Positions 1-64,000 of a stretch of DNA of 64,000 nt are shown here, in pieces. Position numbers and translations under genes: made by a program. The notes below the pieces were generated by a model, which was not told the DNA's origin, did not search any database, and saw only the letters and a program-made list of their open reading frames with translations. Numbering within the stretch: position 1 is the first letter of the stretch; each line of letters begins with the position of its first letter. Source of the stretch: Salana multivorans (lineage in GTDB: Bacteria > Actinomycetota > Actinomycetes > Actinomycetales > Beutenbergiaceae). The stretch is taken from contig NZ_RKHQ01000001.1 in the NCBI RefSeq assembly GCF_003751805.1, forward strand, positions 1,116,001 to 1,180,000, in the 5' to 3' direction.

Positions 1-1288
1 GCCCCGCCTTGATGCCGCTTGCGAGCGCCGGCCACAGCGGCAGCCGCGGGATGAGCGACGCCTGGATCGCGTGGTAGATGTCCGGCTTGCCGACCCACAC
101 CGTCGCCGCGGGGTAGTTCTCGACGTCGAGCTCGTGCACCCACGACCCGGAGTCGTCGATGAGGTAGAGCTGCGCGTAGTCCCACCACGCCTCGTACCAG
201 GAGGCGTACTCCTGGTCGCCGGTCGCGCGCCACAGCGCGGCCGCGGCCCCGATCGCCTCGGTCACCACCCAGTGCATCCGCTCGCGGACCACGGGCTCGC
301 CCTCGAAGTCGACGGTGTAGACGAAGCCGTCGGCCCCGTCGACCGCCCAGCCCTCGCGGACCCCGGTCTCGAACAGGGCCGACGCGGCCGTCAGCAGCCA
401 CGCGACGTCGTCGTCGGCCGCACCGGCCTCGAGCTCGGCGGCGCGGGCGTGCAGCGCGAGCCGCGCCCACTCGAACCAGTGCCCGACGGTCGCCCCGTAC
501 GGCCGGAACGGGTGCGCGCGCTCGTCGGTGTTGTAGTCGGGCAGCGGCTCCCACGACGTCGAGAAGTGCTCCGGGATCCGCCACGCGTACTCCTGCGCGT
601 AGCCGAGCACCCGGCGCAGGATGCGCACCGCCCGCTCACGCCACACGGTCTCCCCCGTCGCATCGGCCACGGCCAGGTACGCCTCGACCGTGTGCATGTT
701 CGCGTTGACGCCGCGGTACTCCTCGCACTCGGTCCAGCCGGCGTCCCAGGACTCGACGGCCATGCCCTCGTCCTCGTTCCAGAACCGCTCCGTGTGCACG
801 GCCTTGGCCTCGGCGAGCAGCTCCGCGGCGCCGTGCCCCCCGGCGAGCAGGGCCGAGGACGTCGCGAGCAGCACGAACGCGTGCGCGTACGCCTCCTTGA
901 CCGGCGCCGACGGCCCGTCCGGCGTCACCTTGGAGAACCAGCCGCCGTTCTCGTCGTCGGCGAACACCTGCTGCAGCGCACCGAGACCGTGGTCGACGAG
1001 CACCTTGTACCCGGGACGCCCGAGCAGCACGCCGAGGCTGAACGAGTGGATCATCCGGCAGGTGATCCACAGCTCGGACTCCCCGGCGGGGTCGGTGTCG
1101 CTGATCTCGCCCTCGCCGTCGAGGTAGCCGAACCCGGCGTCGATCGCGCTGCCGGAGGCGAACGCGAGGAGCGAGTCGGTGTGCTCCTCGAGCCAGCGGG
1201 CGTGGGAGTCGGTGCCCAGCCAGGTCAGCGGCGCGTCGATCGCGGCGCGGACGTCGGCGGGCGTTGCGGGTGCGGAAGTGCGCGTCAT
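1..1288 (-). CDS. AGE-family sugar 2-epimerase/isomerase (partial, runs off the left edge)
   Basis: About 429 residues are readable from ATG at 1288 with no stop before the window edge. The protein has the alternating helical, tryptophan- and histidine-rich pattern of the N-acylglucosamine 2-epimerase / mannose isomerase (YihS-like) family, for example WITCRMIHSF near residue 75, a NMHTVEAY stretch near 200 and HWVVTEAIGAAAALW near 340. Family members interconvert free sugars such as mannose/fructose, mannose/glucose or GlcNAc/ManNAc. Their usual length is 390-430 residues, so little should be missing. It is divergent from a beta-mannosidase, so isomerisation of released mannose is the most natural role. 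The exact substrate cannot be read from sequence. Confidence 0.82.
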   Translation of the reverse strand, partial: MTRTSAPATPADVRAAIDAPLTWLGTDSHARWLEEHTDSLLAFASGSAIDAGFGYLDGEGEISDTDPAGESELWITCRMIHSFSLGVLLGRPGYKVLVDHGLGALQQVFADDENGGWFSKVTPDGPSAPVKEAYAHAFVLLATSSALLAGGHGAAELLAEAKAVHTERFWNEDEGMAVESWDAGWTECEEYRGVNANMHTVEAYLAVADATGETVWRERAVRILRRVLGYAQEYAWRIPEHFSTSWEPLPDYNTDERAHPFRPYGATVGHWFEWARLALHARAAELEAGAADDDVAWLLTAASALFETGVREGWAVDGADGFVYTVDFEGEPVVRERMHWVVTEAIGAAAALWRATGDQEYASWYEAWWDYAQLYLIDDSGSWVHELDVENYPAATVWVGKPDIYHAIQASLIPRLPLWPALASGIKAG

Positions 1289-1383
1289 GGCTCGATCCTG
1301 CCACCCGTGTCCAGTTCGCTGACTACGCTCGTTCCAGCGCTGCAGTCCGCGTTCTTCCCGCCATCGACGACGCCGGAGTCCCC

Positions 1384-3939
1384 ATGCCAACCCTGTCCCT
1401 CGACGGCGCCTGGACCGTCACCGCCGTGCCGACCGGTCAGCCCTCGCCGGTCCCCGCCGACCTGGTCGACGTGACCGTCCCGGCACTCGTCCCGGGCTGC
1501 GTCCACCTCGACCTGCTCGCCGCCGGCCTCATCGCCGAGCCGTTCGACGGCGACAACGAGGCCGCCCAGCAGTGGATCGGCTCGACCGACTGGCGCTACG
1601 AGCGGACCTTCGAGTGGTCGCCGCCCGGCGGACCGGGCGGCGACGGCCACGAGCGGCACGATCTCGTCGCGCTCGGCCTCGACACGCTCGCGACGGTGGA
1701 GCTCAACGGCACGGTCGTCGCGACGACGGAGAACCAGCACCGCAGCCACCGGTGGAGCGTCGGTCACCTGCTGCGCGAGGGCGAGAACACGCTCGCCGTG
1801 ACGTTCGCCGCACCCGTCCCGGCCGCCGAGCGCCGCCAGGAGGAGAACGGCGGCGAGCTGTTCCACGTGAATCACCACCCCTACAACGCGCTGCGCAAGA
1901 TGGCCTCGAGCTTCGGCTGGGACTGGGGCATCGACGTCGCCTCGTCCGGCATCTGGCGCTCGATCGGCATCGAGTCGTGGAGCTCGGCGCGCATCGACTC
2001 GGTCCGCCCGCTCGTCGAGCTCGTCGGCGGCACGGGCGTGCTGCACGCCCACGTCACGCTCACCCAGCAGGGCGTCCCGCGTCCGCGTCCGGTGACCGTC
2101 GCGGTCTCCCGGGACGGTGCGACCTGGACCGGACGCGGGGCGGTGACGACGTCCGGCGTCGTCGACGTCGTCGTGCCCGACGTGCGGCTCTGGTGGCCAC
2201 GCGGGCACGGCGAGCCGGACCTCTACGACGTCGTCGTCACGCTCGCCGACGACGGCGACGACGACGCGGCCCCGCTCGATGCCTGGCGCCACGCGATCGG
2301 CTTCCGCACGGTCGAGATCGACACCACCCCGGACGACGCCGGCACCCCGTTCGTCCTGCGCGTCAACGGCCGCGACGTCGAGGTCCGCGGGGCGAACTGG
2401 ATCCCGGACGACGCCTTCGTCACCCGCGTCGACCGCGCCCGGCTCGAGCGGCGGATCGCCGACGCGACCGAGGCGAACATCAACCTGCTGCGTGTCTGGG
2501 GCGGCGGCCTGTACGAGAGCGACGAGTTCTACGACCTCTGCTCGCGCGAGGGCGTCCTCGTCTGGCAGGACTTCCTGCTCGCCTGCGCCGCCTACGCCGA
2601 GGAGGACTGGCTGGCGCGCGAGATCGAGGCCGAGGCGCGCGAGGCCGTGACGCGACTGTCGAAGCACCCGAGCCTCGTGCTGTGGTGCGGCAACAACGAG
2701 AACGTCTGGGGCTACGTCGAGTGGGGCTGGCGCGCGCAGCTCGCTGGCCGGACCTGGGGCGCCGGGTACTACTTCGAGACGTTCCCCGCGATCCTCGCCG
2801 AGCTCGACCCGACGCGGCCGTACATCCCCGGCAGCCCGTTCTCACCGAGCCGGCTCATGACGCCGAACGACCCCGCGAACGGCACGGTCCACATCTGGGA
2901 CGTGTGGAACGCGAAGGACTACACGTCCTACCGGGAGTGGCGCCCGCGGTTCGTCGCCGAGTTCGGCTTCCAGGGACCGCCGGCGTGGACGACGCTGTTC
3001 GACGTCGTGCACGACTCCCCCGCCGATCCCTACGGGCACGAGATGCTCGTCCACCAGAAGGCGAACGAGGGGAACCTCAAGCTCGAGCGCGGCTACCTGT
3101 CCCACCTGCCGGCGCCCCGGACGATCGACGACTGGCACCTCGTCACCCAGCTCAACCAGGCGCACGCGATCACGTTCGGGATCGCGTGGTTCCGCTCGCT
3201 CACCCCGCGCTGCACGGGCGCCGTCGTGTGGCAGCTCAACGACGACTGGCCGGTCGTGTCGTGGGCGGCGGTCGACTACGCCGAGCGCCGCAAGCCGCTC
3301 TGGTACGCGCTGCGGGACGTGTTCGCACCGCGATACGCCACCATCCAGCCGGTGGACGTCGACGGGACGGACGGCGCCCACGAGCTCGTCGTGCTCAACG
3401 ACACCGAGACGCCCCTCCGCCTGGTGGTGACCGCGCGGCGGACGAGGTTCGACGGTGCCGTGCTGGCCGAGGAGTCGTTCCCGCTCGACGTGTCGGCCCG
3501 CGGCCACGCCCGACGGGCGCTCGCCGAGGCGGTCATGACGCCGGCCGACGCGAGCGAGGAGATCGTCGTCGTCACGTTCGACGCCGCGGACGGGGCCACC
3601 GCGCCCGACGGCCTGGCGCGCGTGGTGCACGACCTGGCCGACGTCGTCGACCAGCGGCTCGACCCCGCGGCCCCGGCCGCCTCGGCGACCTCGACCCCGG
3701 ACGGGGCCGTCGTCACGGTGACGGCGAGCGGCTACGTCCGCGACGTCGTGGTGCTCGCCGACCGGGCGGACCGCTCGGCGAGCGTCGACCGGTCGCTCGT
3801 GTCGCTGCTGCCCGGGGAGTCGGTGACGTTCACGCTGCGCGGCGACGGGCCGATCGACCCGGCCGCCGCGACCGACCCGCGCGTGCTGCGCAGCGCCAAC
3901 CAGCTCCACGGCGACCCGATCGGCACGCCGCTCCCCTGA
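1384..3939 (+). CDS. GH2 beta-mannosidase
   Basis: The product (851 aa) is a glycoside hydrolase family 2 enzyme expected to release terminal beta-mannose from oligosaccharides. No signal peptide is visible, so it is probably cytoplasmic and acts on imported oligosaccharides. An N-terminal jelly-roll domain (WIGSTDWRYERTF near residue 62) is followed by the TIM barrel with RVWGGGLYESDEFYDLC, the acid/base motif WCGNNEN with Glu439, and the nucleophile motif FVAEFGF with Glu526. Length matches the family (820-870). ATG at 1384 is preferred because GGAG lies five bases upstream and MPTLSLDGAW begins the conserved fold; the frame is open further upstream. The gene is divergent from the AGE epimerase across 95 bp. 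Confidence 0.92.
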   Translation: MPTLSLDGAWTVTAVPTGQPSPVPADLVDVTVPALVPGCVHLDLLAAGLIAEPFDGDNEAAQQWIGSTDWRYERTFEWSPPGGPGGDGHERHDLVALGLDTLATVELNGTVVATTENQHRSHRWSVGHLLREGENTLAVTFAAPVPAAERRQEENGGELFHVNHHPYNALRKMASSFGWDWGIDVASSGIWRSIGIESWSSARIDSVRPLVELVGGTGVLHAHVTLTQQGVPRPRPVTVAVSRDGATWTGRGAVTTSGVVDVVVPDVRLWWPRGHGEPDLYDVVVTLADDGDDDAAPLDAWRHAIGFRTVEIDTTPDDAGTPFVLRVNGRDVEVRGANWIPDDAFVTRVDRARLERRIADATEANINLLRVWGGGLYESDEFYDLCSREGVLVWQDFLLACAAYAEEDWLAREIEAEAREAVTRLSKHPSLVLWCGNNENVWGYVEWGWRAQLAGRTWGAGYYFETFPAILAELDPTRPYIPGSPFSPSRLMTPNDPANGTVHIWDVWNAKDYTSYREWRPRFVAEFGFQGPPAWTTLFDVVHDSPADPYGHEMLVHQKANEGNLKLERGYLSHLPAPRTIDDWHLVTQLNQAHAITFGIAWFRSLTPRCTGAVVWQLNDDWPVVSWAAVDYAERRKPLWYALRDVFAPRYATIQPVDVDGTDGAHELVVLNDTETPLRLVVTARRTRFDGAVLAEESFPLDVSARGHARRALAEAVMTPADASEEIVVVTFDAADGATAPDGLARVVHDLADVVDQRLDPAAPAASATSTPDGAVVTVTASGYVRDVVVLADRADRSASVDRSLVSLLPGESVTFTLRGDGPIDPAAATDPRVLRSANQLHGDPIGTPLP

Positions 3940-4006
3940 CGAGACCCGCGGGTACCCGTCACCCGTCCAGTCCCATCAGCCGCCCAACCCCGTCACCCAC
4001 CCCCGT

Positions 4007-4067
4007 CCTCCGATATCGGGGTGGATCGGATCGTCATTCGCGATCCGATCCACCCCGGTATCGGAGG
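4007..4067. terminator. Long palindrome between convergent genes, probable bidirectional terminator
   Basis: Two 27-base arms (4007-4033 and 4041-4067) are reverse complements with one mismatch, around a 7-base loop. It sits between the convergent ends of the beta-mannosidase (3939) and kduD (4175), where a two-way terminator is expected. No T-run follows on either strand, so termination would be of the T-less hairpin type common in actinobacteria; an operator or mobile palindromic repeat is the alternative. Confidence 0.65.
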
Positions 4068-4106
4068 GGGCGCGCGGCTTCGGGGGCTAGGGGCCGGGGC
4101 GGCGGC

Positions 4107-4145
4107 TAGAGGGCCGGTGCCGGGGGGCTATAGAGGGCCGGTGCC
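4107..4145. repeat. Two-copy 15-bp direct repeat
   Basis: The unit TAGAGGGCCGGTGCC occurs at 4107-4121 and again at 4131-4145, a 24-bp period, in the G-rich stretch between the palindrome and the end of kduD. It carries no gene and its role is unknown. Confidence 0.7.
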
Positions 4146-4174
4146 CGGGGACTAGGGGCGGTCGGGTGCGGGGG

Positions 4175-4942
4175 TCATCGGGTGAGCCAGCCGCCGTCGA
4201 CGGGGAGGATGGAGCCGTGGACGTAGTCCGAGGCGGGTGAGGCGAGGAACACCGCGGCGCCCTGGAGATCGGCGGGTGTGCCCCATCGTCCGGCGGGGAT
4301 GCGGGCGAGGATCTCGGCCGAGCGGGTGTCGTCGGCGCGGAGCTGGGCGGTGTTGTCGGTCGCGAAGTAGCCCGGGGCGATCGCGTTGACGTTGATCCCC
4401 AACCCGGACCACTCCGAGGCCAGGGCCCGGGTCAGGCCCGCGATCCCGGACTTCGACGCGGTGTAGGACGGGACGATCTTCCCGCCCTGGAAGGACAGCA
4501 TCGAGGCGATGTTGATGATCTTCCCGCCCTCGCCCCGCGCGGCCATGACCCGCGCCACGGCCTGAGACAGGTAGAACACCTTCGACAGGTTGAGATCGAT
4601 GACCTCCGCCCAGTTCTCGCTCGTGAAGTCGATCGCCGGCTCACGGCGAATGATCCCCGCGTTGTTCACCAGGACATCGATCCGCCCCGCCGTGCGCGCG
4701 ATCTCCTCCACCAGCTCACGCACCTGCTCCGGCGTCGCGGCGAGCAGGTCGGCCTGGATCGCCCACGCCCGCCGACCCAGCGCCTCGATGGCCTCGACCG
4801 CCTCCGGCGACCCGGTGCGGTCCACGATCACCACATCAGCCCCCGCCTGCGCGAGCGCGAGCGAGAACCCCAGGCCAAGCCCACGCCCGCCCCCGGTCAC
4901 GACCGCGACCTTCCCGTCCAGCCTGAACGCGTCCAGAATCAT
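4175..4942 (-). CDS. kduD: 2-deoxy-D-gluconate 3-dehydrogenase type SDR (KduD)
   Basis: A classical short-chain dehydrogenase of 255 aa, close to E. coli KduD (253). KduD reduces 2,5-diketo-3-deoxygluconate, the product of KduI, to 2-keto-3-deoxygluconate with NAD(P)H in the cytoplasm. The cofactor motif TGGGRGLG is at residues 16-23, NNAG at 93-96 and the catalytic Ser147, Tyr160 and Lys164 are present. ATG at 4942 is chosen because GGGAG lies just upstream, inside the alternative ATG at 4957. It is the last gene of the nine-gene leftward operon, directly after kduI. An SDR with related specificity is possible, but the kduI neighbour makes KduD the best call. Confidence 0.88.
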   Translation of the reverse strand: MILDAFRLDGKVAVVTGGGRGLGLGFSLALAQAGADVVIVDRTGSPEAVEAIEALGRRAWAIQADLLAATPEQVRELVEEIARTAGRIDVLVNNAGIIRREPAIDFTSENWAEVIDLNLSKVFYLSQAVARVMAARGEGGKIINIASMLSFQGGKIVPSYTASKSGIAGLTRALASEWSGLGINVNAIAPGYFATDNTAQLRADDTRSAEILARIPAGRWGTPADLQGAAVFLASPASDYVHGSILPVDGGWLTR

Positions 4943-4990
4943 CAGCTTCTCCCTCATCAACCCTCGTCAGTCCCGATCGGCCCGCGCCGC

Positions 4991-5812
4991 TCAGCGCAGC
5001 CCGAGCGGGTCCACACCCTCGACGTCGCCGTAGTCCACGTTCTCCCCGGCCATCGCCCACACGAACGAGTACGCCCCCGTCGCCGAAGCCGTGTGGATCG
5101 ACCACGGCGGAGACACCACCACATCCCGCTCGTGCAGCACCAGATGACGCGTCGCGTCCGGGCGACCCATCAGATGCACCAGCACGTCCTCACCCAACCC
5201 CGTGTACAGGTACGCCTCCGTGCGCCGCGGGTGCACGTGCGGCGGCATCGTGTTCCACACCGACCCCGGCTCCAGCGTCGTGATCCCCAGCACCAGCTGG
5301 TTCGACGCGATCCCGTCAGCATGGATGTACTTGCGGATCGTGCGGTGGTTGGACCGCTCCGCCGACCCCAGCACGACCGCCTCCACACCCTCACGCGAGG
5401 CCAGCTCCGCACTCCCACGATGATGCGCCGGCGCCGAGACCAGGTACACCGCGCCCTCACCCGCCAACGTGACGTCCCGAGTCCCCAACGGCAGGTAGAG
5501 CACGTCCTGCTCACCCAGACCGAACACCTCACCATCCGCGCTCACCTCGACCCGGCCCGCGACCCCGACCAGACCCAGCTCACGCCGCTCCAGCAGGAAC
5601 TCCGCCCCGATGATCTCCGGCGCCTCCAACCTCACCAGCACGCCAGCCTCCACGACCACCCCACCGATCAGCAGCCGATCATCGTGCGCATACCCCCACG
5701 ACACCTCCCCCGGGGTGAACAACCCCGACAGCACGAACCGCTCACGCAGCTGCCCACCATCGAGACGGGCGACATCATCGGGGTGCGAGCTCCACAGACG
5801 GGTGACGGACAT
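4991..5812 (-). CDS. kduI: 5-dehydro-4-deoxy-D-glucuronate isomerase (KduI)
   Basis: A cupin-fold isomerase (273 aa; E. coli KduI 278) that converts 5-keto-4-deoxyuronate, formed spontaneously from the unsaturated uronate released by GH88, into 2,5-diketo-3-deoxygluconate. The zinc site is visible: His192 and His194 in MPPHVHPRRTEAYLY, Glu199, and His240 in PPWSIHTAS. ATG at 5812 is preferred over ATG at 5830 because GAGG lies seven to eight bases ahead of it within the codons of the longer reading; the longer start would overlap the FAH-family stop. It lies between the FAH-family gene and kduD in the uronate operon. Confidence 0.93.
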   Translation of the reverse strand: MSVTRLWSSHPDDVARLDGGQLRERFVLSGLFTPGEVSWGYAHDDRLLIGGVVVEAGVLVRLEAPEIIGAEFLLERRELGLVGVAGRVEVSADGEVFGLGEQDVLYLPLGTRDVTLAGEGAVYLVSAPAHHRGSAELASREGVEAVVLGSAERSNHRTIRKYIHADGIASNQLVLGITTLEPGSVWNTMPPHVHPRRTEAYLYTGLGEDVLVHLMGRPDATRHLVLHERDVVVSPPWSIHTASATGAYSFVWAMAGENVDYGDVEGVDPLGLR

Positions 5813-5826
5813 GGGGGTACTTCCTC

Positions 5827-6726
5827 TCATCGGGGCGCGCCGGACCCACGCGGGTCCGGCGCTGCGGTGACGGCGGTACGGAGCGTGCCGAGACCCGTGA
5901 TCGAGATCTCGACGACGTCGCCGTCCGCCAGCGGGGCCGGGGCGGCGAGCGCCTCCGGGAGCTTCTGCGGGGTGCCGGTGGCGATGACGTCACCGGGTTC
6001 GAGCGTGATGGCCTGGCTCACGTAGGACACGAGGTCGGCCATGGTGAAGATCATCCGCGCCGTGCTGGAGGACACGGTGAGCCGCCCGTTGTGGCGCAGC
6101 TCGACGTCCAGCACCTGCGGGTCGCCCAGCTCGTCCGGCGTCACGAGCGCGGGGCCGAGCGGGCCGAAGGTGTCGAAGGACTTCCCGAGCGTCCACTGAC
6201 TGGTGCGGCCCTGCCAGTCCCGCGCCGAGACGTCGTCGAAGATCGTGTACCCGGCCACGTGGTCGAGCGCGGTCGCGGGGGTCACCGCGCGGCAGGACCG
6301 CCCGATGACGACGGCGACCTCGGCCTCGTAGTCGACGCACTCGCTCTCCGGGGGCAGCAGGAGCCGGTCCTCGGGGCCGATCACGGTGTTCGGCGTCTTG
6401 ACGAACACGTCGGGGAACTCCGGGTCGGGGACGTCGCCGGTGTGACCGCGGTAGTTGTACCCGATGCACAGGACGGCCCGCGGGCGCACCGGCGGCTCCA
6501 GCCGCACGGCCTCGCGCGAGCGCACCGATCCGCCGCCGCGGGCGACGACGTCGCGCGCCGCCCCGAGCAGGTCCCGCCGCAGCAGCTCGGTCAGGTCGGC
6601 GACGCCGAGCGCGTCGGACAGGTCGAGCACGCCGTCCTCGACCAGCGCGCCGACCCGCGTGGTCCCTCGCCCGTCACCGATCTCGCGACCGTCGCCGGCG
6701 CGCGGGGTGAACGTCACCAGCCTCAC
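5827..6726 (-). CDS. Fumarylacetoacetate hydrolase (FAH) family protein
   Basis: The 299-residue product begins MRLVTFTPRAG and has the FAH C-terminal fold: LCIGYNYRGHTGDVP (about residues 87-100), the metal-ligand cluster DYEAEVAVVIG with Glu134 and Glu136, an Asp in TIFDDVSARDWQ (164-170) and GKSFDTFGPLGPA with a conserved Lys182. Family members hydrolyse or decarboxylate 2-keto or 2,4-diketo acids. In this operon it follows GH88 and precedes kduI/kduD, so a role on a keto-deoxy sugar acid is likely, although the canonical Kdu route has no such step. The GTG start at 6726 lies 11 bp after the GH88 stop; an alternative GTG is at 6717. Confidence 0.8.
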   Translation of the reverse strand: MRLVTFTPRAGDGREIGDGRGTTRVGALVEDGVLDLSDALGVADLTELLRRDLLGAARDVVARGGGSVRSREAVRLEPPVRPRAVLCIGYNYRGHTGDVPDPEFPDVFVKTPNTVIGPEDRLLLPPESECVDYEAEVAVVIGRSCRAVTPATALDHVAGYTIFDDVSARDWQGRTSQWTLGKSFDTFGPLGPALVTPDELGDPQVLDVELRHNGRLTVSSSTARMIFTMADLVSYVSQAITLEPGDVIATGTPQKLPEALAAPAPLADGDVVEISITGLGTLRTAVTAAPDPRGSGAPR

Positions 6727-6736
6727 GACGCCCGCC

Positions 6737-7987
6737 TCACCAGTACGGGACCCAGTCGGGACGCTGGAGCCGCATGAGCGCCTCCAGGTAGAAGTAGTCG
6801 CCCCACAGGTTGCCCTCGTCGACGCCCTTGTCGGTGCGCCAGTCGTAGACGCCGTGCAGGAGCAGCGCGTTCGAGCCGTTGGCCGCGCCGCCCGCGTAGG
6901 AGGTGGCGAGCGAGTCGACCATCTCGCGCGCCTCGCGGCGGTAGCGCTCGACCCGCTCGGCATCGGCCGCGCTCAGCTCGCCGCCCCGCGGGGAGCGCTC
7001 GAGCTCCGCCGCGAGCTCGAGCAGCCCGCACGCCGCGATCGAGGCGGCCGAGGAGTCGCGCGGCTGGTCGTCGCCGTCGCTGAACACGAGGTCCCAGTAC
7101 GCGACGCGGTCGCGCGGCAGGTGAGCGAGGAAGTACTCGGCGCACCGCACGGCCGTGTCGAGGAACGTCGCCTCGCCGGTCCAGCGGTGGTTGAGCGCGA
7201 ACCCGTAGATGCCCCACGCCTGTCCGCGCGCCCAGCACGAGTCGTCCGCGTAGCCCTGCTGCGTGCTGCCGAACCGCGGCTCGCCCGTCGCCACGTCCCA
7301 GTGGAACGTGTGGAACGTCGTGTCGTCGTCGCGGACGATCCGGTCCCGGAGCTGCGCGACGTGCCGACGGGCCGCGTCCTCGTACCGCGGGTCGCCGGTC
7401 TGCTCGCTCGCCCAGTGCAGGAGCGGCATGTTCATCAGGCTGTCGATGATGGTCCGACCGCGCTGCTCGGGGCTCGTCTCGAGGTCGCCCCACGCCTGGA
7501 TGATCCCGGCCGGCTCAAGGAACCGCTTCATCAGGTGGTCGGCGGCCGCGAGCGCCGCGCGCCGCCCCTCCGGCGAGCCGACGAGGCGGTCCGGCGTCAC
7601 GCAGGCGAGCGTGTAGAGGAAGCCGAGGTCGTGCGTGTGCAGGTCGACCTCCTCCTCGACCCGCCAGACGAAGTTCGCCACGTGCGCGAGACCCAGGTCG
7701 CGGTAGACGTCCCGGCCGGTCAGCTCCCACGCCAGCCAGAGCTCGCCGGGCCAGAAGCTCGTCGTCCACTCGTAGTTGCTCCCGGGCGGGAGGTCCCGGC
7801 CGCTGATGCGCGCGGCCGGGCGCAGCTCGTAGCGTCCGCCGATCGTCGTGTCGCCGGGATAGCGGTCGCCGAACGTCCCGACGTTCTCGTCGACGACGGC
7901 GAGGGCCGCATCGGTCGCGGCCGCCAGCGAGGTCGTCGCCGGCGCGGCCGTCGATCCGCCCACCGTGGGCGTCACGCTCTCAGTCAT
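6737..7987 (-). CDS. GH88 unsaturated glucuronyl hydrolase
   Basis: This 416-aa alpha6/alpha6-barrel enzyme removes the 4,5-unsaturated uronic acid that a polysaccharide lyase leaves at the non-reducing end. Mechanism is hydration of the double bond. The two catalytic aspartates of the family appear as Asp120 in HTHDLGFLY and Asp182 in TIIDSLMNM; WARGQAWGIYGFA and the C-terminal GNLWGDYFYLEAL are also typical. No signal peptide is seen, so it should act on imported oligosaccharides. AAGGAC precedes the ATG at 7987. It sits between the YesL-like gene and the FAH gene and links lyase products to kduI. Confidence 0.93.
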   Translation of the reverse strand: MTESVTPTVGGSTAAPATTSLAAATDAALAVVDENVGTFGDRYPGDTTIGGRYELRPAARISGRDLPPGSNYEWTTSFWPGELWLAWELTGRDVYRDLGLAHVANFVWRVEEEVDLHTHDLGFLYTLACVTPDRLVGSPEGRRAALAAADHLMKRFLEPAGIIQAWGDLETSPEQRGRTIIDSLMNMPLLHWASEQTGDPRYEDAARRHVAQLRDRIVRDDDTTFHTFHWDVATGEPRFGSTQQGYADDSCWARGQAWGIYGFALNHRWTGEATFLDTAVRCAEYFLAHLPRDRVAYWDLVFSDGDDQPRDSSAASIAACGLLELAAELERSPRGGELSAADAERVERYRREAREMVDSLATSYAGGAANGSNALLLHGVYDWRTDKGVDEGNLWGDYFYLEALMRLQRPDWVPYW

Positions 7988-8047
7988 TGCACTGTCCTTA
8001 GTCTGCGGCGGTGCCGCGTGTGCGGCGGGGGCCGCGAGTCGGATCGG

Positions 8048-8818
8048 TCATTCGGGGGCGGCCTCGGCCCCGACCGGCAGGACCGGTCGGAGGCTGAACC
8101 GGGCGTTGCTCCACACCACGTAGAGCAGCGGCGCGGCGGCGAGGCCGAGGGCGAGGGCTGGGTGCAGCGTGAACAGCCCGGCGAGCATCCCGAGCACCAC
8201 GAAGGAGCCGACGGTGAGGTACCACCGGCGCAGCCCCAGGTAGAGGGACGCCTTGAGCACGTCGCGCAGGCGGGCGTCCGGGCGCTCGACGCTGGCGACG
8301 ACGGCGAGGATCGTCGTGGACAGCGCGAGCGCCCCGACGATCCCGAGGAACGGCACGAGCACCGCGCCGAGCGGGCCGGCCGGCCCGGCGCCCGCGCCGC
8401 CCTCCGCCGCGTCGAGGCCGCCGAGCAGCCACACGACGTCGAGGGCGACGATGGTCGCGACGCCGACGCACGTCAGCCCGAGCACGAGCATCCGCCGCAG
8501 GTGACGCACCCAGGAGGTCAGGAACGTGCGCACGACGTCGGTCGAGCGGCGCACCGTGTAGCCGGAAAAGACGGCCGCGGCCGCGCCGAGCCCCGGGAAC
8601 GCGGCGACCGCCGCGATCGCGAGGGCCGGCCACGAGGCGCGGGGGTCGGTCGTCATGAGCAGGACGACAAGCGGCAGGCCCGCGAGCGCGAGGAGGAGGT
8701 TCGTCGCCATGACGACGTACACCACCCCGAACACCGTCTCCCAGACGTCGGCCGATGGCCGCGGGATCCGGGAGAGGAGGCCGCCGCGAGCACCGCGGGC
8801 CTGCTGCGTCGTCGCCAT
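8048..8818 (-). CDS. YesL/DUF624 family membrane protein
   Basis: A 256-aa membrane protein with about six hydrophobic segments, including VWETVFGVVYVVMATNLLLA near residue 25, a segment near 70, one near 115-135 and several toward the C terminus. The overall look is that of YesL (DUF624), which in Bacillus subtilis lies in the rhamnogalacturonan locus beside CUT1 sugar ABC transporters. Function is unknown; an accessory role in transport is usually assumed. It starts three bases after the stop of the upstream permease, so it is translated with the transporter. Confidence 0.75.
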   Translation of the reverse strand: MATTQQARGARGGLLSRIPRPSADVWETVFGVVYVVMATNLLLALAGLPLVVLLMTTDPRASWPALAIAAVAAFPGLGAAAAVFSGYTVRRSTDVVRTFLTSWVRHLRRMLVLGLTCVGVATIVALDVVWLLGGLDAAEGGAGAGPAGPLGAVLVPFLGIVGALALSTTILAVVASVERPDARLRDVLKASLYLGLRRWYLTVGSFVVLGMLAGLFTLHPALALGLAAAPLLYVVWSNARFSLRPVLPVGAEAAPE

Positions 8819-8821
8819 CGG

Positions 8822-9709
8822 CTAGCCCTTCATCCCCGAGGTCGCGATGCCCTGGACGAAGAACCGCTGCCCCGCCAGGAAGATGATCGCGATCGGCAGC
8901 ACCGAGAGCACCGAGCCGGTCATGATGAGCGCGTACTCGGCGTTGTACTGCGAGACGAGCGACTTCAGACCGATCTGGATGGTCCAGATGTCGGGGTCGC
9001 GCAGGTAGATGAGCGGGCCGAGGTAGTCGTTCCACGTGTTGACGAACGTGAGCAGGACGAGCGTCGCGATCGCCGGGCCGGACAGCGGGAGCACGATCCG
9101 TCGCCAGATGCCGTACTCGCTCAGACCGTCGATGCGGGCGGCCTCGGACAGCTCGTCCGGGATCGACTCGTAGTACTGCTTCATGAGGAACACGCCGAAC
9201 GCGCCGAACGCCTGGAGGGCGAGGATCGCCCAGAGCGTGTTGTTGAGGCCGAGCTTCGACATGATGATGAACTGCGGGATCATGTACGCCTGCCACGGGA
9301 CGGCGATCGTCCCGATGTAGGCGAGGAACAGCACGTCGCGCCCGGGGAAGCGGGTCTTCGCGAAGCCGTATGCGGCGAAGCTGCCGGTGAGGACCTGGAG
9401 GAACGTCACGCTCACCGCGAGGACGAGGGTGTTGCGCAGCCAGGTCGACATGTTGGCCTTGGTCCAGATGTCGAGGTAGTTGCTCCAGACGACGGGGTCC
9501 GGCACCCACTGGATCGGCACCGCGAAGACCTGGTTGTTGGTCTTGAGCGAGGCGATGATCATCCAGACGAACGGCAGCATGATCGCCACCGACGCGATGC
9601 CGAGCACCACGTACAGGATCGTGCGCCCGATGATGCGCCGCGCGCGGTTCGGGTCGGGCCGGGTCTCGTCCAGCCGGAGCTGGGGCGGGTCGAGGCTGAG
9701 CGTCGCCAT
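8822..9709 (-). CDS. Sugar ABC transporter permease (CUT1, MalG-type)
   Basis: A 295-aa inner-membrane permease with six predicted helices. The ATPase-contacting EAA loop reads EAARIDGLSEYGIWRRIVLPLSGPA, as in MalG-type subunits. It should pair with the upstream permease to import oligosaccharides delivered by the lipoprotein. Its ATG overlaps the TGA of the partner gene by four bases (ATGA), so the two are translationally coupled. No ATP-binding subunit is encoded here, as is usual for CUT1 systems that share MsiK-like ATPases. Confidence 0.93.
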   Translation of the reverse strand: MATLSLDPPQLRLDETRPDPNRARRIIGRTILYVVLGIASVAIMLPFVWMIIASLKTNNQVFAVPIQWVPDPVVWSNYLDIWTKANMSTWLRNTLVLAVSVTFLQVLTGSFAAYGFAKTRFPGRDVLFLAYIGTIAVPWQAYMIPQFIIMSKLGLNNTLWAILALQAFGAFGVFLMKQYYESIPDELSEAARIDGLSEYGIWRRIVLPLSGPAIATLVLLTFVNTWNDYLGPLIYLRDPDIWTIQIGLKSLVSQYNAEYALIMTGSVLSVLPIAIIFLAGQRFFVQGIATSGMKG

Positions 9710-10686
9710 CAGCGTTCCCTCCTCTTGTTCACGAGGAACTGCACGACGGTGACCAGGAGACAGATGGCGAAGAGCACGACGGCGACCGCCGACGCGTAGC
9801 CGAAGTCGTTCTCCTCGAAGCCCTTGCGCCAGATGTACTGGGACAGCACGAGCGTCGAGGTGCCGGGGCCGCCGTTGGTCATGACGAGGATGAGGTCGAA
9901 GACCTTGAAGCTGTTGATCGTGAGCATCACCGTGACGAAGAACGTGGTCGCGCGCAGGCACGGGATGGTGACGTTCCAGAACCGCTGGACCGCGTTCGCC
10001 CCGTCCATCCGGGCGGCTTCGTAGAGCTCGGCCGGGATGGCCTGCAGGCCGGCGAGGAACAGGAGCATGTAGTAGCCCATGTCCCGCCACGTGCCGACGA
10101 TGATGACGGCGGGCATCGACCAGTCGGTCGAGTTGGTCCAGCCCGGCGGGTTGTCGATCCCGATCGCCATGAGGAACTGGTTGATGACGCCGGCCTCGGG
10201 CGAGAACAGCATGTTCCACACGACGGCGATCGCGACGATCGAGGTGATGTACGGGAAGAACGCGACCGTCCGGAAGAAGGCCATGCCGCGGATCTTGCGG
10301 TTGAGCAGCATCGCGAGCCCGAGGGACACCGCGAGCGTCAGCGGGATGTGGAAGACGGCGTAGTAGGCCGTGTTGAACAGGGCCGTGTGGAACGTCTTGT
10401 CCGACACGAGCCGCTGGAAGTTGTCCGTCCCGACGAAGGTGGCGGCACCGAACGCGTTCCACTTCGTGAAGCCGAGGTACATCAGGACGATGACGGGCAC
10501 GAGCGTGAGCACGGCGAAGCCGATGAAGTTCGGCAGGATGAACGTCCAGCCGATGAGGGCGTTGCGCAGCTTCAGCCTGCTGCCGGGTCGGCGGCGCGGG
10601 GCGCCGGGCACGCCGGGAGCTCCGGCCGCGCCGGGGACACCCGCGTCACGGCCGTCGATCACCGCCGCCGTTGGCATCTGGGACAT
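9709..10686 (-). CDS. Sugar ABC transporter permease (CUT1, MalF-type)
   Basis: A 325-aa permease with a proline/glycine/alanine-rich cytoplasmic N terminus (residues 1-40) and six membrane helices starting at ALIGWTFILPNFIGFAVLTL. The EAA loop ELYEAARMDGANAVQRFWNVTIPCL is that of MalF-type subunits. AAGGAG stands ahead of the ATG at 10686. It follows the solute-binding protein after a strong hairpin and overlaps the second permease by ATGA. Confidence 0.93.
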   Translation of the reverse strand: MSQMPTAAVIDGRDAGVPGAAGAPGVPGAPRRRPGSRLKLRNALIGWTFILPNFIGFAVLTLVPVIVLMYLGFTKWNAFGAATFVGTDNFQRLVSDKTFHTALFNTAYYAVFHIPLTLAVSLGLAMLLNRKIRGMAFFRTVAFFPYITSIVAIAVVWNMLFSPEAGVINQFLMAIGIDNPPGWTNSTDWSMPAVIIVGTWRDMGYYMLLFLAGLQAIPAELYEAARMDGANAVQRFWNVTIPCLRATTFFVTVMLTINSFKVFDLILVMTNGGPGTSTLVLSQYIWRKGFEENDFGYASAVAVVLFAICLLVTVVQFLVNKRRER

Positions 10687-10705
10687 CTGGTCTCCTTCAG
10701 GTGCG

Positions 10706-10739
10706 GGTCCGGCCCGGCGCTGGTGCGCCGGGCCGGACC
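10706..10739 (-). terminator. Intra-operon hairpin after the solute-binding protein gene
   Basis: A perfect 15-bp stem (arms 10706-10720 and 10725-10739) with a 4-base loop lies between the 3' end of the binding-protein gene and the first permease. It has no T-run. Such hairpins usually act as partial terminators or 3' stabilisers, giving more binding protein than permease. Confidence 0.7.
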
Positions 10740-10746
10740 AGCAGGA

Positions 10747-12111
10747 TCAGCCGAGGACCTCGGACTTGGCCCGGTCGGCGGCCGCGGCGATGCCGTCGGC
10801 CGGCGCGACGCTGCCCGACATGATCTCGGTGTGGGCGTCCTTGAGGACGTTGTTCAGCGCGTTCGACTTCGAGCCGATCGGCACCTCGAGGCCGACGGTC
10901 TGGTCGGAGAAGGCCGACTTGGACAGGTCGTCCGTCGGCATGCCCTCGATACCGAACATGGCGTCGGCGACGGGCTGCGTGGTGTAGGCCGGCATGATGC
11001 CGATCTTCGCCAGCTCGACCGAGGCGGCCTCGGACCCGATGTAGGCGAGGAACTCCTTGGCGGCGTCGACCTTGGCCGAGTCGATCTTCGGGTTGATGCC
11101 GATCGCGGTCGTCGAGCCGAACGTCACGGGCGAGGAGGTCGCGGCGGCGTCGAGCTGCGGGGCCGGGGCGAAGCCCCAGTTGAACGTCTCGGCGTCACCG
11201 GAGACCTGCTGCGCGAGGTACGTGGCGACGTACCACGAGCCCATGAGCATGGTCGCGGTCTTCTGCGTGCCGAACTGACCCTGGTAGGTGAGCGAGTTCG
11301 TCGTGATCGAGCCGAAGTCGACCTGCGAGCCGGCGCTCTGGCGGGCCAGCGCGTCCTCGTAGAACGGGACCATGTAGTCCCAGTCGGCGGCGAAGAACGT
11401 GTCAGCGTCACCGGCCTGCGCGTTGGCGAAGCCCTGGACGAGCGACTGCCAGGAGTGCTGGTAGGTGCCCTTGACGTCCGTCTTGCCGGCGGAGGCGAGA
11501 CCCGAGGTCAGCTTCTCGGCCGCGGCGTCGTAGTCCTCCCACGTCCAGGTGCCGTCCGGGTAGGCGACCCCGGCCGCGTCGAACAGGTCCTTGTTGTAGT
11601 ACAGGTACCACGCGTCCTGGCGGTAGGGGATCGCGTACGTGACGCCGTCCACCTCGTAGTTCGCCAGCCCGTTGATGTCCGAGGACAGGCCACCCGCGAC
11701 GTCGGAGACGTCCATGAGCTGGCCGCCCTCCTGGAACGTCGGGAACGACATGAGCTGCTTGATCGTGTAGAGGTCCGGCGCCGAGCCGCCCGCGAGGTCC
11801 GCGGTGATCTGCGTCTCGTAGTTGGCGGCGTCGTAGTCCTTGAGCTCGATCGTGACGTTCGGGTGCTCGGCGGAGAACCCGTCCGCGAGGACCTTGAACT
11901 CCGGCGTGGTCTCGAGGCTCCAGCCGGCGAGGGACAGCGTCACCGGCTCGTCGGAGCCCGTGTCACCCCCGTCGGTGCCCTCGGACGTCGACCCGGTCGA
12001 GGCGTCGGTCCCACCGGTGCTGTCACCGGACCCGTTGCCCCCACCGCACGCGCTGAGCGTGAGGGTTGCTGCGGCGAGGGTGGCGACCCCCACCAGGATG
12101 CTGCGCTTCAT
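10747..12111 (-). CDS. Extracellular sugar-binding lipoprotein of ABC transporter (CUT1)
   Basis: A 454-aa family 1 solute-binding protein. The N terminus MKRSILVGVATLAAATLTLSAC is a lipoprotein signal with Cys22 as the lipidated residue, followed by a Gly/Ser/Thr-rich linker. The mature part shows the classical pattern: VTLSLAGWSLETTPEFKVLADGF, YYNKDLFDAAGVAYPDGTWTWEDY and a late IGINPKIDSAKVDAAKEFLAYI. It should bind oligosaccharides released by the lyase outside the cell. ATG at 12111 is chosen because the signal peptide begins there; the open frame extends upstream without signal character. It is the second gene of the leftward operon. Confidence 0.93.
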   Translation of the reverse strand: MKRSILVGVATLAAATLTLSACGGGNGSGDSTGGTDASTGSTSEGTDGGDTGSDEPVTLSLAGWSLETTPEFKVLADGFSAEHPNVTIELKDYDAANYETQITADLAGGSAPDLYTIKQLMSFPTFQEGGQLMDVSDVAGGLSSDINGLANYEVDGVTYAIPYRQDAWYLYYNKDLFDAAGVAYPDGTWTWEDYDAAAEKLTSGLASAGKTDVKGTYQHSWQSLVQGFANAQAGDADTFFAADWDYMVPFYEDALARQSAGSQVDFGSITTNSLTYQGQFGTQKTATMLMGSWYVATYLAQQVSGDAETFNWGFAPAPQLDAAATSSPVTFGSTTAIGINPKIDSAKVDAAKEFLAYIGSEAASVELAKIGIMPAYTTQPVADAMFGIEGMPTDDLSKSAFSDQTVGLEVPIGSKSNALNNVLKDAHTEIMSGSVAPADGIAAAADRAKSEVLG

Positions 12112-12138
12112 TGCTTGTCCTCTCCTTCGAGTGCTGCA

Positions 12139-12163
12139 CCGCGCGGGGTGAGGCCCCACGCGG
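12139..12163 (-). terminator. Small hairpin between DUF2264 and binding-protein genes
   Basis: A 10-bp stem with one wobble pair and a 5-base loop lies in the 79-bp gap between the DUF2264 stop and the lipoprotein start. It has no T-run and may only be a processing or attenuation element. Confidence 0.35.
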
Positions 12164-12190
12164 TTCCGAGCCCGAACCCGGGCGTCGGGA

Positions 12191-14257
12191 TCAGGCGTCG
12201 GAACGCCGTTGGCCCCCTGCTGCGGGGATGGTGGGGAGCGTCACCGTCGTGACGACCCCGTCGGCCCACGCGATGCGCGCGTGGGAGTCGGTGAGGGTGA
12301 GCCGCGGCGGCTCGCCCGGGGTGACGGCACCGTCGGCGCCGGTGCCGGTCAGCGCGATCGCCGCCGCGTGCCAGCCCTCGGCCGGCGCGGCGGTCAGCAC
12401 GCCGACGGCCGCCTCGGCGCCGAGCGGCGACGCGTCGCGGCGTCGCTCGACGCGCGCGCCGTCCCAGCCGGCGTCGAGCGCGTGGAGCTCCGCCGTCCGT
12501 CCGCCGCTCGCGAGGGCGACGGCGGGCGCGCTCGCGCCCGGCCCGTCCTCGTCGGCGGGCCCAGCAGGCCCGGACGTCACCGCGACGACGGCCTCCTCGG
12601 CCGCCTCCCCGGCGTTCCCGGCCAGCGGCCACCCACCCAGCTCGAGCGCCAGCGCTTCGGGCGCGGGGGCGGCGACGTGGACGAGCCGCACCTCCCAGGC
12701 CCCGCGCAGGACGGAGACCGTGGTGAGCTCGCCGGCGGGGGCGACCTCACCGGCCACGCCGCTGCCGTGGCGGACCTGCTGCTCGGCCGGCGTGATCCAG
12801 TGGGCGTCGGCGCGCGACGCGGCGGTGACGACGTCCGACCCCTCGGGGTCCGTCACGGCGGCGGGCGGGGCCAGCACCGCCATCCCGGCGCGGTGCGTGC
12901 GCCGGCCGGCGGCGTCGACGAGCACGACCGCCTGGTCGAGCGGCGCGACCCAGGACTCCGCGTCGAGCAGCGGGAAGGTGGCCGTGGAGTAGCCGAGGCG
13001 CGCGTAGAGCGGGGAGTCGCCGGTGTCGGCACTGAGCGACGCGTGGTCGCTGCCGTGGTTGGCGATGCGGACGATGCCGTCGTCGGCCGTGCCGCTGATC
13101 GCCCAGGCGGGGGCCGCGACGTACCGCGCCACCCCCTGCTCGACCGGGAGAGCGACGCGCGGCGCCGACCAGACCGGGTGGTCGGCGGGGAGGAGCAGGC
13201 CGACCAGGCCCTTGGTTGCCCAGTACGGCGAGGACGGGCCGGAGTAGCTCTGCGCGAGCTCGCGCCACTCGTCGTGCCAGCCCATCGTGAGGAACCCCTC
13301 GCCCGGGATGCCGCGGTCGGTGAAGTGCGCGACGACGGCGTTGGCCGCGGCGCGGAGCTGGCCGAGCGGGTGGGAGGGGACCTCGGCGATGGCGCCGACC
13401 CAGTACGGGGCGGCCGCGGCGAACCGGTAGATGAGGCTGCGACCCTGGATCAGCGGCGAGCCGTCGCCACCGACGAGCGCGAGGGCGTCCGCGAGGAACC
13501 GGTCGAGGGCCGCACGGTCGCGCTCGACGCGGTCGGCCGCCAGGTCCTCGGCGCCGCTCATCCGGGCCCAGAGCGTCGGGTACAGGTGGAGGGCCCAGCC
13601 GACGTAGTGGTCGTAGGCGCGCTCCGTGCCGTCCGTCAGCCAGCCGTCGGCCTGGACGTAGGAGTCGTGACGGGCCAGGTCGGACCTGATGTCGTCCGCC
13701 GACCACGGGCCGCCGACCGAGCGGAGGAAGGTCTGGACGACGACGCGGAACCAGAGCCAGTTGTTCCTCGGGTAGGTCTCGTCGCCGACGACGGGCGAGA
13801 GGTACTCGACGACGCGGCGCTGGACGACCGCGTCGAGGCGGTCCCAGAGCCAGGGCCGGGTGAGGTCGAGGACGAGGGCGAGGGACGCCGCCTCGACCTT
13901 GGCCTGGTCGTGCTCGTCCAGGCGGACCCACCGCTCCTGCGGATCGGCGTCCGGGTCGGTGCCGGCGGCGACGCCCTCGGCGAACCAGTCGAGGAAGCCC
14001 TCGGGGTCCTCGCCGCGGTTGCCTGCGACGAGGAAGCCGGCGACGAGGAACGTGCGGGCGAACCCCTCGAGCCCGTCGACCGCGTGGCCGTAGCCGCCCT
14101 CGGCGCCCGGGTAGGTGATCCGGCCGTGCCGGGGCGACGCGTACCGCTGGGCCGTGCGCAGCATGGACGCCGCGAGCTCCTGCCACTGCTCGCGCGACCA
14201 GTAGGGCGCGGCGTCGGCCTCGGGACGGCCGAGCGTCTGCTCCTGCGTCGTGTTCAC
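12191..14257 (-). CDS. DUF2264 domain protein
   Basis: A 688-residue soluble protein without signal peptide. The N-terminal half has the DUF2264 signature: YWSREQWQELAASML, the YGHAVDGLEGFARTFLVAGF block near residue 55, and RNNWLWFRVVVQTFLRSVGG near 160. The family looks like an alpha/alpha-barrel and is found in polysaccharide-degradation loci; no reaction is established to my knowledge. GTG at 14257 is chosen because AAAGGAG lies at ideal spacing and the conserved block follows; the open frame continues upstream through the control region. It is the first gene of the leftward operon, divergent from the lyase. Confidence 0.85.
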   Translation of the reverse strand: MNTTQEQTLGRPEADAAPYWSREQWQELAASMLRTAQRYASPRHGRITYPGAEGGYGHAVDGLEGFARTFLVAGFLVAGNRGEDPEGFLDWFAEGVAAGTDPDADPQERWVRLDEHDQAKVEAASLALVLDLTRPWLWDRLDAVVQRRVVEYLSPVVGDETYPRNNWLWFRVVVQTFLRSVGGPWSADDIRSDLARHDSYVQADGWLTDGTERAYDHYVGWALHLYPTLWARMSGAEDLAADRVERDRAALDRFLADALALVGGDGSPLIQGRSLIYRFAAAAPYWVGAIAEVPSHPLGQLRAAANAVVAHFTDRGIPGEGFLTMGWHDEWRELAQSYSGPSSPYWATKGLVGLLLPADHPVWSAPRVALPVEQGVARYVAAPAWAISGTADDGIVRIANHGSDHASLSADTGDSPLYARLGYSTATFPLLDAESWVAPLDQAVVLVDAAGRRTHRAGMAVLAPPAAVTDPEGSDVVTAASRADAHWITPAEQQVRHGSGVAGEVAPAGELTTVSVLRGAWEVRLVHVAAPAPEALALELGGWPLAGNAGEAAEEAVVAVTSGPAGPADEDGPGASAPAVALASGGRTAELHALDAGWDGARVERRRDASPLGAEAAVGVLTAAPAEGWHAAAIALTGTGADGAVTPGEPPRLTLTDSHARIAWADGVVTTVTLPTIPAAGGQRRSDA

Positions 14258-14320
14258 ACCTGCTCCTTTGCCTGCGTGATCGGACTTCTCCGCGGTCACG
14301 TCCCGCGATGCTCGCGTGAT

Positions 14321-14333
14321 CGTGACGGTCACG
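14321..14333. promoter_or_regulatory. Candidate operator CGTGAC-G-GTCACG in the divergent control region
   Basis: A perfect 6-1-6 palindrome lies 64 bases ahead of the DUF2264 start, just downstream of the proposed leftward promoter. Other half-site-like words (GTGATCG or CGATCAC) occur at 14276, 14316 and 14370, and GATCACGA at 14401. The regulator encoded at 16698 is the obvious candidate to bind here; that is inference. Confidence 0.5.
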
Positions 14334-14351
14334 AATGTTCGATCGGTCCCT

Positions 14352-14381
14352 AGTGTGGACGTTCAAGTTCGATCACGTCAA
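14352..14381 (-). promoter_or_regulatory. Candidate promoter of the leftward uronate operon
   Basis: On the minus strand TTGACG (14381-14376) is separated by 18 bases from CACACT (14357-14352). The -35 match is good and the -10 mediocre. Its start point would fall near 14345, placing the 14321-14333 palindrome at about +12 to +24, suitable for repression by blocking. Confidence 0.4.
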
Positions 14382-14508
14382 CCGGAAACCGACCGGTCTA
14401 GATCACGATTTGGTGACACTGGTCCGGTTTTCGATCAGAAACGATCATTCATGGCGTAGGGTGTGACGCAGCCGAGCATCGACGACGAAGCGACGAGAGG
14501 AGCTGGCC

Positions 14509-16701
14509 ATGGCGGATGCCACCCTGCCGGACACGGCCCCCGGGGCGGACACGGCCCCCGGGGCCGAGCGGGCCAGGAAGCCGGGCAGCGACGCGGGCCG
14601 GGACGGCGACGCGACGGCGGCGGCCCGGCCGTTCGCGGCGGCGTTCCCGGACTGGCGCGCGGTGCTCCCCACCGTCCTGCTCGACCCCGTCGACCTGCCC
14701 CGACCCCGGCCGGTGGGCACTCCCCCCGCCGGCCCGGACGCAGCACCGGCGGGCCGGCCGGGCTCCTGGCTGGGGCTGGCGCACGAGGAGCTGGCGCTCC
14801 CCTGGGCGACGCTCCCGGCGACGCTGCTCGCCCGCATGCACCGCGACGGCAACCGTGACGCCTACGAGCGGGTCGTCTTCGAGCGTCAGGACCGGCTCAC
14901 GCGCGCGGCGCTCGCCGCGCTCGTCGCCGGGGCCGACGGCAGCGACGACCCCGACGGCATCGACGGCGACCCGTTCCTCGACGCGGTGGCCGACGGCGTC
15001 CTGCTGCTCGCCGAGCAGTCGACGTGGTGCTGGCCGGCGCACGACGACGCCCGCGCCCGCCGCGGCTGGGTCCTGCCCGACCCCGACGCCCCCTACCTCG
15101 ACCTCGGCGCCGGCGAGGTGGCCGCCCAGCTCGCCTGGATCGACGCCCTCCTCGGCGACCGGCTCGACGCGCGCTGGCCCGGTCTGCGCGAGCGCATCCG
15201 CCGCGAGGTCGACGCACGCGTCCTGACGCCGTTCCTCGACCGGCGCGACTGGCACTGGATCGGCCTCGACGGCGACGTCCACAACTGGAACCCGTGGATC
15301 CACGGCAACGTGCTGGTCGCCGCGCTCCACCTGCTCGACGCCGACGACCCCCGCCGCCTCCGCGTGGTCGAGCTGTGCGTCGAGGGGCTGGACCGCTACC
15401 TCGCGGTGCTCCCGGCGGACGGCGCCATCGACGAGGGCTACGGGTACTGGTGGAACGGCGCCTGCCGCGCCATCGAGGCCCTCGACCTGCTGCGCGGCGC
15501 GACGGGGGGTGCCCTCGACGCCGCCGCGCTCCCGGTGCTGCGCGCCACCGCGACCTTCCCCCGCCGCTGCCACCTCGGCGGCGACTGGTTCCTCAACGTC
15601 GCCGACGGACAGGCCCGACCCGACCACGTGATGCCGTGGCACGCCCTGTTCCGCGCGGCGCGCTGGCTGGGCGACCCGCCGTCCGCGTCGTTCGCGCTCG
15701 AGCGGCGCGACGCCGCCGGCGGTGAGCTGCTCGTCATCAGCTCGGGGCTCGGCCGCTGCCTGCGCGCGCTCGCCGACGAGGAGTGGTCCACCGCGGCGCC
15801 CCACTCGGCAGCCGAGCCCGGCGGCCCGTCCGCCGCACCGCACCGGACGGCGTCCTGGTGGCCGTCGGTCGAGGTCCTCTCGCTCCCGCCGGCGGGCGAC
15901 GGCGAGCGGTCCGGCGGTCTCGGTCTCACCGTCAAGGGCGGCCACAACGGCGAGCACCACAACCACCTGGACGTCGGCGAGGTGATCGTCGACGCGGCCG
16001 GCGTCCCGGTCGTCGTCGACGTCGGCCGACCGACCTACACCGCCGGGACGTTCGGGCCCGACCGCTACGACGAGTGGTGCCTGACCAGCCCGTGGCACTC
16101 CGTCCCGACGCTCGCCGGGCTGACCCAGGGTGTCGGCGCGCGGCACGCGGCCCGGGACGTCGCGCTCGTCGGCGGCGACCTCCTCGACGCGGGAGCACCG
16201 GCATCGGCCCGTGGTCTGTCGCTGGAGCTGACCGGTGCCTACCCGGGCGCCGACGGCACCTGGCGGCGCACCGCGACGATCGAGCCCGACGGGTCGGTGC
16301 GCGTGCTCGACGCGTGGGACCTGCGCGGCCCTGCCGGCACCAGCGACGTCCACCACGTCCTGGCCGGCGAGGTGACCCGCGGCGACGGCTGGGTCGACGT
16401 GACACCGGTCGGCGGGGGCGTCCCCGTCCGCCTGACCTGGCGCTCGGACGCGCCGGTGACGGTCTCCGTCGCCTCGCGCGAGCTCACCGACCCGATGCAC
16501 CGCGACGTCTGGGGCGAGCGCCTCACCCGGCTCACGCTCGCGACCGCTGCCCCGCGCGGCTGGATCGAGACCGTCGCGACGCGGCCGGACGACATCGCGA
16601 CACCGCGCCCGCCATCGGGCATGATGCCGACGACACCCGATTCGCCTCCGTCCTCCATCACACCCGCCACATCGGCCACGACACCGCAGGAGCACCCGTG
16701 A
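14509..16701 (+). CDS. Heparinase II/III family polysaccharide lyase-like protein
   Basis: A 730-aa protein with an alpha-barrel N-terminal region (DGDVHNWNPWIHGNVLVAAL near residue 265, EGYGYWWNGACRAIEALDL near 310) and a C-terminal beta-sandwich carrying the heparinase II/III motif GGHNGEHHNHLDVGE near residues 476-490. Such lyases cleave uronic-acid glycans by beta-elimination, giving the unsaturated ends that GH88 removes. No signal peptide is evident (the N terminus is Ala/Pro/Gly-rich and charged), so it may act on imported oligosaccharides. GAGAGGAG precedes ATG 14509. It overlaps the regulator gene by GTGA. Substrate (heparan-, alginate-, ulvan- or glucuronomannan-like) cannot be fixed from the motifs. 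Confidence 0.82.
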   Translation: MADATLPDTAPGADTAPGAERARKPGSDAGRDGDATAAARPFAAAFPDWRAVLPTVLLDPVDLPRPRPVGTPPAGPDAAPAGRPGSWLGLAHEELALPWATLPATLLARMHRDGNRDAYERVVFERQDRLTRAALAALVAGADGSDDPDGIDGDPFLDAVADGVLLLAEQSTWCWPAHDDARARRGWVLPDPDAPYLDLGAGEVAAQLAWIDALLGDRLDARWPGLRERIRREVDARVLTPFLDRRDWHWIGLDGDVHNWNPWIHGNVLVAALHLLDADDPRRLRVVELCVEGLDRYLAVLPADGAIDEGYGYWWNGACRAIEALDLLRGATGGALDAAALPVLRATATFPRRCHLGGDWFLNVADGQARPDHVMPWHALFRAARWLGDPPSASFALERRDAAGGELLVISSGLGRCLRALADEEWSTAAPHSAAEPGGPSAAPHRTASWWPSVEVLSLPPAGDGERSGGLGLTVKGGHNGEHHNHLDVGEVIVDAAGVPVVVDVGRPTYTAGTFGPDRYDEWCLTSPWHSVPTLAGLTQGVGARHAARDVALVGGDLLDAGAPASARGLSLELTGAYPGADGTWRRTATIEPDGSVRVLDAWDLRGPAGTSDVHHVLAGEVTRGDGWVDVTPVGGGVPVRLTWRSDAPVTVSVASRELTDPMHRDVWGERLTRLTLATAAPRGWIETVATRPDDIATPRPPSGMMPTTPDSPPSSITPATSATTPQEHP

Positions 16702-17918
16702 GCGAGCCCGACTCCCTGCTCCCGACGTCACGCCGGGAGCTCCTGCTCGACCTGCTGCGCCAGCACGGGACGATCCGGCTGCGCGACGTCGTGGCCCAGA
16801 CCGGCGTCTCCGCCATCACGGTGCGACGCGACATCGCCCAGCTCGCCGACGAGGGCCTGCTCCGGCGCGTGCACGGCGGGGCGACGCTGCTCGAGGACGC
16901 GGGCGCTCAGCGCCCCGGCGAGCCCGGCGCGGCGGGCGCGGCGGGCGACGCGGCCTCCGGCGACGACGCGGGCGACCCGGCCGGCCGGCCGGGGAAGGGC
17001 GGCGGCTACCGCGGGCGGATCGGCATGCTCGTGCCCTCGCTCGACTACTACTGGCCCGACGTCGTGCGCACGGCGGAGCAGACGGCCCGCGCGGCGGGGC
17101 TGCGGCTCGTGCTGCGCGGCTCCTCCTACGAGTCCGACGACGACCGCCAGCAGCTCCTGCGCCTCGTCGAGCGCGGCGTCGCCGGCATCATCGTGGCCCC
17201 GCGGCTCGACGTCCCGACCGCGGCCGAGACGCTGGCGTGGCTCGACTCGCTCGACATCCCCGTCGTGCTGGTCGAGCGCGAGGGCGCCGAGGAGGTGCAC
17301 CGCACGCCGCTGGAGTCGGTCGAGACCGACCACGTGCTCGGCGCGCGGATGGCGGTCCGGCACCTGGCCGAGCTGGGACACCGCCGGATCGGCCTCGTCC
17401 ACACGCTGCACTCGCCGCACTCGGCCGCGATCCGCGCGGGCTGGGTGGCGGAGCTGGCCCACCTCGGGCTGCCCGGTCCCGACCAGCCGGGCGTGCTCGA
17501 GGTCGTCGTCCCGGACAAGAAGGACCCGACCTGGGACTCCGCGCTCGACCCGATCCCCGAGGCGTGCCGCGCGACCGGCACGACCGCGCTGCTCGTGCAC
17601 GCCGACCCGGAGGCGATGAGCGTCGCCCAGCACGCCGAGGAGCAGGGGCTCGAGGTGCCGCGGGACCTGTCGATCGTCGCCTACGACGACGAGGTCGTCT
17701 CGCTGTTCTCGCCCCCGATGACGGCTGTCCGGCCGCCGCGCAAGTCGGTCGGTCGCGCCGCCGTCGAGCTGGTCGTCGCCCGCCTGGCCGACCCGGGGCG
17801 GCCGACGCACCGCGTCGTCATCACCCCGTCGCTCCGGGTCCGCGGCACGAGCACCCCGCCGACCCCGCCGGAGGCGGCGACCCCGCGAGGGGCGGGCGAG
17901 GCGCCCGACACGGCGTGA
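16698..17918 (+). CDS. Hybrid regulator: DeoR-type HTH with LacI-type sugar-binding sensor
   Basis: The 406-aa product starts with a DeoR-type winged HTH (residues 11-66: SRRELLLDLLRQHGTIRLRDVVAQTGVSAITVRRDI, then GLLRRVHGGATL). After an Ala/Gly/Asp-rich linker comes a LacI/periplasmic-binding-protein-type sensor from about residue 104 (GRIGMLVPSLDYYWPDVVRTAEQ, HLAELGHRRIGLV, LSIVAYDD, MTAVRPP). Such proteins repress sugar operons until the inducer binds. The GTG start overlaps the TGA of the lyase gene, so lyase and regulator are co-expressed. It is the likely controller of the divergent uronate operon. The frame is open upstream, but the HTH fixes the start. Confidence 0.88.
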   Translation: MSEPDSLLPTSRRELLLDLLRQHGTIRLRDVVAQTGVSAITVRRDIAQLADEGLLRRVHGGATLLEDAGAQRPGEPGAAGAAGDAASGDDAGDPAGRPGKGGGYRGRIGMLVPSLDYYWPDVVRTAEQTARAAGLRLVLRGSSYESDDDRQQLLRLVERGVAGIIVAPRLDVPTAAETLAWLDSLDIPVVLVEREGAEEVHRTPLESVETDHVLGARMAVRHLAELGHRRIGLVHTLHSPHSAAIRAGWVAELAHLGLPGPDQPGVLEVVVPDKKDPTWDSALDPIPEACRATGTTALLVHADPEAMSVAQHAEEQGLEVPRDLSIVAYDDEVVSLFSPPMTAVRPPRKSVGRAAVELVVARLADPGRPTHRVVITPSLRVRGTSTPPTPPEAATPRGAGEAPDTA

Positions 17919-17939
17919 CCCCCCGGCGCCGCCGGTGAC

Positions 17940-18944
17940 CTACGGGCGCACGAGGGCGTGGAGGACGGCGACCACGCCGTCGTCGTCGACGTGGCCCGTC
18001 ACGGCGTCGGCCACCGCGATCGTGCCGGCGTCGGCGCTGCCCATGGCGACGCCGAGGCCGGCCCACTCCAGCATCTCGCGGTCGTTCTGGCCGTCGCCGA
18101 CGGTCACGGTCGCACCGGCCGGCACGTCGAGCAGCTCGCGCACGCGCTCCAGCGCGGAGGCCTTGGAGACGCCGGGCGGGGTGAGGTCGAGCCACGCGGT
18201 CCAGCCGATCGCGTAGCTCACCCCCTGCAGGCCGACACGCTCGACGAGCTCGATGAAGTGGGCGGAGTCGCGACCGGGGGCGCGCAGCGTCACGCGCGAG
18301 ACGGGCCGGGCCAGCAGCTCCTCGAGGTCGACGACCGCGGTCGGCGCGACGAGCTCACCGGCCGGGAACGGCGCCGTCACCTTGAACCCCTCGCCGAGCT
18401 CCTCGACCGCGACCAGGACGTCCGGCGCCTGCGCGACCAGCGCGCGCACGGCCTCGGACGGGTCGAACGTCACCGCGTCGACGATCTCGAAGCCGCGCGG
18501 CAGCGAGGGATCGAGCCGGATCGTCACGGCGCCGTTGGAGCACACGGCGTAGCCCGACGCCAGGTCGAGCCACTCCGCGACCGGCAGCACCGCTGGGATC
18601 GAGCGTCCGGTCGCGAGCACGACCTCGGCGCCGGCGGACCGCGCCGCGGCCACGGCCTCGACGACCTCGCGGCGCAGCGACCCGTCGTGGCCGAGCAGCG
18701 TCCCGTCGATGTCGAGCCCGACGAGCGGGCCGCGCGCCGCGGGAGCCTCGGGGCCGTCGATCTCGCGGGCGAGGTCGAGGACCGGGCCGGCCAGCTCGGC
18801 GTGGAAGCGCGGCGTCTCCTCCCACGGCCGGACGTGCCGCGCACGCCCGGCGGACCCGGCCGACCCGGCCGACCCGGCCGACCCGGCGGACCCGGCCGAC
18901 CCGGCCGACCCGGCCGACCCGGAGCGTCCGACAGCGTCCGTCAT
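17940..18944 (-). CDS. HAD superfamily (Cof-type) hydrolase
   Basis: A 334-aa phosphatase of the Cof/HAD-IIB type. Motif [12 protein letters not shown] carries Asp78 and Asp80, motif II is VVLATGRS, and motifs III/IV are [10 protein letters not shown] and [12 protein letters not shown] near the C terminus. These enzymes hydrolyse sugar phosphates or similar small phosphates in the cytoplasm. The first 75 residues are an unusual extension consisting of a Ser-Ala-Gly repeat (residues 9-33) and a linker. The ATG at 18944 overlaps the serS stop by ATGA, which supports this start and coupling to serS. Confidence 0.85.
18853..18924 (-). repeat. 9-bp tandem repeat encoding (Ser-Ala-Gly)n
   Basis: Seven nearly identical 9-bp units (plus-strand GACCCGGCC, one with a final G) plus one degenerate unit lie in frame near the 5' end of the HAD gene. 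Each encodes one Ser-Ala-Gly triplet, so copy-number change would alter linker length without a frameshift. Confidence 0.9.
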
Positions 18945-20209
18945 GGGCGCAGCTCGTCGAGCCCGCCGAGGTAGGGCCGCAGGCCCTCGGGCACGACCAC
19001 TGACCCGTCGGCCTGCTGGTGGTTCTCGAGGATGGCGACGATCCACCGCGTCGTCGCCAGCGTCCCGTTGAGCGTGGCGACGGGCCGGGTGCGCCCGTCG
19101 GCCGTCCGCTCGCGGATACCGAGCCGGCGCGCCTGGAAGGTCGTGCAGTTCGAGGTCGAGGTCATCTCGCGGTAGACGCCCTGGCTGGGCACCCACGCCT
19201 CGCAGTCGAACTTGCGCGCGGCGGACGTGCCGAGGTCGCCGGCGGCGGTGTCGATGACGCGGTAGGGGAGGCCGGCGAGCCGGAGCATCTCCTCCTCCCA
19301 GCCCAGCAGCCGCTCGTGCTCCGCCTCGGCCTCCTCGACTGGGACGTAGCAGAACATCTCGACCTTGTTGAACTGGTGGACGCGCACGATGCCGCGGCTG
19401 TCCCGGCCCGCGGCGCCGGCCTCGCGGCGGTAGCAGCTCGACCAGCCGGCGTAGCGCAGCGGGCCGTCCGTCAGGTCGAGGATCTCGTCCGCGTGGTAGC
19501 CGGCGAGGGCCACCTCGCTCGTCCCGACGAGGTAGAGGTCGTCGGCCGGCAGGTAGTAGATCTCGTCGGAGTGCTCGCCGAGGAAGCCGGTGCCGGCCAT
19601 CACCTCGGGCTTGACCAGCGTCGGGGTGATCATCGGGACGAACCCGTTCGCGACGGCGCGGTCCATCGCGGCGTTTAGCAGCGCCAGCTCCAGCCGCGCG
19701 CCGACGCCCGTGAGGTAGTCGAACCGCGAGCCGGAGACCTTGGCCCCGCGGGCCATGTCGATCGCGCGGAGCGACTCGCCGAGCTCGAGGTGGTCCCTCG
19801 GCGCGAAGCCCTCGGCGGCGAAGTCGCGCGGCGTGCCCTCGTGGCGCAGCACGACGAAGTCGTCCTCCCCGCCGGACGGCACCGCGGGCAGCACGATGTT
19901 CGGGAACCGGGCGAGCAGCGCGTCGCGCTCGGCCGTCGCGGCGTCGGCGTCCTGCTCGGCGGCCTTGACCCGCTCGGCGAGCTCCCGCGCCTGACCGAGG
20001 ACGGCCTGGCGCTCCTCCGGCGAGGCCTTCCCGATCGACTTCGAGACCGCCTTCTGCTCGGCGCGCAGGTTCTCGAACCCGGTCAGCAGGGCGCGCTGGC
20101 GCTCGTCCGCCGCCAGGACCGCGTCGACCAGCGCGGGGTCGGCGCCGCGGCGGCGCTGGCTCTCCCGCCCGAGGTCGGGGTTCTCTCGCAGGGCCTTGAT
20201 GTCGATCAC
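18941..20209 (-). CDS. serS: Seryl-tRNA synthetase
   Basis: A 422-aa class II aminoacyl-tRNA synthetase charging tRNA-Ser. The N-terminal [22 protein letters not shown] leads into the long antiparallel coiled coil (residues 30-105). Motif 2 reads [21 protein letters not shown] with QFNKVEMF after it, and motif 3 is [18 protein letters not shown]. Length and architecture are standard. The start is GTG at 20209. It is followed by the HAD hydrolase with a 4-base overlap and is divergent from the lipid-kinase gene. Confidence 0.98.
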
Positions 20210-20433
20210 CCCTCGAGGGTAGTCGGGCCGGGGAGCCCGCGCGGCTCAGCCGACGACGAGGGCAACCGCGCGGCGAGCAGCCCCGACCACGACGCGGCGA
20301 ACAGCTCGACGGCGTCGCCGTCGAGCGCGCGGGGCCCTCCGGACGCTGGCGGCTGATCGACCGTGTCCCGAACCCGGTCCGGGGACGACGCGCCCATCCG
20401 GTGGCATCGACCGCCGTGGCCTACCGTGAGCAC

Positions 20434-21639
20434 ATGCTCCACGCGGCCCTCGCACTCGGGATCATCGCCACCGCCCTGGCGGCGATCGCCCTCGTGCTGG
20501 CCGTCGAGACCTACCGCGCCCAGCGCTCCGCCCTCGCCGCACCGCGCACGCAGGCGCCGCGCGCGCTGCCCGTCCTGCCCCGCTCGGTCGACGACGACGG
20601 CTCCCCCGCCGCGCTCGGCCCGGCCGCGTTCGTCATCAACCCGACCAAGGTCGCGGACGTCGCGCGCCTGGAGGAGATGGCGAGGACGACCTCGCGGGAG
20701 CTGGGCCTGCCCGACCCGCTCCTGTTCCTCACGACGGCCGAGGAGCCCGGCCGCGCCCAGGCCGCCGAGGCGATCAGCCGGGGGGCCAGCGTCGTCGTCG
20801 CCGCCGGGGGCGACGGGACGGTGCGCGAGGTCGCACGGTCCCTCGTCCGGACCGGCATCCCGATGGGGCTCATCCCGTCCGGGACCGGCAACCTCCTGGC
20901 GCGCAACCTCGACCTGCCGCTGGACACCGTGACGTCGCTCGTCCAGACCGCGCTGTCCGGCCGGGACATGGCGATGGACGCCGCCTGGCTGCGGCTCGTC
21001 CCGCCGCCGGCCGAGCGTCGCGATCCCGACCCGGGCGACGAGGCCGACGCCTCCGACGGCTCCGACGCCGAGACCGGGCCGGATCCCGAGCCGACCCCGG
21101 CCCAGCCGAGCGAGCACCTCTTCCTCGTCATGGCCGGCACCGGGTTCGACGCGGCGACCATGGCCGACACCGACGAGGGGCTCAAGCGCCGGATCGGTTG
21201 GGTCGCCTACTTCCTGCGGGCCGTGCGGCACCTCGGCGCCCGGCGGACGCGGCTGGCGATGAAGGTCGGCCACGGGTCGTGGCGCACCTATCGCGTGCGG
21301 ACGCTGCTGTTCGCGAACTGCGGTCGGCTGCCGGCCGGGATCGTCCTGCTGCCGGACGCCGAGATCGACGACGGCTACCTCGACATCGCCGCCGTCGACA
21401 CGCGCGGCTGGCTGTTCGGATGGGTCTCGCTGTTCTGGCGCGTCATGCTCCAGGGCCTCGGCTGGCGCCGGGAGATGCCCTACGACGCGGCCAGCATCGA
21501 CTTCCTCCGCGGGCGGACCGCGACGGTCGCGCTCGACCAGCCCGAGCCCGTCCAGGTGGACGGCGACGTGGTCGGCGAGGCCGTCGAGCTGCACGTGCGG
21601 ATCGAGGAGAGCGGGCTGGTCGTCCGCGTCCGTCGCTGA
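20434..21639 (+). CDS. Diacylglycerol kinase catalytic-domain protein (lipid kinase)
   Basis: A 401-aa protein with one N-terminal membrane segment (about residues 3-26) and a DAGK catalytic domain: FVINPTKV near residue 67, the nucleotide-binding GGDGTVREVA near 125, and LIPSGTGNLLARNL near 148. The C-terminal beta-sandwich ends with QPEPVQVDGDVVGEAVELHVRI. It should phosphorylate diacylglycerol or a related lipid at the membrane. A low-complexity acidic insert (about 190-225) interrupts the fold. ATG 20434 is chosen as it starts the hydrophobic segment; a GTG 33 bases upstream is possible. Confidence 0.85.
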   Translation: MLHAALALGIIATALAAIALVLAVETYRAQRSALAAPRTQAPRALPVLPRSVDDDGSPAALGPAAFVINPTKVADVARLEEMARTTSRELGLPDPLLFLTTAEEPGRAQAAEAISRGASVVVAAGGDGTVREVARSLVRTGIPMGLIPSGTGNLLARNLDLPLDTVTSLVQTALSGRDMAMDAAWLRLVPPPAERRDPDPGDEADASDGSDAETGPDPEPTPAQPSEHLFLVMAGTGFDAATMADTDEGLKRRIGWVAYFLRAVRHLGARRTRLAMKVGHGSWRTYRVRTLLFANCGRLPAGIVLLPDAEIDDGYLDIAAVDTRGWLFGWVSLFWRVMLQGLGWRREMPYDAASIDFLRGRTATVALDQPEPVQVDGDVVGEAVELHVRIEESGLVVRVRR

Positions 21640-21702
21640 CGTCCAGCCCGCTCCGCGTCGACCCGGACGCGCGCTCAGATGGCCCGGACGGGCTGGATGG
21701 GC

Positions 21703-22548
21703 CTAGACACCGCCGACGTCGCTACCGTGGCCACCGCCGTCACCACAGTCGCCACTCCGGACGGCCGGGGCACCCGCACGGACCCCACCGATGTCGCTCT
21801 CGCTACCGTCGCACTCCTCCGGCGGAGCGACCACCTGGCAATCGCCGCTCCGCGTGGCGGGAGAACCCGCACGCACGCCGCCGTCGCCACCGCCGCCGCC
21901 AGAGTCGCCCTCGCCACAGTCGGCCGGGAGCGCGTCGATAGCGATGCAGACGTTGCTGATCGGGTCGCGGCCGTAACCATCGAGGCACACGCACGACTGC
22001 GCCTGCCCGTCCCACACCTCGTTCATGCCCGTGCACTCGGCCAGCTCGACCGGGACGCAGACGCCCTCGATCCGGACGTAGCCGTCCACGCACACGCACG
22101 ATCCGTCGGCCCACTCCTCGTTCTCACCGCACTGCTCGACGGTCGGGGTGGGGCTGGGCTCGACGCTCGGCGTCTCGGACGGGCTCGGCTCGACGCTCGG
22201 CGTCTCCGACGGGCTCGGCTCGACGCTCGGCGTCTCCGACGGCGTCGCGCTCGGCGTCTCGGAGGCGCTCGGCGTCGCGCTCGGCGACGCGGAGGCCGTG
22301 GCCGTCGGCTGGCTGCCAGCCGGCGGGCAGTTCTCGTTGGCCGACGCGGACGGCGCGACCATCGTCCCCGCGACGAGGATGCCGGCGGTCACGAGGGCGA
22401 CCACGCCCAGCGCCCCGCTGCGGCCGAGTGCCCGCGCGCGCCGCGAGGCGAGCAGGGCGACGAGGCCGGTCACAAGGATCAGCGCGGCGACGAGGACGAC
22501 GGCGCTGCCGCCACCAAGCCCCGTCTCCGCCAGACAGTTGTCGTTCAC
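21703..22548 (-). CDS. Cysteine-rich, proline/serine-repeat membrane protein, unrecognised
   Basis: The 281-aa product has two N-terminal hydrophobic segments (about residues 14-34 and 43-66), a Ser/Pro/Thr/Glu repeat region (about 80-132, with ETPSVEPSPS repeated), and then two EGF-like or calcium-binding-like cysteine modules: CGENEEWADGSCVCVDGY and CTGMNEVWDGQAQSCVCLDGY. The tail has a duplicated RAG-PA-RSGDC element and much glycine. The layout suggests a membrane-anchored extracellular protein with a stalk and small disulfide domains. I do not recognise a family. It is convergent with the lipid-kinase gene. Confidence 0.72.
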   Translation of the reverse strand: MNDNCLAETGLGGGSAVVLVAALILVTGLVALLASRRARALGRSGALGVVALVTAGILVAGTMVAPSASANENCPPAGSQPTATASASPSATPSASETPSATPSETPSVEPSPSETPSVEPSPSETPSVEPSPTPTVEQCGENEEWADGSCVCVDGYVRIEGVCVPVELAECTGMNEVWDGQAQSCVCLDGYGRDPISNVCIAIDALPADCGEGDSGGGGGDGGVRAGSPATRSGDCQVVAPPEECDGSESDIGGVRAGAPAVRSGDCGDGGGHGSDVGGV

Positions 22549-22594
22549 GTGGAAACCCCCGGTTTCGATGATGATCTCGGCCGGGTTCCGGGCG

Positions 22595-22614
22595 CGAGCG
22601 ACCGACGTCGCTCG
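22595..22614 (-). promoter_or_regulatory. 8-4-8 palindrome upstream of the cysteine-rich protein gene
   Basis: CGAGCGAC and GTCGCTCG flank CGAC, about 50 bases ahead of the start at 22548. It could be an operator or a pheA terminator; position suits either and nothing decides between them. Confidence 0.35.
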
Positions 22615-22760
22615 TGATGGCCCCCTGCCATGAGCTGCGGCTGCCGTGGTGCCGCGCTCTCCAGGGTAGGTCCGATCGCCCGAGGGCGCGCGGCGAACGC
22701 CGACCCGGCCGGGGGGCCGGTCAGCCGCGCCGGGGCGACGGCGCGATCAGCCGTGCCGGA

Positions 22761-23720
22761 TCAGGCCGGCCCGTCGCCGCGCAGCGACTCGACCCACGCA
22801 CGCGCGGCGGCGTAGTCCTCGTCCGCGAACCCCGGCGCGGGTGAGACCGGTCGACGGTCGGCTCGGGGGTAGGAACCGAGGAACACCACCCGGGGGCACA
22901 CGCGGTGCAGCCCCTGGAGCGTGGCCCAGATGCGCTCGTCCTCGAGGTGCCCCTCGGCATCGATCGAGAAGGCGTACCGCCCGAGCGCGTCGCCGAGCGG
23001 ACGCGACTCGATCCGGGAGAGGTTGACCCCGCGCGTCGCGAACTGCTCCAGCATGGTGAGCAGGGCGCCGGCGTCGTCGTGCGGCAGGTGGACGAACAGC
23101 GTCGTCTTGTCGGCGCCCGTCCGCGCGGGCACGCGGCCCGGCCGGCCGACGACGACGAACCGCGTCACCGCCCCCGGGTTGTCCTCGACGCCGGCCGCGA
23201 GCACCTGGAGCCCGTACGCGGCGGCCGAGTGCGGCGCCATGAGCGCGGCGTCGTACCCGACCGAGCCGCGGGGCTCGCCCGCCGCCGCCCGCTCGGCGAG
23301 CAGCGCGCCGGCGGCGGCCGTCGACGTCGCGGGGACGTGGACCGCGCCAGGGACCAGCCGGGCCACGGACCCGCGGCACTGCGCCCAGGCGTGCGGGTGG
23401 GTGGCGATGGCGCGCACGTCCTCCAGCCGCGTCCCGGCCGGGGCGGCGAGCACGAACGAGATCGGGACGAGGGCCTCGCCGACGACGACCAGCGGCGCCC
23501 CGGAGCTGAGCGTGTCCAGCGTCGCGCTCACGCCGCCCTCGACGGAGTTCTCGATCGGCACGACGGCGCGGTCGGCTGTGCCCTGGCGCACGGCGTCGAG
23601 CGCGGAGACGACGTCCGGCATCGGCAGGTGCTCGGCGTCCGGGGCCACCTGGAGCAGCGCGGCCTCCGTGAACGTCCCGACCGGCCCGAGGAACGCGTAC
23701 CGGCGGCTCGACGTCTCCAT
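22761..23720 (-). CDS. pheA: Prephenate dehydratase
   Basis: A 319-aa enzyme converting prephenate to phenylpyruvate for phenylalanine synthesis. The catalytic domain starts at YAFLGPVGTFTEAAL, has VVPIENSVEGGVSATLD and the TRF motif in GAVTRFVVVG; the regulatory ACT domain (TTLFVHLPHDDAGALLTML, GVNLSRIESRP) follows and should bind phenylalanine. AGGAG is five bases ahead of ATG 23720. The reading frame is open for a further 2.5 kb upstream, which is a shadow of the opposite-strand membrane protein. It is divergent from that gene. Confidence 0.96.
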   Translation of the reverse strand: METSSRRYAFLGPVGTFTEAALLQVAPDAEHLPMPDVVSALDAVRQGTADRAVVPIENSVEGGVSATLDTLSSGAPLVVVGEALVPISFVLAAPAGTRLEDVRAIATHPHAWAQCRGSVARLVPGAVHVPATSTAAAGALLAERAAAGEPRGSVGYDAALMAPHSAAAYGLQVLAAGVEDNPGAVTRFVVVGRPGRVPARTGADKTTLFVHLPHDDAGALLTMLEQFATRGVNLSRIESRPLGDALGRYAFSIDAEGHLEDERIWATLQGLHRVCPRVVFLGSYPRADRRPVSPAPGFADEDYAAARAWVESLRGDGPA

Positions 23721-23798
23721 GGTTTCTCCTCGCAATCGCGACGCCGGCTGTGCGGCATCGTCCCCGGGTGACCCTAGCGGCTCACCTACGCTGGCTGG

Positions 23799-26261
23799 GT
23801 GCAGCCCCACCGCCGGTCCATCCGCGTGCTGGCTCTCGTCCTCGCCGCCGCGCTCCTGCTCGGCACCGTCGTCGGAGCCATCGCCGTCCTCGGCGCGCCC
23901 GCGCGCGCGGACGAGTCCTCGGACTCCGCCGGCGACGGGTCGCCGACGGGCGCCAGGCCGCTCGTGCTGCTCGGGACGAGCGGCCTGCAGTGGGAGGACC
24001 TCGACCCTGAGCTGACGCCCGTCCTGTGGGCCGCGGCGCAGGACGGCGCGATCGGCAGCCTCGTCGTGCGCAACCAGCGGACGACCACGTGCCCGGCCGA
24101 GGGATGGCTCGCGGTGTCGTCGGGCAGCCGCTCCGTCGACCTGCCGGCCGACGAGCGCGTCACCGAGATCGGCGGCCAGCGCTGCCGCCAGCTCGTCGAG
24201 CCGGACCCGGCGACCGCGGACGGCGTCGGGTCTCCCGTCCCGGGCTGGGCCGACTACGCGACGGCGGCCGGCGACTCCAGCTACGCCGCCCGGATCGGGC
24301 TGCTCGGCGACGAGATCGCCGCGGACGGGCTGCGCGCCAGCGCCGTCGGCCCGGGGGCGGCGATCGCGCTCGCGACCGCTGACGGCGCCGTCGCCGGACG
24401 CGCGATCCCCCGACCGGCGGATCCGGCGGACCTCGAGGACCTGGTGGCCGAGCTCGTCGCGTCGCAGGACGTCGTCGTCGTCGACCTCGGCTCGGTCCAG
24501 GACTGGGTGGCGCCGCGCCTGGAGGACGGCAGCGTCGACCCGTCCGTCGTCGCGCCGGACCCGGACGAGCACCGCGCGGCGCAGGTCGCCGCGATCGAGT
24601 CCGCCGCCGCGGCCGCGCTCGCCGGCGTGGCGGCGGCGCTCGACGCCGACCCGGCCGGCGCCGGCCGGACGCTGACGGCCGACCCCCTCGTCGTCGTCGC
24701 CTCGCTCGGCGACTCCGGCCGCACGCCGGCGCTCCAGGTGCTCCTCGCGCGCAGCGCCGGCACGAGCACGCTGCCCGGGACGCTCACGACGTCGTCGACC
24801 CGGCAGCACGGCTACGTCCTCTCGACCGACCTGCTGCCCTGGTTCCTCGACACGCTCGGGCTCGAGGTCCGGGCGGCGTCCGGCGCGGTGCTGGTCGGGG
24901 CACCGCCCCGCGTCGTCGTCGGCGATGCGACCCCCGAGGCGGGGGACGCGCGCATCGCCGGCCTCGTCGACGACAACACCCACGCGCAGGCGCAGCGGCC
25001 GATCCTCGCGCCCTTCTACCTCCTGCTCGTCATCGCGAACGTGGTGCTCTACGCGCTCGTGGCGCTGGGCCTCACGCGCCCGGCGACGACGCGGCTCGGC
25101 GCGCTGCTGGGCCGGTGGCTGCACGTCGACGGCGGCGACGAGCCGCTCAGCATCATCCGCCCGCGCATCCTGCGCGGCGTGCGGACCGTGTCGGTCGCGC
25201 TGGCGTCGGTGCCGGTCGCGACGCTGCTGACCAACCTCCTGCCGTGGTGGCGGTTCTCCCCGCCCGCGCTGGGGCTCGCGCTGTACTCGGCGGTGTTCGT
25301 CGCGCTCATCACGGCGCTCGCGCTCGCCGGCCCGTGGCGGGACGGCATCCTCGCGCCGCTCGGGATCGTCTCGGGCCTGACGGCCCTCGTCATCGGCCTC
25401 GACGTGGTGACCGGCGCGACGCTGCAGCTCTCGGCCGTCATGGGCGTGCCCGTGCTCGTGGCCGGCCGGTTCTACGGGTTCAACAACACGGCGTTCGCGC
25501 TGTTCACCACGGCGTGCATCCTGCTCGTGGTGGCCGTGACGAACCCGCTGGTCCGGGCGGGTCGGCGCCGGCTCGCGGCGCTCGTGGTCGCGGCGGTCGG
25601 CCTGGTGGCGACGGTGCTCGACGGCGCGCCGTCGATCGGCGCCGACTTCGGCGGCCCGCCGGCGATCGTCCCGGCGTTCGCGCTGCTCACGCTCATGGCG
25701 CTGGGGGTGCGGCTCACCTGGCGGCGGGTCGCGACGGTGCTCCTGGCCGGCGCCGTCGCGGTCGGCGGGTTCGCGTTCCTCGACTACCTGCGGCCACCGG
25801 CCAGCCGCTCGCACCTCGGCCGCTTCGTCGAGACGCTGCTGGACGGCGGCGCGTGGGACGTCGTGCTGCGCAAGCTCGAGGCGAACCTGCGCATCCTCGC
25901 GAACAACCGCCCGCTGACGATCCTCGCGCTCGCCGGCGTGCTGCTCGTCGTGTTCGTGCTGGCCCGGCCCGTGTCGAAGGCGCTCACCGAGCCCGGCGGC
26001 GGCCGGTTCGGGTGGCTGTCCGGTGGCGCGCCGATCTCGCAGATGGGCGACGTGACGCCGATGCTGCGCCCGGGGCTGGTGGCGCTCGCCGTCGCGATGG
26101 GGATCGGGTTCGCCGTCAACGACTCCGGCATCGCGATCCCGGCCTACGGGGTGGCGCTCGCCGTGCCGCTGCTGCTGGCCGCGTGCGCGAGCTGGATGCT
26201 CACCCGGACCGAGGTCATGGTCGTGGCGCCACCGGCGGCGCCCGCGACCCCGACCGGCTGA
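23799..26261 (+). CDS. Large membrane protein with extracytoplasmic N-terminal domain, unrecognised
   Basis: The 820-aa protein starts at GTG 23799 with a signal-like hydrophobic segment (about residues 8-33). A long extracytoplasmic domain (about 45-405) begins RPLVLLGTSGLQWEDLDPELTPVLWAAA and looks alkaline-phosphatase-like in places (VVVVDLGSVQDW, PLVVVASLGDSG). About ten transmembrane helices follow (from ILAPFYLLLVIANVVLYALV), with RFYGFNNTAFALF between two of them. Related proteins occur widely in actinobacteria as conserved membrane proteins without known function as far as I know. It is divergent from pheA and convergent with the transaldolase-like gene. Confidence 0.8.
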   Translation: MQPHRRSIRVLALVLAAALLLGTVVGAIAVLGAPARADESSDSAGDGSPTGARPLVLLGTSGLQWEDLDPELTPVLWAAAQDGAIGSLVVRNQRTTTCPAEGWLAVSSGSRSVDLPADERVTEIGGQRCRQLVEPDPATADGVGSPVPGWADYATAAGDSSYAARIGLLGDEIAADGLRASAVGPGAAIALATADGAVAGRAIPRPADPADLEDLVAELVASQDVVVVDLGSVQDWVAPRLEDGSVDPSVVAPDPDEHRAAQVAAIESAAAAALAGVAAALDADPAGAGRTLTADPLVVVASLGDSGRTPALQVLLARSAGTSTLPGTLTTSSTRQHGYVLSTDLLPWFLDTLGLEVRAASGAVLVGAPPRVVVGDATPEAGDARIAGLVDDNTHAQAQRPILAPFYLLLVIANVVLYALVALGLTRPATTRLGALLGRWLHVDGGDEPLSIIRPRILRGVRTVSVALASVPVATLLTNLLPWWRFSPPALGLALYSAVFVALITALALAGPWRDGILAPLGIVSGLTALVIGLDVVTGATLQLSAVMGVPVLVAGRFYGFNNTAFALFTTACILLVVAVTNPLVRAGRRRLAALVVAAVGLVATVLDGAPSIGADFGGPPAIVPAFALLTLMALGVRLTWRRVATVLLAGAVAVGGFAFLDYLRPPASRSHLGRFVETLLDGGAWDVVLRKLEANLRILANNRPLTILALAGVLLVVFVLARPVSKALTEPGGGRFGWLSGGAPISQMGDVTPMLRPGLVALAVAMGIGFAVNDSGIAIPAYGVALAVPLLLAACASWMLTRTEVMVVAPPAAPATPTG

Positions 26262-26264
26262 GGG

Positions 26265-26376
26265 CCGTCCGCTCCCTGCGGATCGGCGCACCCCGGAGCG
26301 CGCGATCCGCGGCGTGTCCCCGAGACACGCCGCGAGTCAGCGCGTGCGCGGGGAAGGATCCGCACGGAGCGGACGG
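26265..26376. terminator. Nested double inverted repeat between convergent genes
   Basis: An inner perfect 11-bp stem with a 5-base loop (26308-26334) is enclosed by outer arms of 20 bp (26265-26284 and 26357-26376) that pair with one mismatch. The structure fills the gap between the stops at 26261 and 26378, so a bidirectional terminator is likely. There is no T-run. Confidence 0.75.
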
Positions 26377-26377
26377 G

Positions 26378-27028
26378 TCAGTCCGTGACGCCAGCGGCGT
26401 CGCGCTCGAACCGGGCGGCGGCCGCGACGCTGTGCTCCTGGTCGAGCAGGGCGTCGCACAGCGCCACCGAGAGCGTGAGGTCGCCGACCCCGGCGGCGGA
26501 CAGCTCGGCCACCTGGTCCAGCGTCCGGACGCTGGCGGCCAGGACGCGACACCCCCGCCCCGATGCCGCGAGCGCCTCGTGCAGCATCCGCGTCTGGGCG
26601 ACGCCGTCGAGGCCGAGGTCGTCCATCCGCCCGACGTACGGCGCGATCCCCGAGGCACCGGCGGCGTCGGCGAGCACGGCCTGGGACGCGTGGTAGACCG
26701 CGGTCACGAGCACCGGGACGCCCCGCCCGGTGAGGCGGCGCGCCGCGGTCAGGCCCGGGGTCGTCGCCGGCAGCTTGACCACGACGTCGGCCCCGAGGTC
26801 GCGCAGCCGCGCACCGTCGTCGGCCAGCTCCCGCGCCGTCGCGCCCGTGGCCTGGAGGTAGACGACGCCGGCACCGGCGGCGACGGCCCAGGCGTGCACG
26901 TCCCGGGCGTCGGCGGGACCGAGCCCGGATCGCCTGAGGATCGTCGGGTTCGTGGTGATCCCGGCGAACAGGCCGGTGTGCAGGAGCCGCTCGACGGCGG
27001 CGCGGTCGGCCGAGTCGATGTAGAGCAT
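26378..27028 (-). CDS. Transaldolase / fructose-6-phosphate aldolase family protein
   Basis: A 216-aa TIM-barrel aldolase. MLYIDSADRAAVERLL and GITTNPTIL at the N terminus and the Schiff-base Lys85 in VVVKLPATT are diagnostic. The length matches the short FSA/TalC subfamily (about 215-220), which cleaves or forms fructose 6-phosphate or related ketoses via dihydroxyacetone or transfers it. The middle (ARDVHAWAVAAGAGVVYLQATG) is more divergent than in housekeeping transaldolase. It is divergent from the Gfo/Idh/MocA gene and may belong with the sugar block to its right; substrate unknown. Confidence 0.82.
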   Translation of the reverse strand: MLYIDSADRAAVERLLHTGLFAGITTNPTILRRSGLGPADARDVHAWAVAAGAGVVYLQATGATARELADDGARLRDLGADVVVKLPATTPGLTAARRLTGRGVPVLVTAVYHASQAVLADAAGASGIAPYVGRMDDLGLDGVAQTRMLHEALAASGRGCRVLAASVRTLDQVAELSAAGVGDLTLSVALCDALLDQEHSVAAAARFERDAAGVTD

Positions 27029-27366
27029 GGATCCTCCTCGGTCCGGCTGCTGGTCGGCGGCCCGAGGCTAGCAGCACGGCCGTCTCGGCCCCCGGCCGGG
27101 ACGGGACAGCGTGATAGTCTCGCGGCGAGCTGCAGGCCGACTCGCGCTGCAGATCGAGAGTCCGGAGCCTCCGCGCTCTCCAGCTCCTCGCCCTCGGCCC
27201 ACGTGGCAGTGCCGGATGGATCACCGGCACGGCGACGGATCGCCGGAGCGCCCCTCGAGGCTCCCGGCCCTTCTCCCTCCGGGGCGTCCTCCGCCCTGCT
27301 TCGCGCCTCGCCGGCACTCGTTGAAGACACACAGTGACGTCACCGGTTGACGCGAAAGGGAATCTC
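27029..27366. other. Divergent intergenic region with a GTGACGTCAC palindrome
   Basis: This 338-bp stretch separates the transaldolase-like gene from the oxidoreductase. I see no convincing ORF. A 10-bp perfect palindrome GTGACGTCAC lies at 27334-27343, 23 bases before the oxidoreductase start, and AAAGGG provides its ribosome-binding site. A TAGTCT at 27115-27120 could be a -10 box, but no good -35 accompanies it. Confidence 0.45.
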
Positions 27367-28521
27367 ATGACGAACGACTCACGGCGCCTGCGCTTCGGCA
27401 TGGTCGGGGGTGGCGACGCCACGAGCGTCGGTGCGCTCCACCGCAACGCGCTGCGCCTGAACGGGGACACCGAGCTGGTGGCTGGGGTGTTCTCCCACGA
27501 CCTGGAGAAGTCGAGGCGGATCGGCGCGGAGCTCGGCGTGGCCGAGGACCGCGTCTACGCCTCGGCGGAGGAGATGGCCGTCGCGGAGGCGGCCCGTCCC
27601 GACGGCATCGACTTCGTCGACATCAGCACGCCCAACGCCTTCCACTACCCCGCGTCGAAGGCGTTCATGCAGCAGGGCATCCACGTCGCGTGCGAGAAGC
27701 CGCTGTGCCTCACCCCCGAGGAGGGCGAGGACCTCGAGCTGGTCGCCGCCGAGTCGGGCACGCTCTTCTGCCTCATGCACACCTTCACGGGGCACGCCAT
27801 GTCCCGCGAGGCGCGGGCGCTCTACGAGGACGGGGTCATCGGCCAGCTCCGGACCGTCGTCGTCGAGTACCCGCAGGACTGGCTGGTCGACGCGCTGGAG
27901 CAGGAGACCGAGCAGGACAAGACGTGGCGCTCGATCCCCGAGCTCTCGGGCCGCGGCGCCGCGATCGGCGACATCGGCTCGCACATGGAGAACTGGGTCC
28001 ACTACGTCACGGGCCTGCGCGTCACCGCCGTCCTGGCCAACCTCGAGGCCATCGGCGCGGGGACGATGCTGGACAACAACTTCCAGGTCATCACCAAGTT
28101 CGAGAACGGCGCCTCGGGCTTCTTCTGGGGCAGCCAGGTCGCCGTCGGCTACGACAACGCCTTCAAGGTGATCCTGCTCGGCGAGAAGGGCTCGATCGAG
28201 TTCTGGCAGGAGAACAACAACTACCTCGTGCTGCGCCTGCGCGACCAGCCGGCGCAGATCCTCTCCCGGGGCAGCTCCTACTCCCGCCCCGAGTCGCTCA
28301 AGTACCTGCGGACCCCGAAGGGGCACCCGGAGGGCCTGACGGAGGCGTTCGCGAACATCTACAGCGCGTTCACGGACGCGGTGCGCGACCGCCAGGCCGG
28401 CGTCGTCACCCCCGAGCACGACTACGGGTACCCGACGCTCTCGATGGGCCTGGCCGGGGTCCGGTTCTTCAACGCGTGCGTCGACAGCCAGGAGGCCGGG
28501 AACACCTGGGTCCAGCTCTAG
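27367..28521 (+). CDS. Gfo/Idh/MocA family oxidoreductase
   Basis: A 384-aa NAD(P)-dependent sugar/polyol dehydrogenase-like protein. The Rossmann start is RFGMVGGGDATSVGALHRNAL, followed by FVDISTPNAFHYPASKAFMQQGIHVACEKPL with the conserved EKP lysine, and IGDIGSHMENWVHYVTG with the family's D/H active-site pair. Family members oxidise hydroxyls of sugars, inositols or sugar phosphates in the cytoplasm. ATG 27367 has AAAGGG upstream; an in-frame ATG 33 bases earlier lacks one. A strong terminator follows, so it is transcribed apart from the ABC operon, though it probably feeds the same pathway. Confidence 0.9.
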   Translation: MTNDSRRLRFGMVGGGDATSVGALHRNALRLNGDTELVAGVFSHDLEKSRRIGAELGVAEDRVYASAEEMAVAEAARPDGIDFVDISTPNAFHYPASKAFMQQGIHVACEKPLCLTPEEGEDLELVAAESGTLFCLMHTFTGHAMSREARALYEDGVIGQLRTVVVEYPQDWLVDALEQETEQDKTWRSIPELSGRGAAIGDIGSHMENWVHYVTGLRVTAVLANLEAIGAGTMLDNNFQVITKFENGASGFFWGSQVAVGYDNAFKVILLGEKGSIEFWQENNNYLVLRLRDQPAQILSRGSSYSRPESLKYLRTPKGHPEGLTEAFANIYSAFTDAVRDRQAGVVTPEHDYGYPTLSMGLAGVRFFNACVDSQEAGNTWVQL

Positions 28522-28532
28522 ACCGCCGCGAT

Positions 28533-28573
28533 CGATGCCGTGGCACGGGGGACGCCCCCGTGCCACGGCATCG
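28533..28573 (+). terminator. Hairpin terminator after the oxidoreductase
   Basis: A perfect 19-bp stem (arms 28533-28551 and 28555-28573) with a 3-base loop starts 12 bases after the stop codon. It is one of the strongest hairpins in the window and isolates the oxidoreductase from the ABC operon. Confidence 0.88.
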
Positions 28574-28639
28574 TCGTGTCCGGGGTGGGTCGGCCGTGAC
28601 CACCGCGCGTCCGGCGAGGTGGTTCTGAATCCGAGCGTT

Positions 28640-28653
28640 CGCTCATCTGAGCG
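28640..28653. promoter_or_regulatory. Operator CGCTCA-TC-TGAGCG (SorC-type site 1)
   Basis: A perfect 6-2-6 palindrome lies upstream of the -35 box of the ABC operon promoter. Its core GCTCA-NN-TGAGC recurs at 28703-28714 with one mismatch and perfectly at 37178-37189 over the start of the SorC-family regulator gene, which makes that regulator the likely ligand. Confidence 0.7.
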
Positions 28654-28666
28654 ATTCGCTACCGTA

Positions 28667-28696
28667 TTGACGGTCAAACCAGCCCGATGTTAGGGT
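28667..28696 (+). promoter_or_regulatory. Promoter of the pentose/polyol ABC operon
   Basis: TTGACG (28667-28672) and TAGGGT (28691-28696) are separated by 18 bases. The region is unusually AT-rich for this genome. The start point should fall near 28703, inside the second operator copy. Confidence 0.65.
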
Positions 28697-28702
28697 TCAA
28701 TC

Positions 28703-28714
28703 GCTCATATGATC
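28703..28714. promoter_or_regulatory. Operator GCTCA-TA-TGATC (SorC-type site 2)
   Basis: This copy of the GCTCA-NN-TGAGC motif differs at one base and covers the expected transcription start, a position suited to repression. With site 1 it brackets the promoter. Confidence 0.6.
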
Positions 28715-28918
28715 CAGGTACGGCCCGCGGATGGTCCGACCAGGAAGGTGCTCGAGGTGGAGACGACAGTCGTCGAGATCCCGGGCTGCGGCACGACCTG
28801 CGCTGAGGCGGAGAGTGCCGACTTCCCGGCTCGCACCCTTCTCGAGCCCGGCGAGGCGCTCAGCAAGGGCCGTACCGAGCACCCCCCACCACCAACTCCA
28901 GAAGGTGCATCGACATGA
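28709..28918 (+). CDS. Possible 69-residue leader ORF
   Basis: An ORF opens at an ATG about six bases after the predicted transcription start and closes with a TGA that overlaps the ATG of the binding-protein gene (ATGA). Third codon positions are G/C-rich over the first two thirds. The peptide (starting MIQVRPADGPTRKVLEVE) has no recognisable domain or signal. It may be a leaderless upstream ORF coupling translation to the transporter, or chance in GC-rich DNA. There is no ribosome-binding site because there is almost no leader. Confidence 0.3.
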   Translation: MIQVRPADGPTRKVLEVETTVVEIPGCGTTCAEAESADFPARTLLEPGEALSKGRTEHPPPPTPEGAST

Positions 28919-29925
28919 AGAAGAAGGCACTCGCCCTGGCGACGGGGCTGCTGGCAGCCGCCGCGCTCGCCGCGTGCTCCCAGCAGGCCCCGGGCGACTC
29001 GCAGAGCACGGGCGGCGAGTCGACGGGCGGCACGACCAGCACGAGCGACATCAAGCTCGCCTACGTCAGCATGAACCTGGCGAACCCGTGGACCGTCGAG
29101 GTCAAGAACGGGTTCGAGGCCGCCTGCAAGGACCTCGGGATCCAGTGCCTCACGATCGACTCCCAGTACAAGGTCGACAAGCAGGTCAGCGACATCGAGA
29201 ACCTCATCAACGACGGCTACAGCGGCTTCACGTTCATCCCGATCGACCCCAACGCGACCCGCGACCTCGTGGAGACGGCGAAGAGCAAGGGCATCGCGAC
29301 GGCGTCCATCGCCCAGCCGCAGGACAACGCCAACCTCATCTACACGCTCGACGAGTACGACTACGGCGTCTCGATCGGGACCCAGGCGGCCGAGTGGGCC
29401 AAGGACACGCTCGACTGCAACGTCAAGGTCGCGATCATCTCCCAGGACAACGTCGAGGCCGTCATCCCCCGCGGGAACGGCGTCGAGGAGTCCATCCTCG
29501 AGATCTGCCCCAACGCCGACATCGTCTCCCGCCAGGCCGGTGACACGCCGGAGCAGGGCATGCAGATCATCGAGTCCGTGCTGCAGCAGCACCCGGACCT
29601 CAACCTGGTCGTCGGCACGAACGACTCCGGCGCCATCGGCGGCTACCAGGCCATGGTCGGCGGCAACGCCGTCGGCGAGGACCGCGCCGTGTTCTCCGGC
29701 GATGCGACGGCCGAGGCGCTCGCCAAGATGAAGGAGCCGAACAGCATCTACCGCGGCACCGTCGACCTGTTCCCGTACAAGGGCGGCTACGAGAGCGCGG
29801 AGATCCTCTACAAGTACGTCACCGAGGGCATCCCGGCCGAGCAGGAGACCATCATGCTCCCCTACGTCCCGGTCCCCCAGGCCGACGTGCTCGACGGCTC
29901 CTACGAGGCGTCCAAGACCGAGTGA
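28915..29925 (+). CDS. Sugar ABC transporter substrate-binding lipoprotein (CUT2, ribose type)
   Basis: A 336-aa periplasmic-binding-protein-like lipoprotein. MKKKALALATGLLAAAALAAC is the lipoprotein signal with Cys21; a Gly/Ser/Thr linker leads into IKLAYVSMNLANPWTVEVKNGFEAACKDLG, the start of a family 2 (RbsB-like) binding fold. GFTFIPIDPNATRDLVETAKSKGI and VVGTNDSGAIGGYQAM are further family features. It should deliver a small sugar or polyol to the permease at 31539. AAGGTG precedes the ATG. A hairpin follows the gene, allowing more of it than of the membrane parts. Confidence 0.93.
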   Translation: MKKKALALATGLLAAAALAACSQQAPGDSQSTGGESTGGTTSTSDIKLAYVSMNLANPWTVEVKNGFEAACKDLGIQCLTIDSQYKVDKQVSDIENLINDGYSGFTFIPIDPNATRDLVETAKSKGIATASIAQPQDNANLIYTLDEYDYGVSIGTQAAEWAKDTLDCNVKVAIISQDNVEAVIPRGNGVEESILEICPNADIVSRQAGDTPEQGMQIIESVLQQHPDLNLVVGTNDSGAIGGYQAMVGGNAVGEDRAVFSGDATAEALAKMKEPNSIYRGTVDLFPYKGGYESAEILYKYVTEGIPAEQETIMLPYVPVPQADVLDGSYEASKTE

Positions 29926-29932
29926 CACGACC

Positions 29933-29968
29933 GCCCCGTGCGCCGGTCCCGCCACCGGCGCACGGGGC
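29933..29968 (+). terminator. Intra-operon hairpin after the binding-protein gene
   Basis: A perfect 15-bp stem (29933-29947 with 29954-29968, 6-base loop) lies between the binding-protein stop and the ATPase gene. It mirrors the hairpin at 10706-10739 in the other ABC operon and probably sets unequal expression by partial termination or 3'-end protection. Confidence 0.7.
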
Positions 29969-29992
29969 ACCTCAGGGTCGAGGAGGACGCTG

Positions 29993-31495
29993 ATGACGAG
30001 GAACCTCGTCGAGATCCGAGAGGTCTCAAAGAACTACGCGGGCGTTCACGCCCTTCAGGACGTCTCCTTCGAGATCGCCGAGGGGGAGGTCCACGCGCTG
30101 TGCGGTGAGAACGGGGCCGGGAAGTCCACGCTCATCAAGATCCTCACCGGCGCGATCCACCCGACGTCGGGTGAGATCGCGTTCGACGGGAGCGAGCTGC
30201 ACGACCTGACGCCGCGCAAGGCGATGGCGCTCGGCATCGCCGCGGTCTACCAGGAGTTCAGTCTGGTGCCGTTCCTCACGGTCGCGGAGAACATCTTCTA
30301 CGGCCGCGAGCTGCACCGGGGCGGCGTCCGGGACGTCGCCCGGATGAACCGCGAGGCGCAGCAGCTCTGCGACCAGATGGGCATCCGGATCGACGTGAAG
30401 GCCCAGGTGCACAACCTCGGCGTCGCGTACCAGCAGATCGTCGAGATCGTGAAGGCCGTCGCGACGAACGCGAAGTTCATCATCATGGACGAGCCGACCG
30501 CGCCGCTCACGGTGAGCGAGACCGAGGTCTTCTTCGGGATCATCGAGCGGCTCCGCGAGCGCAACGTGACGATCCTGTTCGTCTCCCACCGGCTGGACGA
30601 GGTCTTCCGGCTGTGCGACCGGGTCACCGTCCTGGTGGACGGGAAGCTCTCGACGACCAGCCGCACCGCGGACATCGGCGAGCGCGAGCTCATCTCGCTC
30701 ATGGTCGGCCGCGAGCTCAACAGCGACTACCCGCACGCCGACCGCTCCCCCGGCGACGTCGTGTTCGAGGCCAGCGGCGTCACGAGCAAGGACGTCACGG
30801 ACATCTCCTTCCACGTCCGCGAGGGCGAGATCGTCGGCCTCGGCGGCCTCATCGGCGCCGGTCGGACCGAGGTCGCGCGCCTCGTCTTCGGGGCCGACCC
30901 GATGACGGGCGGCACCATGCGGGTGCGGGGGCGGAACTACCGGCCGAGGTCGACCCGCACCGCGCTCGCGAACAAGATCGGCCTCATCCCGGAGGACCGC
31001 AAGGCGCAGGGCGTCGTGCTCAACCGCCCGGTGCGCGACAACGTGACCTACGCCTGCCTCAAGCAGCTCGCCGTCGCCGGCGTCGTGAGGACGGGCAGGG
31101 AGCGCGACGTCGTCGACTCCTACGCCTCGAGCCTTCGGATCAAGATGCCCGGGAGCTGGCAGCTCGTGGCCAACCTCTCGGGCGGGAACCAGCAGAAGGT
31201 CGTCCTCGCGAAGATGCTCGCGACGGACTGCGAGATCCTCATCCTCGACGAGCCGACCCGCGGGATCGACGTCGGGGCGAAGCAGGAGATCTACGAGCTG
31301 ATGACGCGGCTGGCCCAGGCGGGCAAGGCCATCATCCTCATCAGCAGCGAGATGCCGGAGCTCATCGGGATGTCCGACCGGATCCTCGTGATGCGCGAGG
31401 GCCGCATCGTCGGCGAGCTGAGTCCGCCGCAGTACTCGCAACAGACAATCCTGGAGATGGCCTCGGGTCTCGATCCGCTCCACGCGGACGACTGA
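29993..31495 (+). CDS. Sugar ABC transporter ATP-binding protein (CUT2, RbsA/AraG type)
   Basis: A 500-aa protein with two fused ABC ATPase domains. The first has Walker A GENGAGKST (38-46), a degenerate signature around LGVAYQQIVEIV and Walker B IIMDEPTAPL. The second carries a full signature LSGGNQQKVVLAKML and ILILDEPTRGID. The non-canonical N-terminal signature and the short second Walker A region are normal for RbsA-type subunits. It powers uptake through the adjacent permease. GAGGAGG provides a strong ribosome-binding site. Confidence 0.95.
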   Translation: MTRNLVEIREVSKNYAGVHALQDVSFEIAEGEVHALCGENGAGKSTLIKILTGAIHPTSGEIAFDGSELHDLTPRKAMALGIAAVYQEFSLVPFLTVAENIFYGRELHRGGVRDVARMNREAQQLCDQMGIRIDVKAQVHNLGVAYQQIVEIVKAVATNAKFIIMDEPTAPLTVSETEVFFGIIERLRERNVTILFVSHRLDEVFRLCDRVTVLVDGKLSTTSRTADIGERELISLMVGRELNSDYPHADRSPGDVVFEASGVTSKDVTDISFHVREGEIVGLGGLIGAGRTEVARLVFGADPMTGGTMRVRGRNYRPRSTRTALANKIGLIPEDRKAQGVVLNRPVRDNVTYACLKQLAVAGVVRTGRERDVVDSYASSLRIKMPGSWQLVANLSGGNQQKVVLAKMLATDCEILILDEPTRGIDVGAKQEIYELMTRLAQAGKAIILISSEMPELIGMSDRILVMREGRIVGELSPPQYSQQTILEMASGLDPLHADD

Positions 31496-31538
31496 CCGGG
31501 CGTTCTCGCCTCCCCCTCGACCAAGAAAGAACGCTCCC

Positions 31539-32504
31539 ATGCGCCACAAGAGCCTGGCGATGTTCGCCCTCAACTACGGCATCCTCCTGATGCTGATCGC
31601 CCTGCTGATCTTCTTCTCGGTGATGTCGCCGAACTTCATGACCGTCGGGACGATGGTCACGATCCTGAAGCAGATCATGATCATCGGAATCGTCTCCATC
31701 GGCAGCGCCTTCGTCATCCTGACCGGGGGGATCGACCTCTCCGTCGGATCCGTCGCGGCCGTCTCCGCGGTCACGGCCGCCATCCTCATGCTCAACGGGA
31801 TGCCCGTCCTCCTCGCGTGCCTCGTTACGGTCCTCATCGCCGGGGTCTACGGCGCGATCAACGGGCTCCTCATCACCAAGATCGCGGTGCCACCGCTCAT
31901 CGCGACGCTGGCCACCATGACGTCGCTGCGCGGTCTGGCCTTCATCATCACCGGCGGCCTGCCCGTCTTCGGCTTCTCCACCACGTTCGGGCAGTTCGCG
32001 TCGGGCACGTTCCTCGGCCTGCCCTACCCGGTCATCCTGCTGCTCGCGCTGTACGGCTTCGCCATCTGGTTCCTCGGCCGCACCACCATGGGCCGGTACA
32101 TCTACGGCGTCGGCAGCAACCAGGAGGCGTCCCGCCTGTCCGGCATCAACGTCGGCTGGGTCAAGATCTTCACCTACATGGTCTCGGGCCTCCTGGCCGG
32201 CGTCGCCGGCCTCGTGCTGCTCTCGCGGACCAACTCCGGCCAGCCGGGTGCCGCCTCCGGGTACGAGATGGAAGCGATCACCTCCGTCGTCCTCGGCGGC
32301 ATCGCCCTCACCGGCGGCGAGGGCAAGATCAGCCTCGTCCTGGTCGGCGCCGTCATCATGGGCGTCCTCAAGACCGGCATGGTCATGCTCAACGTCAACG
32401 ACTACGTGCAGATGGTCGTCCAGGGCGGCGTCCTCATCCTCGCCGTCGCGCTCTCCGTCATGACGCAGCGCATCCGCAAGCGCCTCGCCGACCTGCCCGC
32501 CTGA
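31539..32504 (+). CDS. Sugar ABC transporter permease (CUT2, RbsC type)
   Basis: A 321-aa membrane protein with eight to ten helices typical of RbsC/AraH permeases. ILTGGIDLSVGSVAAVSAVTAA and GLLITKIAVPPLIATLATMTSLRGLAFIITGG are conserved family segments, as is GAVIMGVLKTGMVMLNVNDYVQMVVQG near the C terminus. It forms the homodimeric channel with the ATPase encoded just upstream. AAGAAAGAACG precedes the ATG. Confidence 0.95.
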   Translation: MRHKSLAMFALNYGILLMLIALLIFFSVMSPNFMTVGTMVTILKQIMIIGIVSIGSAFVILTGGIDLSVGSVAAVSAVTAAILMLNGMPVLLACLVTVLIAGVYGAINGLLITKIAVPPLIATLATMTSLRGLAFIITGGLPVFGFSTTFGQFASGTFLGLPYPVILLLALYGFAIWFLGRTTMGRYIYGVGSNQEASRLSGINVGWVKIFTYMVSGLLAGVAGLVLLSRTNSGQPGAASGYEMEAITSVVLGGIALTGGEGKISLVLVGAVIMGVLKTGMVMLNVNDYVQMVVQGGVLILAVALSVMTQRIRKRLADLPA

Positions 32505-32551
32505 TCCCGCCTGACCCCGGCCCACCCCGGCGGAGCCGAGAAGGAACGCAC

Positions 32552-34234
32552 ATGCCCTACGCCATCGGTATCGACTACGGCACCCAGTCCGCCCGCGCCG
32601 AGCTCGTCGACCTGGTCGACGGCACGATCGTCGCGAGCGCGGAGGGCGGCTACCCCCACGGCGTCATGGAGACCCGGCTGCCGAGCGGCGCCCAGCTCGG
32701 CCCCGGCTGGGCGCTGCAGGACGGGCGGGACTACTGGGACCTGCTGGTCCGGCTGGTCCGCCGGCTCGTCGCCGGGGTCGACCCGGACGCCGTCGTCGGC
32801 ATCGGGCTCGACTCGACGTCGTGCTCCGTCCTGCCGCTCGACGCGGAGATGGAGCCGCTCAGCTCCCACCCCGAGTTCGAGGACGTGCCGCTCGCCCACC
32901 TGGCGCTGTGGAAGCACCACGCCGCCCAGCCGTACGCCGACCGGCTGACCCGGATCGCCGCCGAGCGCGGCGAGCCGTTCCTCGCCCGGTACGGGGGCCG
33001 CATCAGCAGCGAGTGGCTGATCCCGAAGATCATGCAGGTGGCCGCGGAGGCCCCGGACGTGTACCGCGCGGCGCACCGCTTCTCCGAGGTCGCCGACTGG
33101 CTGTGCTTCAAGCTGACCGGCACCCACGTGAAGAGCAACGTCATGGCCGGCTACAAGTCGCTGTGGGAGGAGGGGACCGGGTACCCCGGGACCGACTTCT
33201 TCGCCGCGCTGGACCCGCTGCTGGAGAACGTCGTCGCCGAGAAGCTGCCGGCCCCGGTGCGGACCGTCGGGGGGCGCGTCGGCCACCTCTCCCCCGCGGT
33301 GGCGGCCGAGCTGGGGCTGACGACGCGCACCGCGGTCGCGGTCGCCCAGTCCGACGCCTGCGTGGTGCCGGCGGCGCTCGGGATGGACCAGGTCGGCCAG
33401 CTCGTCATGAGCATCGGGACCTCCACCTGCCACCTCCTGCTCGGCGACGTCCAGCGCGAGGTGCCCGGCATGTGCGGCGCGGTCAAGGACGGGACCTCGC
33501 CCGGGTTCGTCTCCTACGAGCTGGGCCAGGCGGCGGTCGGCGACATCTTCGACTGGTTCGTCCGCACCTGCGTGCCCGACGCCGTCGTGGAGCAGGCGCG
33601 CGCCGCCGGCATCGGGACGCACGAGCTGCTCGAGCGGCAGGCCGCGGCCCTCGCCGTCGGGGCGAGCGGGCTGGTCGCGCTCGACTGGTGGAACGGGAAC
33701 CGGTCGATCCTCGTCGACGCCGACCTCACCGGCGTCGTCGTCGGCCTCACCCTCGCGTCGACGCCGGCCGAGATCTACCGGGCGCTCATCGAGGCGACGG
33801 CGTTCGGGACCCGCACGATCGTCGAGACGCTCCGCGAGAGCGGGGTCCCGGTGACCGAGCTCTACGCCGCGGGTGGGATCCCGAGCAAGAACGCCCTGCT
33901 CGTCCAGGTCTATGCCGACGTGTGCGGCATGGACGTGCTCGTCCCCGCCCTGGCGCAGAGCGCCGCCTACGGATCGGCCCTGTTCGGTGCCGTCGCGGCG
34001 GGGCGCGAGGCTGGCGGCTTCGACACGGTCGCCGAGGCCACCGACGCGCTCGGGTGCCGCGAGTTCACCCGCTACCGCCCGCGCGAGGACGCCGTGGCCG
34101 CCTACCACCCGCTGTACGAGATCTACCGCGAGCTGCACGACCTGCTCGGCGCGGCGAACGGACCGCTCAAGCGGCTCCGGGCCGTCGCCGACGCCGCGAG
34201 CCGCCCGAGCGGCACCCCCGCGTACCCCGCCTGA
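32552..34234 (+). CDS. FGGY-family carbohydrate kinase, ribulokinase-like
   Basis: A 560-aa kinase close in length and motifs to AraB (566 in E. coli). The N-terminal phosphate-binding loop is IGIDYGTQSARAELVD; VVGIGLDSTSCSVLPLD, SIGTSTCHLLL and YAAGGIPSKNALLVQVYADV follow the FGGY plan. It should phosphorylate a ribulose-like ketopentose with ATP in the cytoplasm. ATG 32552 follows AAGGAAC; the frame is open far upstream through the permease gene, which is a shadow. The next gene is AraD-like, supporting L-ribulose or a related ketopentose as substrate, but no araA is present. Confidence 0.9.
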   Translation: MPYAIGIDYGTQSARAELVDLVDGTIVASAEGGYPHGVMETRLPSGAQLGPGWALQDGRDYWDLLVRLVRRLVAGVDPDAVVGIGLDSTSCSVLPLDAEMEPLSSHPEFEDVPLAHLALWKHHAAQPYADRLTRIAAERGEPFLARYGGRISSEWLIPKIMQVAAEAPDVYRAAHRFSEVADWLCFKLTGTHVKSNVMAGYKSLWEEGTGYPGTDFFAALDPLLENVVAEKLPAPVRTVGGRVGHLSPAVAAELGLTTRTAVAVAQSDACVVPAALGMDQVGQLVMSIGTSTCHLLLGDVQREVPGMCGAVKDGTSPGFVSYELGQAAVGDIFDWFVRTCVPDAVVEQARAAGIGTHELLERQAAALAVGASGLVALDWWNGNRSILVDADLTGVVVGLTLASTPAEIYRALIEATAFGTRTIVETLRESGVPVTELYAAGGIPSKNALLVQVYADVCGMDVLVPALAQSAAYGSALFGAVAAGREAGGFDTVAEATDALGCREFTRYRPREDAVAAYHPLYEIYRELHDLLGAANGPLKRLRAVADAASRPSGTPAYPA

Positions 34235-34259
34235 CCCCCCGAAAGAGCTGGAGAGAAGA

Positions 34260-34973
34260 ATGAACGACCGATTCCACGACCTGAGGCAGACGGTGCTCGA
34301 GGCCAACCTCGAGCTCGTCGCCCGCAACCTCGTGATCTCGACCTGGGGGAACGTCTCGGGCTACGACGCCGAGGCCGGGGTCATCGCGATCAAGGCGAGC
34401 GGCGTGACGTACGACGAGATGACGATCGACCACATGGTCGTGCTCGACCTGGACGGCACCACCGTCGCCGGCGACTACCGGCCGTCGACCGACACCCCGA
34501 CGCACCTGGCCCTCTACCGGCTCTACGGCGACCACGGCGTGCGCGGCGTCGTGCACACCCACTCCAAGTTCGCGACGGTCTGGACCCAGGCCATGCGCGA
34601 CATCCCGGCGCTCGGCACCACCCACGTCGACTACTTCGACGGACCGATCCCGTGCACGCGCGAGCTGACCCCCGCCGAGGTGGCCGCGGGCTACGAGGCC
34701 GCCCAGGCCGTCGCGATCGAGGAGGCCGTGAGCCCCGACCGCTGCCTGCGGATGCAGGCGATCCTCCTCGCGCACCACGCTCCGTTCGCGTGGGGGACCT
34801 CGCCCGAGGCCGCCGTCACCAACGCCCAGGTGCTCGAGTACGTGGCCGAGATGGCCTACCTGGAGAGCACGCTGCTCGGTCGCACGCCCGACGTGCTGCC
34901 CGAGCACATGCACGTCAAGCACCGCGACCGGAAGTTCGGGGCCGACGCCTACTACGGCCAGGTGACCAGGTGA
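34260..34973 (+). CDS. araD: L-ribulose-5-phosphate 4-epimerase (AraD family)
   Basis: A 237-aa class II aldolase-fold epimerase converting L-ribulose 5-phosphate to D-xylulose 5-phosphate. The zinc ligands are visible: His99 and His101 in GVVHTHSKF and His172/His173 in LAHHAPFAW; STWGNVSGYD at residues 27-36 is the phosphate-binding segment. GGAGAGAAGA leads the ATG at 34260. Its stop overlaps the GTG of the SIS gene by four bases. Other pentulose or tetrulose phosphate substrates are conceivable in this family. Confidence 0.88.
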   Translation: MNDRFHDLRQTVLEANLELVARNLVISTWGNVSGYDAEAGVIAIKASGVTYDEMTIDHMVVLDLDGTTVAGDYRPSTDTPTHLALYRLYGDHGVRGVVHTHSKFATVWTQAMRDIPALGTTHVDYFDGPIPCTRELTPAEVAAGYEAAQAVAIEEAVSPDRCLRMQAILLAHHAPFAWGTSPEAAVTNAQVLEYVAEMAYLESTLLGRTPDVLPEHMHVKHRDRKFGADAYYGQVTR

Positions 34974-35572
34974 GCGGCGAGCTGTCCGCCGCCATCGAGC
35001 GGACGCTCCACCTCGAGAGCGACGCCATCCGCGAGCTCGCCGACACCTGCCGGATCGAGCAGGTCCAGCAGGTCATCGACGCCATCCAGGCCTGCACCGG
35101 CAAGGTCGTGACGTCGGGCTGCGGCACGTCCGGCACCGCCGCGCGCAAGATCGCGCACACGCTCTCCTGCGTCGAGTGCCCCGCGCTCTTCCTCGAGCCG
35201 GCGGACGCGGTCCACGGTGGCCTCGGCGTCGTGCAGCCCGGCGACGTCGTCATCCTGTTCACCAAGGGGGGCCAGACCGAGGAGATGACGAGCCTCGTCG
35301 CCCCGTGCCAGGCCAAGGGGGCCGTCGTCGTCGGCGTCACCCAGAACCCCGAGTCCGACCTCGGCCGGACGGCGGACATCCTCCTGGAGGTGCGCACCGG
35401 TCGCGAGCCCGACCCGTTCAACATGCTGGCGACCGCGTCCATCCTCGGCGTCCTCGCGATGTTCGACGCCATCACGATCGAGCTGATGCAGCTGCGCGGG
35501 TTCACCAAGGCGCAGTTCGCGCTGATCCACCCCGGGGGCGCCGTCGGCAAGCGCCTCAATGCCGGTGGCTGA
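34970..35572 (+). CDS. SIS-domain sugar-phosphate isomerase-like protein
   Basis: A 200-aa protein made of a single sugar isomerase (SIS) domain: GKVVTSGCGTSGTAARKIAHTLS near residue 43, EPADAVHGGLGVVQPGDVVILFTKGGQTEEM near 80, and FALIHPGGAVGKRL at the C terminus, the last as in KpsF/GutQ-type arabinose-5-phosphate isomerases. The CBS domains of KpsF are absent. Reaction would be an aldose-ketose isomerisation of a phosphorylated sugar. GTG at 34970 overlaps the araD stop (GTGA), and the 3' end overlaps the epimerase gene by 14 bases. Confidence 0.82.
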   Translation: MSGELSAAIERTLHLESDAIRELADTCRIEQVQQVIDAIQACTGKVVTSGCGTSGTAARKIAHTLSCVECPALFLEPADAVHGGLGVVQPGDVVILFTKGGQTEEMTSLVAPCQAKGAVVVGVTQNPESDLGRTADILLEVRTGREPDPFNMLATASILGVLAMFDAITIELMQLRGFTKAQFALIHPGGAVGKRLNAGG

Positions 35573-36233
35573 CCACCCGACGAGCGCACCGCCACGCGTG
35601 CGCACGACGCCGTCGCTCTACGCCGCCGACCCGCTGCACCTCGCCGAGGCGCTCGGCTCGGCCGCGGCGGCGGGGGCCGACGGCCTCCACTTCGACGTCA
35701 TGGACGGTCACTTCGTCCCCGAGCTGGGGCTCAACGCCGTCCAGCTCGAGCGGGTGCTCGCGGCGTCCGACCTGCCCATCGACGTCCACCTCATGACGTC
35801 GGACAACCGGCGCAGCGCCGACGTCTTCGCCCTCCCGGGCGTGCGGACGGTCGCGTTCCACGTCGAGGCCCAGCCGGAGCGGGAGGGCCGGGAGATCCTC
35901 GCGCTCATCCGTGCACGGGGACCGCGGGCGTGGCTGGCGCTCTCCCCGGAGACCGAGGTCGGGCTGCTCGCCGGGTTCGGCGGGGAGCTCGACGGCGTGC
36001 TCGTCATGTCGTGCCGGCCGGGTGAGCGCGGGGCGCAGTACATCCCGACGACGCCGGAGCGCGTCCGCGAGGTGCGCCGCCTCGTCGGGCCGGGCCCGGA
36101 GATCGGTGTCGACGGCGGCCTCACCCCCGAGCGCGCGGGGGCGTGCGTCGAGGCCGGCGCGAGCGTCCTCGTCCTCGGGCGCAGCTTCTTCGGCGGGGGC
36201 GACGGGCCCGTCGGGGGCGACGAGCCCGGCTAG
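35559..36233 (+). CDS. Divergent ribulose-phosphate 3-epimerase family protein
   Basis: A 224-aa TIM-barrel protein with RPE features: LHFDVMDGHFVPELG (Asp46 and Asp49), PIDVHLMT, and the phosphate-binding GVDGGLTPE. The usual flexible loop SVNPGFGGQ is replaced by VMSCRPGERGAQYIP, and the catalytic region is otherwise diverged, so it is probably not the housekeeping Rpe but a pathway-specific epimerase acting on a pentulose or allulose-type phosphate. It overlaps the SIS gene, and its TAG overlaps the stop of the convergent regulator gene. Confidence 0.8.
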   Translation: MPVADHPTSAPPRVRTTPSLYAADPLHLAEALGSAAAAGADGLHFDVMDGHFVPELGLNAVQLERVLAASDLPIDVHLMTSDNRRSADVFALPGVRTVAFHVEAQPEREGREILALIRARGPRAWLALSPETEVGLLAGFGGELDGVLVMSCRPGERGAQYIPTTPERVREVRRLVGPGPEIGVDGGLTPERAGACVEAGASVLVLGRSFFGGGDGPVGGDEPG

Positions 36234-37183
36234 TCCTCGGGCTCGCTCAGCCGGAGCAGCTCGGCCGCGAGCGCGTGGTCGACGACGACGGCGTCGACCA
36301 GTCCGGCCCGGATGGCGGCGAGCACGATCGACGCCTTGGGCACGCCGTCGGCGATCACGATCTTGAGCGGCACCCGCGCGAGCAGGTCGACCGGGATCCG
36401 GATCATCCGTCCGGCGAGCATCTCCAGCGGGCGCCCCTGCGCGTCGAGGAAGATGCCGGCCACCTCGCCGACCGCCCCGGCCTCGACCAGGGCGAGCCGC
36501 TCGGACTCCTCGAGCCGGTCGACGAGCTGGCTCGTCGTCGGCTCCCACGAGCCCGCGGACAGGCAGGCGATCGTGAGGTCGTGGAACGCCTCGTACGCGC
36601 GCCGGATCTCGGGCTGCCGGCGGATCGTCGTCGCCGCCTCGGGGTTGTCGACGAGGAGCGGGGCGAAGATCGGCACCGCCTGCCCCTCGGCCGACGTGAC
36701 CACCCTCCGCAGGATCTCGATCGGCGAGATCGCGAGGTCGTCGCCGAGCGAGCCGTTGAGCTGGATCGCGCGCACCGGCGGCAGGCCGCCGAGGAACCCG
36801 GACATCGCCGCGAGGGTCCGGCCCCAGGCGAGGCCGACGACGTCCTGCGGGCTCAGCCGCGTCGCGAGGAACGCGGCGCCCGCCATCGCCACCTGGTCGC
36901 GGGCCGCCGCGTGGTCGACCGGCGCGACGACGATGCTGTCCACCAGCCCGAACCGGTGCCGCAGGCGCGCCGCGAGCGTCATCTCCGCGCTCGGGTTCTC
37001 GTGGATCGACACCGTGACGATGCCCGTCTCGCGGGCCCGCGCCAGCAGCCGGGCCACCTTGAACCGGGAGATGTCGAGCTCGGCCGCGATCTGGAGCTTG
37101 GTCTTGTCCTCGAGGTAGTAGGCGCGGGCGACCTTGACCGTGAGCTGAGCGGACGCGGCTTGCGAGGACGGGGACGCGCTCAT
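36230..37183 (-). CDS. SorC/DeoR-family sugar-binding transcriptional regulator
   Basis: A 317-aa regulator. The N-terminal HTH (about residues 15-55: VKVARAYYLEDKTKLQIAAELDISRFKVARLLARA) is followed by the SorC effector domain with VGLAWGRTLAAM, AIQLNGSLG, IFAPLLVDN and a late IVIADGVPKASIVLAAIRAGLVDAVVVDHALAAELL. Such proteins respond to phosphorylated sugars or polyols. It is convergent with the pentose operon. The palindrome GCTCA-TG-TGAGC covers its own start codon and the same motif flanks the operon promoter, so autoregulation and control of that operon are likely. Confidence 0.92.
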   Translation of the reverse strand: MSASPSSQAASAQLTVKVARAYYLEDKTKLQIAAELDISRFKVARLLARARETGIVTVSIHENPSAEMTLAARLRHRFGLVDSIVVAPVDHAAARDQVAMAGAAFLATRLSPQDVVGLAWGRTLAAMSGFLGGLPPVRAIQLNGSLGDDLAISPIEILRRVVTSAEGQAVPIFAPLLVDNPEAATTIRRQPEIRRAYEAFHDLTIACLSAGSWEPTTSQLVDRLEESERLALVEAGAVGEVAGIFLDAQGRPLEMLAGRMIRIPVDLLARVPLKIVIADGVPKASIVLAAIRAGLVDAVVVDHALAAELLRLSEPED

Positions 37184-37195
37184 GTGAGCAGCCTA
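37178..37195 (-). promoter_or_regulatory. Operator over the SorC start codon with leaderless-type promoter
   Basis: On the minus strand a -10 box TAGGCT (37195-37190) is followed after six bases by ATG at 37183, so the mRNA is probably leaderless. The perfect palindrome GCTCA-TG-TGAGC (37178-37189) covers the start site and the start codon. The same core occurs at the ABC operon promoter. Confidence 0.65.
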
Positions 37196-37281
37196 GTGGC
37201 GGCGGCTCGTCCCGGGACACCCGGACGGACGGCGGCGGCCCGCCGGGCCGGCGCCGGCGTCCGCCGGCGCGTCCGACGACC

Positions 37282-37314
37282 GCGGGGGTGCGAGCCTGCC
37301 GCCCGCACCCCCGC
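37282..37314 (-). terminator. Hairpin terminator after metE
   Basis: A perfect 11-bp stem (37282-37292 with 37304-37314) and an 11-base loop lie 37 bases beyond the metE stop on the minus strand. There is no T-run. Confidence 0.7.
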
Positions 37315-37350
37315 TCCGTCCGGCCGCGGCCGGTGGTCGACCGGGGCCGG

Positions 37351-39759
37351 TCAGCCCACGCGCGAGCGCACGGTCCGGGCCGCCTCGACCAGGTTCTCCA
37401 GCGACGCCCGGGTCTCCGCGTAGCCGCGCGTCTTGAGGCCGCAGTCCGGGTTCACCCAGAGCTGCCGCTCCCCCACCGAGTCGAGCGCCAGCCCGAGCAG
37501 CTCGACCAGCTCCTCGACGCTCGGCACGCGCGGTGAGTGGATGTCCCACACGCCCGGGCCGATCCCCCGCTCGAACCCGGCGGCCGCCGGCAGCAGCTCC
37601 ATCCGCGAGCGGGCGGCCTCGATCGAGGTGACGTCGGCGTCGAGCGCGTCGATCGCCGGGAGGATCAGCTCGAACTCGGAGTAGCACAGGTGCGTGTGGA
37701 TCTGCGTCTCGGGACGCACGCCCGACGTCGCCAGCCGGAACGACCCGACCGACCAGTCGAGGTAGGCCTCGTGGTCCGCCGAGCGCAGCGGCAGCAGCTC
37801 CCGCAGCGCGGGCTCGTCCACCTGGACGACGCCGATGCCGGCCGCCTCGAGGTCCGCGACCTCGTCCCGCAGGGCGAGCGCGACCTGGTTGGCGGTCTCG
37901 CCGAGCGGCAGGTCGTCGCGCACGAACGACCACGCCAGGATCGTGACCGGCCCGGTGAGCATGCCCTTGACCGGCTTGTCCGTGAGCGACGCGGCGTAGG
38001 TCGCCCACGCCAGCGTCATCGGCTCGGGCCGGGACACGTCGCCCCACAGGATCGACGGTCGCGTGCAGCGCGAGCCGTAGCTCTGCACCCAGCCGTTGCG
38101 CGTGACCGCGAACCCGTCGAGCAGCTCGGCGAAGTACTGCACCATGTCGTTGCGCTCCGGCTCGCCGTGCACCAGCACGTCGAGGCCGAGCTCCTCCTGC
38201 AGCGCGATGACGCGGCCGACCTCGGCCCGCATCGCGTCGGCGTAGGCCGCGGCGTCGAGCTCGCCGCGGCGCAGCGCCGCCCGCGCGAGCCGCAGCTCGG
38301 GCGTCTGCGGGAACGAGCCGATCGTCGTGGTCGGCAGCGTCGGCAGGCCGGCGAGGGCCGCCTCCTGCGCCGCGCGCCGCTGCGCGTACGGCCCGCGGGA
38401 GAACGAGTCGGCCGACAGCTCGGCCGCCCGGGCGCGCACGGCCGGGTCGACGACGCCGGGGGCGGTCGCGCGGTCCGCGAGCGCCGCGCGGTTGGTCTCG
38501 AAGGCGGCCGCGGCGGCCTCCGGTCCGGCGGCGACGGCGAGCACCTCACCGATCTTCTCGTCGGCGAACGCGAGCCAGCCGGCGACGCGAGCCGGCAGCG
38601 TGGCGGGGCCGAGGTCGGAGCGGCCCGCGTCCCCGGACGCGTCGTCCAGCTCGTCCGCCACGGTGTGCGGCACGTGCAGCAGCGAGGTGGACGTCGTCAC
38701 GCCGACCGGGCCGCCCGCGACCCCGGCGAGGGCCGCGACCGTCGCCGCGGCGGCGTCGAGGTCGGTGCGCCACACGTTGTGCCCGTCGACGACGCCGGCC
38801 AGCAGCGTCACGCCCGAGAGGTCGCGCGTCGTCCCGTCCGGAGCCGTCGGGGCCGGGAGCTCGCCGCGGACGAGGTCGAGCGCGATCGCCTCGACGCCGG
38901 CGGCGAGCAGCGGGTCGATCGCGCAGCCGAGGCGGCCGTAGGGCGCGGCCACGAGGATGCGCGGACGCGCCTCGCCGACGGCCGCGGAGGTCAGGGCGGC
39001 GTACGCCCGCTCCGTCGCGGCCGTGACCTCCTCGCGGGGCACCTCCCACAGGTCGCTGACGAGCGCCGGCTCGTCGAGCTGGACCCAGGCGGCCCCGGCC
39101 GCGGCGAGGTCGGCGAGCAGGAGGGCGTAGGCGGCGACGACCTCGTCGAGGCGGTCGAGCGGCCGGAAGCCGGCGGGGGCGTCGGCGCTCGCCTTGGCCA
39201 GGAGCAGGTAGGTGACGGGACCGACGAGCACGGGACGGCCGACGACGCCGAGCCCCGCGGCCTCGCGGACGTGCGCGACGCGGGAGCTGCCGCGGTAGGC
39301 GAGCGGCGTCAGCGGGCCGATCTCCGGGACGAGGTAGTGGTAGTTCGAGTCGAACCACTTCGTCATCTCGAGCGGCGGCTGCTCGGCGGTGCCGCGCGCG
39401 AGAGCGAACTCGACGTCCGTGCCCAGCGGCGTGCTGGCCGCGGGGTCGACGAGACCGGCGAACCGCTCGGGCACGGCGCCGAGCGCGAGCGTCACGTCGA
39501 GCACCTGGTCGTAGTGGGCGAAGTCGAGCGGGACGGAGCTCGGCTCGGTCAGGCCGAGGTCGCGCAGGCGGGTGACGGTCGCGGCGCGCAGGGCCGTGGC
39601 CGCCTCCGCGAGGTCGGCCGCGCTGGTGCGGCCGGCCCAGTGGCTCTCGAGCGCGCGCTTGAGCTCGCGGTCGCGGCCGATCCGGGGGTAGCCGAGCACC
39701 GTCGCGCGGGGGAGCGCGGCGGCGTCGGGGCTGGTCGAGGGTGCGGTGGGGGAAGGCAT
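37351..39759 (-). CDS. metE: Cobalamin-independent methionine synthase
   Basis: An 802-aa two-barrel enzyme transferring the methyl group of 5-methyltetrahydropteroyl-polyglutamate to homocysteine. The N-terminal barrel starts at LGYPRIGRDRELKRALESHW; the C-terminal barrel carries the zinc and homocysteine site, with TTTIGSFPQTPELR, GEPERNDMVQYFAELLDGF, HTHLCYSEF (zinc His and Cys) and NPDCGLKTR (zinc Cys). Length is slightly above E. coli MetE (753). GGAG precedes ATG 39759. It follows metF and both lie behind the SAM riboswitch. Confidence 0.97.
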   Translation of the reverse strand: MPSPTAPSTSPDAAALPRATVLGYPRIGRDRELKRALESHWAGRTSAADLAEAATALRAATVTRLRDLGLTEPSSVPLDFAHYDQVLDVTLALGAVPERFAGLVDPAASTPLGTDVEFALARGTAEQPPLEMTKWFDSNYHYLVPEIGPLTPLAYRGSSRVAHVREAAGLGVVGRPVLVGPVTYLLLAKASADAPAGFRPLDRLDEVVAAYALLLADLAAAGAAWVQLDEPALVSDLWEVPREEVTAATERAYAALTSAAVGEARPRILVAAPYGRLGCAIDPLLAAGVEAIALDLVRGELPAPTAPDGTTRDLSGVTLLAGVVDGHNVWRTDLDAAAATVAALAGVAGGPVGVTTSTSLLHVPHTVADELDDASGDAGRSDLGPATLPARVAGWLAFADEKIGEVLAVAAGPEAAAAAFETNRAALADRATAPGVVDPAVRARAAELSADSFSRGPYAQRRAAQEAALAGLPTLPTTTIGSFPQTPELRLARAALRRGELDAAAYADAMRAEVGRVIALQEELGLDVLVHGEPERNDMVQYFAELLDGFAVTRNGWVQSYGSRCTRPSILWGDVSRPEPMTLAWATYAASLTDKPVKGMLTGPVTILAWSFVRDDLPLGETANQVALALRDEVADLEAAGIGVVQVDEPALRELLPLRSADHEAYLDWSVGSFRLATSGVRPETQIHTHLCYSEFELILPAIDALDADVTSIEAARSRMELLPAAAGFERGIGPGVWDIHSPRVPSVEELVELLGLALDSVGERQLWVNPDCGLKTRGYAETRASLENLVEAARTVRSRVG

Positions 39760-39849
39760 GGGGTTCTCCGGGGTGTGGGTGTCCCGAGCCCGGCGGGCGC
39801 GATCCGCGATCCGCGTCGGTGGCGGGCCGCGGCCGTGCGCGCCGAAGGC

Positions 39850-40866
39850 TCAGGCGGGGGCGAGGACCTCGTCGAGGAGGGCCGAGACGCCGCCGTGCTG
39901 GTTGAAGGTGTACAGGTGCAGGCCCGGGGCTCCGGCCTCGAGGACCTCCCGGGCCAGGCGCGCGGTCGCCCGCAGCCCGATCCGGGTGGCCTCATCACGG
40001 GTCGCGGCCGCGTCGAGCTCGGCGAGCAGCGCGGTCGGTTCCGGGATGTCGTTGAGGGCGCACAGCTTGCGCACCCGCGCGGGGTCGGTGAGCGGCAGGA
40101 TGCCGGGGACGAGGGGGATCGTGACCCCGGCCTCGCGCGCGGCCTGCTGCAGCTCCCGGTACGCCTCCGCGTCGAAGAAGAGCTGGGTGATGGCGAAGTC
40201 GGCACCGGCGTCCTGCTTGGCCCGCAGCGCGGCCAGCTCGTCCGCGCGGCACGCGTACCGGCGGGTGGCCGGGGCGGCCCCGACGGCGCCGGCCTCGGCG
40301 CCCCCGACCGCCGGGTCCTCGCCGGCGGCGACGGCCGCGCTCGTCTCGTAGCCGGGGTACGCGGCGACGGCGATCGACACCCGCGGGTGCTGCCCGCGGT
40401 GCGCGACGAGGCGGGCGAGGCCCGAGCTCGCCCGCGCGCCGAACCGCTCGGCCTCGACCTCGCGGATGAGCTCGACGAGGTCGCTCGCGCGGGAGAACCC
40501 GTCAGGCGCCGGGGTCCACTCGGTCTCGCCCTGCGGGGCGTCGCCGCGCAGGGCGAGGAAGTCGCGGACGCCGGCGTCGAGGAACGCCTCGACCACCGCG
40601 CGGAGCTCGGCCCGCGAGCGCCCGACGCACGTGAGGTGCGCGATCACCGGCACCGTCGTCTCGGCGAGGATGCGGGCGACGAGCGCCTGCGAGCGCTCGG
40701 CCGTGCTGCCGGAGGCGCCGTAGGTGACGGAGAAGTAGTCCGCGTCCCCCTCGGCGAGCCGGGTGATCGTCTCCCACACCTGCGCCTCGCCCTTGGGCGT
40801 GCGCGGGGGGTACAGCTCGTAGCTGATCGTCGGACGCGGCGGACGGTAGAGCTCGGACGTGGTCAC
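39850..40866 (-). CDS. metF: Methylenetetrahydrofolate reductase
   Basis: A 338-aa FAD-dependent barrel enzyme reducing 5,10-methylene-THF to 5-methyl-THF, the methyl donor for MetE. ISYELYPPRTPKGEAQVWETI at the N terminus holds the conserved active-site acid region; FSVTYGASGST, HLTCVGRS, FLALRGDAP and the FFDAEAYRELQ segment are family features. An Ala/Gly-rich insert lies near residue 175-200. GTG at 40866 has GGGAGG five bases upstream. It is the first gene after the riboswitch. Confidence 0.96.
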   Translation of the reverse strand: MTTSELYRPPRPTISYELYPPRTPKGEAQVWETITRLAEGDADYFSVTYGASGSTAERSQALVARILAETTVPVIAHLTCVGRSRAELRAVVEAFLDAGVRDFLALRGDAPQGETEWTPAPDGFSRASDLVELIREVEAERFGARASSGLARLVAHRGQHPRVSIAVAAYPGYETSAAVAAGEDPAVGGAEAGAVGAAPATRRYACRADELAALRAKQDAGADFAITQLFFDAEAYRELQQAAREAGVTIPLVPGILPLTDPARVRKLCALNDIPEPTALLAELDAAATRDEATRIGLRATARLAREVLEAGAPGLHLYTFNQHGGVSALLDEVLAPA

Positions 40867-40885
40867 GTCGGCCTCCCGTCTCGCC

Positions 40886-40902
40886 GCGGGTGGTTGGCCC
40901 GC
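40886..40902 (-). promoter_or_regulatory. Small hairpin between riboswitch and metF ribosome-binding site
   Basis: GCGGG and CCCGC with a 7-base loop lie between the aptamer and the GGGAGG of metF. It may be part of the expression platform, acting on translation or as a short terminator; there is no T-run. Confidence 0.4.
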
Positions 40903-40910
40903 ATGAGTGT

Positions 40911-41011
40911 CTCCATCGGTCCTGGCGTGAGCACCCTTCCCCGCGGGAGGCTTCCGTTGAGGGGTTGCTGCGGCGTCGACGAGCCAGGTCTCTCGGCCGC
41001 TCTGGATGGTG
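40911..41011 (-). ncRNA. SAM-I (S-box) riboswitch upstream of metF-metE
   Basis: On the minus strand the leader shows the S-box core: AGAGCGGCCGAGAGACCTGG, then GCAGCAACC and GGTGCTCACGCCAGGACC, closed by P1 arms CCATC (41009-41005) and GATGG (40917-40913). The order of conserved blocks and the kink-turn-like GAGAGA segment match S-box leaders. It should lower metF and metE expression when S-adenosylmethionine is abundant. Confidence 0.87.
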
Positions 41012-41117
41012 TCTGGAGAGTAGCGCGGGCGACGGGCGGTGGTCCAGATGCCGGGCTGCGGTCCGCATGTCGAGACGTGCCGGCGCCCGCGACGCGGGTC
41101 CGGCGCCCTGACCCGAA

Positions 41118-41147
41118 TTGATAACAGTTCTCATTTTCGGCTAGGGT
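41118..41147 (+). promoter_or_regulatory. Promoter with overlapping Zur-type box
   Basis: TTGATA (41118-41123) and TAGGGT (41142-41147) are 18 bases apart. TGATAAC-A-GTTCTCA (41119-41133) is a 7-1-7 inverted repeat with one mismatch that covers the -35 box, as Zur boxes of actinobacteria do. The controlled gene encodes a histidine-rich zinc-type lipoprotein, so zinc-dependent repression is likely. Confidence 0.72.
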
Positions 41148-41196
41148 CGAGCAGGTCCCCATGACCGAGACCACTCCCGAGATAGCAAGGACCCGC

Positions 41197-42537
41197 ATGT
41201 CCCGATCCACCCGCCCGCTCGCCGCCGCCGCCCTCGGCGTCCTCGCCATCGCGCTCGCCTCCTGCGCCGCGCCCTCGACGGGCAGCGACGACGGCTCGAC
41301 CGCCGGCACCACCGAGGAGCACGAGGAGCACGACGACCACGACCACGACGGCGAGGACCACGAGGACCACGCCGACGGGCACGACGACGCCGAGGCCACC
41401 GAGGCCTCGAGCCGGACGCCCCGCCTCGCCCTGACCTACGACGGCGGCATCCTCGTCGTCGACGCCACGACGCTCGAGACGGTCGCCGACCTCCAGCTCG
41501 ACGGCTTCAACCGGCTCGCCGCCCTCGGCGACGGCCGCCACGTCGCCGTCTCGACCACCGGCGGCTGGGCGGTGCTCGACGCCGGCACCTGGAGCGTCCC
41601 GCACGGCGACCACTCGCACTACTACACGGCGGCCCCGGCCCTGACCGACGTCCTGCTCGAGGCCACGACGCCCGGACACGCCGTCCACCACGACGGCCTC
41701 AACGCCTTCTTCGACGACGGCACCGGCGACGTCACCGTCGTCGAGACGAGCGAGTGGACGGACATGGTCGAGCACGGCCACCTCCACCCGATCCGCGAGT
41801 ACACGACCGAGCACGCGCACCACGGTGTCGCGGTCGCGACCGCCAACGGCGACCTGTTCGTGACCCGCGGCGACGACAGCGGGCGCACCGGCGCCATGCT
41901 GCTCGACGCCGACGACGCCGAGATCGCGGTCGACGACCAGTGCCCCGGCGTGCACGGCGAGTCCGCCGCGACGGACGCCGACGGCGAGGAGTTCATCCTC
42001 GCCGGCTGCGAGAACGGGGCCCTCGTCCTGCGCGACGGCACCTTCACCAAGCTCGCGGCGCCCGACGCCTTCGGCCGCATCGGCAACGCGTTCAGCGTCG
42101 AGGGCAACGACATCGTCCTCGGCGACTACAAGACCAACGAGCAGGGCGGGATCGGCCTGACGCAGATCAGCCTCATCGACCTCGGCACCGACACCATCAC
42201 GCCGGTCGACCCGTTCGGCGGGTCGGACGCCGAGTACACGTGGCGCGGCCTCGCCCGCGGCGACGACGGCGAGATCCTGGTGCTCGGCACCGACGGCGTG
42301 CTGCGCGTCCTCGACACCGCGGGCGCACAGGTCCGCGAGATCCCCGTCATCGACGCGTGGGAGGTGCCGGAGGAGTGGCAGACGGCGCACCCGGCCCTGA
42401 CCGTCCTCGACGGGATGGCCTACGTGACGGAGCCCGCCACCGGCGAGCTGCACGCCGTCGACTTCAGCGGCGGGACCGTCTGGAAGTCCGGTGACCTCGG
42501 GCGCCCCACGACGGAGATCGCCGGCGTCACCGGCTGA
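41197..42537 (+). CDS. AztD-like zinc metallochaperone lipoprotein
   Basis: A 446-aa protein with lipoprotein signal MSRSTRPLAAAALGVLAIALASC (Cys23), then a linker packed with His, Asp and Glu (EEHEEHDDHDHDGEDHEDHADGHDD) and a seven-bladed-type beta-propeller (repeated GDGRHVAVST, ATANGDLFVT, LGTDGVLRVLD units). Conserved histidines occur in PHGDHSHYYT and MVEHGHLHPI. This is the arrangement of AztD, which binds periplasmic zinc and hands it to an uptake system. ATG 41197 has AAGGA at good spacing and starts the signal peptide; ATG 41161 is the alternative. No aztABC genes are adjacent. Confidence 0.8.
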   Translation: MSRSTRPLAAAALGVLAIALASCAAPSTGSDDGSTAGTTEEHEEHDDHDHDGEDHEDHADGHDDAEATEASSRTPRLALTYDGGILVVDATTLETVADLQLDGFNRLAALGDGRHVAVSTTGGWAVLDAGTWSVPHGDHSHYYTAAPALTDVLLEATTPGHAVHHDGLNAFFDDGTGDVTVVETSEWTDMVEHGHLHPIREYTTEHAHHGVAVATANGDLFVTRGDDSGRTGAMLLDADDAEIAVDDQCPGVHGESAATDADGEEFILAGCENGALVLRDGTFTKLAAPDAFGRIGNAFSVEGNDIVLGDYKTNEQGGIGLTQISLIDLGTDTITPVDPFGGSDAEYTWRGLARGDDGEILVLGTDGVLRVLDTAGAQVREIPVIDAWEVPEEWQTAHPALTVLDGMAYVTEPATGELHAVDFSGGTVWKSGDLGRPTTEIAGVTG

Positions 42538-42554
42538 TCCCCCGCCGGTCCGCC

Positions 42555-42609
42555 GCGCCGCCGTCGTCCGTCTCGTCTCCTCCTCCTTCGAGACGGACGA
42601 CGGCGGCGC
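42555..42609. terminator. Perfect 21-bp bidirectional terminator
   Basis: Arms 42555-42575 and 42589-42609 are perfectly complementary with a pyrimidine-rich 13-base loop. It lies between the convergent ends of the AztD-like gene and the response regulator. Confidence 0.88.
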
Positions 42610-42660
42610 TTCGGCGTCCGGGAGGGGCCGGCGACGGGCGGCCGCGGCCGCGCGGGTCGC

Positions 42661-43359
42661 TCAGCCCTCGGCGGCCTCCGGGTCGATCCACGGACGGCGC
42701 GGGTAGGGGTCGTCGATGTGCCCGGCGTTGAGCGCCCGCGCCACGGCCTCCCGCGGGCCGTCGCGCAGCGGGACGCCGGCCGCCTCGAACGCGTTCATGA
42801 CGTGCATCATGTGCGTGCGCGCCGTCGAGACCGAGATGCCCAGCGTCGACGCGACCGACGACCACGGATAGCCCGCCGCGAGCAGCCGCACCACCTCGCG
42901 GGCGCGCGGCGAGAGCTCGACCGCGCCGACCGGGTCGGCGAGCACGGCCTCCGCCAGCTCCGAGTTCACGTGCGCCTCGCCCCGGGCGGCCGCCGCGAGG
43001 GCGCAGACGAGGTGCTCCGGCGAGTCGTCCTTGAGCACGAGGGCACAGGCGCCTGCCGCGAGCGCGCGCCGCAGCGTCGCGGGTCGCCGCGCCCCCGCGT
43101 GCAGGAGCACCTGCACGCCCAGGTCGCGCAGCACCCGCACGTTCTCTGCCGCGTCGCTCCCGTCACCGAGGTCGACGTCGAGCAGCACGACGTCGATGTC
43201 CTCGACCCCGTCGCGCAGCAGCTCGGCGACGCTCGACGCACTCCTGACGTGCCGGACGCCACTGGCGCCCTCCAGCACGGCCTCGACTCCCCGCAGCACG
43301 ATCGCATGACCGTCGACGGCTGCAACCCTCGCGAGGGATGGCCCCATCATCTCCACCAC
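42661..43359 (-). CDS. Orphan NarL/LuxR-type response regulator
   Basis: A 232-aa two-domain regulator. The receiver begins RVAAVDGHAIVLRGVEAVLEG with the acidic-pocket Asp, the phosphoacceptor Asp61 in DVVLLDVDLGD and Lys110 in ALVLKDD. The LuxR-type HTH (about residues 148-205) reads ELSPRAREVVRLLAAGYPWSSVASTLGISVSTARTHMMHVM. No histidine kinase gene is next to it. GTG at 43359 is used; ATG at 43350 or 43347 would fit as well since no ribosome-binding site is clear. Confidence 0.88.
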   Translation of the reverse strand: MVEMMGPSLARVAAVDGHAIVLRGVEAVLEGASGVRHVRSASSVAELLRDGVEDIDVVLLDVDLGDGSDAAENVRVLRDLGVQVLLHAGARRPATLRRALAAGACALVLKDDSPEHLVCALAAAARGEAHVNSELAEAVLADPVGAVELSPRAREVVRLLAAGYPWSSVASTLGISVSTARTHMMHVMNAFEAAGVPLRDGPREAVARALNAGHIDDPYPRRPWIDPEAAEG

Positions 43360-43892
43360 GCATGAGTAGTTTCGCCATGCGACTCCCCCTGCCCATGGCG
43401 GGATCCCCTCACGATCCCCCTGTCGCGTTCACGGTACCTAAAGGTGGCGCGTGATCCGGACGCCGCGGGGTCGTCGAAATCGACGACTGACGGTCGGCTT
43501 GACCCTGTGGCAGCGTGTTTGCGTCGGAGTCGTTCGACCGGCGCGTGGATCGTGACGCGTCGTGAAGGCAGGGGGATGCCTAGCTGCTCGGCAGTTCGTC
43601 GCGCCCTCCTGCCGTCACGGCGCTCGTGACGTGGCGCGCCTGCAGCATCCCTCGAGCGCTGCACCACCGCGCGTATCGGTCCCCCGGTGCGCGCGGCGGC
43701 ACCCGAACCAGCTGGCCCTCACCGGCTGCTCCGACCCCGGGTCCCGGCCGCTGACACAGAGCGGCCGGGCCCTTGGGTCTGCCCGTCGCGCGGGTGGACG
43801 TCCTTGCACGATTCGCGGCCGCCGACACGGGCGGCGCGAGAGCTGGCGGCACGCGCCGCAGGAGATGGGGATCAGTGAGAGAGACCAGGACC
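43360..43892. other. Long divergent control region of regulator and surface protein
   Basis: This 533-bp gap has no convincing gene. It holds a perfect 8-2-8 palindrome GTCGTCGA-AA-TCGACGAC at 43470-43487 and a 6-5-6 inverted repeat (GTCACG, CGTGAC) at 43614-43630. Both are candidate operator sites; the neighbouring response regulator is a possible ligand. Confidence 0.5.
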
Positions 43893-46556
43893 ATGCCCGG
43901 ACGGCGGCGACCCCGCGCGGTCCGCGCACTCGTCGGGCTCGCCGTCGGCGCCGTCGCGATGATGGGGATCGCGACGCCGGCGAGCGCCGCCGAGCTGACG
44001 GCGACCGTCACGAACCCGCGGGTCACCCTCGGCTACGACCCCGAGGGAACCGGGACCGAGGTGTCCCAGGACACCGAGATCACGACGAGCACGACGCTCA
44101 CCTTCCACGCGGACTGGAGCATCCCGGGCCAGTCGAACGACGGCGACACGTTCCTCGTCCCCGTGCCGAGCCCGTTCCGCATCGCGAGCAGCGAGCCGTT
44201 CACGATCAACGGCCCGAACGGACCGCTCACCACCTGCCAGTACTCGGTGCCCGACCTGGCCATCAGGTGCACCGTCATCGGCGGCCCGCACGCGAACGCC
44301 GAGGGCACCATCTGGTTCACCGGCCGGCTCGACCCGCCGGGCGACCCGAGCGAGAGCCCCACGTGGGAGGTCGGCGGCACGCCGGTCGTCCTGCCGACGC
44401 CGCACGTCCCGCCGCCCGGTCCGTACACGCCGCCGTTCGGCACGACCAAGCGCGTGACCAGCGCCTCGATCGTCGGCGGCAAGGCGCAGCTCCAGTGGGG
44501 GCTCGAGATGTGGCCCGGCTGCGACGGCCCCGTCGTCGGCACCTGCGTCGACGAGTTCACCGTGTCCGACCAGCTCGTGTCGACGAACCCCGCGATGCCG
44601 CACTCGCTGCGCGAGGGCTCGTTCGTCCTCTACCGCTGGGACCGCGCGCAGAACCCCGACGGCACGTGGGTCGAGGCCGGCGCCGGCGACACCGGCGTCC
44701 CCGGCTCCCACGCCAGCCTCGCCTGGTACGACAACGGCGTGTGGACCGTCAACACCGACGCGCTCGACGGCGAGGTCTTCACCGAGCCGCAGGTCTCGGC
44801 CGACGGCAAGAGCTACACCTTCCACCTCGACAACGCGACGGTGCCGCACCAGTACCGGCTCGCCTACTGGAGCGACGCCGACGGCGTGGTCTCGCTGGAC
44901 GACGAGCTGTACCAGAACACGGCGACCGTGAACGGCGACCCGAAGGAGTCCTCGGCCCGTCCGCGCGTCCAGGGCGGTGGCGGCGCCGACGCCGGGGCCT
45001 ACACGTCGTTCGTCGCCAGCAAGCGCGTCACCGACGAGAGCGGCGCAGTCCTGCCGGAGGAGTACACGCTCACCGCGACGCAGGGCGGCCAGACCGAGAC
45101 GATCACCGTCCCCGCGGACGGCACCCAGGTCAACTCGCCGTACTTCCTCGCGAGCGGCGGCCCGATCACGATCTGCGAGACCGTCCCGTCCGTCGCCGGC
45201 GTCATCTGGGCGCCCTACACGGTCACCGGCACGGGGGTCACGGGCCCCGACGCCGACGGCTGCTACACCCTGGCGCCCGCCGGCGGCGAGCGGATCGAGA
45301 TCGTCGTGGACAACCGCGCCACCCCGGCCGACGGCACCTTCTCGGTGACCAAGGCGCTGGACGCGGACGAGCGGGTCACCGGCCTCGTCGGCGACACCAC
45401 CTTCACGATCGCCTACACCGTCAACGGCGTGGCGCAGACCCCGCTCACGGTCGCGGCCGGCGAGACGGTCACGTCGCCCGCGCTGCCGGCCGGGGCGAGC
45501 GTCGCGCTCACCGAGGTCAAGCCGGACGTCTTCGGCGTGGTCTGGGGGCCGGAGGTCTTCACGCGGTCGTCGTTCACGATCGACGGCGGTGGTGACATCG
45601 CGATCGAGCTCACCAACCCGGCGACGCCCGCGACCGTGAGCGTCGGCGACCACACGTGGATCGACGCCGACCGCGACGGCATCCAGGACGAGGGCGAGCA
45701 GCCGCTCGCCGGCGTCGAGGTGACGCTGACCGGTCCCGACGGCACCGAGGTCACGGACGTGACCGGCGCCGTGGTCGGCCCGCAGGTGACGGACGAGAAC
45801 GGCGACTACCTGTTCGAGAACCTCCCGCCGCTGCAGGAGGGCTCCTACACGGTCACCGTGACGGGCACGCCGGATGGCTACTACCCGACGCCGGTGGTCG
45901 AGGCCGGCGACGACCGCGCGGTCGACTCCTCGGACGGCTCGGCCAGCAGCTACCTGCCGCTCGACGTCGACGGGGCCGCCGACCTCACGCTCGACTTCGG
46001 CTTCGTGACGTACACGCCGGAGATCGACATCGTGAAGAAGGACATCGACGGCAACGACGCGAACACCGAGGGCGACGCCGCCGACCTGACCGACAGGAAC
46101 GGCGCCACCACGCTCGAGTTCGTCGTCACCAACACCGGGGACGAGCCGCTCATCGGCATCGAGCTGGTCGACGTCTCCTCGGGCAGCGGCACGGTCGACA
46201 CCTCGGCCGTCTCGTGCGCCTTCCCCGACGACACGACCGGGACGACCTGGGCGGGCCCGCTCCTCCCGGGCGAGCAGATCACCTGCACGGCGCCGCTGAC
46301 CGACGTGACCGCCACCGCGCTCCACCGGGACACCGCGACCGTCACCGCCGTCGGGTACGTCACCGGCCAGGAGGTCTCGGACGACGACCCGTACCACGCG
46401 AAGGTCACCCCGACGCCGGCGCAGCAGCCGACGCCGAAGGAGCTCGGCAGCACCGGCGTCGGCAGTGCCTCGCTCGTGCTCGGCGCGGCGGCGCTCCTGC
46501 TGCTGGGCGGGTTCGCGGCCGTCGCGGGCGCACGGCGTCGCCGGGAGTCCGTCTGA
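43893..46556 (+). CDS. Sortase-anchored surface protein with SdrD_B-like and DUF11-like domains
   Basis: An 887-aa cell-surface protein. A Sec signal (cleavage likely after ATPASA) leads to a large N-terminal domain of bacterial adhesin type. Two DUF5979-like repeats (around residues 375-470 and 475-585: FVASKRVTDESG, FSVTKALDADERV) precede an SdrD_B-like domain (VGDHTWIDADRDGIQDEGEQPLAGVEVTL, about 588-700) and a DUF11-like domain (EIDIVKKDIDGND). The C terminus has LGSTG, a hydrophobic helix and RRRR, a sortase anchor. GTG at 43875 is an alternative start. Role is probably adhesion or an exposed stalk. Confidence 0.87.
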   Translation: MPGRRRPRAVRALVGLAVGAVAMMGIATPASAAELTATVTNPRVTLGYDPEGTGTEVSQDTEITTSTTLTFHADWSIPGQSNDGDTFLVPVPSPFRIASSEPFTINGPNGPLTTCQYSVPDLAIRCTVIGGPHANAEGTIWFTGRLDPPGDPSESPTWEVGGTPVVLPTPHVPPPGPYTPPFGTTKRVTSASIVGGKAQLQWGLEMWPGCDGPVVGTCVDEFTVSDQLVSTNPAMPHSLREGSFVLYRWDRAQNPDGTWVEAGAGDTGVPGSHASLAWYDNGVWTVNTDALDGEVFTEPQVSADGKSYTFHLDNATVPHQYRLAYWSDADGVVSLDDELYQNTATVNGDPKESSARPRVQGGGGADAGAYTSFVASKRVTDESGAVLPEEYTLTATQGGQTETITVPADGTQVNSPYFLASGGPITICETVPSVAGVIWAPYTVTGTGVTGPDADGCYTLAPAGGERIEIVVDNRATPADGTFSVTKALDADERVTGLVGDTTFTIAYTVNGVAQTPLTVAAGETVTSPALPAGASVALTEVKPDVFGVVWGPEVFTRSSFTIDGGGDIAIELTNPATPATVSVGDHTWIDADRDGIQDEGEQPLAGVEVTLTGPDGTEVTDVTGAVVGPQVTDENGDYLFENLPPLQEGSYTVTVTGTPDGYYPTPVVEAGDDRAVDSSDGSASSYLPLDVDGAADLTLDFGFVTYTPEIDIVKKDIDGNDANTEGDAADLTDRNGATTLEFVVTNTGDEPLIGIELVDVSSGSGTVDTSAVSCAFPDDTTGTTWAGPLLPGEQITCTAPLTDVTATALHRDTATVTAVGYVTGQEVSDDDPYHAKVTPTPAQQPTPKELGSTGVGSASLVLGAAALLLLGGFAAVAGARRRRESV

Positions 46557-46882
46557 CGCTGAGCCGAGGCGCGTGACCCGCGCCGACGCGGCGTGACGAG
46601 GGCCGGTCCACCACACGGTGGGCCGGCCTTCGTCGCGCCGCCCCCGGGACGGCGGTGGCGGCGGGGCGCTGGGAGGACCGGGCGCCGGGGGCGGTGCGGC
46701 GCCGTGGCCACCCCGCGACCGGATCCGCGGGGCCGTCCGGCCCGGTGGTCGGCGCGGCCGAGGCGGTGTCCACCGTGGGGCCGGGTCCAGGGGGCGATCC
46801 GGTCCAGGGGTGGCCACGACCGAGGCCCCGGTGCGCGCCGGGTGCGCCGCACCCGAGCACCCGCGGCCCGGCGGCCCCGCCG
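46557..46882. other. Convergent intergenic region, very G-rich
   Basis: Apart from the terminator at 46601-46630 this 326-bp stretch holds only GC-rich low-complexity sequence (for example GGGCGATCCGGTCCAGGGG and related words). Open frames here have no start context or domain, and I see no gene. Confidence 0.5.
46601..46630 (+). terminator. Hairpin terminator after the surface-protein gene
   Basis: A 12-bp stem (46601-46612 with 46617-46628, one G-T wobble, 4-base loop) is followed by TT and lies 45 bases past the stop codon. Confidence 0.72.
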
Positions 46883-47878
46883 TCAGCGCGTGACGTCGCC
46901 CAGCGCGACGAGGTGCAGCTCGTCCGTCGAGGTGAGCGCGAGCCGGCGCAGGTCGGGGGAGAACGCGAGGTTCGCCGTCGTGCGCGGGGTGTGCAGCACG
47001 GCGAGGAGGTCGGCGCGCCGCCCGACGACGGGCGCCGACAGGATCTCGACGCCGGCCCCCGACGACACCCAGAGCCGACCGGCGGGATCGACGCGCAGGC
47101 CGTCCGGCCGGCCGTCCCGCGTCAGGTGGACCGTCCAGCGGAAGCCGAGCACCGGCCCCTCCAGGCCGTAGCGCACGGCGTACCCCAGCACGTGACCGGC
47201 CTCGGAGTCGGTGACGTAGAGGACGGACTCGTCGGGCGAGAACGCGAGGCCGTTGGGTCCGGGCATCGCGGGGTGCCCGCCGTCGACCGCGCGGACGTTC
47301 GCCCCGGTCAGCAGCCCGGGGTCGCGGGGGTCGACGCGGTAGACGTGCGCGCCGTCGACCTCGGGCTCGCCGCCGTACCCCTCGTCCGCCAGGCGCAGCC
47401 CGTAGTACGGATCGGTGAACCAGACGGCTCCGTCGGCGGCGACCACGAGGTCGTTCGGGGAGTTGAACCGGTGTCCGTCGACGAGGTCGGCGACGACCGT
47501 CCACGACCCGTCGCGCTCGCGTCGCACGACCGCCCGCTCCCCGTGGCTGGCCGCGAGGATGCGGCCGTCGGCGTCGAGCGTGTGCCCGTTCTGGTGGAAC
47601 GACGGCGAGACCCAGGTCCGGGCCCCGCGCGCGTCGTCGTACGCGAGGAGACGGTCGGCGACGACGTCGCTCCACACGAGCGTGTCGCGGCCCGCGACGG
47701 TGTGCCGGGCCGGCAGCCAGACGGGGCCCTCGAACCAGGCGCCCCCGGTGGCGACCGTGCGCAGCGTGGCGCCCGGCGCGACGAGGGCGCGCACGACGTC
47801 GGCGCGCGCGTCGTCGACGATCTCCAGCTCGAGCGGCGCGTGACGGTCCGTGCGGACGGGGTCGGAGGAGACGGTCAC
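46883..47878 (-). CDS. SMP-30/gluconolactonase family protein
   Basis: A 331-aa six-bladed beta-propeller of the SMP-30/gluconolactonase/LRE family, members of which open sugar lactones. The metal-site motifs are WFEGPVWLP (Glu, about residue 49), RFNSPNDLVVAADGAVWFTDP (Asn) and PNGLAFSPDESVLYVTDS (Asn/Asp). No signal peptide is present, so it is cytoplasmic. The start is GTG at 47878 with no obvious ribosome-binding site; no better in-frame start is seen. Neighbours give no clear pathway. Confidence 0.88.
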   Translation of the reverse strand: MTVSSDPVRTDRHAPLELEIVDDARADVVRALVAPGATLRTVATGGAWFEGPVWLPARHTVAGRDTLVWSDVVADRLLAYDDARGARTWVSPSFHQNGHTLDADGRILAASHGERAVVRRERDGSWTVVADLVDGHRFNSPNDLVVAADGAVWFTDPYYGLRLADEGYGGEPEVDGAHVYRVDPRDPGLLTGANVRAVDGGHPAMPGPNGLAFSPDESVLYVTDSEAGHVLGYAVRYGLEGPVLGFRWTVHLTRDGRPDGLRVDPAGRLWVSSGAGVEILSAPVVGRRADLLAVLHTPRTTANLAFSPDLRRLALTSTDELHLVALGDVTR

Positions 47879-47964
47879 CCGACGAGCCTAGGTGGTGCGG
47901 GCCGCGCCCGCCCGCGCCGGCGGGGCCGCCGGACCGGGGTCACCGGACCGGAGCCGCGTCGCCG

Positions 47965-48384
47965 TCAGCGGAAGCGCGGGTCCTCGGCTGGGGTGAGACC
48001 GCGCGGGGCGTAGCGGGAGTCGTCGAGCGCGATCACGACGACGCCGATGATGTGGAACCACGCGAGCAGGAAGAAGCTGAAGACGCCCTCCTTGCCGAAC
48101 GCGCGCCCCATCCGCAGCGCGACGATGATCCACACCACGATGTTGACCAGCGGGACGAACAGGAGGATGAACGTACCGACGCCGCGGCCGGCGAGCCGCA
48201 CGATGCCCCAGAGGTTGACGAACGGCACCCACGCGTACCACGCGGGAAGGTCGGCCTTCTGGAACACCTTCATGAGGAAGAACGCCTCGATGACGTACCA
48301 GATGAGGCCACCTCCCCAGTACGTGGGGTTGGCGGCGAGATCGGCGGGATCGGTCGAGCCCGCGAGCGTCATCAACGTGTGCAC
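47965..48384 (-). CDS. Small membrane protein, DUF5684-like
   Basis: A 139-aa protein with four hydrophobic segments. LPAWYAWVPFVNLWGIVRLAGRG and FVPLVNIVVWIIVALRMGRAFGKEGVFSFF resemble the DUF5684 / signal-peptidase-I-adjacent small membrane family, in which a PxWxxxVPFxN motif recurs. No function is known. The start is GTG at 48384, with an in-frame ATG at 48372. It is divergent from the GH3 gene across only 72 bp. Confidence 0.75.
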   Translation of the reverse strand: MHTLMTLAGSTDPADLAANPTYWGGGLIWYVIEAFFLMKVFQKADLPAWYAWVPFVNLWGIVRLAGRGVGTFILLFVPLVNIVVWIIVALRMGRAFGKEGVFSFFLLAWFHIIGVVVIALDDSRYAPRGLTPAEDPRFR

Positions 48385-48403
48385 GACCGAACGCTAGCAC
48401 CGC

Positions 48404-48422
48404 TAACATCGAAACGATTCGA
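48404..48422 (+). promoter_or_regulatory. Candidate -10 box and LacI-type operator before the GH3 gene
   Basis: TAACAT (48404-48409) may be the -10 box. It abuts TCGAAACGATTCGA (48409-48422), a palindrome with 5-base perfect arms and the central CG typical of LacI-family sites, covering the expected start point. The regulator is not in this window. Confidence 0.55.
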
Positions 48423-48456
48423 CGGCCGCTCGGCCACCATCCGCGAAGGAGCACCG

Positions 48457-50787
48457 ATGACCGACAGCCCCGCCCCCGTCCCCGCCGACGCGGCGTACCT
48501 CGACCCGACCCGCCCGATCCCGGAGCGGGTCGCCGACCTCGTCTCCCGGATGACCGTGCCGGAGAAGGTCGGGCAGATGATGCAGCTCCCGGCGGACATG
48601 TACGTCGCCGGGGACGTGGTCGACTCGGTCGACACCCTCGTGCTCGACTTCCGCGTCGGCTCCGTCCTGCACGCCTCCCCCGAGCAGCTCGCCCGCGCGC
48701 ACGCGCTCGTCGCGCGGACCCGCCTGCGCATCCCCCTGCTCATCGGCGAGGACTGCATCCACGGGCACTCGTTCTTCCGCGGCGCCACGATCTACCCGAC
48801 GCAGCTCGGGATGGCCGCGACCTGGGACCCGGAGCTGGTCCGACGGGTCGGGCGGGCCACGGCCGTCGAGGTGGCCCCGACCGGCGTGCACTGGACCTTC
48901 TCCCCCGTGCTCTGTATCGCGCGCGACCTGCGCTGGGGCCGGGTCAGCGAGACGTTCGGCGAGGACCCGTTCCTCATCGGTGAGCTCGCGTCGGCGCTCG
49001 TCCACGGGTACCAGGGCGACGGCCTGTCCGACCCCGAGGCGATCCTCGCGTGCGCCAAGCACTTCGCCGCCTACTCCGAGACGCAGGGCGGACGCGACGC
49101 GTCGGAGGCCGACGTCTCCCGGCGCAAGATGCTCTCCTGGTACACGCCGCCGTTCGAGCGGGTCGCCCGCGAGGGCTGCGCCACGTTCATGCTCGGCTAC
49201 CAGTCCATCGACGGCGTGCCCGTCACGATCAACGACTGGCTGCTGAACGAGGTCCTGCGCAAAGAGTGGGGCTACTCGGGGATGCTCGTGACGGACTGGG
49301 ACAACGTCGGCCAGCTCGTCCGCATCCAGGGCATCTCGCCCGACTTCGCCGACGCCGCCGCGCGGGCCGTGCTGGCGGGGAACGACATGGTGATGTCGAC
49401 GCCGGAGTTCTTCGACGGCGCGCAGGAGGCGATCGAGAAGGGCACGCTGCCGATCGAGGCGATCGACGCGGCCGTCTCCCGGATCCTCCACGTCAAGTTC
49501 GCGCTCGGCCTGTTCGAGGACCCGCGCCTGCCCGACGTCGAGCGGCAGCGCGCGGTCATCGGGAGCTCCGAGCACGCGGAGCTCAACCTGGAGGTCGCCC
49601 GCCGCTCGCTCGTGCTGCTGCAGAACGACGGCGCGCTCCCCGTCGCGTCCAGTGACCCCGACGGCCCCGGTCGGCAGCTCTCCATCGCCGTCGTCGGCCC
49701 GAACGCCCACGACGAGCACACGATCCTCGGCGACTGGGCCGGCGCCTCGGGCCAGGCCCCGTGGCTGCGCGGCATCGGCCACCCGCGCGAGATGACGTCG
49801 ACGGTCTACGACGGCCTGCGCGAGCTGGGCGAGGCCAGGGGCTGGGACGTCGAGCACACCACCGGCGCCGGCATCCTCACGCTCCAGCCGCACCCGCTCG
49901 GCGGCACGATGCCCGACGGCCAGCCCCGCTTCCCGGTGGCCGTCCCCGTCGCGCCGGACGCCGAGGAGCTGGACCGGGCGCGCGAGCTGGCCCGCGCGGC
50001 CGACGTCGTCGTCGCGGTCGTCGGCGACCGGATCGAGCTGGTCGGCGAGGGACGCTCGACGGCGACGCTCGACCTCTTCGGCGCGCAGACCGCGCTGCTG
50101 GAGGCGATGGCGCAGGAGTGCGCGACGTCCGGCGCGCGGCTCGTCGTCGTCGTCATCGCGAGCAAGCCGCAGATCATCCCCGAGCACGTCCTGGACCGGG
50201 CCAACGCCGTCGTCTGGGCCGCGAACCCGGGCATGCGCGGCGGGCAGGCGATCGCCGAGCTCATCGCCGGCGACATCGAGCCGAGCGGTCGGCTGCCGAT
50301 CTCCTGGCCGCGGCACGTCGGCCAGCAGCCGGTCTTCTACAACGCCATCACCGACCAGCACGGCGACCGCTACGCCGACCTCACGCAGGAGCCGCAGTGG
50401 GTGTTCGGCGACGGCCTCTCCTACACGAGCGTCGCGTACTCCGACCTGGAGGTGACGACGCCCGTCGTCGGCACGGGCGACGTCGTCCGGGCGCGCGTCA
50501 CGCTGACCAACACCGGGGAGCGGCCGGCGCTGGAGACGGTCCAGGTGTACGTCGACGACGTCGTGGCGTCCGTGACATGGGCCGGCAAGGAGCTCAAGGC
50601 GTACCGGCAGGTGGAGGTCGCGCCGGGGGAGTCCGTCGTCGTCGACCTCGCGGTGCCGGTGGCCGACCTCACGATCGTCGACGCGGCCGCGCGACGGGTC
50701 GTGGAGCCGGGCCGGTTCGCGCTGCTCGTCGGACCGTCCTCGCGGACGTCGGACCTGCTCCGGGCGGAGCTGGACGTCGTGGCCTGA
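48457..50787 (+). CDS. GH3 beta-glucosidase/beta-xylosidase-like glycoside hydrolase
   Basis: A 776-aa three-domain GH3 enzyme. The TIM barrel starts at RVADLVSRMTVPEKVGQMMQL, has DLRWGRVSETFGEDPFLIGELA and the nucleophile Asp280 in GMLVTDWDNV. The alpha/beta sandwich holds SLVLLQNDGALPV and the fibronectin III-like C terminus ends near residue 770. No signal peptide is seen, so it acts on imported oligosaccharides. GAAGGAG precedes ATG 48457; the longer open frame upstream overlaps the divergent gene and is a shadow. Specificity (glucoside or xyloside) cannot be read from sequence. Confidence 0.93.
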   Translation: MTDSPAPVPADAAYLDPTRPIPERVADLVSRMTVPEKVGQMMQLPADMYVAGDVVDSVDTLVLDFRVGSVLHASPEQLARAHALVARTRLRIPLLIGEDCIHGHSFFRGATIYPTQLGMAATWDPELVRRVGRATAVEVAPTGVHWTFSPVLCIARDLRWGRVSETFGEDPFLIGELASALVHGYQGDGLSDPEAILACAKHFAAYSETQGGRDASEADVSRRKMLSWYTPPFERVAREGCATFMLGYQSIDGVPVTINDWLLNEVLRKEWGYSGMLVTDWDNVGQLVRIQGISPDFADAAARAVLAGNDMVMSTPEFFDGAQEAIEKGTLPIEAIDAAVSRILHVKFALGLFEDPRLPDVERQRAVIGSSEHAELNLEVARRSLVLLQNDGALPVASSDPDGPGRQLSIAVVGPNAHDEHTILGDWAGASGQAPWLRGIGHPREMTSTVYDGLRELGEARGWDVEHTTGAGILTLQPHPLGGTMPDGQPRFPVAVPVAPDAEELDRARELARAADVVVAVVGDRIELVGEGRSTATLDLFGAQTALLEAMAQECATSGARLVVVVIASKPQIIPEHVLDRANAVVWAANPGMRGGQAIAELIAGDIEPSGRLPISWPRHVGQQPVFYNAITDQHGDRYADLTQEPQWVFGDGLSYTSVAYSDLEVTTPVVGTGDVVRARVTLTNTGERPALETVQVYVDDVVASVTWAGKELKAYRQVEVAPGESVVVDLAVPVADLTIVDAAARRVVEPGRFALLVGPSSRTSDLLRAELDVVA

Positions 50788-50849
50788 CCGGCCCGCGCGA
50801 GTAGGCTGGCACCACCACTCACGACGATGTGCCAGGGGGCCTTCTCACC

Positions 50850-51515
50850 ATGACCGATCTCAACGAGCTTCTCTCGATCATCCCCATCGACCAGGTCGCG
50901 GCCCAGCTCGGCGTCGACCGCGCGACGGCCCAGGAGGGCGTCGCCGCGGCGATCCCCGCGCTGCTCGGCGGCATGGAGGCGAACGCCAAGGACCCGGCGG
51001 GCGAGGCCTCGCTCGTCAAGGCCCTCGCCACGAAGGACACGACGCTCGCCGACGGCGCGGTCGACGTGTCCCGGGTCGACGTCGTCGACGGCGGGAAGAT
51101 CGTCCGGAACGTGTTCGGCGACCGGACGGACGACGTGATCGCGACGCTCGGCGGCGCGCCCGGCAAGCAGAGCGAGGGCCTCGTCGCGAAGCTCCTGCCG
51201 ATCCTCGCCCCGATCGTGCTGTCCTTCCTCGCGAAGAAGCTGCTCGGCGGGGGCACCCCGGCGGCCGACCCGGCCACGGGTCAGGCGGCCGGCGAGGCGC
51301 CGCACGGCAGCATGGGCGGTGGGCTCGGTGACATCCTCGGCGGGCTGCTCAACGGGCTCGGCGCGGGCGGCCAGACCTCGACGCCGTCCAGCGGCGGGCT
51401 CGGCGGCGGCCTCGGCGACCTGCTCGGCGGGATGTTCGGCGGCGGGTCGAGCGGGTCCGGCGGTGGCGGTATCGGCGACCTGCTGGGCGACCTGCTCGGC
51501 GGCGGCAAGCGCTGA
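50850..51515 (+). CDS. DUF937 family protein
   Basis: A 221-aa protein whose N-terminal half matches DUF937: MTDLNELLSIIPIDQVAAQLGVDRATAQEGVAAAIPALLGGM, then NVFGDRTDDVIATLG and a hydrophobic LLPILAPIVLSFLAKKLLGGG. The C-terminal 85 residues are Gly/Ser/Leu-rich repeats (GLGDLLGG). DUF937 proteins occur widely in bacteria; no function is known to me. It follows the GH3 gene after 62 bp; a TAGGCT at 50802-50807 could be its own -10 box. Confidence 0.85.
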   Translation: MTDLNELLSIIPIDQVAAQLGVDRATAQEGVAAAIPALLGGMEANAKDPAGEASLVKALATKDTTLADGAVDVSRVDVVDGGKIVRNVFGDRTDDVIATLGGAPGKQSEGLVAKLLPILAPIVLSFLAKKLLGGGTPAADPATGQAAGEAPHGSMGGGLGDILGGLLNGLGAGGQTSTPSSGGLGGGLGDLLGGMFGGGSSGSGGGGIGDLLGDLLGGGKR

Positions 51516-51566
51516 CGCCGGACGTGGCGGCGCTCGGCCGGCTCGGTGCCGCGCAGTCGTCGACCG

Positions 51567-52226
51567 CTAGGACAGCCGGTGGACGGCGTCGGCGAGGCGG
51601 TCGACCTCGTCCGCGTCGTGGCTGACCAGCACGCACGGGATGCCGGCGCCGGCCACCGCCTCTCGCACGAGCGCGCCGAGCTCGGACCGGCCATCGGCGT
51701 CGACCGCCGCGAACGGCTCGTCGAGCAGCAGCGCGCGCGGCTCGGCCGCGAGCGCCCGGGCCAGCGCCACACGCTGGGACTGCCCGCCCGAGAGGCGGTC
51801 GGCCCGGCGGTGCGCCAGGTCGCCGACGCCGAACCGCTCCAGCCACCGCTGCCCCGTCGCGCGCGCCACGGCGCGTCCGGCGCCGGTCGACCGCGGACCG
51901 AACGCCGCGTTCTCCAGCGCGCTCAGGTGCGCGAACAGCACGTGCCGCTGCGGGACCAGCCCCACGCCGCGCTCCTGCGGCGGCAGGAAGGTCGCCGACG
52001 ACGGCGTGACGCGCGCGAGCACGGTGCCGTCGAGCTCGATGCGCCCGGCCGCCAGGGGCAGCAGCCCGGCGATCGCGTCGACGAGCGTCGACTTGCCGCG
52101 TCCGTTCGGGCCGACGAGCGCGAGCACCCGGCCGGCCGGGACGGCGAAGGAGGCGGCGATCTCGGCGGTCCCCCGGCGCACGACGACGCCGTCGAGCACG
52201 AGGCCGCCGGGCGGCGGCGCGGTCAT
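51567..52226 (-). CDS. modC: Molybdate ABC transporter ATP-binding protein, short form
   Basis: A 219-aa ABC ATPase with Walker A VGPNGRGKST, signature LSGGQSQRVALARAL and Walker B ALLLDEPFAAVD. It lacks the C-terminal molybdate-binding (TOBE/MOP) domain found in the usual ModC of about 350 residues; a MOP-like domain is encoded instead at 53973. It powers molybdate import by ModB. ATG overlaps the modB stop (ATGA). It is the last gene of the mod operon and is convergent with the DUF937 gene. Confidence 0.9.
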   Translation of the reverse strand: MTAPPPGGLVLDGVVVRRGTAEIAASFAVPAGRVLALVGPNGRGKSTLVDAIAGLLPLAAGRIELDGTVLARVTPSSATFLPPQERGVGLVPQRHVLFAHLSALENAAFGPRSTGAGRAVARATGQRWLERFGVGDLAHRRADRLSGGQSQRVALARALAAEPRALLLDEPFAAVDADGRSELGALVREAVAGAGIPCVLVSHDADEVDRLADAVHRLS

Positions 52227-53110
52227 CCCGTCCTCCCGAGCGCGGTCAGCCAGTGCGAGCGCAGCAGCACGAGGACCACGGCGCAGATCGTCATGAGCAG
52301 CACCGACATCGTGAGCGCCGCGGCCGGGTCCTGCTGCATCGCGAGGTAGATGGCGATCGGCATCGTCCGCGTCGTGCCGGGGAAGTTGCCGGCGAACGTG
52401 ATCGTCGCGCCGAACTCGCCGAGCGCGCGGGCGAAGCACAGCACCGCCCCGGCGCCGATCGCGGGTGCGAGCCGCGGCAGCGTGATCCGGCGGAACACGG
52501 TCCACTCCGACGCGCCGAGCGTGCGCGCCACGTCCTCCTGGCCGCGATCGAGCCCGCGCAGCGCGCCGTCGACGGAGAGGACGAGGAACGGCAGCGCGAC
52601 GAAGGCCTGGGAGAGGACGACCGCCGCGGTGGTGAACGGGATGGACAGCCCGAACCACTGGTGCAGCCACTGACCGACGATCCCGCGCCGGCCGAGCAGC
52701 GACAGCAGGGCGACGCCGCCGACCACGGGCGGCAGCACCATCGGGAGCGTGACGAGCGCCCGCACGACCCCGGTGCCGCGCAGCCCGCCGCGGGCCAGCA
52801 GCCAGGCGAGCGGGACGCCGACGACGAGCCCCACGAGCGTCGCGAGCGACGCCGTGCGCATCGAGAGCACGAGCGCCTGCAGGACCGGCCCGTCGCCGAG
52901 CACGGACAGCAGCCGGCCCCAGGGGGCGCGCGCGACGATCGCGAGCAGCGGCAGGACGAGGAACGCGAACGCCAGGCCGCCCAGCACCAGCAGCGGCCAC
53001 GGCGCGTGCGCCCGGCCGCCGCGGCGCCCGCGCCCCGCGTCCGGGGTCGTGCCGCCCGGGTTGGCGCCGCCCCCGGACGCCCCGACCCGGCTCACGCCTC
53101 CTCGGCTCAC
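52223..53110 (-). CDS. modB: Molybdate ABC transporter permease
   Basis: A 295-aa permease with about six helices. VLPPVVGGVALLSLLGRRG, VALPFLVLSVDGALRGLDRGQEDVARTLGASEWTVFRRITLPRLAP (the ATPase-contact loop) and FARALGEFGATITFAGN are ModB signatures. The N-terminal 45 residues are Gly/Ala-rich and cytoplasmic. GTG at 53110 overlaps the modA stop (GTGA), which I prefer; GTG at 53095 is an alternative but its Shine-Dalgarno-like GGAGG sits too close. The frame upstream is a shadow of modA. Confidence 0.92.
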   Translation of the reverse strand: MSRGGVSRVGASGGGANPGGTTPDAGRGRRGGRAHAPWPLLVLGGLAFAFLVLPLLAIVARAPWGRLLSVLGDGPVLQALVLSMRTASLATLVGLVVGVPLAWLLARGGLRGTGVVRALVTLPMVLPPVVGGVALLSLLGRRGIVGQWLHQWFGLSIPFTTAAVVLSQAFVALPFLVLSVDGALRGLDRGQEDVARTLGASEWTVFRRITLPRLAPAIGAGAVLCFARALGEFGATITFAGNFPGTTRTMPIAIYLAMQQDPAAALTMSVLLMTICAVVLVLLRSHWLTALGRTG

Positions 53111-53976
53111 CGGGGCGGGGAGAACCCGGCGGCGTCCAGCACGGCCCGGCCGTCGGCCGAGAGCACGAGGGCGACGAACGCGGCCGCGGCGTCGGGGTTC
53201 GGGGACTCGCTCAGCACCGCGATCGGGTAGTCGTTGACCGCCTGGCTCGCCTCGGGGAACTCGATGGTCGTGATGCCGTCGCCGCCGACGATCGCGTCCG
53301 TGCGGTAGACGAGCGTCGCATCGACCTCCCCCTGCTCCGCGAGCGTGAGGGCGGCGCGGACGTCCTCGGCGTAGGTGTCGACGGACGGGGTGATCCCGAG
53401 CGTCTCGAACACCTTGGCCGACAGCGCCCCGCACGGGACCTCCTCGGCGCACACGGCCAGGCGCAGATCCTCGCGGGCGAAGTCCGCGATGCCGGTGATG
53501 CCCGCCGGGTTGCCGGCCGGGGTCACGATGACGAGCGTGTTCGTGGCGAAGTCGGCCGGGTCGACCGCCAGGTCGCCCACCTGCTCCATCGTCTTGGCGG
53601 AGGCCGTCGCGAGCACGTCGGCCGGCGACCCGGCGAGCACCTGCTCCGCGAGCGCCGAGCTGGCCGCGAAGCTGAAGCTCACGGTCAGGCCGGGGTTCTC
53701 CTCCTCGAGCTGGGCGCCGAGCTCGCCGAACGCATCGGTGAGCGAGGCGGCGGCCAGCACGACGAGGTCGCCGGTGAGCGAGGCGTCGACCTGGTCGGAA
53801 CCGTCGACCGACGCGCTCTCGGACGCCGTGCCGGCGTCGTCGGTCGAGTCCGCGGCGGCACCCGAGGAGGCGTCGCCCGACGGCGACGACGCCGGGGACG
53901 ACGTGCAGGCCGCGAGCCCGACGGACAGTACGGCGGCGAGTGCCAGCGCGCCGGTGCGGCGCGTGGAGGTGATCAT
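53107..53976 (-). CDS. modA: Molybdate-binding lipoprotein
   Basis: A 289-aa substrate-binding protein. The lipoprotein signal ends LAAC with Cys24, followed by an Asp/Ser-rich linker. The mature fold has LVVLAAASLTDAFGELGAQLEEE, FSFAASSALAEQVLAGSPADVLATAS (oxyanion-binding serines) and DATLVYRTDA. It captures molybdate or tungstate for ModBC. ATG overlaps the stop of the upstream regulator (ATGA), and its stop overlaps modB, so the whole mod operon is coupled. Confidence 0.94.
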   Translation of the reverse strand: MITSTRRTGALALAAVLSVGLAACTSSPASSPSGDASSGAAADSTDDAGTASESASVDGSDQVDASLTGDLVVLAAASLTDAFGELGAQLEEENPGLTVSFSFAASSALAEQVLAGSPADVLATASAKTMEQVGDLAVDPADFATNTLVIVTPAGNPAGITGIADFAREDLRLAVCAEEVPCGALSAKVFETLGITPSVDTYAEDVRAALTLAEQGEVDATLVYRTDAIVGGDGITTIEFPEASQAVNDYPIAVLSESPNPDAAAAFVALVLSADGRAVLDAAGFSPPR

Positions 53977-54383
53977 CCGATTCCCTCGATTCCCAGGTTG
54001 GTTGCCTTGACGGTGGCCGCGACGAGGCTGCCGGGCGCGAGCTCGAGCTCGTCGGCCGCCTCGCGGGAGATGAGGGAGACGAGGCGGTAGGGACCGGCCT
54101 GGACCTCGACCTGCGCCATGACGCCGTCGCGCAGGACGCGGGTGACGATCCCGCGCAGGCGGTTGCGCACGCTCGCGGGCGCGAGCGGGCCGAGGTCGGC
54201 GAGGTGGGAGTCGGACGCCTCCTCCTCGGCGAGGCGGGCGACCTCCTCGCCCGCGATCGTCGCGACGCCGGCGGCGTCGGGGGAGGTCTCGATGTCGCGC
54301 TCCGCCAGGCGCCGACGGACGGTGTCCGTGCTGACGCCGAGCAACGCAGCCGCCTCGGCGATCCGCAGTCTTCGTACGCTCAT
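53973..54383 (-). CDS. HTH (excisionase/MerR-like) plus MOP/TOBE molybdate-binding protein
   Basis: A 136-aa protein joining a helix-turn-helix (residues 1-45: LRIAEAAALLGVSTDTVRRRLAERD) to a single molybdopterin-binding MOP/TOBE domain (about 70-136: VRNRLRGIVTRVLRDGVMAQVEVQAGPYRLVSLISREAADEL). It probably senses molybdate and controls the mod genes, and may also supply the regulatory MOP domain that the short ModC lacks. ATG 54383 begins the HTH; the open frame extends 12 codons upstream without ribosome-binding site. It overlaps modA by ATGA. Confidence 0.88.
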   Translation of the reverse strand: MSVRRLRIAEAAALLGVSTDTVRRRLAERDIETSPDAAGVATIAGEEVARLAEEEASDSHLADLGPLAPASVRNRLRGIVTRVLRDGVMAQVEVQAGPYRLVSLISREAADELELAPGSLVAATVKATNLGIEGIG

Positions 54384-54432
54384 GCGCCGACTAAACCCGG
54401 TTCGAGACGCATTTGCCACCGGTGATCCCGTG

Positions 54433-54483
54433 AAAAACCCCGAGTCCGGCGCGGCGCGGCGCCGGGTTGGCGCGGCGCCGGGG
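54433..54483 (-). terminator. Rho-independent terminator of the nar operon
   Basis: On the minus strand a GC-rich structure closed by CCCCG (54483-54479) and CGGGG (54442-54438) ends directly in TTTTT (54437-54433). It follows the DUF2249 stop by only a few bases. It is the one terminator here with a clear T-run. Confidence 0.78.
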
Positions 54484-54486
54484 CCG

Positions 54487-54789
54487 TCAGCCCAGGCGGG
54501 TGATCCGCACGTGCCACTCCTCGGGCCCGCGCTCGAGGTAGCCCACCTCGATCGGCGCCAGCTCGCGGAGCTGGGCGAGCAGCGGGAGCGGGTCGTGCGG
54601 CGCGACGATCACGAGGGACGAGCCGGGCGGCGTCGCACCGAACGCCCCGAACACCGCGCCGTGCCGGATCGCGTGCGGGATGGGCCGCACGTCGAGGACG
54701 GGGTCGGCGTCGTCGTGCGCGCACCCGCAGGTGTGCCCCTCCGCCCGACCGGGCTGGGAGGTGTGGAGCTGGACGTCCTGCTGGACCAT
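54487..54789 (-). CDS. DUF2249 domain protein
   Basis: A 100-aa soluble protein with the DUF2249 pattern: VLDVRPIPHAIRHGAVFGAFGATPPGSSLVIVAPHDPLPLLAQL and the C-terminal WHVRITRLG. A GHTCGCAHDD segment near residue 20 could bind a metal. DUF2249 proteins are common next to nitrate, nitrite or NO metabolism genes; their function is not settled. It is the last gene of the nar operon, 39 bp after narI, before the terminator. Confidence 0.82.
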   Translation of the reverse strand: MVQQDVQLHTSQPGRAEGHTCGCAHDDADPVLDVRPIPHAIRHGAVFGAFGATPPGSSLVIVAPHDPLPLLAQLRELAPIEVGYLERGPEEWHVRITRLG

Positions 54790-54828
54790 GAGGGGCCTTT
54801 CGCGTGGGGGATGGGGTCGGGCTCGGCG

Positions 54829-55641
54829 TCAGGGGCGGCGCGACGGTCCCGTCGGACCCGTCCGGCCGGTTCCGGTGCGTCCGGACTCGGCGCGCGTCGG
54901 CGCCGGCAGGCCAGCGGGGACCCAGCCCGGACGGGACGGCCGGGCGGCGGGGTCGCGACGCGGGTCGCGCGAGCGGTAGACGACGTACGGCCGCACGAGG
55001 TAGCCGATCGGCGCCGACCACACGTGGACGAGCCGGGTGAACGGCCACATCGCGAACAGCACCATCGCGCTCATGATGTGCGCCGTGAACATGCCCGGCA
55101 CCTGGGACATGAGCTCGATGTCCGGCTGGAACACGATGAGGCTGCGGAACCACGGCGAGATCGTGCCGCGGTACTCGTAGCCGCCCCCGAAGATCTGCAC
55201 GAGCACGGTCGCCGCGGTGCCGAACAGGAGCGTCGCGCCGAGCACGACGAACATCACCTTGTCCGAGACGGTCGTGGCGAGGAACACCGAGCGCGTGGTG
55301 CGACGCCGGTAGACGAGGATCACGAGCCCCGACAGCGTCATGACCGCGGCGATCGTCCCGAGCACCATCGCGCCCAGGTGATACGCGTGCTCGTCGATGC
55401 CGATCGCCGACAGCCACTCCCGCGGGACCAGGAGACCGACGACGTGGCCGCCGGCCACCATGAGGATGCCGAAGTGGAACAGCGGCGAGCCGATCCGCAG
55501 CAGCCGCTTCTCGTAGACCTCGCTCGACCGGGTGGTCCAGCCGAACTTGTCGTACCGGTACCGCCAGACGTGACCGACGACGAAGATGGCCGCCGCGATG
55601 TACGGCACCACCCCGAACATCACGATGTGGAGCTGGTTCAT
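54829..55641 (-). CDS. narI: Respiratory nitrate reductase gamma subunit
   Basis: A 270-aa cytochrome b subunit with five membrane helices, starting MNQLHIVMFGVVPYIAAAIFVVGHVWRYRYDKFGWTTRSSEVYEK. It takes electrons from menaquinol and anchors NarGH. Haem-ligand histidines are visible in PLFHFGILMVAGGHVVG and in GMFTAHIMSAMVLFAMWPFTRLVHVWS. A Pro/Arg/Thr-rich tail of about 30 residues extends the usual length (about 225-245). ATG overlaps the narJ stop (ATGA). Confidence 0.96.
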   Translation of the reverse strand: MNQLHIVMFGVVPYIAAAIFVVGHVWRYRYDKFGWTTRSSEVYEKRLLRIGSPLFHFGILMVAGGHVVGLLVPREWLSAIGIDEHAYHLGAMVLGTIAAVMTLSGLVILVYRRRTTRSVFLATTVSDKVMFVVLGATLLFGTAATVLVQIFGGGYEYRGTISPWFRSLIVFQPDIELMSQVPGMFTAHIMSAMVLFAMWPFTRLVHVWSAPIGYLVRPYVVYRSRDPRRDPAARPSRPGWVPAGLPAPTRAESGRTGTGRTGPTGPSRRP

Positions 55642-56453
55642 GCCTCGCCTCCCGCGTCGGGGCCCTCGTCCGGGCGCATGGTGGGGAACGGGAGCAGCGG
55701 TGCCGCGAGGCCCACCATCTCCCCCGGTGGCCCCTCGGACAGCAGCGCGAGGAACCGGTCGATCGTCTCCTGGGGCATCTCCGGGAGCGTGCGGCACACC
55801 GCGTCGAGCACGGCGGCGTACGGCGAGCCGACCTGGTGCAGCGCCGAGCGCAGCAGCTCGACGCCCTGGCGGTGCGCGGCGAGCAGGACGGCCGCGACGT
55901 CCCGACCACCACGCGCGGACATCTCCAGGACGAGCGGCAGGTGGTCCGGAAGCTCCCCCGTCGGCACCTCGAACCCCGCGGCGGCGAACGCCTCGGCGAA
56001 CGTCACGAGCGCCATCCCCCGCCGGCGCGTGTCGCCGGAGGAGTAGAAGGACAGGTGCAGCGCGCAGCGTCGGCGCAGGTCGAACGTCGCGACGTAGTGC
56101 GCGGCGAGCTCGGCGTCGCCCCACTCGCCCGTCCGGTCGAGGAAGGACGCGAGGTCCGCCGCCACCTGGCCCGGCAGGCCGCCGACCGCGGCGTGCACGG
56201 ACTCCTCGCGTCGCGCGCGGCCCTCGTCGGGGTAGGCGAGCAGGAGGGCGGCGGCGAGATGGACGACGCCGGTCTCCCCGGCCGTCAGCCCCTCCTGCGG
56301 GGCGAGGAACGGCAGCGGGGCGCGAGTGCCGGAGCGCGGGGCTGGCGTCACCGGCTCGAGCCGCTGCGGCCCGTCGGGGACGCGCGGGGCGCGCGGGCCG
56401 AGCCCGAGCGTGCGGCCGATCGGGCCCTCGAGCAGCGTCGTGAGGCGGCTCAT
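55638..56453 (-). CDS. narJ: Nitrate reductase assembly chaperone
   Basis: A 271-aa protein of the NarJ/TorD chaperone type that binds NarG for cofactor insertion. VVHLAAALLLAYPDEG, the family hallmark HYVATFDLRRRCALHLSFYSSGDTRRRG and PDHLPLVLEMSA are visible. The first 45 residues are a Pro/Arg-rich extension absent from the E. coli protein. It overlaps narI and narH by ATGA on both sides. Confidence 0.95.
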   Translation of the reverse strand: MSRLTTLLEGPIGRTLGLGPRAPRVPDGPQRLEPVTPAPRSGTRAPLPFLAPQEGLTAGETGVVHLAAALLLAYPDEGRARREESVHAAVGGLPGQVAADLASFLDRTGEWGDAELAAHYVATFDLRRRCALHLSFYSSGDTRRRGMALVTFAEAFAAAGFEVPTGELPDHLPLVLEMSARGGRDVAAVLLAAHRQGVELLRSALHQVGSPYAAVLDAVCRTLPEMPQETIDRFLALLSEGPPGEMVGLAAPLLPFPTMRPDEGPDAGGEA

Positions 56454-58174
56454 CGGTGCTCGTCCCCGCCGTGCTCGTCCCCGCGGGACGCCTCGGGCCC
56501 CTCGCCGTAGCCGGGCTCGCCGGGCCGGGGTGGGAAGACCCCGGCGGGCGGCTCGCCGGCCGCCGTGTCCCAGTTGAGCAGGTTGACCCGCGAGGCGGTC
56601 GGGATCGTGTCGGCGCGCTGGCGCGCCTTGAGAGCGTGGAAGCTCTCGACGGTGGCGCGCATCGGCGTCCCCGACGAGGACCCGAACGGCCCACCGACGC
56701 CGCGCGGTCCACCCATCCCGGGACCGCCATCGACGTCGAGCGAGCAGCCCGAGCCCAGCTCCTCCAGCTCGCGCGCGGTCTCGACGTGCGCCGTCGGGAT
56801 GACGTAGCGGTCCTCGTACTTGGCGATCGCCAGGAGCCGGTGCATCTCCTCGATCGTCGCGCCGTCCATCCCGACGCTCGCGGCGATCCGCGGGTCCTGC
56901 TCCGTCCCGAGGTTGACGTTGCGCATGTGCGCCCGCATCGCCGCGAGGCGCTGGAGCGAGGCCACGACCGGCTCGGGGTCGCCGGCGGTGAACAGCTCGG
57001 CGAGGTAGCCGATCGGGATGCGCAGCCGGTCGATCGCGTGGAACAGGGTCGGCGCGTCCTCGCCGTCGTTCCCCGAGTCCGTGACGACGTCGACGACGGG
57101 CGACAGCGGCGGCACGTACCAGACCATCGGCAGCGTCCGGTACTCCGGGTGCAGCGGCAGCGCCACCTCGTAGACCGAGATGAGCTTCCAGATCGGCGAG
57201 TTCTGCGCCGCCTCGATCCAGTCCTCCGCGATGCCGTCTCGGCGGGCGGCCGCGACCACCTCGGGGTCGCGCGGGTCGAGGAAGACCGAGCGCTGCGCCT
57301 CGAGCAGGGCCGTCTCGTCCGTGACCGATGCGGCCTCCAGCACCTTGTCCGCGTCGTAGAGGACGAGGCCGAGGTAGCGCAGGCGTCCGACGCAGGTCTC
57401 GGAGCAGACCGTCGGCTGCCCGACCTCCAGGCGCGGGTAGCACATCGTGCACTTCTCGGCCTTGCCGGTGCGGTGGTTGAAGTAGACCTTCTTGTACGGG
57501 CAGCCCGTCACGCACATCCGCCAGCCGCGGCAGGCGTCCTGGTCGACGAGGACGATGCCGTCCTCCGCCCGCTTGTACATCGCCCCCGACGGGCACGACG
57601 CGACGCACGCCGGGTTGAGGCAGTGCTCGCAGATGCGCGGCAGGTAGAACATGAACGCGTTCTCGAAGTCGTTCTTGACCCGCGCGCTCATCTTCTTCAG
57701 GACGGGGTCGTCCTGGAGGTACTCCCCGCTGCCACCGAGGTCGTCGTCCCAGTTGGCCGACCAGCGGATCGCCATGTCCTCGCCCGTGAGCAGCGACTTC
57801 GGCCGGGCGACCGGCGTGTGCTCGCCCTGCGGGGCGGACAGCAGCATGTCGTAGTCGTAGGTCCACGGCTCGTAGTAGTCGTCGATGTCCGGCAGGACCG
57901 GGTTGGCGAAGATGTTGAGCAGCTTGCTGAACCGACCCCCGGCCTTGAGCTTGAGCCGTCCGCGGCGGGTCAGGGTCCACCCGCCCTCCCACCGGTCCTG
58001 GTCCTCGTAGGTGCGGGGGTAGCCGAGGCCGGGCCGCGTCTCCACGTTGTTGAACCAGACGTACTCCATGCCGGCGCGGTTGGTCCACGCCTGCTTGCAG
58101 GTGACGGAGCAGGTGTGGCAGCCGATGCACTTGTCGAGGTTCATCACCATCGACATCTGGGCCATGACACGCAT
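56450..58174 (-). CDS. narH: Respiratory nitrate reductase beta subunit
   Basis: A 574-aa iron-sulfur subunit. Four cysteine clusters are present: CIGCHTCSVTC (residues 17-27), CEHCLNPACVASCP, CRGWRMCVTGCPYKK (the Trp marks the [3Fe-4S] site) and CTMCYP with CSETC. It passes electrons from NarI to NarG. The C-terminal 90 residues are Gly/Pro/acid-rich and longer than in E. coli NarH (512). The ATG shares one base with the narG TGA (TGATG). Confidence 0.97.
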   Translation of the reverse strand: MRVMAQMSMVMNLDKCIGCHTCSVTCKQAWTNRAGMEYVWFNNVETRPGLGYPRTYEDQDRWEGGWTLTRRGRLKLKAGGRFSKLLNIFANPVLPDIDDYYEPWTYDYDMLLSAPQGEHTPVARPKSLLTGEDMAIRWSANWDDDLGGSGEYLQDDPVLKKMSARVKNDFENAFMFYLPRICEHCLNPACVASCPSGAMYKRAEDGIVLVDQDACRGWRMCVTGCPYKKVYFNHRTGKAEKCTMCYPRLEVGQPTVCSETCVGRLRYLGLVLYDADKVLEAASVTDETALLEAQRSVFLDPRDPEVVAAARRDGIAEDWIEAAQNSPIWKLISVYEVALPLHPEYRTLPMVWYVPPLSPVVDVVTDSGNDGEDAPTLFHAIDRLRIPIGYLAELFTAGDPEPVVASLQRLAAMRAHMRNVNLGTEQDPRIAASVGMDGATIEEMHRLLAIAKYEDRYVIPTAHVETARELEELGSGCSLDVDGGPGMGGPRGVGGPFGSSSGTPMRATVESFHALKARQRADTIPTASRVNLLNWDTAAGEPPAGVFPPRPGEPGYGEGPEASRGDEHGGDEHR

Positions 58175-61100
58175 CAGTACGTCACCTCCTGCGAGCGACG
58201 ACGGATCGTCGTCACCTCGTCGCGCTGGTTGCCGGTCGGTCCGAGGTAGTTGAACGCCCAGGAGAGCTGGGCGTACCCGCCGATGAGGTGGCTCGGCTTG
58301 AGCAGCACCCGGGTGAGGGAGTTGTGGATGCCGCCGCGCAGGCCCGTCGTCTCGGAGCGGGGGACGTCGACCGTCCGGTCCTTCGCGTGGTACATGAACA
58401 CGGTGCCCTCGGGCATCCGGTGGCTGACGATGGCCCGCGCGACGACGACGCCGTTGCGGTTGTAGGACTCGATCCAGTCGTTGTCCTTGACGTCGATCTT
58501 CGCGGCGTCCGCCTGCGACATCCAGATCGTCGGGCCGCCGCGGGAGAGCGCCAGCATGAACAGGTTGTCCTGGTACTCCGAGTGGATCGACCACTTCGAG
58601 TGCGGCGTGAGGTAGCGGACGGCGACCTCGGCGCGACCGTCCGACCCGGCGACGCCGGTCGCGTCGCGCGACCCGACGCGCGCGTCGCCGAACAGCCGGT
58701 GCATGTCGAGCGGCGGTCGGTAGACCGGCAGGCCCTCGCCCAGCTCCGTCATCCAGTCGTGGTCGAGGTAGAAGTGCTGGCGACCGGTGAGCGTGTGCCA
58801 CGGCCGGGACCGCTCCGTGTTGATGACGAACGCCGAGTAGCGCCGGCCACCGTGCTCGCTGCCGGACCACTCCGGGGACGTGATGACCGGCGTCGGGCGG
58901 GCCTGGACGTCGGCGAACGTGATCCGCGTGCCCGCGTGGTCCTCGGCCAGGTCCGCGAGCCGCGTGCCCGTCTTCCGCTCGATGTCGCGGAAGCCCTCGA
59001 CGGCGAGCCGGCCGTTCGTCGTCCCCGACAGCCGCAGGATCATCTCGCACACGTGCTGCGGGGTGGTCAGGCGCGGCTGCCCGGCCGCGACGCCCGACTC
59101 GACGACGCCGTTCTTCCGGCGCAGTTCCTCGATCTCCGGCGTCGCCGTGTAGGCGACCGACTTGGTCACCATGCCGAGCTTCTCGGTCAGCGGGCCGAGC
59201 GCGCCCCACTTCTCGTGGAGCTGCGTGTAGTCGCGCGGGACGACGACGAGCTTCGGCATGGTCCGGCCCGGCACCAGCTCCTGCGTCGGGCGCACCTCGC
59301 CGCGCGGGTAGGCGAGCTCGTCCGGGGTGTCGTGCTGCAGCGGCGCGGCGACGAGGTCCTCGACCGTGCCGTCGAGGTGGCCGCGGGCCAGCCGGGAGAC
59401 CTCCCTCGACAGCAGCGCGTAGATGTCGAAGTCCGTGCGCGTCTGCCACGGCGGGTCGATCGCCGCGTTGAACGAGTGGACGTAGGGGTGCATGTCCGTC
59501 GTGGACATGTCGTACTTCTCGTACCAGGTCGCCGCGGGGAGCACGACGTCGGAGAACAGCGTCGTGCTGGTCATCCGGAAGTCGCTCGTGACGAGGAGGT
59601 CGAGCTTGCCGCGCGGCACCTCGTCCGTCCACTCCATCGAGACGGGGCGACGCTCGGGTCCGGACTCCTGCGCGAGCACGGAGGAGTCGGTGCCGAGCAG
59701 GTGGCGCAGGAAGTACTCGTTGCCCTTGCCAGAGGAGCCGAGGATGTTGGCGCGCCAGATGTTGAGGACGCGCGGGAAGTTCTCCGGCGCGTCCGGCGCC
59801 TCGCAGGCGTAGCGCAGGCGGCCGGCCTCGAGCTCGGAGACGACGTAGTCGGCGGGCTCGACCCCGGCCTCGCGCGCCGCGCGGGTCAGCTCGAGCGGGT
59901 TGCGGTCGAACGTCGGGTAGGAGGGCATCCAGCCGCGCTTGGCCGACTCCACGAGCGTGTCGGCCGTCGTGCGGCCGGCGAACACGCCGGTGGCGAGCGA
60001 CGAGGCGAGCGAGTCGGCCGGCAGCCCGTCGTAGCGCCACTGGTCCGTCGCGAGGTACCAGAACGCCGTGCCGATCATGTTCCGCGGCGGACGCCCCCAG
60101 TCCGCGGCGAAGGCGTACTGCGCCCAGCCGGTGACCGGGCGCAGCTTCTCCTGGCCGACGTAGTGCGCCCAGCCGCCGCCGTTGCGGCCCTGGCAGCCGG
60201 TCATCGTGGTGAGCGCGAGGAACGTGCGGTAGATCGCGTCGGAGTGGAACCAGTGGTTGGTCCCGGCCCCCATGAGGATCATCGAGCGACCCTGGGAGTC
60301 CCGCGCGTTCTGCGCGAACTCCCGGCCGATCCGGGCCGCGGCCGCCGCGGGGACCGACGTGATCTCCTCCTGCCAGGCCGGGGTGCCGGGCGTGCTCGCG
60401 TCGTCGTACCCGGTCGGCCAGGTTCCCGGGAGGGGACCCGTCGCGCCGTCGGCCCCGGTGCGGACGTCGCGACCGACGCCGTACTGCGCGAGCAGGAGGT
60501 CGAAGACGGTGGTGACGTACTCGTCGCCGACGCGGAACACGGGCACCCCGCGCCGGACGACGCCGCCGAGGCCCGTGTGCAGCTCCTCGTCGTCGGCATC
60601 GCCCGCGGCACCCGCCGGGCCGCGCGCGTCGCCCGCCGCGTCGTCGAGCGGACGGACGCCGGAGATGTCACCGGACCCGCCGCCCGGCACGAGGTCGAAC
60701 CGCGGCAGGTCGACGGCGACGGCGGTCCCGTCCCACGTCGCCAGGTCCGCGATCGAGAGGCAGGGGTCGAGGTCGCCGAGCTCGAGGTTCCACGTCCCGG
60801 CCTTCGCCGGGTCGAACCGGTGACCGAGCGAGCCGTTCGGCACGACGACGGTGCCGTCCGCGTCGAGCATCGTCGTCTGGAACGCGGCGTCCCGGTCCGT
60901 GCCGGGGACCGGCAGGTCGGCGGCGGTGAGGAACTTGCCGGGGACGTACGCGCCCGGCTCGCGCGGGACGAGCCGGACGAGGTGCGGGGCGTCGGAGAAC
61001 CGCGCGAGGTAGTCGGCGAAGTAGGGAGTGCGCTCCTGGACGAGGAACTCGCGCAGGATGACGTGGCCCATCGCCATGGCGAGCGCGCCGTCGGTCCCGG

Positions 61101-62052
61101 GGTGCGGCGCGAGCCAGTCGTCGGCGAACTTGGTGTTGTCGGCGTAGTCGGGCGAGACGACGACGACCTTCGTCCCGCGGTAGCGCGCCTCCGTCATGAA
61201 GTGCGCGTCCGGCGTGCGCGTGACGGGGACGTTCGAGCCCCACATCACGAGGTAGGAGGAGTTCCACCAGTCCGCCGACTCCGGCACGTCGGTCTGGTCG
61301 CCGAACACCTGCGGGGAGGCGACCGGCAGGTCGGCGTACCAGTCGTAGAACGAGAGCATCGTGCCGCCGAGCAGCGCGACGAACCGGGCCCCGGAGCCGT
61401 GCGAGACCATCGACATCGCGGGGATCGGGGAGAAGCCGGCGACGCGGTCCGGCCCGTAGGTCTTGATCGTGTGGACGTGGGCCGCCGCGACGATCTCGGC
61501 CGCCTCCTCCCACGTCGCGCGGACGAGGCCGCCCTTGCCGCGGGCGTGCTTGTAGGCGCGCGCCGTCTCGGGGTCGGTCGTGACCGCCTCCCACGCGAGC
61601 ACCGGGTCGCCGAGGTACTCCTTCGCCTCCCGGTAGGCCTCGAGCAGCACGCCGCGGACGTAGGGGTAGCGGATGCGGGTCGGCGAGTAGGTGTACCAGG
61701 AGAAGGCGGCGCCGCGCGGGCAGCCCCGCGGCTCGTACTCCGGGGAGTCGGGGCCGACGCTCGGGTAGTCCGTCTGCTGCGTCTCCCACGTGATGATGCC
61801 GTCCTTGACGTACACCTTCCACGAGCAGGAGCCCGTGCAGTTGACGCCGTGGGTCGACCGGACGATCTTGTCGTGGCTCCACCGGTCCCGGTAGAAGGCG
61901 TCGCCCTCGCGGCCACCGGTGAGGAACACCGAGCGCAGGTCCTCCGACACCGTTCCCGGGTGCAGCCTGGACCCGACCCGCACCATCGCGTCGATGAGCG
62001 GGTTGTCCAGGCCGGCGGCCGGGGCGCCGGTGCGTCCCTCGTGCGTCGTCAT
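58174..62052 (-). CDS. narG: Respiratory nitrate reductase alpha subunit
   Basis: The 1292-aa catalytic subunit reduces nitrate to nitrite at a Mo-bisMGD centre on the cytoplasmic side of the membrane. HGVNCTGSCSWKVYV near residue 69 holds the His/Cys ligands of the FS0 cluster, and SFYDWYADLP contains the conserved Asp region that binds molybdenum. GFSPIPAMSMVSHGSG and MGAGTNHWFHSD are NarG signatures. An Ala/Gly/Asp-rich insert (about 440-500) explains the length above E. coli (1247). AAGGAG precedes ATG 62052. No twin-arginine signal is seen. Confidence 0.98.
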   Translation of the reverse strand: MTTHEGRTGAPAAGLDNPLIDAMVRVGSRLHPGTVSEDLRSVFLTGGREGDAFYRDRWSHDKIVRSTHGVNCTGSCSWKVYVKDGIITWETQQTDYPSVGPDSPEYEPRGCPRGAAFSWYTYSPTRIRYPYVRGVLLEAYREAKEYLGDPVLAWEAVTTDPETARAYKHARGKGGLVRATWEEAAEIVAAAHVHTIKTYGPDRVAGFSPIPAMSMVSHGSGARFVALLGGTMLSFYDWYADLPVASPQVFGDQTDVPESADWWNSSYLVMWGSNVPVTRTPDAHFMTEARYRGTKVVVVSPDYADNTKFADDWLAPHPGTDGALAMAMGHVILREFLVQERTPYFADYLARFSDAPHLVRLVPREPGAYVPGKFLTAADLPVPGTDRDAAFQTTMLDADGTVVVPNGSLGHRFDPAKAGTWNLELGDLDPCLSIADLATWDGTAVAVDLPRFDLVPGGGSGDISGVRPLDDAAGDARGPAGAAGDADDEELHTGLGGVVRRGVPVFRVGDEYVTTVFDLLLAQYGVGRDVRTGADGATGPLPGTWPTGYDDASTPGTPAWQEEITSVPAAAAARIGREFAQNARDSQGRSMILMGAGTNHWFHSDAIYRTFLALTTMTGCQGRNGGGWAHYVGQEKLRPVTGWAQYAFAADWGRPPRNMIGTAFWYLATDQWRYDGLPADSLASSLATGVFAGRTTADTLVESAKRGWMPSYPTFDRNPLELTRAAREAGVEPADYVVSELEAGRLRYACEAPDAPENFPRVLNIWRANILGSSGKGNEYFLRHLLGTDSSVLAQESGPERRPVSMEWTDEVPRGKLDLLVTSDFRMTSTTLFSDVVLPAATWYEKYDMSTTDMHPYVHSFNAAIDPPWQTRTDFDIYALLSREVSRLARGHLDGTVEDLVAAPLQHDTPDELAYPRGEVRPTQELVPGRTMPKLVVVPRDYTQLHEKWGALGPLTEKLGMVTKSVAYTATPEIEELRRKNGVVESGVAAGQPRLTTPQHVCEMILRLSGTTNGRLAVEGFRDIERKTGTRLADLAEDHAGTRITFADVQARPTPVITSPEWSGSEHGGRRYSAFVINTERSRPWHTLTGRQHFYLDHDWMTELGEGLPVYRPPLDMHRLFGDARVGSRDATGVAGSDGRAEVAVRYLTPHSKWSIHSEYQDNLFMLALSRGGPTIWMSQADAAKIDVKDNDWIESYNRNGVVVARAIVSHRMPEGTVFMYHAKDRTVDVPRSETTGLRGGIHNSLTRVLLKPSHLIGGYAQLSWAFNYLGPTGNQRDEVTTIRRRSQEVTY

Positions 62053-62073
62053 GACGGTGCTCCTTGCAGTCGG

Positions 62074-63405
62074 TCAGCTCGTGCGTTCGGCGCCGGGGCG
62101 CGCGTAGTAGTGCCAGGTGAGGACGGTGCAGATGGCGAAGTAGACGGCGGCGCCGATGAAGAAGGCGCGCGGGGCGACGACCGTGAGCGCCATCCCGACG
62201 AGGAACGGCCCGAACGCCGCGATGGCGGAGGTGAAGCCGATGACGCCGCCCGCCTGCCGCTTGGGGAAGATCATCGGCATCTGCTTGAACGTGCCGGCGT
62301 TGCCGATGCCGGCGAACGTGAAGATGCCGAGCATGCCGATGAGGAACGGCAGGAACTGGCTGCCGCTGGTGGGGGCGAGGAAGAAGACGGTCCAGACCGT
62401 GAACGCCGTCATCCCGATGCCCGAGACGAGCGTCCAGATCGCCCCGCCGAACCGGTCGCACAGCGGGCCCCAGGCCGCCCGGGTGAGCGAGCCGAGGAAC
62501 GGGCCGAGGAACGCGAACTTCACGGGGTTGGGCGCGTCGGCGAAGCTGCCGAACTCGGCCTTGACGATGAGGCCGAACTGGGCGGCGAAGCCGGCGTAGG
62601 CGCCGAAGGTCATGGTGTAGATCGCCGTCATGATCCACGTGTGCTTCTCGCGGAAGATGTCGAGCTGGTCGCGGAAGTTCGCGTTGATCGGGACGCGCTT
62701 GAGCACGATGGCCGCGAGCACGACGCCGGTGATCACCCACGGCACCATGACGAACGCGATCTGGTGCACCCAGATGCTCTGCCCCGCGGTGTCGGTCTGC
62801 GGCGCCAGGGCGCCGGCCCCGAGGAGGCCGAACCCGACCACCCACGGGCCGAGGAACTGGATGAGCGAGACGCCGAAGTTGCCCAGGCCCGCTTGGAGGC
62901 CGAGCGCCGTCCCCGCCCTGCTCCGGGGGAAGAAGTAGCTGGTGGACGGCATGAACCCGGCGAACGCGCCGCCGCCGATGCCCGTGAGGAAGGACAGGAT
63001 GAGCAGGAGCGCGTAGGGCGCGTTGGGGTCCCGGACGACGAACGTCCAGCCGAGCACGGGGATGAGCAGGAGCGTCGTCGCGCCGCCCACGAGCGTCCTG
63101 GTCCCGACGATCGGCGGCAGGAACATGAAGATCAGCCGCATGAGGCCGCCGGAGAGCCCGGGGACCGCCGCGAGCCAGTAGAGCTGGTTGGCCGTGAGGT
63201 CGAACCCGATGGAGTTGAGCATCGGCGCGATGGCGGAGACCAGGTACCACACCATGAAGGCGAGGGTGAGGTTGTAGGTGGTGACCCAGAGGGTGCGCCA
63301 GGCGAGGGAGGAGTCCCAGGTGCGCTCGTCCTCGGGGTTCCAGTTCGACAGGTCCTTGGCAAGCATGCTCGTGGCCTGCGTCTCGGGTGCAGCAGCAGCG
63401 CTCAT
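62074..63405 (-). CDS. narK: Nitrate/nitrite transporter (NarK family MFS)
   Basis: A 443-aa major facilitator protein with 12 helices. It brings nitrate to cytoplasmic NarG and exports nitrite. The NarK nitrate signatures are GIGGGAFAGFMPSTSYFFPRS (helix 5) and GIGNAGTFKQMPMIFPKRQAGGVIG (helix 11). GGAG precedes ATG 63405, chosen over the longer frame, whose extra 37 residues have no membrane character. It is the first gene of the nar operon, 21 bp before narG. Confidence 0.95.
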   Translation of the reverse strand: MSAAAAPETQATSMLAKDLSNWNPEDERTWDSSLAWRTLWVTTYNLTLAFMVWYLVSAIAPMLNSIGFDLTANQLYWLAAVPGLSGGLMRLIFMFLPPIVGTRTLVGGATTLLLIPVLGWTFVVRDPNAPYALLLILSFLTGIGGGAFAGFMPSTSYFFPRSRAGTALGLQAGLGNFGVSLIQFLGPWVVGFGLLGAGALAPQTDTAGQSIWVHQIAFVMVPWVITGVVLAAIVLKRVPINANFRDQLDIFREKHTWIMTAIYTMTFGAYAGFAAQFGLIVKAEFGSFADAPNPVKFAFLGPFLGSLTRAAWGPLCDRFGGAIWTLVSGIGMTAFTVWTVFFLAPTSGSQFLPFLIGMLGIFTFAGIGNAGTFKQMPMIFPKRQAGGVIGFTSAIAAFGPFLVGMALTVVAPRAFFIGAAVYFAICTVLTWHYYARPGAERTS

Positions 63406-63759
63406 GGCGGCTCCATCGCATCGGTGGGACAACGACGTCGGGGTCCCGACTGAGGCCTCAGTCTCCGACGACCGTACCCCGTCTGCCACCGCGGGGGCCG
63501 TGAATAACCCGGTCATTTCTCTCGGCGGTTCCGAGAGCGTCCGTGCAGGTGGGAGGCGGTTCGGCCGCGCACCGACCGGGGAAATACGTGACGTGGGCGA
63601 TGCATAAAAACGGTTGGACGGAGGCCTTCCCGAATTCGCGTCGCATTCGCGTGAGGAATGCCTTTCGAGTGCCGCATCTGCGTCGCCTCGAGAGGCGGTC
63701 GGCGGGTGACGCGGTGGGCGGGGCGGCGGGTCGCGCGGCGGGTCGGCCGCCCGAGGGCG
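63406..63759. other. Control region upstream of the nar operon
   Basis: The 354-bp gap holds no convincing gene. It contains the 16-bp palindrome at 63448-63463 and a minus-strand TACGGT (63476-63471) that may be the narK -10 box, with no recognisable -35 at the right distance, which suggests an activated promoter. The stretch 63585-63625 is AT-richer than its surroundings. Confidence 0.5.
63448..63463. promoter_or_regulatory. 16-bp perfect palindrome before narK
   Basis: GACTGAGGCCTCAGTC is a perfect palindrome covering the start point expected from the -10 box TACGGT, 43 bases ahead of the narK ATG. It is a candidate operator for a nitrate- or oxygen-responsive regulator. Confidence 0.55.
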
Positions 63760-64000
63760 TCAGCCGATGGCGGCGACGTCGAGTCGCGCACCCGCGGCCG
63801 CGAGCCGCAGGGACGACGTCACGACGTCGTCCAGCTCCCCGTCTCCGGCGATCCAGACCACTCCGCCCGCGATCGCCTGCTGCACCTGGGGAGCGGTGAG
63901 CACCTCGCCCGCGGCGACGACGGCGACCTGGTTCTCGGGTGCCGGGAGACCGGCGACCGTCCCCGTGAGCTCCGCCAGCCTCCGGGCGCCGTCGTCGTCG
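63760..64000 (-). CDS. C-terminal part of an unrecognised protein (cut by the right edge)
   Basis: An open minus-strand frame enters from the right edge and ends at TGA 63762-63760, giving about 80 residues: it reads ARRLAELTGTVAGLPAPENQ, then VAVVAAGEVLTAPQVQQAIA, and ends LAAAGARLDVAAIG. Codon use is that of a real gene. No domain can be named from this fragment. It is upstream of and co-oriented with the nar operon, so a link to molybdenum cofactor or nitrate metabolism is possible but not shown. Confidence 0.6.
   Translation of the reverse strand, partial: DDDGARRLAELTGTVAGLPAPENQVAVVAAGEVLTAPQVQQAIAGGVVWIAGDGELDDVVTSSLRLAAAGARLDVAAIG

Follow-up and report, generated by a model that had tools for sequence, protein, structure and literature searches.

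ModE of the Escherichia coli type joins a helix-turn-helix (HTH) to two MOP domains. The first gene of a modABC operon in Salana multivorans encodes a protein, here called HTH-MOP, that resembles ModE in its combination of HTH and MOP, in a fold match to 1o7l, and in the molybdate-responsive control of modABC that we propose for it, but differs in the kind of HTH and in having only one MOP domain. The TaoR family, reportedly described by Rajeev et al. in 2019, is said to combine an excisionase-like HTH_17 domain and a periplasmic-binding-protein-like domain with control by metal oxyanions. HTH-MOP resembles TaoR in its HTH, whose matches to excisionase-type models lie below their cut-offs and whose fold is MerR-type, and in a proposed oxyanion control, but it lacks the periplasmic-binding-protein-like effector domain, its matches being to TOBE and HTH only.

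The architecture of one HTH plus one TOBE domain is found also in “TudE/ModE-like” proteins, which have been listed for gut microbes and assigned to regulation (PMC11980592, in part). By contrast with HTH-MOP, their HTH is called HTH-9, HTH-17 being named for TaoR-like proteins, and the parts of that paper considered here give neither operator nor target (PMC11980592). A Desulfovibrio modABC cluster contains a chimeric gene encoding a phage integrase domain and MOP (PMC545781, in part); like HTH-MOP, its product combines MOP with a phage-related domain and is encoded in a mod cluster, but the fused domain is an integrase (PF00589), and the predicted box, as given in that part of the paper, is CGGTCACG-N14-CGTGACCG. 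The stores Mop, ModG, and Tungbindin have the MOP fold in common with HTH-MOP (Z 8-10) but no DNA-binding domain.

HTH-MOP of Salana belongs to a family that is widespread among actinobacteria and very probably switches its operon off at plentiful molybdate via a conserved DNA palindrome. In a sample of 198 genomes from across the phylum, 49 have matches to both halves of the protein, which makes it a candidate molybdenum regulator for many actinobacteria. Titles and abstract beginnings found by searches of the open-licence literature mention no actinobacterial HTH-MOP regulator, although its absence is not proven thereby; the palindrome was not found there in a mod context, and the four papers that spell it appear unrelated by title. 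What is new here is the predicted operator of HTH-MOP-modABC loci; the architecture itself is already among those listed in the considered parts of PMC11980592.

The HTH-MOP protein and its operon

In the window, i.e., the whole stretch of 64,000 nucleotides that was analysed, the range 51567-54383 is exactly the HTH-MOP-modABC operon. On the minus strand, HTH-MOP (54383-53973) is followed by modA (53976-53107), modB (53095-52223), and modC (52226-51567), with 4-bp overlaps of the open reading frames between HTH-MOP and modA and between modB and modC.

53973..54383, minus strand: HTH-MOP regulator gene, 136 aa, ATG start
54210..54371, minus strand: MerR/excisionase-type winged-helix DNA-binding domain, residues 5-58 (sub-cut-off HMMs plus model and fold match)
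53994..54173, minus strand: TOBE/MOP domain, residues 71-130 (PF03459, E 6.8e-15)
53107..53976, minus strand: modA, molybdate-binding protein (TIGR01256, 108.4 bits, cut-off 62.5)
52223..53095, minus strand: modB, permease (TIGR02141, 224.9 bits, cut-off 182.6)
51567..52226, minus strand: modC, ATPase without C-terminal TOBE domain, 219 aa (ABC_tran, E 2.2e-31)

A GTG located 12 codons upstream would extend HTH-MOP to 148 aa; the ATG is favoured because of the position of the predicted operator (see below), whose edge the GTG codon would overlap.

A sequence-only reading of this DNA had described the product of the first gene as an HTH joined to one MOP domain, and a Pfam TOBE match together with a winged-helix fold match bear this out. 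The match to PF03459 is a single stretch at residues 71-130 (55.5 bits, above the cut-off of 22.3); that to the Mop model TIGR00638 (49.3 bits) lies under the cut-off of 55. Likewise under their cut-offs are the matches to HTH_17 (residues 6-53; 22.5 bits, cut-off 27) and to the NCBIfam model “excise” (residues 6-31; 22.4 bits, cut-off 28.8). An AlphaFold2 model built from 54 sequences (pLDDT 85.3, pTM 0.79, weakest around residues 61-71) consists of a winged helix and a beta barrel. Residues 4-62 match the MerR-type winged helices of RacA (Z 8.9), CadR (8.0), SoxR (7.5), and BldC (7.2), where values of Z < 8 may reflect a common arrangement; pSK1 Par and NmlR are further best matches of the N-terminal half. 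Residues 70-136 match ModG, ModE, and Mop (best Z 10.4, 10.1, and 8.5).

Both halves are strongly conserved among the HTH-MOP homologues, with S18, D20, and R23 of the HTH and S71 and N74 of the MOP domain present in 184 of 184, and R73, K126, and T128 in 183 of 184. In Tub, Ser4, Arg6, and Lys60 are described as lying at the oxyanion site (PMC11980592, in part), from which it follows, by analogy of motif shape, that S71, R73, and K126 would occupy the same site in HTH-MOP.

Across the whole genome, TOBE matches with E <= 0.001 occur in two places only, namely the HTH-MOP gene and, weakly, a 380-aa frame. No ModE was found in the Salana genome over the cut-off of TIGR00637 (one match of 27.6 bits, cut-off 98.5), and no ModE model is among the NCBIfam matches of HTH-MOP. 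Together with the conserved palindrome at promoters of this type, this supports the earlier proposal that HTH-MOP may be an alternative to ModE. The ModE box itself (consensus from the considered part of PMC545781) has at least 7 mismatches in 20 positions throughout the 175 linked loci, with 350 bp searched in each.

A palindrome at HTH-MOP-modABC promoters

The discovery set consists of the best 80 of 152 HTH-MOP relatives and leans to close homologues. A modA and/or modB gene lies close downstream of HTH-MOP in 72 of these 80 loci (gene ends within 2.5 kb for modA and 3.5 kb for modB), and eight HTH-MOP genes with intact HTH do not adjoin modABC. The order sample comprises 149 genomes, 98 of them with HTH-MOP (two of the 100 reported matches fall in ModC); 10 of the 98 belong to the window's family (f1), and 83 of the other 88 form the order set, which leaves out G038, G053, G109, G114, and G157. 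HTH-MOP is lacking in 19 genomes that have modB, and 17 of these were used (G077 and G155 being left out). Discovery and order sets have one record in common (L013 = L159), and near-copies were kept (five pairs in the order set, three in the discovery set).

A blind scan for 4-mer dyads of every kind, with spacings of 0-12, in the 160 bp preceding the HTH-MOP start gave CGCA-N2-TGCG as the top dyad, found in 35 of the 72 discovery loci (from the best 80 of 152 relatives); in 20 shuffled discovery sets, the highest count for any dyad was 10. With the motif fixed, exact copies are present in 53 of 83 order loci (shuffle mean 0.64, maximum 3; 52 of 82 without the record common to the discovery set) and in 16 of 20 family loci (shuffle mean 0.18, maximum 2). 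When one mismatch is allowed, the dyad is present in 67 of 72 discovery (again from the best 80 of 152), 20 of 20 family, and 69 of 83 order loci, against shuffle means of 11.9, 3.6, and 13.5, respectively. The exact dyad is absent upstream of HTH-MOP in 37 of 72 discovery loci (of the same best 80 of 152), 4 of 20 family loci, and 30 of 83 order loci; even at one mismatch, it is absent from 5 discovery loci (of the best 80 of 152), 14 order loci, and no family locus. Nothing near the dyad (3-4 mismatches in 10 positions) was found at L016, L065, and L031, which are two loci from Acidimicrobiia-type MAGs and one from a Chloroflexi MAG.

The palindrome tied to HTH-MOP-modABC promoters reads CCGCA-N2-TGCGG, in its fuller form CCGCANNTGCGG. 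Exact copies of the dyad are lacking at all eight HTH-MOP genes away from modABC and at all 16 mod loci that have no HTH-MOP, and the counts with one mismatch (2 of 8 and 5 of 16) are at the level of shuffled sequences. This bears on the possibility that HTH-MOP is mainly a Mop-like molybdate store with a vestigial HTH and that the palindrome belongs to another regulator. MOP domains alone do serve as stores (Tub/Mop; PMC11980592, in part), and matches to the MOP half alone exist in the phylum, but the three HTH residues unchanged in all 184 homologues and the presence of exact palindromes where HTH-MOP and modABC co-occur, with none in the 8 + 16 control loci, render this explanation very improbable. 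Judged by these promoter comparisons, it is highly likely that HTH-MOP binds a palindrome of the CGCA-N2-TGCG type. The predicted site is precise enough for a simple gel shift, e.g., with a CCGCAGATGCGG promoter.

Its length is less than would be expected of a site for a MerR-like dimer, which counts against our best explanation.

In 52 of 103 loci (1.7 expected), a TANNNT hexamer starts 1-8 nt past the dyad; in 47 of 53 cases with dyad and TANNNT, 6-7 nt separate the end of the hexamer from the assigned start codon. Such spacing would be that of a leaderless promoter in which the predicted operator spans the -10/-35 region. The distance of the dyad centre from the start codon varies between loci from 8 to 89 nt.

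In the 149 whole genomes, 40 of 71 matches to the exact composite motif CCGCANNTGCGG-N1-6-TANNNT are found in the 250 bp on the 5' side of HTH-MOP, and two just 3' of it, before modA. Because the reversed pattern is commoner overall in the same genomes (104 vs. 71 matches), only the concentration at HTH-MOP is telling. The remaining 29 matches are spread over genomes with HTH-MOP (16 in 98) and without it (13 in 51), and a wide regulon was rejected; HTH-MOP appears to act locally, on the operon that encodes it.

Two natural variations in the placing of the site agree with this, several of the loci concerned being near-copies of each other. In G006, where HTH-MOP and modA are separated by another gene, an exact site precedes the ATG of each by 24 nt. 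L179, L188, L189, and L197 have an exact site 14-15 nt before the ATG read as the modA start and none upstream of HTH-MOP. In L171 and L208, too, the gap between HTH-MOP and modA contains an exact site, the start being less clear there.

The window's own promoter has the following features.

54408..54417, minus strand: predicted operator, GGCAAATGCG, an imperfect copy of CGCANNTGCG with one mismatch, centred 29 nt before the ATG
54390..54395, minus strand: weak -10-like hexamer TTTAGT, assigned by eye (relatives have TCAGAT, TTCAGT, or TACGGT at this place)

In an alignment, the site lines up with the exact sites in G004, G005, G006, and Flavimobilis, and the block GCANNTGCG is the longest run that is invariant in all five. 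No phased second site was found near it, CGCANNTGCG is not enriched in the genome (158 vs. 329 occurrences for the reversed pattern), and matches to the operator pattern with two mismatches are at chance level within the window. The operator predicted for Salana is suggested more by orthology than by its own site.

Control by a Moco riboswitch was considered and rejected; the only Rfam match in the window is a SAM riboswitch far away, and 13 other loci gave none.

ModC classes and the origin of the sensor domain

The sequence-only reading had also held that the 219-aa ModC lacks a molybdate-binding C terminus, and that sensing had been split off from the ATPase and combined with DNA binding. 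The former is correct: ModC has an ABC domain and no TOBE match, and it ends about 17 residues past its H-loop. Its score against the equivalog TIGR02142 (159.9 bits) is under the cut-off of 285, a threshold that says little here because none of the 149 genomes of the order reaches it. The latter, which would have ModC lose its molybdate-sensing domain and the HTH protein re-use it in a single event, can draw on the co-occurrence of short ModC and HTH-MOP in the window and in G004, G005, and G006, and on the same combination in five loci of Cellulomonas and Flavimobilis.

The ModC proteins were sorted into four classes, namely intact (with a long tail that carries both TOBE motifs, S.RN and KA/KS/KG), half, eroded, and short. 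A Pfam check agreed in three of three intact cases and detected no TOBE domain in one short ModC; two of six eroded cases gave a weak TOBE match, so that some of the domains counted as eroded may be divergent yet functional. No class was assigned to 18 HTH-MOP loci, 8 of which are unlinked to modABC, or to one other locus. The TOBE motif is kept in 95 of all 166 scored ModC beside HTH-MOP, which argues against a transfer. In the order set with HTH-MOP (84 loci including the window), ModC is intact in 41, eroded in 26, half in 2, short in 13, and unscored in 2 loci, and in the 17 loci without HTH-MOP, it is intact in 9, eroded in 4, short in 3, and unscored in 1. Neither short ModC (13 of 82 with vs. 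3 of 16 without HTH-MOP; Fisher p = 0.72) nor intact ModC (41 of 82 vs. 9 of 16; Fisher p 0.79) is associated with the presence of HTH-MOP, so that short ModC is equally frequent in its absence. The 20 loci of the window's family comprise 14 eroded, 1 half-eroded, 1 intact long, 3 short, and 1 unscored ModC; in the three short-ModC loci, HTH-MOP is 70-74% identical to that of the window.

The phylogenies point in the same direction. In a tree of 44 HTH-MOP and 45 ModC TOBE domains, the two kinds are parted by one branch (SH-aLRT 97, from few columns), and HTH-MOP of the window adjoins G004, G006, and G005 of its own family. The tree is based on 65 columns and 89 rows, with 8 chosen and 36 drawn HTH-MOP rows and only intact-motif ModC rows. 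In the ModB tree, the “short” state of ModC requires five changes, four of them forced by starred branches, and the window falls inside a starred set of seven rows, all with short ModC. Among its nearest rows is G023, which has a short ModC but no HTH-MOP match in its genome. For ModC erosion vs. HTH-MOP, the tree contains too few informative pairs.

Taken together, the ModC class counts, the TOBE tree, and the ModB tree led us to reject a domain transfer from ModC, which we regard as extremely improbable and which was contradicted also by G023. HTH-MOP would thus be a lineage of its own, with the ModC tail decaying independently. Because there is no association with HTH-MOP and the TOBE groups are separate, and in view of G023 and the ModB tree, the shortening of ModC looks like a separate, recurrent loss. 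The tempting story of a lost transporter domain turned sensor is corrected by these results.

Mechanism of regulation and phasing of sites

By its domains, its gene neighbourhood, and the predicted operator, HTH-MOP is quite likely to be a one-component sensor of molybdate (or tungstate) that controls its own operon, HTH-MOP-modABC, as an autoregulated repressor. At high cytoplasmic molybdate, its MOP domains would pair and bind molybdate, and the paired winged helices would hold on to the palindrome at the -10/-35 region, preventing the transcription of an often leaderless mRNA; at low molybdate, HTH-MOP would let go of the DNA, and the transporter would be made. In some ModC proteins, the TOBE domain mediates a shut-off of transport. 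The short ModC of this lineage, as a separate loss, would result in transport without such a shut-off.

Repression in the presence of molybdate is likely and is preferred over activation because of the position of the sites and the analogy with ModE. The MerR-like winged helix of HTH-MOP and the location of half of the dyads just upstream of a -10-like box would be in agreement also with an activator that acts in the promoter spacer in the fashion of MerR, switching modABC on at scarce molybdate or being released by molybdate. Such an activator is nevertheless unlikely, as the variable position of the dyad suits occlusion better than a remodelling of the spacer, and as the known analogue ModE is a repressor of modABCD, even if it activates moa as well (PMC11980592, in part).

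Some of the loci proposed to be repressed by HTH-MOP contain more than one site. Pairs of sites 31-32 bp apart, with one mismatch allowed, occur in 53 of 175 linked loci (17 of 72 discovery loci, from the best 80 of 152 relatives; 8 of 20 family loci; 28 of 83 order loci, window included), compared with at most one per set in 30 shuffles. Among 120 site pairs at distances of 10-130 bp, 60 are spaced at 31-32, 24 at 62-64, and 2 at 93-96 bp, and seven loci have three sites in phase. A distance of 31-32 bp corresponds to three helical turns, so that the bound units would face the same side of the DNA, and where two or three palindromes are spaced in this way, several dimers may bind cooperatively to one DNA face.

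This three-turn phasing is an unexpected clue to the use of MOP oligomers on DNA. Tungbindin, which consists of a TOBE domain alone, forms a trimer of dimers whose oxyanion sites lie between the subunits (PMC11980592, in part), an architecture that by analogy suggests a hexameric core of HTH-MOP. A MOP scaffold of this kind might possibly carry three pairs of winged helices that hold two or three palindromes on one DNA face at the spacing of 31-32 bp, an arrangement that we put forward only tentatively. If it exists, the filling of oxyanion sites between subunits would build the DNA-binding assembly, and HTH-MOP would represent a molybdate repressor of this design that is spread through the actinobacterial phylum.

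On the same strand, upstream of the operon in the window, are nitrate reductase genes (Fer4_11/Nitr_red_bet_C, Nitrate_red_del, and Nitrate_red_gam) and a DUF2249 gene. The nitrate reductase neighbours constitute a molybdoenzyme setting that suits a function in molybdate supply.

Arrangement of modB and modC

The best hits of both ModB and ModC end within one open frame in 13 of the sampled loci (L153, L179, L188, L189, L194, L197, L236, L241, L244, L247, L248, L249, and L254), and because of this shared frame the sequences suggest that the two genes are fused there. Such frames are found both in loci that encode HTH-MOP and in loci that do not.

HTH-MOP genes and MOP-half matches

Eight loci (L007, L009, L010, L012, L043, L044, L046, and L050) carry HTH-MOP genes with an intact HTH that do not adjoin modABC and lack the exact palindrome (CGCA-N2-TGCG), the predicted operator. 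At the G006 locus, modA is preceded by a second exact palindrome, and HTH-MOP is separated from modA by an additional gene:

L136, about 4449-5218: additional gene between HTH-MOP and modA, and second exact palindrome before modA

In one family of the actinobacterial phylum, f32 (G186, G309, G256, and others), the profile match mostly covers the MOP half alone; the frames are short and probably encode lone Mop storage proteins.

Other features of the window

Nitrate reductase genes and a DUF2249 gene are the immediate upstream neighbours of the mod operon and share its strand; a SAM riboswitch is also present.

54487-60040, minus strand: nitrate reductase beta, delta, and gamma subunit genes and DUF2249 gene, adjoining the mod operon
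40910-41012, minus strand: SAM riboswitch (53.4 bits)
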